Source: a virus | Strand: one strand, 5' to 3' | Length of the DNA stretch: 22,732 nt | IMG/VR virus record: IMGVR_UViG_3300043446_005406 | Span: 1 to 22,732 of that record | Part shown: positions 1-22,732 of the stretch, one piece after another | Position numbering within the stretch: position 1 is the stretch's first letter | Layout: every line of letters begins with the position of its first letter | The notes under the pieces: model-generated | Told to the model about the DNA's origin: nothing | The model's input: only the letters and a program-made list of their open reading frames with translations | Database searches by the model: none | Translations under genes and position numbers: made by a program

Positions 1-1055
1 TGACGCTTATCAGCGATAATCAGGTCATCACCGCGAGCGGCGGGCTGGTGGAGTTGGGGTATTCGCAGATTACGTCTGCGGTCACAATCAACAACGGCAC
101 GGCGGGTACAGGCGTCGAAGTAATCGCACCGTTGACAATCGTGACAGACGGAAGCCCGATCCTCGTTGAGTTCTTTTCTCCCGAAGTAAGGCCGCACTCG
201 GCGGCTGGGTTTGAAATCAACGTATCTTTGTTTGAGGACGGTTCCGAGAAGATCAGGAGTTGGGGTCGTCACTACAACGGAACCAGCACTTTTGACAACA
301 AGCCGATGCACCTTGCCACGCGGCTCACGCCTTCTTCTGGCTCTCACACTTATAGCGTCAAGGCATATGTCACCAACACTACTCCCGCCACTAATACCGG
401 CTACATCGGGGCGGGGAGTGGCACTACCGGGGCGGCTGCTTGTTTCCTCCGCGTCAGCAAGATCGTCCAAGCAACCCAGTGGCCCGCCGTCACCACCGGC
501 ACGATCATCTGCACCAGCAGCACGCGGCCCGCGAGTCCGTTTGCGGGGCAGACGATTTATGAGACTGATACCTCGCTGTCGCTCACTTGGTCGGGAAGCG
601 CGTGGGTTTCACCACCGCTGGCTTTCAAGCCACCATCGGTTAGGTGCCTTGCTACCGGAACCTCCCAGACGCTCCCCACTGGCGCTTTGACGGCGATCAC
701 TTTCCCGGCAGAGGACTACGACACCGACTCGATGCACAGCACAAGCAGCAACACAAGTCGGGTCACGGTTCCCTACGCCGGTCTTTACCTCGTAAATACC
801 TACGTCGCCACTGGCGCTGCCGGTGGCAACAGGTACATCTACATCTTGAAGAACGGCGCTCAGTGGATGTTCAAGGCTGCGGTTACCGACCCAAGTAGTT
901 CGTCGTCGGCGGGAATCGTAGATTCAATCTGTGCAATCGTCCCTTGCGCCGCCAACGACTACATCGAATCGGCAGTCTTTCACAACACCGGAAGTGCGAT
1001 TGCTGTGGGAACCGGATCGTGGATGTCAGTCTCGTACTTCGGTAAGTACACCTAG
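1..1055 (+). CDS. Receptor-binding / tail fibre protein with C-terminal C1q-like domain (5' partial)
   Basis: The reading frame is open to the left edge (codons run from base 3), so the N-terminus is missing; the GTG at 48 is the first start-like codon seen but probably not the true start. The middle carries the linker CTSSTRPASPFAGQTIYETD followed by a Trp-containing strand (SGSAWV), a beta-rich segment common in phage tail and fibre proteins. The last ~130 residues look like a C1q/TNF-type jelly roll: the DTDSMHS turn, then VPYAGLYLVNTYV, then YIYILKNG, ending in alternating strands (SWMSVSYFGKY). C1q-like heads are usually trimeric and in phages often act as the adhesin tip. Inference: host receptor binding at the tail. 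It ends with TAG a few bases before the next start. Fold assignment is fairly sure; the receptor is unknown. Confidence 0.75.
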   Translation, partial: TLISDNQVITASGGLVELGYSQITSAVTINNGTAGTGVEVIAPLTIVTDGSPILVEFFSPEVRPHSAAGFEINVSLFEDGSEKIRSWGRHYNGTSTFDNKPMHLATRLTPSSGSHTYSVKAYVTNTTPATNTGYIGAGSGTTGAAACFLRVSKIVQATQWPAVTTGTIICTSSTRPASPFAGQTIYETDTSLSLTWSGSAWVSPPLAFKPPSVRCLATGTSQTLPTGALTAITFPAEDYDTDSMHSTSSNTSRVTVPYAGLYLVNTYVATGAAGGNRYIYILKNGAQWMFKAAVTDPSSSSSAGIVDSICAIVPCAANDYIESAVFHNTGSAIAVGTGSWMSVSYFGKYT

Positions 1056-1058
1056 CTA

Positions 1059-1109
1059 GTGACCCTCACCCTCCTACTCGCCGGTAGCAAGAACGCCGAG
1101 GTACGGTAA
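1059..1109 (+). other. 16-codon mini-ORF resembling the start of the following gene
   Basis: A GTG-started frame, MTLTLLLAGSKNAEVR then TAA, lies between the fibre gene and the repeat protein, in the same frame as both. Its first residues resemble the start of the next protein (MTLLLLLTSSGGPK). No good Shine-Dalgarno sequence is visible. It may be a leader peptide, a decayed duplicate of the next gene's start, or chance. Confidence 0.2.
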
Positions 1110-1112
1110 CCA

Positions 1113-2057
1113 GTGACACTGCTGCTGCTTCTCACCAGCTCCGGCGGCCCCAAGTACGCCGACGCTGTAACTGTGTGCGTTGGTGACTTGACCGGCGCCG
1201 CCGAGTCACGGGCGTCACTAATTCCGTTTGGCGAGATCAACGTGTTTGCCGCTGGCGCTGTCGCGCCGGAGTCGCGTACCGCGGACCAGCCAACTGCGTC
1301 TGTTAGCGGCGTGGGTGATCTAACGGGCAACGGGTACCAGCAAAACCAGTACCCCAGTGCCGGTGTCCCGGGTGTTTCCGGCAGCAACGTTTTGCTGTAC
1401 CTGTCAACCGCGGTTGCAACGGCGCTGGTTCACGAAATCTCCAGCTTCAACTTCTTGCCGTTTGACAGCACCGTGGACTTCTCCGCCGCGTTCCCCGGTG
1501 TTGCAGCAGTTGACGGTGCTCCGTACGACAGCACTCAGCACACTAATGGCGTGGTTCCCGCGGTGTCCGCAGTTGTCGGCGTGGCGGAAGACCGGCTTGC
1601 GCTGCAGCCAAACGCAAACAGCACAGCAGTGTCTGGAACAAGTGCGGCACCGTACGACACCACCCAGCACACCAACGCAACAGTTCCCTCAATAAGCGGT
1701 TTTGCTGCAACTCCGTACGACACCACGCGTGAGGCAACAGCTGCCGCAAATGCAATCGGCGACTTTGCAGGTGTTGCAACCGACGTGGCAGCGCTTGTGC
1801 CCGCAGCAGTTGTTGTTGGAGTAAGCGCTGTTGGGATTGTTGTTCCGTCTCGCTCTTTTGCGGTAGTCGCAAACGCGGGCGGCGGGCGCGCTGGCGTTGG
1901 GGCGCTTACAGACGGCGGCGGGCGCGCTGGCGTTGGGGCGCTGACAGACGGCGGCGGGCGCGCTGGCGTTGGGGCGCTGACAGACGGCGGCGGGCGTGCT
2001 GGCGTTGGCTCACTGACAAGCGGCGGAGGCCGCAACACAACCGGAACGGTTACGTAA
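1113..2057 (+). CDS. Ala/Gly/Val-rich repeat protein, probable virion structural component
   Basis: A 314-residue protein of very biased composition (Ala, Val, Gly, Thr, Ser), not recognised as a known family. It begins with a Leu-rich stretch (MTLLLLLTSSGG), too short to call a signal peptide or membrane segment. VGDLTG occurs twice in the first ~75 residues. The motif PYD-[ST]-T-QHTN occurs twice and in a diverged form (PYDTTREAT) a third time. The C-terminus is a tandem array of a 12-residue unit GGGRAGVGALTD. The repeats and the position between a receptor-binding protein and the portal suggest a fibre, spike shaft or head/tail appendage; this is inference from context. The GTG start lies 3 bases after the stop of a mini-ORF in the same frame. 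TAA stop; the AAGGA overlapping that stop serves the portal gene. Confidence 0.65.
   Translation: MTLLLLLTSSGGPKYADAVTVCVGDLTGAAESRASLIPFGEINVFAAGAVAPESRTADQPTASVSGVGDLTGNGYQQNQYPSAGVPGVSGSNVLLYLSTAVATALVHEISSFNFLPFDSTVDFSAAFPGVAAVDGAPYDSTQHTNGVVPAVSAVVGVAEDRLALQPNANSTAVSGTSAAPYDTTQHTNATVPSISGFAATPYDTTREATAAANAIGDFAGVATDVAALVPAAVVVGVSAVGIVVPSRSFAVVANAGGGRAGVGALTDGGGRAGVGALTDGGGRAGVGALTDGGGRAGVGSLTSGGGRNTTGTVT
1518..1736 (+). repeat. Three protein-level PYDTTQHTN repeats
   Basis: Codons for APYDSTQHTN (1518-1547), APYDTTQHTN (1647-1676) and TPYDTTREA (1710-1736). Spacing is irregular (129 then 63 bases) and third codon positions differ, so this is an old, diverged internal repeat of the protein. 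Confidence 0.7.
1878..2033 (+). repeat. 36-bp in-frame tandem repeat (about 4.3 copies)
   Basis: Copies at 1878-1913, 1914-1949, 1950-1985 and 1986-2021, then a 12-base partial copy. Each encodes GGGRAGVGALTD. Copies 2 and 3 are identical; copy 1 differs at one base (CTT for CTG); copy 4 is diverged and reads GGGRAGVGSLTS. The near-identity of the DNA, not just the protein, suggests recent expansion by slippage or unequal recombination. The unit is a multiple of three, so copy number can change without breaking the frame. Confidence 0.92.
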
Positions 2058-2066
2058 GGAAACCTT

Positions 2067-4343
2067 TTGAGCACGGAGATTACCCCCGGGCAGGAAGCCC
2101 CAATTGGCCAGTACGCCGCGTTGTATCGCGGCGAGGCCAAGCGCAAGCAGTCACTTGGCGCCAAGCTCACTGAGCTGTACCAGAGCGGCAAGGAGATTCA
2201 GCGCCGCGAGCGTACGCGCTGGCAGCGCAACCGCCTGATGTACCGCGGTGAGCAGTATTTGCGCGTGGTGGGCAACAACGTGCGGACCCTGTCCCCCGTA
2301 GACCGGCTTCCTAGTGGCCGCCGCCGCGACACCGTGAACATGATGCGCCCGTTTATTGACGGACGCGTTGCCACGCTCACGTTCCAGCGTCCCCCGTTTA
2401 CGGTGATCCCAAACTCCAACGATCAGGAAACCGTGGACGCCGCGCGGCTGGCCACCCGGTTTGTGGAGTCGCAGTGGGGCACCGGTTGCTGGGAGCTTGA
2501 CCACGTATTCCGCCAGCTGTGCCTTACGGCGGAGATCGACGGAATCTCGTTCCTCAACGTGGTGTTTGACCGCTTCAAGGGCGGCCGCGTGGAGCTGTAC
2601 TTTGACGCCGCCGGGGAGCCAATCAACGACCCCACCCAGCTTGCGGCGCTTAAGTTGCAGGACCCGCTGGGGCAGGAGCTGTGGCGGCAGGTCACGAGCT
2701 ATCAGGGCGACATCGCCTTCCGCGTCGTAAGGCCGGGCGCGCTTTCGGTTGACCCTATTACGACGCGCTGGGAAGACTGCCGCTGGATCATCGAGTCCCG
2801 GGTGCAGCACCGCGACAGCGTCGAGCGCGAAGCCGGGCGTCCGGTGCAGGATATGCTCAAGCGTTCGCAGGAAACGCTTGGCGAGCGCAAGTTTGGGCTT
2901 GGCGAGACGGCGCAGCTTCCGGGCAACGTGCAGCTTGAGGAGGAAGACGGCGAGGTCCGCAACTTCTCCCACAAAGACGCGCTGCTGGTCCACGAAGCTT
3001 TTATCCTGCCGACTGGCCCCGCCGGTGACTTCCCCAAGGGGCTGCACTGCAAGTGGCTTGACGCCGCAGCCGGTGACCCGTACGTAGTGGAGCCGTGGGA
3101 CGAGGACGAGCTCCCCTACCGCCCGTACACTCCCAAGCCCGACGGCGGCCACTATATGCGCTGCCGCGGTACGGCGGACGAGCTGGCCCCGGTGCAGGTC
3201 CGTTGGAACCGTACGCTGTCCCAAGTAGGCGAGTGGCTTGACCGCGTGGCGCGGCCGCCGCTGGTGGTGGCTGCCGGTGCGCTGCGCAGCAAGTCGGTCT
3301 ACAACGAGGAAGGCGTGGTGCAGGTCCACGGCGGCTACCCGGAGCCGCGCTTTATGTCGACTCCGGCAGAGCCGTCGGCAGTGCTGAACAACCACCTTGA
3401 GTGGCTTAAGGGCACAATGGCCGAGATTGCCACGATGCACGACGCTTCGCGCGGTCAGGCGCCGGGTCGCGGTATCGAAGCTGCGGTGTCGCTTAACACG
3501 CTGATCCAGCAGAACGAGCAGAACCTCAGCGCCACAGCCGCGGAGTTTGTGAGCGTGATGGAGTGGGGTGTCTCGTGGGCGCTTAAGGAAGTGGGCAACC
3601 GGTTCCAGATGCCGCGAATGATCTCGCTGCCGGGTCTGGACGACTCGGGTGATTTGCTGGCGTTTATGGGCTCCCAGCTTCGCGGGAACAACCGCTTCAA
3701 GGTCACCGGGTCGATTACCCCCAAGATGCGGGCGGCCCAGCTGCAGACGGTAATGATGATGGCCCAGTACGGCGGTGTGGACATTAAGCCGTGGTCCACG
3801 CAGCTAATCGAAGGCAATATCGACGACATTCTTCGCCACGAGCGTTCGCAAGAACAGCGCCAGAAGCGGGAGACCGCGGCAATCCTTGCGCTCGGCGCCC
3901 GTCAGGACGCGGACCTTAAGTGGCGCGAGCTCAACAGCCTGATTACGCGCTTTGCCGAGGTGTCGTCTCAGTACGGGCCGGACGAGCTGCTGGCGCGCGG
4001 GATTCGCCCGCCGACGCTGGCAAACGTTGGGGTGGAGATCCCGATGCCCGAGTACTTTGACAAGGACCCCGAGCACATAATCGCAATGGAGCAGGTGTTG
4101 CTAAGCGAGGGGTACGATAAGCTCCACCCGCTCGTTAAGCAGGCGCTGCGCGAACACCACAACGCGCACCTGCAGCGAATTCAGCAGAACGCGCTGTCGG
4201 TTGCGGGGCAGATGCCCCCGACCGAGCAGCCCGGTCCCCCGCCCGCAGGCGCTGCTGACTCTGGGTCGGAAGACCCGTCGGTAAGCAGCGACGCCGCTGA
4301 CCAGCCACCGAAGAAGGAGTCAAGTGGCAACGAACAGCAGTAA
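2067..4343 (+). CDS. Portal protein (head-tail connector)
   Basis: 758 residues, in the size range of P22-type podovirus portals. The portal forms the ring at one capsid vertex through which DNA is packaged and ejected, and it nucleates procapsid assembly. The N-terminus is basic and helical (RRERTRWQRNRLMYRGEQ), followed by a clip/wing-like region with NMMRPFIDGRVATLTFQRPP and VVRPGALSVDP. The middle has helical segments including RWNRTLSQVGEWLDR. The C-terminus is a Gln-rich helix and an acidic, Pro-rich tail, probably disordered. Start: TTG at 2067, chosen because AAGGA at 2056-2060 is well placed and the first internal ATG is about 55 codons downstream. Its 3' end overlaps the next gene by 20 bases. 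The next genes (small acidic protein, scaffold, coat) give the usual head-gene order. The assignment rests on sequence character and gene order. Confidence 0.85.
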   Translation: MSTEITPGQEAPIGQYAALYRGEAKRKQSLGAKLTELYQSGKEIQRRERTRWQRNRLMYRGEQYLRVVGNNVRTLSPVDRLPSGRRRDTVNMMRPFIDGRVATLTFQRPPFTVIPNSNDQETVDAARLATRFVESQWGTGCWELDHVFRQLCLTAEIDGISFLNVVFDRFKGGRVELYFDAAGEPINDPTQLAALKLQDPLGQELWRQVTSYQGDIAFRVVRPGALSVDPITTRWEDCRWIIESRVQHRDSVEREAGRPVQDMLKRSQETLGERKFGLGETAQLPGNVQLEEEDGEVRNFSHKDALLVHEAFILPTGPAGDFPKGLHCKWLDAAAGDPYVVEPWDEDELPYRPYTPKPDGGHYMRCRGTADELAPVQVRWNRTLSQVGEWLDRVARPPLVVAAGALRSKSVYNEEGVVQVHGGYPEPRFMSTPAEPSAVLNNHLEWLKGTMAEIATMHDASRGQAPGRGIEAAVSLNTLIQQNEQNLSATAAEFVSVMEWGVSWALKEVGNRFQMPRMISLPGLDDSGDLLAFMGSQLRGNNRFKVTGSITPKMRAAQLQTVMMMAQYGGVDIKPWSTQLIEGNIDDILRHERSQEQRQKRETAAILALGARQDADLKWRELNSLITRFAEVSSQYGPDELLARGIRPPTLANVGVEIPMPEYFDKDPEHIIAMEQVLLSEGYDKLHPLVKQALREHHNAHLQRIQQNALSVAGQMPPTEQPGPPPAGAADSGSEDPSVSSDAADQPPKKESSGNEQQ

Positions 4344-4593
4344 GCCCGAGCAGGTGTTTCCGCCCGGTTTTGAGCGGGACACCAAGGCGCTGTTGATGCT
4401 CCGTGAGTACGGGGTGATCTCGCGTGCCGAGGTCCGCCGTAACGTGGAGCGTCTGGGGGTGGAGCTGGTCCCTGAACCGGACCTTGTTGCCCCCCCGCTC
4501 AAGCCGCCGGTTACCCCGGCGCCGGGAAACGTGGACCTTGTGTGGGATGACGAGGACCCGGAGCCCGACGAAACCGAGGACAACGAGGAGTAA
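4324..4593 (+). CDS. Small acidic protein between portal and scaffold
   Basis: 89 residues, family not recognised. The first ~50 residues contain a likely helix (DTKALLMLREYG followed by SRAEVRRNVERLG); the remainder is Pro-rich and ends in a very acidic tail (DDEDPEPDETEDNEE), probably disordered. The GTG start at 4324 is supported by AAGGAG at 4314-4319, 4 bases upstream, inside the portal gene; the two genes overlap by 20 bases in different frames. The position suggests a head-assembly accessory factor, but nothing in the sequence fixes a function. Confidence 0.7.
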   Translation: MATNSSKPEQVFPPGFERDTKALLMLREYGVISRAEVRRNVERLGVELVPEPDLVAPPLKPPVTPAPGNVDLVWDDEDPEPDETEDNEE

Positions 4594-4596
4594 TTC

Positions 4597-5388
4597 TTGT
4601 CAACTGAGGAACTTTCTGGCGATGCTCCCGACGGGGGCGAGGGGGTTTCCGGCGCTTCGTGGGAAGCGTGGGAGAAGGCCGGTATTGACCCCAGCGAGCT
4701 GAACCCGTACGAGGTGCGGCAGTACGTGGACTGGGTGTCGGAGCTGACCTCCGCCGACTCGCACGAGGCAACGCTTGAGCAGGCGCTAAGGCGCTGGGGT
4801 CACCTGAGCGACGACGAGTCGCTGAGCGACCTGATGGCTATTCGTGACCAGCTGCGCGCTGAGCAAGAAGACCCGTTTGCCGGGTACGTTGACCAGCAGC
4901 AGTACGCGAATACCGACGAGCAGTACGAGGACTACGGCAACTACGGCGCCGACAACGGGCTTGACCCGTACCAGCTGCGCGACGTGTGGCGTGCGGATAT
5001 GCAGCAGGAGCTGGCGCGCGAGCGTCAGGAGCTTCAGCAGCAGATCCAGACCGAGCGCCTTGTGGCCGATCTGCAGGGCCAGCTTGACCGCGTGTCGAAC
5101 GACAACGGCCTTGAGGAGTCCGAGAAGGCGTTTCTGTGGGAGTCCGCGATTGCGCGCCTGCAGAACCAGCAGGTTGACCTTGAGGACGTTCCGCAGCTGA
5201 TGGAGAGCACGTGGGACCAGATTGACTCGCTCTACCAGAAGCGTATGGCCCGCGCAGCAACGTCTACCAACGCCGGGCCGTCAACGTCCGCACCGCCCGC
5301 AGGAGTCCCCGGCGACGCCCCGGCGGGCCGCGGAATCCAGTCGGCACTCGCTAGGACCGCAGAAAGGCTTGGCATTCCTAACGAGTAG
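4597..5388 (+). CDS. Capsid scaffolding protein (probable)
   Basis: 263 residues, acidic, helix-rich and immediately upstream of the coat gene, the standard place for a scaffold. Scaffolds direct coat assembly into a procapsid and are then lost. The N-terminus is acidic and Trp-containing (SWEAWEKAGIDPSELNPYEV). Residues ~60-110 are helical, followed by a Tyr/Asp/Gln-rich stretch. Residues ~130-215 contain a long Gln/Glu/Arg coiled-coil candidate (RERQELQQQIQTERL). The C-terminal ~45 residues are a Pro/Ala linker followed by a short helix (GIQSALARTAERLGI), a plausible coat-binding end. TTG start at 4597 with GAGGAG at 4585-4590. Assignment rests on position and composition; no protease signature was seen. 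Confidence 0.72.
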   Translation: MSTEELSGDAPDGGEGVSGASWEAWEKAGIDPSELNPYEVRQYVDWVSELTSADSHEATLEQALRRWGHLSDDESLSDLMAIRDQLRAEQEDPFAGYVDQQQYANTDEQYEDYGNYGADNGLDPYQLRDVWRADMQQELARERQELQQQIQTERLVADLQGQLDRVSNDNGLEESEKAFLWESAIARLQNQQVDLEDVPQLMESTWDQIDSLYQKRMARAATSTNAGPSTSAPPAGVPGDAPAGRGIQSALARTAERLGIPNE

Positions 5389-5398
5389 CGCGTAACAG

Positions 5399-5422
5399 AA
5401 ACGTACTGTTTGCGGTACGTTT
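5399..5422 (+). promoter_or_regulatory. Stable hairpin after the scaffold gene
   Basis: AAACGTACTG pairs with CGGTACGTTT across a TTTG tetraloop: 10 pairs, of which one is G-T and the outer eight are perfect (5399-5406 with 5415-5422). It starts 10 bases after the scaffold stop. No T-run follows, so it is not a classical intrinsic terminator. It could be a weak terminator, a 3'-end protector of the upstream message or part of the coat-gene leader. Confidence 0.7.
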
Positions 5423-5445
5423 GTGCGCAGTAAGACGCGCGGCGA

Positions 5446-5553
5446 TGCCTCTCCGGTTGGTGAGAGACGGCGCGGTTCGGCAGCAGGAGACATACACACC
5501 CTAACGGGCCTCCCGTTGCCTTGTAACCCCGTTTCTCACCAACCTTTGAGGTA
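5446..5553 (+). promoter_or_regulatory. Structured leader that can pair with the coat-gene ribosome-binding site
   Basis: Within the 169-base non-coding gap, 5455-5470 (GGTTGGTGAGAGACGG) pairs with 5529-5544 (CCGTTTCTCACCAACC): 16 consecutive pairs with one G-T. Beyond a symmetric 3x3 internal loop, TGCCTC (5446-5451) pairs with GAGGTA (5548-5553), which contains the Shine-Dalgarno sequence of the coat gene. Inward, GGTT (5474-5477) pairs with AACC (5525-5528) and GGC (5479-5481) with GCC (5518-5520). The top holds a perfect 6-bp hairpin AACGGG/CCCGTT (5503-5517). A competing helix, CTCTC (5449-5453) with GAGAG (5462-5466), would free the ribosome-binding site. Structures were found by eye; energies were not calculated. 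Confidence 0.7.
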
Positions 5554-5560
5554 AATATTG
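5548..5560 (+). promoter_or_regulatory. Ribosome-binding site and TTG start of the coat gene
   Basis: GAGGT at 5548-5552 lies 5 bases upstream of TTG at 5558. It decides the start: no ATG or GTG in this frame fits the N-terminus better. The site is unusual because it can be base-paired with 5447-5451. Confidence 0.75.
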
Positions 5561-6832
5561 TCACTCGCTACGCTTAACGATCTGGCGTACGACACGTGGG
5601 AGCCCGGGCTCAACGACGAGCTTGAGACTGAGACTGGCTCCCTGTATTCGTTTCTCCAGAAGTCCAGCAAGGACGTTAAGGGTCGCAAGACCTTTATCAA
5701 GTTCCTTATCGGCCGTTCCCTCGGTATCAGCAACATTGACGAGGGCGGCTCTTTCCCCGAGGCCGGTGACCCGAAGTACGACGAGGCGGAGATCGCCCTC
5801 AAGCGTATTGCGGCCACCGTGGAGTTCACCCTCGACGAGATCGACCTGCTTAACGGACGTGACGCGGCGGCTCTGCCGGTCGTCCAGCACAAGCTCGACG
5901 ACCTCGTGCGCACCGTCCGTCGTGACGTGGTGCGTCAGACGTGGGGTGACGGTACGGCCAAGCTGGCCAACTGCGCCTCGGTTGCTTCGCAGGTGATTAC
6001 CCTTGACGCCACTACCACGAGCCAGATTGACCGTGACCGGTTTAACTGGCTTGAGGAGAACGGTCTCAAGGTCGACGTGGTGCACGGCACGACCGGCGCC
6101 TCGCAGGCTACCGGCCTGACGATCAGCAACATCAACCGCTCAAACAACGAGATCACCGTGGTGGGTGACGCTTCCGGCGTGACCTCGGCGGGCGTGATCG
6201 TGCGTTCGGGCAACGCCTACGGCTCCGGCGGTGCGTACACCAGCCGCGAGTTTCAGGGCGTGATGTCGGCTATCTCGGAGACCAACACGTACCTGACCCT
6301 CGACCGCACCGCGGCCGGTATCGGGTACTTCTGGAAGTCCAACGTGATCGACAACGGCGGCACGCTCCGCCCGCTCACGCTGGACGTGATTCTCCAGCTG
6401 ATTAACGAGATGAACCGGCGTACGGGTAAGGCCCCGATTGACTCCAACCACTGCTTCTTTGCCAACCTTGGCGTGTGGTCGGCCTACGGCGAGCAGCTTC
6501 AGCCCGCCGTGCGCTATCAGGGCTACCAGAAGATGGATATGGGTTGGCCGGAGCTGGAGATCTTTGGCGTGCCGCTTTACGGCGACATCCACTGTCCCCA
6601 CAACAACCTGTTCCTGATTCACAAGCCGTCGTTTGCCTACCGCGTTCCGAAGTATCAGGAGCGTGGGACGTTCCAGTTCCAGAACATGGACGGCAGCATG
6701 TGGCGTTACGTGCCTGCGACCAGCGGCTACAAGGCCAAGGTCCAGTCGCACCTGACCGGCATGATGACCCTTGTGAGCGAGCACCCGCGTATGCACGGGC
6801 GCATCGACGACCTTGAGGAGCTGGGCGTCTAA
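5558..6832 (+). CDS. Major capsid (coat) protein, HK97-fold type
   Basis: 424 residues, typical length for an HK97-fold coat protein. It forms the icosahedral shell. It follows the portal and scaffold and precedes a small beta-rich protein, the usual order. Visible elements: an N-terminal helical arm (LNDLAYDTWEPGLNDELE), a segment with RKTFIKFLIGRS that may enter the E-loop, a long helix (VQHKLDDLVRTVRRDVVRQTW), a beta-rich insertion at about residues 145-265, and a C-terminal region with a conserved-looking IFGVPLYGDIHCP strand followed by MWRYVPATSGYKA. Arginine codons seen are CGT/CGC with a few CGG and no AGA/AGG, consistent with high expression. The start is TTG at 5558, odd for what should be the most abundant virion protein. 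Expression is probably governed by the structured leader just upstream. The exact coat subfamily could not be decided. Confidence 0.88.
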   Translation: MSLATLNDLAYDTWEPGLNDELETETGSLYSFLQKSSKDVKGRKTFIKFLIGRSLGISNIDEGGSFPEAGDPKYDEAEIALKRIAATVEFTLDEIDLLNGRDAAALPVVQHKLDDLVRTVRRDVVRQTWGDGTAKLANCASVASQVITLDATTTSQIDRDRFNWLEENGLKVDVVHGTTGASQATGLTISNINRSNNEITVVGDASGVTSAGVIVRSGNAYGSGGAYTSREFQGVMSAISETNTYLTLDRTAAGIGYFWKSNVIDNGGTLRPLTLDVILQLINEMNRRTGKAPIDSNHCFFANLGVWSAYGEQLQPAVRYQGYQKMDMGWPELEIFGVPLYGDIHCPHNNLFLIHKPSFAYRVPKYQERGTFQFQNMDGSMWRYVPATSGYKAKVQSHLTGMMTLVSEHPRMHGRIDDLEELGV

Positions 6833-7152
6833 TGGCCGTGACCACGTCGTACTCAACCCTCGGCGTGGACCGCGTGGCGTTCCTCGGTCGTGAGCGCGTG
6901 GTCCGTCGGCGAATTTCGCTGTCGGGCACGTACGCGACCGGTGGCTTCGCGATCACGCCTAACGAGCTGAACCTCAGCAAGATCCGCTGGGTCAAGTTCC
7001 ACGGGCCTGCGTCGACCGGCTCGGCCGTCGCTTTCCCGTACTGGGACGAGACGAACAGCAAGATCAAGCTGTTTACGGCGACCTCCACGGAGTTTTCCAA
7101 CGGTGGGTCGACTACCAACTACAAGCTGGACGTCGAGGTTGGCGGCCAGTAG
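6832..7152 (+). CDS. Small beta-rich protein, probable capsid decoration protein
   Basis: 106 residues, predicted all-beta from its alternating hydrophobic pattern. Visible segments: YSTLGVDRVAFLGRERVVRR, a TYATGG turn, LSKIRWVKFHGPAS, and a C-terminal strand YKLDVEVGGQ. Its ATG overlaps the last base of the coat stop (TAATG), so translation is almost certainly coupled to the coat gene and output should be high. A small beta protein directly after the coat gene is the usual setting for a decoration (capsid-cementing) protein. I recall similar small proteins next to podovirus-like coat genes but cannot name the family. Alternatives: head fibre or minor head protein. Confidence 0.7.
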   Translation: MAVTTSYSTLGVDRVAFLGRERVVRRRISLSGTYATGGFAITPNELNLSKIRWVKFHGPASTGSAVAFPYWDETNSKIKLFTATSTEFSNGGSTTNYKLDVEVGGQ

Positions 7153-7525
7153 GTACTCAAAGAACGGGGGGTCCGGGCGACCGGCCCCCCGTTCCGGTGC
7201 TCCCCGTCTTAAGGACCCCAAGGGGGGCCTGACGGCTGCTGGGCGCGCAGCGTTCAAGCGGTCGGAGGGCGCGAACCTCAAGCCGGGCGTGAAGAACTAC
7301 GAGTCCGCGTCGCTTGCGGACAAGAAGCGTTGGGTCAGTTGGGCAAGCCGGTTTTACGGTCGCTCAAAGATCCCGCCGCTGAAGAAGCCCAACGGCGAGC
7401 CGACGCGATACGCCCTTACGGCAAACGCGTGGGGCCAGCCGGTACCACAAAACGAGCAGCAGGTGCGACGCATTGCTGCTTTGGCGCAAAAGCGCAGTGC
7501 GCAGTTGCGCGGAAAGGCAGAATGA
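7139..7525 (+). CDS. Small basic protein with a KGGLTxAGRxxF motif
   Basis: 128 residues from a TTG at 7139 that overlaps the previous gene by 14 bases; an earlier GTG at 7103 in the same frame is possible, and no useful start exists between 7142 and the conserved region. The first ~25 residues are basic, Gly/Pro-rich and probably disordered; they lie over a strong hairpin (7162-7194). The core begins at KGGLTAAGRAAFKR, then LKPGV, then KKRWVSWASRFYGR and PTRYALTANAWGQPVP, and ends in a basic helix. KGGLTxAGR plus NLKPGV resembles a small phage-associated domain family (DUF6321-like, from memory and not verified). Function unknown; possibly a minor head component. The start codon is the weakest part of this call. 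Confidence 0.65.
   Translation: MAASRYSKNGGSGRPAPRSGAPRLKDPKGGLTAAGRAAFKRSEGANLKPGVKNYESASLADKKRWVSWASRFYGRSKIPPLKKPNGEPTRYALTANAWGQPVPQNEQQVRRIAALAQKRSAQLRGKAE
7162..7194 (+). promoter_or_regulatory. Very stable GC-rich hairpin with a GCGA tetraloop
   Basis: GAACGGGGGG (7162-7171) pairs perfectly with CCCCCCGTTC (7185-7194). Inside, after a bulged T at 7172, CCGG (7173-7176) pairs with CCGG (7181-7184) across a GCGA loop (7177-7180), a GNRA tetraloop. It begins 10 bases after the stop of the decoration gene. No T-run follows. It lies within the start region of the next gene, so it could attenuate transcription or translation downstream of the coat operon, or protect the 3' end of the coat message. 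Confidence 0.75.
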
Positions 7526-7713
7526 GCGTAGACAAGGCCAAGATGTACGCGGCGCTAATGAACCTGCAGAACAGTGCGGGTAAGCGCGCGAAGAAGCCTT
7601 CGGCCCCGGCATCCGGTGGCGGGGTAAGCAAGTCGGGGAAGCCCTACGGTCCTCAGGCCGTTTCGACCGCCGAGAAGGTCGGGCAGATCCTGCGCAACGC
7701 TCCAAAGCGCTAG
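7522..7713 (+). CDS. Small basic protein, unknown function
   Basis: 63 residues starting at ATG 7522, whose ATGA overlaps the upstream TGA; AAAGG (7513-7517) provides a modest ribosome-binding site. A helix (KAKMYAALMNLQN) is followed by a Lys/Ala/Pro/Gly/Ser stretch and a second helix (TAEKVGQILRNA) with a basic end. A longer frame upstream (from 7330) is a shadow of the preceding gene. Family not recognised; context suggests a head-assembly or virion accessory protein. Confidence 0.6.
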   Translation: MSVDKAKMYAALMNLQNSAGKRAKKPSAPASGGGVSKSGKPYGPQAVSTAEKVGQILRNAPKR

Positions 7714-7716
7714 CAG

Positions 7717-8265
7717 TTGCACGCTGAGCTTGCCGCAAAGCTCAAGGACGTTCTTGCCGACAGCGCGGTGCTGTGGTTTCGCGCGCATTCGGCTCACTGG
7801 AACGTAACCGGGCCGCATTTCCACGCCTACCACGAGTTGTTTGGTGAGGTGTACGAGGACGCGTGGGGCTCGCTGGACACGACCGCCGAGGCAATGCGCC
7901 AGATCGGCGTTTTTGCGCCGGTGTCGCTTTGCGGTCTAGTCGAGGGCGAGCCGGAGTTTTCCGAAACCGGTGACGCCGAGACGCTGGTGCGCGAGGTGCT
8001 GGACGCCAACGCCGCGGTTACCAAGTGCCTCTACGAGGCGTTTGCGGTGTGCAACCAGCCGGAGTGCAACGCGCAGGGCATTGCCAACTACGTTGCGGGC
8101 CGGATCGAGGCGCACGAAAAGTGGACGTGGCAGCTTGCTGCAACGCTCGGAGAGTCCGCGGACAAGGTTGTTCCGACCGATTCCGACGACGAGACAGAAC
8201 CCCCCCCGCCCAGCAACCCGCCGCCCAAGAAGCGCGGCGCCTACCCACCGGGGGTGAGCAAGTGA
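7717..8265 (+). CDS. Dps/ferritin-like protein with proline-rich C-terminal tail
   Basis: 182 residues. Residues 1-150 match the Dps family: the hallmark AHWNVTGPHFHAYHELF, then LDTTAEAMRQIG. Aligned without gaps to E. coli Dps, ferroxidase ligands His51, His63, Asp78 and Glu82 correspond to H27, H39, D54 and E58, but Asp67 falls on G43 (a Glu follows at 44). Dps proteins form 12-subunit cages that oxidise and store iron and protect DNA. Residues ~151-182 are an added acidic then Pro-rich and basic tail (EPPPPSNPPPKKRG), probably disordered. The start is TTG 7717, 3 bases after a TAG in the same frame, with weak Shine-Dalgarno support, so translation may depend on the upstream gene. It sits between head and tail genes. 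Possible roles are iron handling in the infected cell, packaging into the virion as cargo, or a purely structural use of the fold. Family call is firm; role is inference. Confidence 0.85.
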   Translation: MHAELAAKLKDVLADSAVLWFRAHSAHWNVTGPHFHAYHELFGEVYEDAWGSLDTTAEAMRQIGVFAPVSLCGLVEGEPEFSETGDAETLVREVLDANAAVTKCLYEAFAVCNQPECNAQGIANYVAGRIEAHEKWTWQLAATLGESADKVVPTDSDDETEPPPPSNPPPKKRGAYPPGVSK

Positions 8266-8738
8266 GACTCGGCGAGGAAGTCCCGGGAATCCTTACTGAC
8301 AAGTGGCTGTTTGTCGCCGACGACACTCACAAGATCACCGAGCGCGTGAAGCAGTACGACACCGCGTGCCGTCTGGTGTGCCACGTCGAAACCCAGCAGC
8401 TGGGAGTTGCGCGCTGGGTGGAGGCGTCGTTTGCGCAGGGCGGCGCGTGGATGATCGCCTTCCGCGCCCGCGACCCGGAGACCGGTGAGCCAATTACCGG
8501 TGAGCCGGACGAGCGAGTTATTTGGCAGATGGGTCGCTTTGACACGTGGCGACGCCGTAACCCGGAGAGGATGGACCGCGCGGTTGCGGAGACGATTCGC
8601 CGCCGTCAAGACCAGCTGACCGAGGCCGAGAAGGAAAAGAACGCCGAGATGGCGGAGAAGTTCGTGCGCGGCTGGAAGCAGCGTACGGGTATCAAAGACA
8701 AGATCATCGTGCCCGCGGGGGCAGGAGGAACTGAGTAA
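8262..8738 (+). CDS. Conserved-looking phage protein of unknown function
   Basis: 158 residues from GTG 8262, which overlaps the upstream TGA (GTGA); a longer frame upstream is a shadow of the Dps-like gene. The N-terminal half is mixed alpha/beta: ILTDKWLFVADDTHKI, LVCHVETQQLGVARWVEAS and AWMIAFRARDP. The C-terminal half is a highly charged helical region (RNPERMDRAVAETIRRRQ through EKEKNAEMAEKFVRGWKQ), possibly coiled-coil. I do not recognise the family. Position between head and adaptor genes suggests a head-completion or minor virion role. Confidence 0.65.
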   Translation: MRLGEEVPGILTDKWLFVADDTHKITERVKQYDTACRLVCHVETQQLGVARWVEASFAQGGAWMIAFRARDPETGEPITGEPDERVIWQMGRFDTWRRRNPERMDRAVAETIRRRQDQLTEAEKEKNAEMAEKFVRGWKQRTGIKDKIIVPAGAGGTE

Positions 8739-8740
8739 CC

Positions 8741-9568
8741 GTGGCACAGACGCCAGAGCAAATTCAGGCTGCCGCCACTGCGGCACGCCAGCAGCGCGAA
8801 GAGCGCCAGCGACAGACACGCGAAAACCGCGCCGACAAGGCAAACGCCCTTAGGGGCGCAACAAACACCCTTGACGCAACCAACCGTTCACTCAGCAGGG
8901 CTCGTGTTGCTGTGCGCAATGCCAAGGGGCAGGGCGCGCGCGTTGAGGCGCAAACAATTGTTAGCGGCTTTGAGGCAAACCGTGCTGAGCACAGGCGTGC
9001 GTACGATATGGCCCTCAACCGTGCACGGAGAATTGGTGTCAAGGTTAGCCCCGAAATGCTGCGTCGTCAGGGGCGCGCGGCGGGTACGCCAGAGACGCCA
9101 AGCGCAACAACAGAAGGACAGGGACGTGGGCCGCAGGCGCCGAGAGTCACGCCAAACCCCGACAGCGGTGGCGGTAATCCGTCCTCGGGCGGGGGTTCTG
9201 GTTCCGGTGGTTCGGGTGCCAAGTCGACCCGCTCCGTCACCCCCCGCAAGCGCGACTTCACGGTAGACCAGAAGAACGCCAAGTCAAACACCGTGCTTGG
9301 CAAGGCCCTCAAGATGTACGGCGACCCGCGCAAGGGGCCGGACAAGACTGGCGAGATGCTGCAGGACGGTGCCAAGTCCCCGCATCACGTCAAACTCACG
9401 GGCAAGGAGTTTCAGAACTTCAAAAAGAAGTACGTCGCCACTCACGCTGGTGGCAAGAACCTGAGCGACTGGTCGCTGCGTGCTATGGCCAAGATGCTCA
9501 AGTACAAGAACACCAAGTCCGCTAAGGAGACGTACGGCCTTAGCGAGTACAAGCCGCCGGAGGGCTAG
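8741..9568 (+). CDS. Very basic two-domain protein with Gly/Ser linker
   Basis: 275 residues. Residues 1-110 are an Arg/Ala/Gln-rich helical region (EQIQAAATAARQQREERQRQ), probably coiled-coil. Residues ~115-165 are a Pro then Gly/Ser-rich linker (SSGGGSGSGGSGAKS). Residues ~165-275 form a Lys-rich domain with VLGKALKMYGDPRKGPDK, KEFQNFKKKY and LSDWSLRAMAKMLKYKN, suggesting a small helical fold able to bind nucleic acid. GTG start at 8741 with AGGAGG at 8723-8728. The strong positive charge inside a virion module makes a DNA-contacting internal head protein plausible. Not recognised as a known family. Confidence 0.65.
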   Translation: MAQTPEQIQAAATAARQQREERQRQTRENRADKANALRGATNTLDATNRSLSRARVAVRNAKGQGARVEAQTIVSGFEANRAEHRRAYDMALNRARRIGVKVSPEMLRRQGRAAGTPETPSATTEGQGRGPQAPRVTPNPDSGGGNPSSGGGSGSGGSGAKSTRSVTPRKRDFTVDQKNAKSNTVLGKALKMYGDPRKGPDKTGEMLQDGAKSPHHVKLTGKEFQNFKKKYVATHAGGKNLSDWSLRAMAKMLKYKNTKSAKETYGLSEYKPPEG

Positions 9569-9574
9569 CAGTTG
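9559..9574 (+). promoter_or_regulatory. Ribosome-binding site fixing the TTG start of the adaptor gene
   Basis: GGAGGG at 9559-9564 lies 7 bases upstream of TTG 9572, inside the end of the previous gene, whose TAG is at 9566-9568. It supports a TTG start although the gene has no nearby ATG or GTG alternative. Confidence 0.7.
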
Positions 9575-10993
9575 GCCACTGGGGATTTTCAGGACCTCTA
9601 CACCCGCACGCTATACGCGGCGCAACGCGACCCCAACGTCGCGGCTGATGTTGCGCGCGCTAAGGAGGCGGTGAACGAGGCGTACTTGAGTCTGTGTGAC
9701 TCAGGACCCCAGTGGTCATTTCTCGTCAAGCAGGGCACCTTGACCCTGACGATCAACGACGACACCTACACCTACGCCGACGTTGCAACAGCACTTGGCG
9801 TGTCGGGGATCACCGACGTTCTGGCAATTAGCTTCGGTGGTCCCGCCGGGTCCTACCCCGGCCACTACGCCCGTTGGGAGGACTTTTGGGCGATCAAGCA
9901 GCTGAACCTTTCCTTGTCGGCCGGTGTCCCGCACCTGTGGACGACATACGCCCGTTCCCAGCTGGAGATTTGGCCGAAGCCTCAGTCGGCGTACTCGGCG
10001 ACGGTGATCGCCCTCCAGCAGGCACCGGAGCTGGTGAACAACGGCGACACCCCGCTGGTTCCGATTGGCTGGCGCCACCGATTGCTTGTCCCCGCCGCGG
10101 CAGCAATTCTCCTTAGGCAGGAGTCTGGCGGAGACGCCGTTAGCGAGGCCAACAACAACGAGGCGCTGTACGCCAAGGCCTACGAGCAGTTTGCCACCGG
10201 CCCGATGGTGTTTAGCCCCCCGGTGCAGCACCCGACGCCCGCCAAGCTGCTGCTGCCCGCTGGGCTGCAGGGCACCAAGGGCACCTTCTTGGACCTGATT
10301 CAGCGGGTCTGTTACGAGTGCGACCAGCCGCCGTGGATTGCCTACAACCGCGAGCGAGCCAAGGACGCGCTGAACCAGACCTACAGGTCAATTCTTGACA
10401 CCCCGGACGACTGGGACTTTCTGGAGCGCGAGGGCCAGATCCAGTTGCAGGCCGGGCAGGGCACGTACAACATTTCGTCAATTGCCTCCGCGCTGGGCGT
10501 GACTGGTATCCGCCAGATCCTCAAGATTGTCAACGACTCGATTTCCAACAGCTCGCCGCTTGAGCCGATGAGCTGGCCTGACCTTGAGTCGCTGACCAAG
10601 TCCACCCAAGACGGGGAAACCAACGACGTCCCCGCCGCGTTTGCAGTGTGGGACGGCAAGATCCGGTTTTGGCCCGCACCCGCTGAGGCGTACAAGCTCG
10701 GTGTGTACTACTTGGTTGGCGTCGGTAACCTCAGCGCCGACAGCGACGTCCCGCTGATCCCCGAGCAGTGGGTCAACGAGGTTCTGGTCCCGCTGGCCGC
10801 CGCACGCGTGCTGTATCAGAGCACCGACGGCAACGCGGTCAACAAGGCGCAAATGCTTGACGGGCGCGGTCAGGCCGCGCTGAGGCTGCTGCGCGAGTCG
10901 CGTGCCGCCGCCAAGTTCCCGGAGCTGAGGCTCCAGTCGCCCCGGTTCTCGGCTGACCTCCCCGGGTCCTACGCACAGGACTGGTACTTCTAG
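9572..10993 (+). CDS. Head-tail adaptor protein made of two tandem copies
   Basis: 473 residues. Each half begins with helices and a Trp-Phe motif (RAKEAVNEAYLS...WSFL; RAKDALNQTYRS...WDFL) then a beta-rich part, resembling the podovirus adaptor family (T7 gp11 / P22 gp4 type) that forms a ring between portal and nozzle. The halves align at a constant offset of 233 residues: ALGVSGITDVLAI (74-86) with ALGVTGIRQILKI (307-319), LEIWPKPQSAY (131-141) with IRFWPAPAEAY (364-374), and TPLVPIGW (160-167) with VPLIPEQW (393-400). This is an internal duplication. The C-terminus ends in Arg/Pro-rich coil and Tyr-Phe. TTG start; TAG stop overlaps the next GTG by one base. The next gene is nozzle-like, in keeping with this order. 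Family call is by motif and context. Confidence 0.75.
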   Translation: MATGDFQDLYTRTLYAAQRDPNVAADVARAKEAVNEAYLSLCDSGPQWSFLVKQGTLTLTINDDTYTYADVATALGVSGITDVLAISFGGPAGSYPGHYARWEDFWAIKQLNLSLSAGVPHLWTTYARSQLEIWPKPQSAYSATVIALQQAPELVNNGDTPLVPIGWRHRLLVPAAAAILLRQESGGDAVSEANNNEALYAKAYEQFATGPMVFSPPVQHPTPAKLLLPAGLQGTKGTFLDLIQRVCYECDQPPWIAYNRERAKDALNQTYRSILDTPDDWDFLEREGQIQLQAGQGTYNISSIASALGVTGIRQILKIVNDSISNSSPLEPMSWPDLESLTKSTQDGETNDVPAAFAVWDGKIRFWPAPAEAYKLGVYYLVGVGNLSADSDVPLIPEQWVNEVLVPLAAARVLYQSTDGNAVNKAQMLDGRGQAALRLLRESRAAAKFPELRLQSPRFSADLPGSYAQDWYF

Positions 10994-13224
10994 TGAGGAG
11001 CAAGGTCGTTTTTCGACCCGGCTCCGGTGGCCTTGTAACCGACGTCCCCGACACCTTTCTCAAGGGGGAGGCGCTGGTCTACTCCAAGGACGCGGTGCTT
11101 TACCGCGGAGCGTTGGAGCAGCGGCGCGGTTGGACGTACGAAAGCGCCTACGGGTCGCCTGTTTCTGGCACCCCTGTTGGTGTGTTGCGGTCGCAGTTCA
11201 CGCGCGCAAACGCAAAGCGGACCATTGGAACGTTGTCAAACGGAACCGTGTGGCTGCACACGGGGTCCGCAGCGTCTGTGGACCTTGGTGCACCGGAAAT
11301 TGCGCAGTCACCCATTCCGCGGTGCGTTTACCGCGACGAAGTGATCTTTTGCTACGCAGACGGCAAGACGCCGATCCTCCGTTACTCGGGGCTTCCTAAC
11401 GTCGGCTTTTCGCTTGCTTCTGGGTCGCTTTCCTACACCCAGAACGAGGCAACTGTCACCGCAAGCACAGCGTTTAGCTCCGCGCCGTCACCCGGTAGCT
11501 ATATGCCGATTGTGCTCGGCGGCACCACTTTTGACCGCGTAGCAACGTGGGCCAGAATCCAGTCCGGTGCTTCGACAACCAGCGCCACGATTGAAGACAT
11601 CACCCACGTCAACGCAAACGCAACTTACGCAAGCGGGAAGATCTACAACCCTGCGGTGACGGCGGGCAGTTGGCCCGGGGTAATGATTTACAACGACGGG
11701 ACGTGCGCGGTTACCCGCACGCCGTATACCTCACCGGCGGGGGAGACCGCATCAGCTACGGGCTTTGGCACCAACTGGGTTTCGTCGCTAATGCCAATTA
11801 ACGGGCGCGCGGCCCTGCTGTACAAAGACGGAACGTTGTGGAAGGTGCGGAGCATCTCCGCGATTTCCAACACGACTTCAATCACGCTTGCGACAAACCC
11901 GCTGACTTTCACCACCGGTGGCGGTGGCGGAGACATTGGTGTTTCGAGCATGAGCGGAACTATTGGCTCGCCGACGACAACGACAAAAGCCGCGTACCAA
12001 ATTGTGTCGTCGCCGACGTGGACCGACGCGTGCGTGCACAAGGGGTCGCTGTGGGGCACCGGCGTGGCCTACCACCCCAACCGCGTTTACGTGGCGCCGC
12101 CCAACTGGAACCCCGCGCTTCCCCCGGGCGAGGCTTACCCGTACGACGTTTCTACTTCGCTGCAAAAGTCGTCGCCAGACAGCTGGCTGTTGGACTTTAT
12201 CGACGTCCCAACGTCGTACGACGGCGACCCAGTGGTCGCAATCCTTAGCTCGGGCGGGCCGCTGCTGGTGCTCAAGCGCGCGGCGGTGCACGGGATCTAC
12301 GGCACCTACCCCACGTTTGAGCAGTCGCTGATTCGCTCGGGCGCCGGGTGCATTGACCGCACCGCCGCGATCACCGTTGAGAACACCCCGTTCTGGGCGG
12401 GCGAAGAAGGCATTTTCACGTTTGCGGGCGGACGCGTGCAGTCGCTTGTGGACAACAAGATCGAGCGCGAGTGGCAGGCGCTTATGAAGGGCTGGGTTCA
12501 GGGCACGTCGTACTGCACCCTTGGCGTGACTGGCGGCCACCTCGTTGTCAGCGTTGGCGGGCTCAGCCAGAACGCAACCGGCGGCGCCAAGAACGGTGCG
12601 GACTCAGTCAACCCCACCGAGCGCGTGTTGGTGTTTGACCTTGGGGCCGGGGAGTGGGTGTCACGCTTTAGCAACGTCAACGCCCGTGCGTTCAACTCGG
12701 CGCGTGTTCCGGGCGAAACCGAAGCGCTGCTTTTTGTGGGCCAGTCAGACGGCCGCATTGCCGACCTTACGCCTGCGATCACCAACGTGAAGTGCACCGA
12801 CCGCGCGGCGCAGACGCGCACCGTTGCAGACGCCGTTGACGGCAACGGCACGTACCCGCAGCTTGAGGCGTGGACCTCGCTAGGGCTTGCAGACGCCGCT
12901 GGTACCGACGGTGACGTGCGACTTATTGACCTGTCGGTGGTGTCAAACGTGCTCGACAGTGGTAGCCCGGGCGCTACGACGCTGGAAGTTGCGGTGTCAC
13001 AGACCGACGGTCTCAGGCCTCCCGGGTCAGCAGAAACCCCGGTAACTGTTGGCACCGTCAACTCCGACACGACCGACGGGGTAAACCGCAACCGGTTTCG
13101 AGTTGCCCGTTCCGGGCGTACCCACCAGCTTCGGCTGCGTACGGGCACTACCGCGTCGACTGCGGCCAAGGTGCAGATCCAAGAGGCAGTGCTCAATTTC
13201 CGTGACGCCCGGAGGCGCACGTGA
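10993..13224 (+). CDS. Tail nozzle-like protein (beta-propeller type)
   Basis: 743 residues, mostly beta. It opens with GGLVTDVPDTFLKGEALVYS then GALEQRRGW near residue 40, the pattern (a list of site values followed by a RRGW/RPGW turn) common to large phage tail proteins that follow the adaptor. Next come many short strands with Gly/Thr/Ser loops, a Gly-rich stretch (TTGGGGGDIG), then a blade-like central part (WLLDFIDVPTSYDGDPVVAI; GGPLLVLKRAAVHGIYG; TPFWAGEEGIFTFAGGRV) and a C-terminal beta domain. In podoviruses such as T7 (gp12) the nozzle sits below the adaptor, closes the DNA channel and carries the fibres. GTG 10993 overlaps the adaptor TAG by one base; ribosome-binding sequence is poor, so coupling is likely. 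Nozzle role is inferred from size, fold character and order. Confidence 0.65.
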   Translation: MRSKVVFRPGSGGLVTDVPDTFLKGEALVYSKDAVLYRGALEQRRGWTYESAYGSPVSGTPVGVLRSQFTRANAKRTIGTLSNGTVWLHTGSAASVDLGAPEIAQSPIPRCVYRDEVIFCYADGKTPILRYSGLPNVGFSLASGSLSYTQNEATVTASTAFSSAPSPGSYMPIVLGGTTFDRVATWARIQSGASTTSATIEDITHVNANATYASGKIYNPAVTAGSWPGVMIYNDGTCAVTRTPYTSPAGETASATGFGTNWVSSLMPINGRAALLYKDGTLWKVRSISAISNTTSITLATNPLTFTTGGGGGDIGVSSMSGTIGSPTTTTKAAYQIVSSPTWTDACVHKGSLWGTGVAYHPNRVYVAPPNWNPALPPGEAYPYDVSTSLQKSSPDSWLLDFIDVPTSYDGDPVVAILSSGGPLLVLKRAAVHGIYGTYPTFEQSLIRSGAGCIDRTAAITVENTPFWAGEEGIFTFAGGRVQSLVDNKIEREWQALMKGWVQGTSYCTLGVTGGHLVVSVGGLSQNATGGAKNGADSVNPTERVLVFDLGAGEWVSRFSNVNARAFNSARVPGETEALLFVGQSDGRIADLTPAITNVKCTDRAAQTRTVADAVDGNGTYPQLEAWTSLGLADAAGTDGDVRLIDLSVVSNVLDSGSPGATTLEVAVSQTDGLRPPGSAETPVTVGTVNSDTTDGVNRNRFRVARSGRTHQLRLRTGTTASTAAKVQIQEAVLNFRDARRRT

Positions 13225-13937
13225 GCGACAGCACCCCCACGCCCGGCGACGCCACCAGTATTGAGGCGTTTGTGCGCTCGGACCTGTTCCGCGCCATCCT
13301 CCGCACCCAGCACGCGGACCTGCTTAGCGCCTCTACCACGGCGGCGGCCACGGTGCCCACCGGCGCAGTGGTTCCGTACGCAACCGAAACCGCTCCCGAC
13401 GGATGGCTGTTGTGCAACGGGCAGGACGTTTACAAGGACGCCTACCCGGCGCTGTTTGCGGTGCTGGGGACAAAGTACGGGACGCCCGCCGACACGCTGA
13501 AGTTCAAGCTTCCCGACCTTCAGGGGCGCGTTCCGGTGGGGTACGGGACGGGGTACACCACGCTTAACAACCCAAGCGGTGCAACCCAGTACCAGATTCC
13601 CGACCACACTCACAACCTCAAGAACCACACCCACGGGATGCAACACACCCACGGGATGAAGAACCACACACACACTTACGCTGCATACACCACTTACCCC
13701 GACGGAACCGCCACGGGTCCATTTGCCGCCGGTGGGGCCGCGAACGCCGCTCACCCGTATTACCACTATCACTACGTGTCAGGAACAACCTCGTCGCCGA
13801 ACGACAACACAACGGACGGTTCGAGTGCCGCTGACACCGGTGGTCCGTCAGAAAACACGTCAGACGGCGTGAACAGCCCGCCGAATATGAACGTTATGCA
13901 GCCTTATATTGTTCTCAACTACATAATCAGGACCTGA
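13221..13937 (+). CDS. Tail-collar-domain fibre with histidine (HxH) metal-binding tip
   Basis: 238 residues. Residues ~46-112 form a phage tail collar domain: PTGAVVPYATETAPDGWLLC, then YPALFAVLG and LPDLQGRVPVGYG. After it come five HxH motifs (129-131, 136-138, 142-144, 149-151, 182-184). In T4 long (gp37) and short (gp12) fibre tips, HxH motifs from three chains coordinate metal ions on the trimer axis, so a metal-stapled needle is likely here. The end PPNMNVMQPYIVLNYIIR is the usual C-terminal signature of collar fibres. GTG 13221 overlaps the previous stop (GTGA), with GGAGG at 13211-13215. No chaperone gene was recognised next to it. Likely role: short fibre or needle at the tail tip. 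Confidence 0.85.
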   Translation: MSDSTPTPGDATSIEAFVRSDLFRAILRTQHADLLSASTTAAATVPTGAVVPYATETAPDGWLLCNGQDVYKDAYPALFAVLGTKYGTPADTLKFKLPDLQGRVPVGYGTGYTTLNNPSGATQYQIPDHTHNLKNHTHGMQHTHGMKNHTHTYAAYTTYPDGTATGPFAAGGAANAAHPYYHYHYVSGTTSSPNDNTTDGSSAADTGGPSENTSDGVNSPPNMNVMQPYIVLNYIIRT

Positions 13938-13938
13938 A

Positions 13939-14685
13939 ATGGCGTTTGACCTCAAGAACATTCAAGTTCCAGATTCGATCAAGGGTCGAATTAGGGCTGG
14001 TACACAGTCAAAAATTGACCAGATCACGCGGTCGTTTGACGCACTTCCTGCCAAGTACCAAAAGCTGATTGAGGCCCGCGGCGCCAGCACAAAGCTTGGG
14101 CTCACGGGTCTGGGCAACTACGTGACCGGCGACAACCCCAACACACCCGAAATCGAGACCGACGCCATTTACCGCGCCGACAACCGTATTGGCGAGCGCG
14201 AAACGGCTGCGGTCAAGAGCGCCGACAACGCCGCCAACGCGCGCGGGATGATGTTCTCGTCGTTCAGGGACAAGAGCGTGGGGGACGCGCTTGGGCGCCT
14301 GAGCCGTGAGGCAAATCAGGTGCTTACCCAGTACGCCACCGACCTTACAAAGCTTGAGGGAGATAAGCTCGGGGAGCAAGAGGGCATGTACAACGCCCTT
14401 CAGACGTTGTATGGCGACGAGGTTGATTACCTCAAGGAGAACCCGCCGCCGCCTCCCGCCACGCCGGACGCGCCTGCTGGCGGTGGTGGCGACGCTGGCG
14501 GTGGTTCTGGCGGTGGCGCTGCGGCATCCAGCGGGGGACAAAGGGTCTGGATTGGCGCGGCAAAGCCCAACCTTAAGGCGCTGCAAAAGAAGCACCCCAA
14601 TATGAACCTTCGGGTGGTGTTTGTTAACCCCCGTAGCGCAGGTTCTAGCGGAGCCCACTACAGCGTTATTGCAACGCCCAAGTAG
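13939..14685 (+). CDS. Candidate internal virion protein 1 (helical, Gly-linker, C-terminal domain)
   Basis: 248 residues, family not recognised. Residues 1-165 are helical and charged (IKGRIRAGTQSKIDQITRSF; LGRLSREANQVLTQYATDLT). A run of prolines near residue 170 and a Gly-rich linker (GGGGDAGGGSGGGAAA) lead to a small C-terminal domain of ~48 residues (QRVWIGAAKPNLKALQKK to HYSVIATPK). ATG 13939 starts one base after the collar-fibre TGA; AGGA at 13929-13932. Placement upstream of two larger helical proteins and a hydrolase matches the internal (ejection) protein block of podoviruses, but this is context only. Confidence 0.55.
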   Translation: MAFDLKNIQVPDSIKGRIRAGTQSKIDQITRSFDALPAKYQKLIEARGASTKLGLTGLGNYVTGDNPNTPEIETDAIYRADNRIGERETAAVKSADNAANARGMMFSSFRDKSVGDALGRLSREANQVLTQYATDLTKLEGDKLGEQEGMYNALQTLYGDEVDYLKENPPPPPATPDAPAGGGGDAGGGSGGGAAASSGGQRVWIGAAKPNLKALQKKHPNMNLRVVFVNPRSAGSSGAHYSVIATPK

Positions 14686-14693
14686 GTAACTAA

Positions 14694-15938
14694 ATGGCTG
14701 ATTACACGTACCGGTTTAACCCAGACCCCGAGAAGCTCAGGTCGATTTACGGCGAGGGATACACGGTCACGCAGAAGAACGTGACCACCGGCAAGGGCAA
14801 GAAGAAGAAGACGTCAAAGCGTTGGGTTGTTACCCCGCCCAAGGCGCCCTCCCTTGACAACAAGCCGACCGACGATGATCCGCTGGGGATCAAGAAGGTT
14901 GTTGACGCCTACAACCGCAAGCAGGACACGGCGTCAACTGCGCATCAGGCGTACGCCGGTGACGTCCGCAAGCTGCTCGAAAGCTCGCTGCAGACGATTT
15001 ACAACGCGCGCGAGCAGACAAACACCGCATACCAGAACCGCCTCAAGGAAATACAGCCTCCTGCGGTCGGCCAGAACGCGCCAACAGTTGGGTCAGCAAG
15101 CGGTGCCGGTGCTGGCGGCGCAGTTACTGACCCCAACCAGTCGCTAAGCAACGCCCAAACGGCGTCGCAGCGGGAGCAGGCAGCAGCTCAGCAGTCACTT
15201 GCAGCGCTTACCGGGCGGACCAACCTGCTCAACAATAGCGACGCAATGATTGCCCAGCTGAAGAACTACGACTACTACACGTCGCAGATTCCCGCGTTGT
15301 ACAACGAGAAGAAGACTAAGTACGAGACGGAACTGACTAACGCGGTGCTGGACATTGAGGGCAAGAAGGAAATTGCCCAGATCGGCGCCGACGCGCGCAC
15401 CTACGCCGCGCAGCAGAACCTGATTGGCGCGCTGGCGGGTGTGCAGGGCCAGAACAGCCGCGCGGTGATCCAAGCCCTGACCGGTATGTACAACAACGAT
15501 CAGGACAACGCCACTTCGGTCCAGAACACCACCGCCAACAACAACACGCGACTGAGGATCTCCAACAACCAGATTGCAAACCAGTGGGCTATGAACTCCG
15601 CAAGGATTCAGGCGGCGCAGCGCACGGCGGCAAGCAAGGGTGCTCAGTCGTTGCGACAGTTCAACGTCAAGCAGTGGCAGGCGTTCCTGCAGGGCAAGCC
15701 CGGTGTTGACCAAGACGGCCTTCAGTCGTTTAGCGGAACCGGAGCAATCACACCCGGTCGTGAACTGCTTAAGAGCGGGAACGTCAACAACAGGATTGCT
15801 GCTGCCCGCCAGTGGCTGCAAATTGCAACCAAGCAGCTTCATATGAGCCCGCAAAACGCAATGGCGTTCATTGAGTCGGAGCTTGGCGGGAAGGCAAAGG
15901 CGGCGCCGATTCTGCGACGGGCGGCTCAGGGCATCTAG
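14694..15938 (+). CDS. Candidate internal virion protein 2 (helical, coiled-coil rich)
   Basis: 414 residues, rich in Ala, Gln, Asn and Thr. The N-terminus (~50 residues) is basic with a Lys run (GKGKKKKTSKRW), the rest is almost entirely helical: KVVDAYNRKQDTASTAHQAY, AREQTNTAYQNRLKEIQ, and a long Gln/Asn helix (NTTANNNTRLRISNNQIANQ). A Gly/Ala-rich break lies near residue 135. The final ~40 residues look like a small helical bundle (NAMAFIESELGGKAKAAPIL). ATG 14694. Its TAG is immediately followed by the in-frame TTG of the next gene. The composition resembles podovirus internal proteins that form the ejection tube; function is inferred. Confidence 0.6.
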   Translation: MADYTYRFNPDPEKLRSIYGEGYTVTQKNVTTGKGKKKKTSKRWVVTPPKAPSLDNKPTDDDPLGIKKVVDAYNRKQDTASTAHQAYAGDVRKLLESSLQTIYNAREQTNTAYQNRLKEIQPPAVGQNAPTVGSASGAGAGGAVTDPNQSLSNAQTASQREQAAAQQSLAALTGRTNLLNNSDAMIAQLKNYDYYTSQIPALYNEKKTKYETELTNAVLDIEGKKEIAQIGADARTYAAQQNLIGALAGVQGQNSRAVIQALTGMYNNDQDNATSVQNTTANNNTRLRISNNQIANQWAMNSARIQAAQRTAASKGAQSLRQFNVKQWQAFLQGKPGVDQDGLQSFSGTGAITPGRELLKSGNVNNRIAAARQWLQIATKQLHMSPQNAMAFIESELGGKAKAAPILRRAAQGI

Positions 15939-18900
15939 TTGCCCGTCGCTCCCGACAGCTGGAAGGCGGCACTTGACGCTCGGTACGGGCCGGAGAAGCC
16001 CGTGCTGCGTCCGGTTGGCCGCCCTGCCCCGCGTTCCAAGGTCAGACGTCCGGTGCCCGGGCGCGGACCCGCGCGGGCGGTTGGCCAGCGTCCGGTGCTT
16101 ACCCCGACTAGCGGAGCGCCGCGCACCACCTCGGCGTGGGACGCCGCGCTCAACCAGAGGTACGGAGCGTCCAGCGCCCCGCTCCTCAGGGAGAAGTACG
16201 ACTACTCCGTTGCTGGGCCATCGTTCCGCACAAAGCCAAACCCCAAGGAGGACGAGGGTTACTCACTGTTGGGCTTTTTGGGGAACGTTGTTGGTGACGT
16301 AAAGGACGTTGCGCTGGGCTTTTTCCCCGGCGTTTGGGACGTTGCCAAGATGGCCGGTCAGGGCACGTACGCCTCAACAATTGGCCTAATTCCCGGTGCG
16401 CCCGGTGGTGACCTTGCCCGCCAGTCGTTTAACGCCAACGCCGCGCGCCAGACCGACGCCGCGCGGGAAACAATCAAGCAAAGCGGAAGAAACTGGGGAC
16501 GGGTATTCACCGGCGACTTCCAGCCGCTTTACGACGACGGCGCGCTTATGGCCTTGGACGTTGCGGCGCTTGCGTCTGCTGGCGGCGGCACCGCCGTCAA
16601 AGCTGCTCAAATAGCGCGTCGCGCCGGACGCTCAAAGATGGAAAAAGTCGCGCGCAACCCTCGCGTTGTCAAGGAGGCGCGTAAGGCAGGAGGCGCTCGC
16701 GTTGATATGTCGTTGCTGCTGGACGAGATTGGAGACGCAAAGCTTTCGGCTGACTACGCCGCGGGCGCAAAGCGAGTCCAGCGTTACGGCAAGCTGGCAG
16801 ACAGTAGAACGTTTGCCGCACGCCAGCGCCCCAACCGCGTTCTGGACGAACGCATTGCGCTTCCGGCGCTAAACCAGCTCGCCGACCAGACCGGGATTAG
16901 CCTGCGGGAGCTTCGTGACGCGGGGTTTGAGCCCGGGAATATTGAGGTCCCGCAGCGCCCCCTTGCCCGAACCCCGCTAGCGCGTCTAATACAAAAGCCC
17001 CTAATTGCAGGCATTGACAAGGTTGTTCAATCAAACCAAGTCACTAAAAGGCTTTCTGAAAAGCGGCTTGCTGGCCGTTTGATGAACGAGGCCGAACGTG
17101 GCGTCCGCGAGAAGGCGGCAGAACGCGCACGCGACGCGGGCGTCCTCGATTTTGAGGAGGCAATGAAGGACAAGGAGTTCCGAAAGGACCCACTTGCCAA
17201 GGTTGCTGCCACGCTCCACCTTGAGGGCGTGCTTGGACGCCGTAGTGATTTGTCACCGCAGCAGGCCCGCGACGAAGCCGTGCGTACCGCCACCTTGGAG
17301 CTTGAACGCCTTAAGGATGACCCCGAAATTGACCCGAGGTCGCTTGAGGACGCCGAGCAGCAGGTGCGTTACGTTCAGGAGCTGCCGGACGAGCTTCTTA
17401 CCCTCGACGGTGATTCGCCAAAGGTGAAGGCTGTTCGCCGAGTTGTTCAGACGGCGAGAACGTACAACAACAACCTGCGCAAGTACGACCTTTACGACCT
17501 TGACGAGATTGGCGCTCGTGACATTCGCGGTGAGCGCGACACAATTAGTCAGCGCATTCTCGTTGGTGGCGCGCGCCCGTTTAATTACGGTGGCGACGCA
17601 ACGCCGCGGGCAAAGACCACCGCACGGGCAATGGTCCCTGAAGTGTTTATGGGGATGGTGCGCGAGGGCGAGGTTGTGGCCAAGGAGGGCAAGCCGGAGG
17701 CGCGCGGCCAGAAGCTGAGAGAGATCCTTCAGGACGAAACGTCGGTTGTTACTGGTCAGCTTGCGTACGACTTTTTGGGCAGCACGCGATTTGCGGACCA
17801 GTTTCGTGCAGCACGCACCCCAGAGCAAAAGGTCAAGTTTCTTGAGGGCGTGGCGTCTGGGCGTGCCCGCACCCTTGACGGCAAGGCGCCAAGTCGGCGC
17901 GTTCGCCGAAGCGCCCAGCGTGAGATTGAAGCGCTCCGCGGCGGAGCAAGGCGCGAAGGGGCAATCAGGGAGCAGGAAAACGTTGTTGCGTACCGGGTGC
18001 GCGATAACGACGGCAACGCAACCAAGTGGGTGCGCTCGCCTGACGGAGAAGTTCCTGCGGTTCTTTCAAGGGGGCGCAGAAACGGCGACGTGCTTGAGCG
18101 CGCGGAGATCCCGGCAAAGGCGTGGTTTAACCGTCAGGACAACGACGGTCGCGTTGACCGGCTGCCCGCAAAGCTTGAGGCAGGACCCGTTACGGCAAAG
18201 GACGGACGCACCTTTGGCGTGACTCGCAGAACGGTCTGGGGCCGCGGCGACGATCCGGGCGCCGGTGATGGACCCGAGCGGTTTGAGCTGGAGAATCCGC
18301 GCCGCGACGGGATGGAGTCGGTCGAGCGAGTGCGCGCTGTGGTGCCCGACTCCGTGGCGCGCCAGCTTGACGAAAGCAACCTTTCCCCGGGATCGCGCCA
18401 AGCAATTGTGGAGTTCCTTGAGTACGGCAAGAACCCGAAGAAGGTCAGCCGCAGCAAGCTGGTGGTCCGGCGGCTGATTGAGCTTGGCCTTGTGGACGTC
18501 AAGCAGGCCGCAACAGAAATTGGTACCGGCGGCTTCTCCCAGAAGGCAATTACCGAGGGCATCGAGAAGATGCTCAAGGGCAAGCTGCCACTGGACAAGG
18601 ACGGGTACGTAGACCTCGCGACCCTCGACAGGAGGCTAAGGACAGACCGCAAGCTGCGTGACTTGTGGAACGCGCCCGAGCTGCTGTCGCGTGTGGAGAT
18701 CCTGCCGGGCGCGTATATCCAGCACCGTGACGCCTCAAGCTTTGGCGGACAGCCGCTTCTGGACACAACAAGGCGTGCAACGACTTCGGCAGTGTCACCT
18801 GAGCCAAGGTTCCAGAGGACTCAGGGAACACTTGCCAAGGGACTGCGGTACTCGCTGGACCCCAAGGAGCTTCTGGCAACAAGCACTAATTTGCTGCGCA

Positions 18901-20633
18901 CCGTGTCCAACCGCGAGTTCATTAGCCAGTCGCTGTATTTTGCCGCCTCAATTGAGCGCAAGATGAAGAACCCGGTGACGGGCGAAATGATGACCGTGCG
19001 CGAGCCGCTCGTGTACACCGGGCGTCAGGCGCGGTCGATGGACAAGAAGAAGTGGGTTGCAGTTCCCGTTGATGCCTTTAACCGGGCCGAGGTGTGGCTG
19101 CGTGGCTGGAAGCCCGACGGCCGCGGCATTGACGTGGACCAAGTGATTATGCGTCTTGACGCAATCAGTGACTCCGACAAGGTGTACATGTTCCCAAAGG
19201 AGTTTGGCGACCGGCTTAAGTACGCGTGGTCAAATCCAAACAAGTTCTGGCAGGGCTACGACAGCGTGATGCAGATGTGGCGAGGCGGGCTGCTCTCCCT
19301 TGCGCCGCGCTGGTATATCAACAACTTTGTTGGCAACACGGTGTTCTACGGGTTCTACACCGGGTTTGACGGTTACTCGCTGCGAATTGCGCGTGAGATT
19401 GGCGACACGGCAATTCCGTATCGCGCTTACAGTGACGGATTTGCGTCACAGATGTACGACGAACCCGGGATTCCGGGCGCTGAAGGTCCACAGGGAAAGA
19501 CCAAGCTGGGTAAGAAGTTTTACACAGTGGTTGAGGGGGGATACCGGCTCAACTCCGCAATTGAAGGAACAATCCGCAAGGCCGCGTATATCCACGCAAT
19601 TCGCAAGCTGCTTGCTGACGAGGGGCTTCTGGAAAAGGGCGCCCGTGGGAAGTACGGGAAGCGGCGCGCCAACGACGTTGAAATGATGGACGCAATTGCC
19701 AACGCTCCCGACTACCTCAAGCGCGAGGCAGTCAAGGAAATGGAGCGGTGGATGGGCGACTACCGCAACCTTGGCAAGTTTGAGCGCAGCACAATTCGCC
19801 GCGCGTTGCCGTTCTATTCGTGGATCAAGGTCATTAACACGTGGCTGTTTGGCCTTCCGTTCCGAAGCCCGCTGCGCGCCGAGCTTCTTGCAGTGGCCGG
19901 GCAAATTGGTAAAGAGCTTGCTGGCGACCGCAGCTACCTTCCGTGGTGGGAGCAGGGGCGCATTGAGATTAGCGACAGCCTTGCGCTGCGTACGTCTGGA
20001 CTCAACCCCTTCCAGTCGGTTATTGAGCCCCTGCTTCCGCTGGGTACGCGCGGGGCGGGCTGGGATAACACCGCACTCGAAATGGTCGCCTCGCTTGGCG
20101 GTCAGATGTCGCCCGTTTTCCAAGGCGCGGTTGGCGTTGCAACAGGCCGCCAGACGTTTGGCGACCGCGACTTCACTGCGCCAACGGGTTACGGTGGTTC
20201 AGTCAGCGCCTACGGCCGCGAACCGCAGACTTACAACAAGATTACCGGCCAGCTGGAAACCCGTTCGCGCAAGGGCAACACGTTTGACCTTGTTTTCCAG
20301 ATGGTTCCCGGGGTTACGCAGTTGCGCGACGTTGTTTCCGCGGGGCGCACGCCTTACGACACTTCTTCGACGCTGGACCTTGTGTTGGACAGGCTTGGTG
20401 TGCGCGAGGGCGAGCCGCTGTATCAGCCGCCCGCAAAGAACAAGTCTGGGCGCGAGAAGATTTCAACCGACGTGATCGGTATTCCGCTCAGCTATTTGGG
20501 CGCACCAATTTACAAGTACGACAAGGAGCGAGAGAAGCGCGCAGACGCAAAGCGCAAGCGGGAGTTCCACAGGAACGAGCGGTTGCAGCAGCGCCTAATT
20601 CGACGTGAGCAGACAAGGAGGGAGCGTGGCTGA
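15939..20633 (+). CDS. Very large internal virion (ejection) protein
   Basis: 1564 residues, the largest gene here. Residues 7-24 and 66-84 carry a duplicated motif W-x-A-A-L-x-x-R-Y-G...P-[VL]-L-R. Residues ~105-155 form an amphipathic, Gly-rich segment (GYSLLGFLGNVVGDV, LGFFPGVWDVAKMAG) able to touch membrane. The middle is Arg-rich, charged and helical. Around 1100-1150 comes LAPRWYINNFVGN with aromatic residues, and near 1285 RALPFYSWIKVINTWLFGL; such Trp/Asn 'NNxxGN' and 'PFYSW' motifs recur in large phage internal and minor virion proteins. The last ~35 residues are a highly basic helix. Internal proteins of this size leave the capsid before the DNA and form a channel across the cell envelope. 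No enzymatic motif was recognised. The start is TTG 15939, directly after TAG in the same frame; the Shine-Dalgarno sequence is weak. Confidence 0.7.
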   Translation: MPVAPDSWKAALDARYGPEKPVLRPVGRPAPRSKVRRPVPGRGPARAVGQRPVLTPTSGAPRTTSAWDAALNQRYGASSAPLLREKYDYSVAGPSFRTKPNPKEDEGYSLLGFLGNVVGDVKDVALGFFPGVWDVAKMAGQGTYASTIGLIPGAPGGDLARQSFNANAARQTDAARETIKQSGRNWGRVFTGDFQPLYDDGALMALDVAALASAGGGTAVKAAQIARRAGRSKMEKVARNPRVVKEARKAGGARVDMSLLLDEIGDAKLSADYAAGAKRVQRYGKLADSRTFAARQRPNRVLDERIALPALNQLADQTGISLRELRDAGFEPGNIEVPQRPLARTPLARLIQKPLIAGIDKVVQSNQVTKRLSEKRLAGRLMNEAERGVREKAAERARDAGVLDFEEAMKDKEFRKDPLAKVAATLHLEGVLGRRSDLSPQQARDEAVRTATLELERLKDDPEIDPRSLEDAEQQVRYVQELPDELLTLDGDSPKVKAVRRVVQTARTYNNNLRKYDLYDLDEIGARDIRGERDTISQRILVGGARPFNYGGDATPRAKTTARAMVPEVFMGMVREGEVVAKEGKPEARGQKLREILQDETSVVTGQLAYDFLGSTRFADQFRAARTPEQKVKFLEGVASGRARTLDGKAPSRRVRRSAQREIEALRGGARREGAIREQENVVAYRVRDNDGNATKWVRSPDGEVPAVLSRGRRNGDVLERAEIPAKAWFNRQDNDGRVDRLPAKLEAGPVTAKDGRTFGVTRRTVWGRGDDPGAGDGPERFELENPRRDGMESVERVRAVVPDSVARQLDESNLSPGSRQAIVEFLEYGKNPKKVSRSKLVVRRLIELGLVDVKQAATEIGTGGFSQKAITEGIEKMLKGKLPLDKDGYVDLATLDRRLRTDRKLRDLWNAPELLSRVEILPGAYIQHRDASSFGGQPLLDTTRRATTSAVSPEPRFQRTQGTLAKGLRYSLDPKELLATSTNLLRTVSNREFISQSLYFAASIERKMKNPVTGEMMTVREPLVYTGRQARSMDKKKWVAVPVDAFNRAEVWLRGWKPDGRGIDVDQVIMRLDAISDSDKVYMFPKEFGDRLKYAWSNPNKFWQGYDSVMQMWRGGLLSLAPRWYINNFVGNTVFYGFYTGFDGYSLRIAREIGDTAIPYRAYSDGFASQMYDEPGIPGAEGPQGKTKLGKKFYTVVEGGYRLNSAIEGTIRKAAYIHAIRKLLADEGLLEKGARGKYGKRRANDVEMMDAIANAPDYLKREAVKEMERWMGDYRNLGKFERSTIRRALPFYSWIKVINTWLFGLPFRSPLRAELLAVAGQIGKELAGDRSYLPWWEQGRIEISDSLALRTSGLNPFQSVIEPLLPLGTRGAGWDNTALEMVASLGGQMSPVFQGAVGVATGRQTFGDRDFTAPTGYGGSVSAYGREPQTYNKITGQLETRSRKGNTFDLVFQMVPGVTQLRDVVSAGRTPYDTSSTLDLVLDRLGVREGEPLYQPPAKNKSGREKISTDVIGIPLSYLGAPIYKYDKEREKRADAKRKREFHRNERLQQRLIRREQTRRERG
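20615..20628 (+). promoter_or_regulatory. Ribosome-binding site placing the hydrolase start at GTG 20626
   Basis: AAGGAGG at 20615-20621 lies 4 bases before GTG 20626. This favours 20626 over the in-frame GTG at 20605, which lies upstream of this ribosome-binding site. Confidence 0.75.
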
Positions 20634-21774
20634 GCCGCTTCTTTCGCAGCAGATTGCTGCGTACCTCCAGCGCAAGGGGTCACCGCTTGCGCGGTACGCC
20701 AACGATTTCGTGCAGGTCGGCGCTAAGTACGGGATCGACCCCAAGTTCCTTGTTGCCGTCAGCGGTATCGAGACCGGGTTTGGCAAGGCGGGCTCCGGGC
20801 TTGCTAACCCGTTTGGCTACCGCTCGGCAAAGCGGTACTCCGGCCCGCGCGAGGTGCTGGAGCTTATGGGGCGCGACCTGTCGCGCACTGGCCCGCAGGC
20901 GCTGTACGCCGGTAAGAACACCATTGACCAGATTGGCGCCACGTGGGCGCCACCGGGGGCCAGCAACGACGCCGGTGGTAACTCCGGGTGGCCCGCCGCG
21001 GTGCGGCGCTTCTACCAAGAGCAGGGCGGAAACCCGAACGCCGCGGTCAAGGGGCGCGCTCGCGGTGTCCCGATCACTGGTGACCCCGGACAGAATCCTG
21101 TAGGCGCGGTAACGGGCCAGCTGCCCGGCGGCTACCAGACTGCGGCGGGTCAGCTTCAGCGCGCGGGGGCTCCGCTGAGCCCGCAGGTAATCCAAGCGAT
21201 CAAGGCGTACTCCGACCGCGCCCGCACGGCGGTAAGCAACCGGACGTACCAGCGCGACGACAGCCAGTTTGCCGCAATTAAGGGCGCGCTGCTCAAGAAC
21301 CTTGCGCAAGGTCAGGCAGCGGCAACCGAAACTGTGCGACAGGTCGGCAGCGGCGCAGTTCCGACTGACGCGGCGCTTGGTCTCGGTGCTGCACGCGGCG
21401 CCGGTGTGGCCATTAAGTCCGCCGAGCAGTGGATCGGAACGCCGTACAGCTGGGGTGGCGGATCAACCTCCGGCCCGACGCGCGGTATTGAGCGCGGAGC
21501 AAACACCGTCGGCTTTGACTGCTCGTCGCTTGTTCAGTACGCGTGGGCCAAGGCGGGCGTGAAGCTTCCGCGTGTGACGTACGACCAGATCAAGGTCGGC
21601 CGCCCAGTTGCGGGAATCAAGAACGCGCAGCCGGGTGACCTGTTGTTCCCGCACCCCGGCCACGTGCAGATGTACCTCGGCAACGGCAAGGTTATCGAGG
21701 CGCCCCAAACGGGCGGCAAGGTCCAGATCGTGGGCCTCCGCAGTAACTACGTAGCAATCAGACGACCCGGGTAG
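20626..21774 (+). CDS. Two-domain peptidoglycan hydrolase: lysozyme-like plus NlpC/P60 peptidase
   Basis: 382 residues from GTG 20626, overlapping the ejection protein by 8 bases. Residues ~20-130 look like a lysozyme/glucosaminidase fold: FLVAVSGIETGFGKAG with E49 as candidate catalytic acid, then NPFGYRS, TIDQIGATWAPPGASND and GNSGWPAAVRRFY. After a Gly/Pro/Ala linker and helices, residues ~258-382 form an NlpC/P60 domain: IGTPYSWGG, then FDCSSLVQYAW (nucleophile C299), PGHVQMYLG (H346) and E358 exactly 12 residues later. RipA of M. tuberculosis has the same Cys-His-Glu spacing. It should cut both glycan and peptide of the wall. Lying after the ejection protein and before the holin, it could be virion-borne for DNA entry, or an endolysin. 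Confidence 0.85.
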   Translation: MAEPLLSQQIAAYLQRKGSPLARYANDFVQVGAKYGIDPKFLVAVSGIETGFGKAGSGLANPFGYRSAKRYSGPREVLELMGRDLSRTGPQALYAGKNTIDQIGATWAPPGASNDAGGNSGWPAAVRRFYQEQGGNPNAAVKGRARGVPITGDPGQNPVGAVTGQLPGGYQTAAGQLQRAGAPLSPQVIQAIKAYSDRARTAVSNRTYQRDDSQFAAIKGALLKNLAQGQAAATETVRQVGSGAVPTDAALGLGAARGAGVAIKSAEQWIGTPYSWGGGSTSGPTRGIERGANTVGFDCSSLVQYAWAKAGVKLPRVTYDQIKVGRPVAGIKNAQPGDLLFPHPGHVQMYLGNGKVIEAPQTGGKVQIVGLRSNYVAIRRPG

Positions 21775-21780
21775 GAACCG

Positions 21781-22029
21781 TTGGCAAGCACAATCCCCGC
21801 AAACAATTACGTCGACTGGCACGTGTACGAGCGCGATCTCGCACGCGTGGAAAAGCAGTTTGAGCAGCTCTACGGCCGCCTCGACCGCCTTGCCAGCGTT
21901 TTGGAGCAGCAGACCACCAGCAGCAAGACAAACAACACACTGCTGCGAGCAGAGTGGATCCGGCTTCTTAGCGCTTTTATTGCCGGTTCCGTACCTACAA
22001 TTCTGTTGGTTCTGCTTAACAGCAACTAG
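21781..22029 (+). CDS. Holin-like protein, coiled coil plus one C-terminal membrane segment
   Basis: 82 residues. Residues ~15-48 are a heptad-like helix (ARVEKQFEQLYGRLDRLASV); residues ~60-79 are hydrophobic (LLSAFIAGSVPTILLVLL), ending NSN. A single C-terminal membrane helix after a coiled coil is a common layout of small phage lysis proteins of the XhlA/holin type, which perforate or depolarise the membrane so the hydrolase can reach the wall. TTG 21781, 6 bases after the upstream TAG in the same frame; AGGAA overlapping the stop is the ribosome-binding site. The amidase follows 8 bases later. Confidence 0.75.
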   Translation: MASTIPANNYVDWHVYERDLARVEKQFEQLYGRLDRLASVLEQQTTSSKTNNTLLRAEWIRLLSAFIAGSVPTILLVLLNSN

Positions 22030-22037
22030 GAGAACTC

Positions 22038-22637
22038 GTGAGTCGAATTATCCCCCGTAAGGCGTGGGCAGCAGCTCCACCGCGTAACACCCCGCAGCAC
22101 GCCAGCTGGCGTACCGGCGTTACGCTGTGGGTGCACCACACCGAGGGCACAGAGCCGTCCGCGCAGGCGTCAATCGACACCGAGGGTGCGGTGATGCGCG
22201 GTATCCAGAGCTTTCACCAGAACACGCGCGGCTGGAGCGACATTGGCTACCACTACGTGATTATGCCCAGCGGGCGTATTTACGAGGGGCGTGGCTACGG
22301 CGTGGTTGGTGCGCACTGCCCCGGGCACAACTCCGAGCCGTCGGTGTCGTTTGCCGGTTCGTACGACACGCACGCGCCCACTGCTGCCGCTGTGGAATCG
22401 CTTGGCTGGCTGAGGGCGTACCTCAAGGCAGGCGGCTACAAGGGCCACCGTGACGGGTTCTCGACAAGCTGCCCCGGTAACGCGCTGTACCGCGTGATTA
22501 CCGACAACCCGCCCAAGCCGCAGCCCGGGTACCCGGTGAAGCCCAAGAAGCTGTCGGTGTACCAGCGCCTGCGCAAGGCCGGTTTTGGCGTCGAGTCCGC
22601 GAAGAAGATCCTGAAGAAGATGGGGAGGATCAAGTGA
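22038..22637 (+). CDS. N-acetylmuramoyl-L-alanine amidase (PGRP / amidase_2 type)
   Basis: 199 residues; cleaves the bond between N-acetylmuramic acid and L-Ala of the stem peptide. Residues ~1-158 form the catalytic domain: WVHHTEG (zinc H33), SDIGYHYVIMPSGRIYEGRG (catalytic Y71, matching Tyr46 of T7 lysozyme), GAHCPGHN, and GHRDGFSTSCPG (zinc H137 and C145, 8 apart, as T7 His122/Cys130). The T7 Lys128 position is Thr143, as in other PGRP amidases from memory. After a Pro linker (PPKPQPGYPVKPKK) the last ~30 residues are a small basic helical tail (VYQRLRKAGFGVESAKKILK), a possible wall-binding end. GTG 22038 with AGGAG at 22028-22032. It overlaps the next gene by GTGA. It belongs to the lysis cassette with the holin and probably acts as the endolysin. 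Confidence 0.9.
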   Translation: MSRIIPRKAWAAAPPRNTPQHASWRTGVTLWVHHTEGTEPSAQASIDTEGAVMRGIQSFHQNTRGWSDIGYHYVIMPSGRIYEGRGYGVVGAHCPGHNSEPSVSFAGSYDTHAPTAAAVESLGWLRAYLKAGGYKGHRDGFSTSCPGNALYRVITDNPPKPQPGYPVKPKKLSVYQRLRKAGFGVESAKKILKKMGRIK

Positions 22638-22732
22638 AGTTCTACAAGGTGCCCGTTGGGCCTTCGACCGTGATGCTGGGGGTGCTGTTTGTCGGCTCGG
22701 CGCTGGACGCGGTGGTGGAAGCGGTGGCAAAC
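22634..22732 (+). CDS. Small hydrophobic protein (3' partial), possible second holin
   Basis: GTG 22634 overlaps the amidase TGA, with GGGAGG (22623-22628) just upstream. The 33 visible residues contain a likely membrane segment (TVMLGVLFVGSALDAVVEAV) after a short basic N-terminus (MKFYKVP). The frame is still open at the window edge, so length and family are unknown. Its position after holin and amidase suggests a lysis or membrane protein. Confidence 0.6.
   Translation, partial: MKFYKVPVGPSTVMLGVLFVGSALDAVVEAVAN

Follow-up and report, generated by a model that had tools for sequence, protein, structure and literature searches.

Does a nearly perfect tandem repeat at the end of a phage gene mark a protein that varies only in the length of its tail, or a gene that varies as a whole? 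The question is raised by a 36-bp array in an open reading frame (ORF) that occupies the place directly before a portal gene, here called the slot (Table 1). The window, by which is meant the whole stretch of DNA analysed, is the entire IMG/VR record of 22,732 bases and possibly a genome fragment. A sequence-only reading had assigned the array to a virion-module protein near a receptor-binding gene and had taken its three nearly identical copies for a recent, in-frame expansion that may vary in copy number. As judged by alignment with homologues on other contigs, the slot ORF is a member of a hypervariable family of virion-module proteins of which no earlier description was found.

Table 1. 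Features at the 5′ end of the window
Feature	Position	Strand	Basis or remark
Tail-fibre-like gene, truncated at contig start	3..1055	+	PHROG matches
16-codon stump MTLTLLLAGSKNAEVR, then stop	1059..1109	+	Likeness to start of extra L032 ORF MTVVLLLSGSKNASIV
Slot gene, 314 aa, GTG start; MTLLLLLT N-terminus, variable middle, Gly/Arg tail	1113..2057	+	ORF list, family alignments
Older degenerate repeats in variable middle: APYDSTQHTNGVVP / APYDTTQHTNATVP / TPYDTTREATAAAN	1518..1729	+	Repeat families D7, D8
"Unit 0" with PxR motif, VPSRSFAVVANA	1842..1877	+	Sequence; Arg 12 residues ahead of first tail Arg
36-bp tandem array: four complete units, then 12 nt of a further one	1878..2033	+	TRF, unit comparison, shuffles
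Last tail unit GGGRNTTGTVT	2022..2054	+	Homology to L013/L014 backbones resumes at 2028
Portal gene, directly downstream of slot gene	2067..4343	+	phrog_156, E 1.3e-11

The array and its reading frame

The array units encode GGGRAGVGALTD three times, then GGGRAGVGSLTS and then GGGR, at the C-terminal end of the slot protein. TRF gives a period of 36 with 4.3 copies and 91% matches; the copies start at 1878, 1914, 1950 and 1986, and a stub of 12 nt follows at 2022. There is no difference between copies 2 and 3; copy 1 is off by one silent base (CTT/CTG) and copy 4 by six bases. The claim of three near-identical copies is thus borne out, copies 1–3 differing by one base, and so is that of an in-frame repeat, since all copies are in frame with the slot ORF. 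At a lag of 36 the array matches itself at 101 of 108 bases, as compared with a maximum at this lag of 58 after shuffling the codons of the whole ORF (n = 2000) and of 65 after shuffling the tail codons only (n = 2000). Codon-position GC does not clearly separate the frames of the slot ORF, which is read as coding because its protein register is common to the relatives. A minus-strand ORF (1535–2191) across the array was taken as a shadow frame.

It should be kept in mind that the window is a metagenomic assembly and that an assembler can collapse or expand a near-perfect repeat of 156 bp, which makes the assembled copy number uncertain. The length of the array is close to that of a short read, as would suit a copy number that is an assembly artefact. 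Such an artefact is nevertheless highly improbable, for copy 1 has one base of its own and copy 4 differs at six, and relatives show the repeat at the protein level. Because copies 1 and 4 carry differences of their own, these two and at least one unit between them are probably real.

Genomic setting

With a fibre-like gene upstream and the portal gene downstream (PHROG), the slot lies, as claimed earlier, in a virion module; beyond the portal follow a capsid gene, an SU10-adaptor match, a collar-domain protein and lysis-type domains (Pfam/PHROG). That the upstream neighbour is a receptor-binding gene is plausible: a tail-fibre PHROG matches it with E 6e-5, more weakly than its best PHROG matches (best E 4e-9), which have no function assigned. 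Inside the same ORF a patch (444–607) encodes RPASPFxGQxIYETDT and is in DNA 81–91% identical (blastn) to the otherwise divergent fibre genes of the loci L012, L014, L032, L043 and L054; it resembles what a recombination anchor would look like.

A family reached through its neighbours

The window protein matched none of 50,697 phage records, and neither did the five relatives queried by tblastn (L014, L032, L054, L050 and L043). Viral-contig scans yielded 23 pattern matches for the window protein and 15 for that of L032, none of which was confirmed as a relative, and no viral contig contained a 35-base piece of the array, one position of which was left free. In Pfam, PHROG and profile searches the slot protein had no identifying family or structural match: for the window protein the best E was 0.29 (Pfam) and 0.023 (PHROG), and a profile search of solved structures returned a single match, to an antibody chain (E 0.4). 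Relatives were reached via the neighbouring portal and capsid genes and by a DNA pattern for the N-terminus.

Portal relatives were found at 13 loci (12 on viral contigs, one on a MAG contig). At eight of them (L010, L012, L013, L014, L015, L016, L017 and L032) the slot holds a family member, L010 and L014 being identical across the 9,672 nt compared. L021, on a contig shared with L003 and L011, has only 98 bp upstream of its portal; its final 28 codons are those of L014. In the two near-identical pairs L028/L030 and L029/L031, whose portals are 63–67% identical to that of the window (64–66% for L028 and L029), the slot is filled by a short ORF that starts with LTLALLY or VTFILW and is devoid of the 12-residue tail. 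A family profile built from eight positive sequences refound these eight and had no match in L028 and L029, the two of the four records that were searched.

The N-terminus pattern picked up 24 stretches, eight of them family members (three known, five new); the 16 others were rejected for a short frame or a dissimilar protein. A DNA pattern for the tail picked up three stretches, with no family member among them. The five new members lie on other backbones. The slot genes of L037, L041, L043 and L054 each stand directly ahead of a distant portal (that of L043 is 41% identical to the window's), and the L050 member, which consists of 431 residues, mostly in 14-residue repeats, has a different neighbourhood. 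The family analysed here comprises 13 distinct aligned members, namely the window and 12 homologues on other contigs (L010 merged with L014). In 12 of the 13 the gene is found directly before a portal gene and belongs to a variable fibre region, where it is at the 3′ end or close to it; the preceding gene is, by eye, of collar or fibre type in most members, and in several the start codon abuts the preceding stop codon.

As judged by portal and capsid, the phages closest to the window, at 20–24% identity, are Arthrobacter, Microbacterium and Cellulosimicrobium phages and one further record, so that the host is probably actinobacterial. In two of these phages, Brad and Shocker, the genes immediately 5′ of the portal are without the family signature. 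Publications on repeats and adhesins, as far as the matches listed and the portions of text they offer go, do not describe the family.

Signature and age of the 12-residue period

All 13 members start with M[T/S]L(L/I)L(L/F). Near the C-terminal end PxR is present in 11 of 13 (L017 has PR, L050 neither), and in all 12 members with this arginine the next tail arginine follows exactly 12 residues later. Further tail arginines are spaced by 12 residues, sometimes by 11 (L015, L017, L037 and L054) or 13 (L041 and L043). Glycine occupies position 8, i.e., four residues after the arginine on which the units are anchored, in 21 of 22 full tail units. These units come from all portal-linked members (eight with the window) except L016, which is too short to yield any. 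Beyond the Arg and a few Gly the units are poorly conserved, the mean identity between genomes being 48% for nucleotides and 40% for amino acids. In the window protein the family signature was found entire: an MTLLLLLT-like start, PxR, Arg after 12 residues and Gly four residues on.

Within genomes, the units of the window have an identity of 0.90 and those of L013 one of 0.86, and the average is 0.46–0.57 in L012, L014, L015, L017 and L032, with one L015 pair at 0.92; in L012, L013 and L017 the value is that of a single unit pair. In five of the seven genomes compared, window included, the units differ at about half of their bases. Because they are about half-diverged in most genomes while those of the window and of L013 are near-identical, the 12-residue period, dated in this way by unit divergence, is old and visible at the protein level, and the DNA array of the window is a recent re-expansion, in keeping with the recent expansion proposed earlier. 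The slot protein would be a repeat protein with two time scales, a long one for the protein period and a short one for the DNA arrays.

According to TRF, L013 has its own 36-bp array of 2.4 copies, L015 a 69-bp duplication in the tail and a 60-bp duplication in the middle, and L050 two short 42-bp arrays of about two copies each with 76–79% matches; at the thresholds used there was no such array in the other five relatives analysed in this way, L012, L014, L037, L041 and L054. Tandem duplications in frame are therefore seen in the tail of three members (window, L013 and L015) and, in L015, also in the middle, and their lengths of 36, 60 and 69 bp are each divisible by three. Slippage or unequal recombination is a natural route to 36-bp gains. 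The predicted variation in copy number exists among relatives, where the eight portal-linked members, window included, have one to five tail arginines; it does not extend to the near-identical pairs from different samples (L010/L014 and L041/L043), which do not differ in unit number.

Exchange of the gene between backbones

Seven relatives have portals 79–92% identical to that of the window and slot genes that are 24–59% identical to the window's; in four of these seven the capsids are 87–97% identical. The portal comparison with L013 covers 242 residues only, where the frame stops: at L013:6001–8262 the portal frame ends after about 242 codons, yet tblastn spans the whole protein, possibly as a result of an assembly frameshift.

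Two pairs are a clean natural case of exchange in each direction. L015 and L016 have portals that are 99% identical, and slot genes of 242 and 74 residues that are 35% identical over 74 residues; homology is lost inside an upstream virion gene and regained at the slot-gene stop. L041 and L043, on the other hand, have slot genes that are 99% identical in nucleotides (7 differences in 534) and portals that are 77% identical in amino acids and 73% in nucleotides, the near-identical block starting about 26 nt before the start codon, in a stretch with two mismatches, and ending after about the first 40 nt of the portal gene. Because alleles differ on the same backbone in the first pair and match on different backbones in the second, the slot gene is, by these homology patterns, exchanged between backbones, and the hypervariable exchanged unit is the whole gene, beyond the array alone. 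When L041 (730–1263) is compared with L043 (4154–4687, reverse strand), six of the seven differences are seen to lie within 33 nt of one internal repeat, and three of these six bring the L043 copy nearer to the repeat that follows, a hint of conversion among the repeats.

Single-gene exchange as in L041/L043 and allele replacement as in L015/L016 would also be compatible with an exchangeable accessory (moron-like) gene, the product of which is located outside the virion and serves, e.g., superinfection exclusion or counter-defence, and the slot protein is indeed without a known domain. We consider this quite unlikely, because the gene occurs at one site of the virion operon in 12 of 13 members, with its start codon in several directly adjoining the stop of the gene before, and because it is built of repeats; none of these traits is known to be typical of moron-like genes.

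Backbone homology is regained at or near the tail in five comparisons. Between the window and L013 or L014 it is back at 2028, inside the last tail unit, between the window and L012 at 1978 (three weaker patches precede it in the slot gene), between L014 and L013 about two units ahead of the slot-gene stop, and between L015 and L016 at the stop. The first and third of these breakpoints are what would be expected if the repeats served, as DNA, to provide a homology anchor by which the fibre cassette upstream is swapped, and if the tail of the protein were a by-product. This explanation is very unlikely in view of tail units that share only 48% of their nucleotides between genomes while Arg spacing and Gly 8 are kept, of the L041/L043 block, which ends inside the portal gene and not at the tail, and of L015/L016, where homology is back only at the stop.

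The short frame between the fibre-like gene and the slot gene (Table 1) may tentatively be viewed as the remnant of another slot gene, either replaced or second, because its product is similar to the beginning of an extra ORF in L032 (L032:2523–2756, 77 residues), the two having in common G-S-K-N-A after a leucine-rich start. A stump or second slot ORF was not seen in the other 11 members.

Comparison with known systems

The nearest analogue in working style is gp38 of T2-type phages. Two papers describe this adhesin (phages S16 and PP01) as hypervariable, fibre-partnered and, in the known case, determining host range, with glycine-rich repeated motifs (PMC12892980, PMC6851490); there are ten such motifs, more than half Gly, with long Gly runs and forming a PGII sandwich (PMC6851490). 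Also, gp38 sits at the tip of the fibre, binds the receptor and has three conserved Trp in its N-terminal helical attachment domain. The slot gene is likewise hypervariable and adjoins one or more fibre genes (neighbours assigned by PHROG in the window and by eye elsewhere). It differs in that the Gly runs in the window tail are not longer than three, that 24 of the 59 residues are Gly (41%) with an Arg in each unit, that the repeats are at the extreme C-terminus and that the window protein is without Trp. The Trp count is zero in 11 of the 12 members counted, window included, and one in L013; the 12 are all members but L050. Profile searches with the slot protein gave no match to gp38, and membership in gp38 was rejected on the basis of Trp and Gly.

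The tail-associated BACON tandem repeats of crAss-like phages arise by duplication and horizontal transfer (PMC6949934). The evolutionary mode, in which repeats spread by duplication and transfer, is the same; however, BACON repeats are whole Ig-like domains, whereas the slot units are 12 residues long and have no domain match, and BACON (PF13004) was absent from the Pfam matches of the window protein up to an E of 1. The targets of diversity-generating retroelements are also hypervariable genes with presumed host contact. They differ from the slot gene, in which variation is by duplication and allele exchange across the whole gene. A retroelement was rejected, no reverse transcriptase (RVT_1) having been seen in nine records (the window and eight related ones), an absence that is incomplete because several are fragments. 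Collagen-like (G-X-Y) phage fibres share the glycine-rich repeats, but the 12-residue unit GGGRAGVGALTD, read directly, is without a G-X-Y triplet register. Near the slot of L013 there is a fibre-like gene (L013:4085–5311) with collagen-like GAQGATGAQG repeats and a glycine-rich domain.

A putative role in host recognition

How could such a protein function? In the mechanism that we propose, the N-terminus would anchor the slot protein, the variable middle would carry specificity and the GR tail would form an extended or fibrous, presumably exposed end. The length of the tail would change by replication slippage or unequal recombination with the frame left intact, the window array representing one recent lengthening, and the protein would be associated with a fibre and help to recognise the host surface. 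Whether the slot protein is, as we infer for its function, a hypervariable, exchanged, fibre-associated host-recognition protein with a tail that changes in length by in-frame duplication appears to us evenly poised. The N-terminus is conserved while the preceding gene varies among members, that of L037 not being fibre-like by eye, and for this reason a one-to-one fibre partner is not evident. Its constancy is suggestive of an anchor shared among the virions and not of one particular fibre partner. Further points count against host recognition: the protein is identified by neither a family nor a structural match, the AlphaFold models of it are uninformative, the tail units are poorly conserved apart from Arg and a few Gly, the slot ORFs of L028 and L029 have neither the 12-residue tail nor a match to the family profile, and in six members the tail spacing slips to 11 or 13.

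Could the repeats be flexible filler without a role in host recognition, in a repeat-rich decoration protein of the head or neck that drifts neutrally? The position directly before the portal, the low-complexity sequence, in which Ala, Gly, Ser and Thr abound, and the two AlphaFold models, which are unstructured and at a mean pLDDT of 35.5 and 35.2 uninformative, are in line with this. We hold it to be unlikely because the R/G register is kept despite divergence of the DNA, and because whole-gene exchange and a location in the variable fibre region are more typical of genes for host contact.

To return to host recognition, it is possible, though we advance it only tentatively, that the 13 members represent a family, not described before, of host-recognition proteins that are each encoded by a single gene and are interchangeable, in phages whose hosts are probably actinobacteria. 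A conserved N-terminal anchor would enable alleles to be swapped as cassettes between divergent backbones, and the 12-residue Gly/Arg tail would grow and shrink in frame, without a retroelement. Host range would then evolve via exchange of whole alleles together with changes in repeat length. If this is right, a highly exchanged virion-module gene has been picked out in an uncultured phage group, and the signature of an MTLLLLLT-like start, PxR and a 12-residue GR tail would find a likely host-range gene that was missed by the family searches used here.

Other genes of the virion module

The virion module of the window also contains a gene for a ferritin-like protein (7717–8265; PF00210, E 3.3e-13), with the capsid gene on one side and tail genes on the other. 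Between the capsid gene and this gene a DUF6321 protein is encoded (7103–7525; PF19846, E 1.8e-23), to which no role is assigned. By eye the ferritin-like protein is Dps-like, and it has a C-terminal tail rich in proline and lysine.
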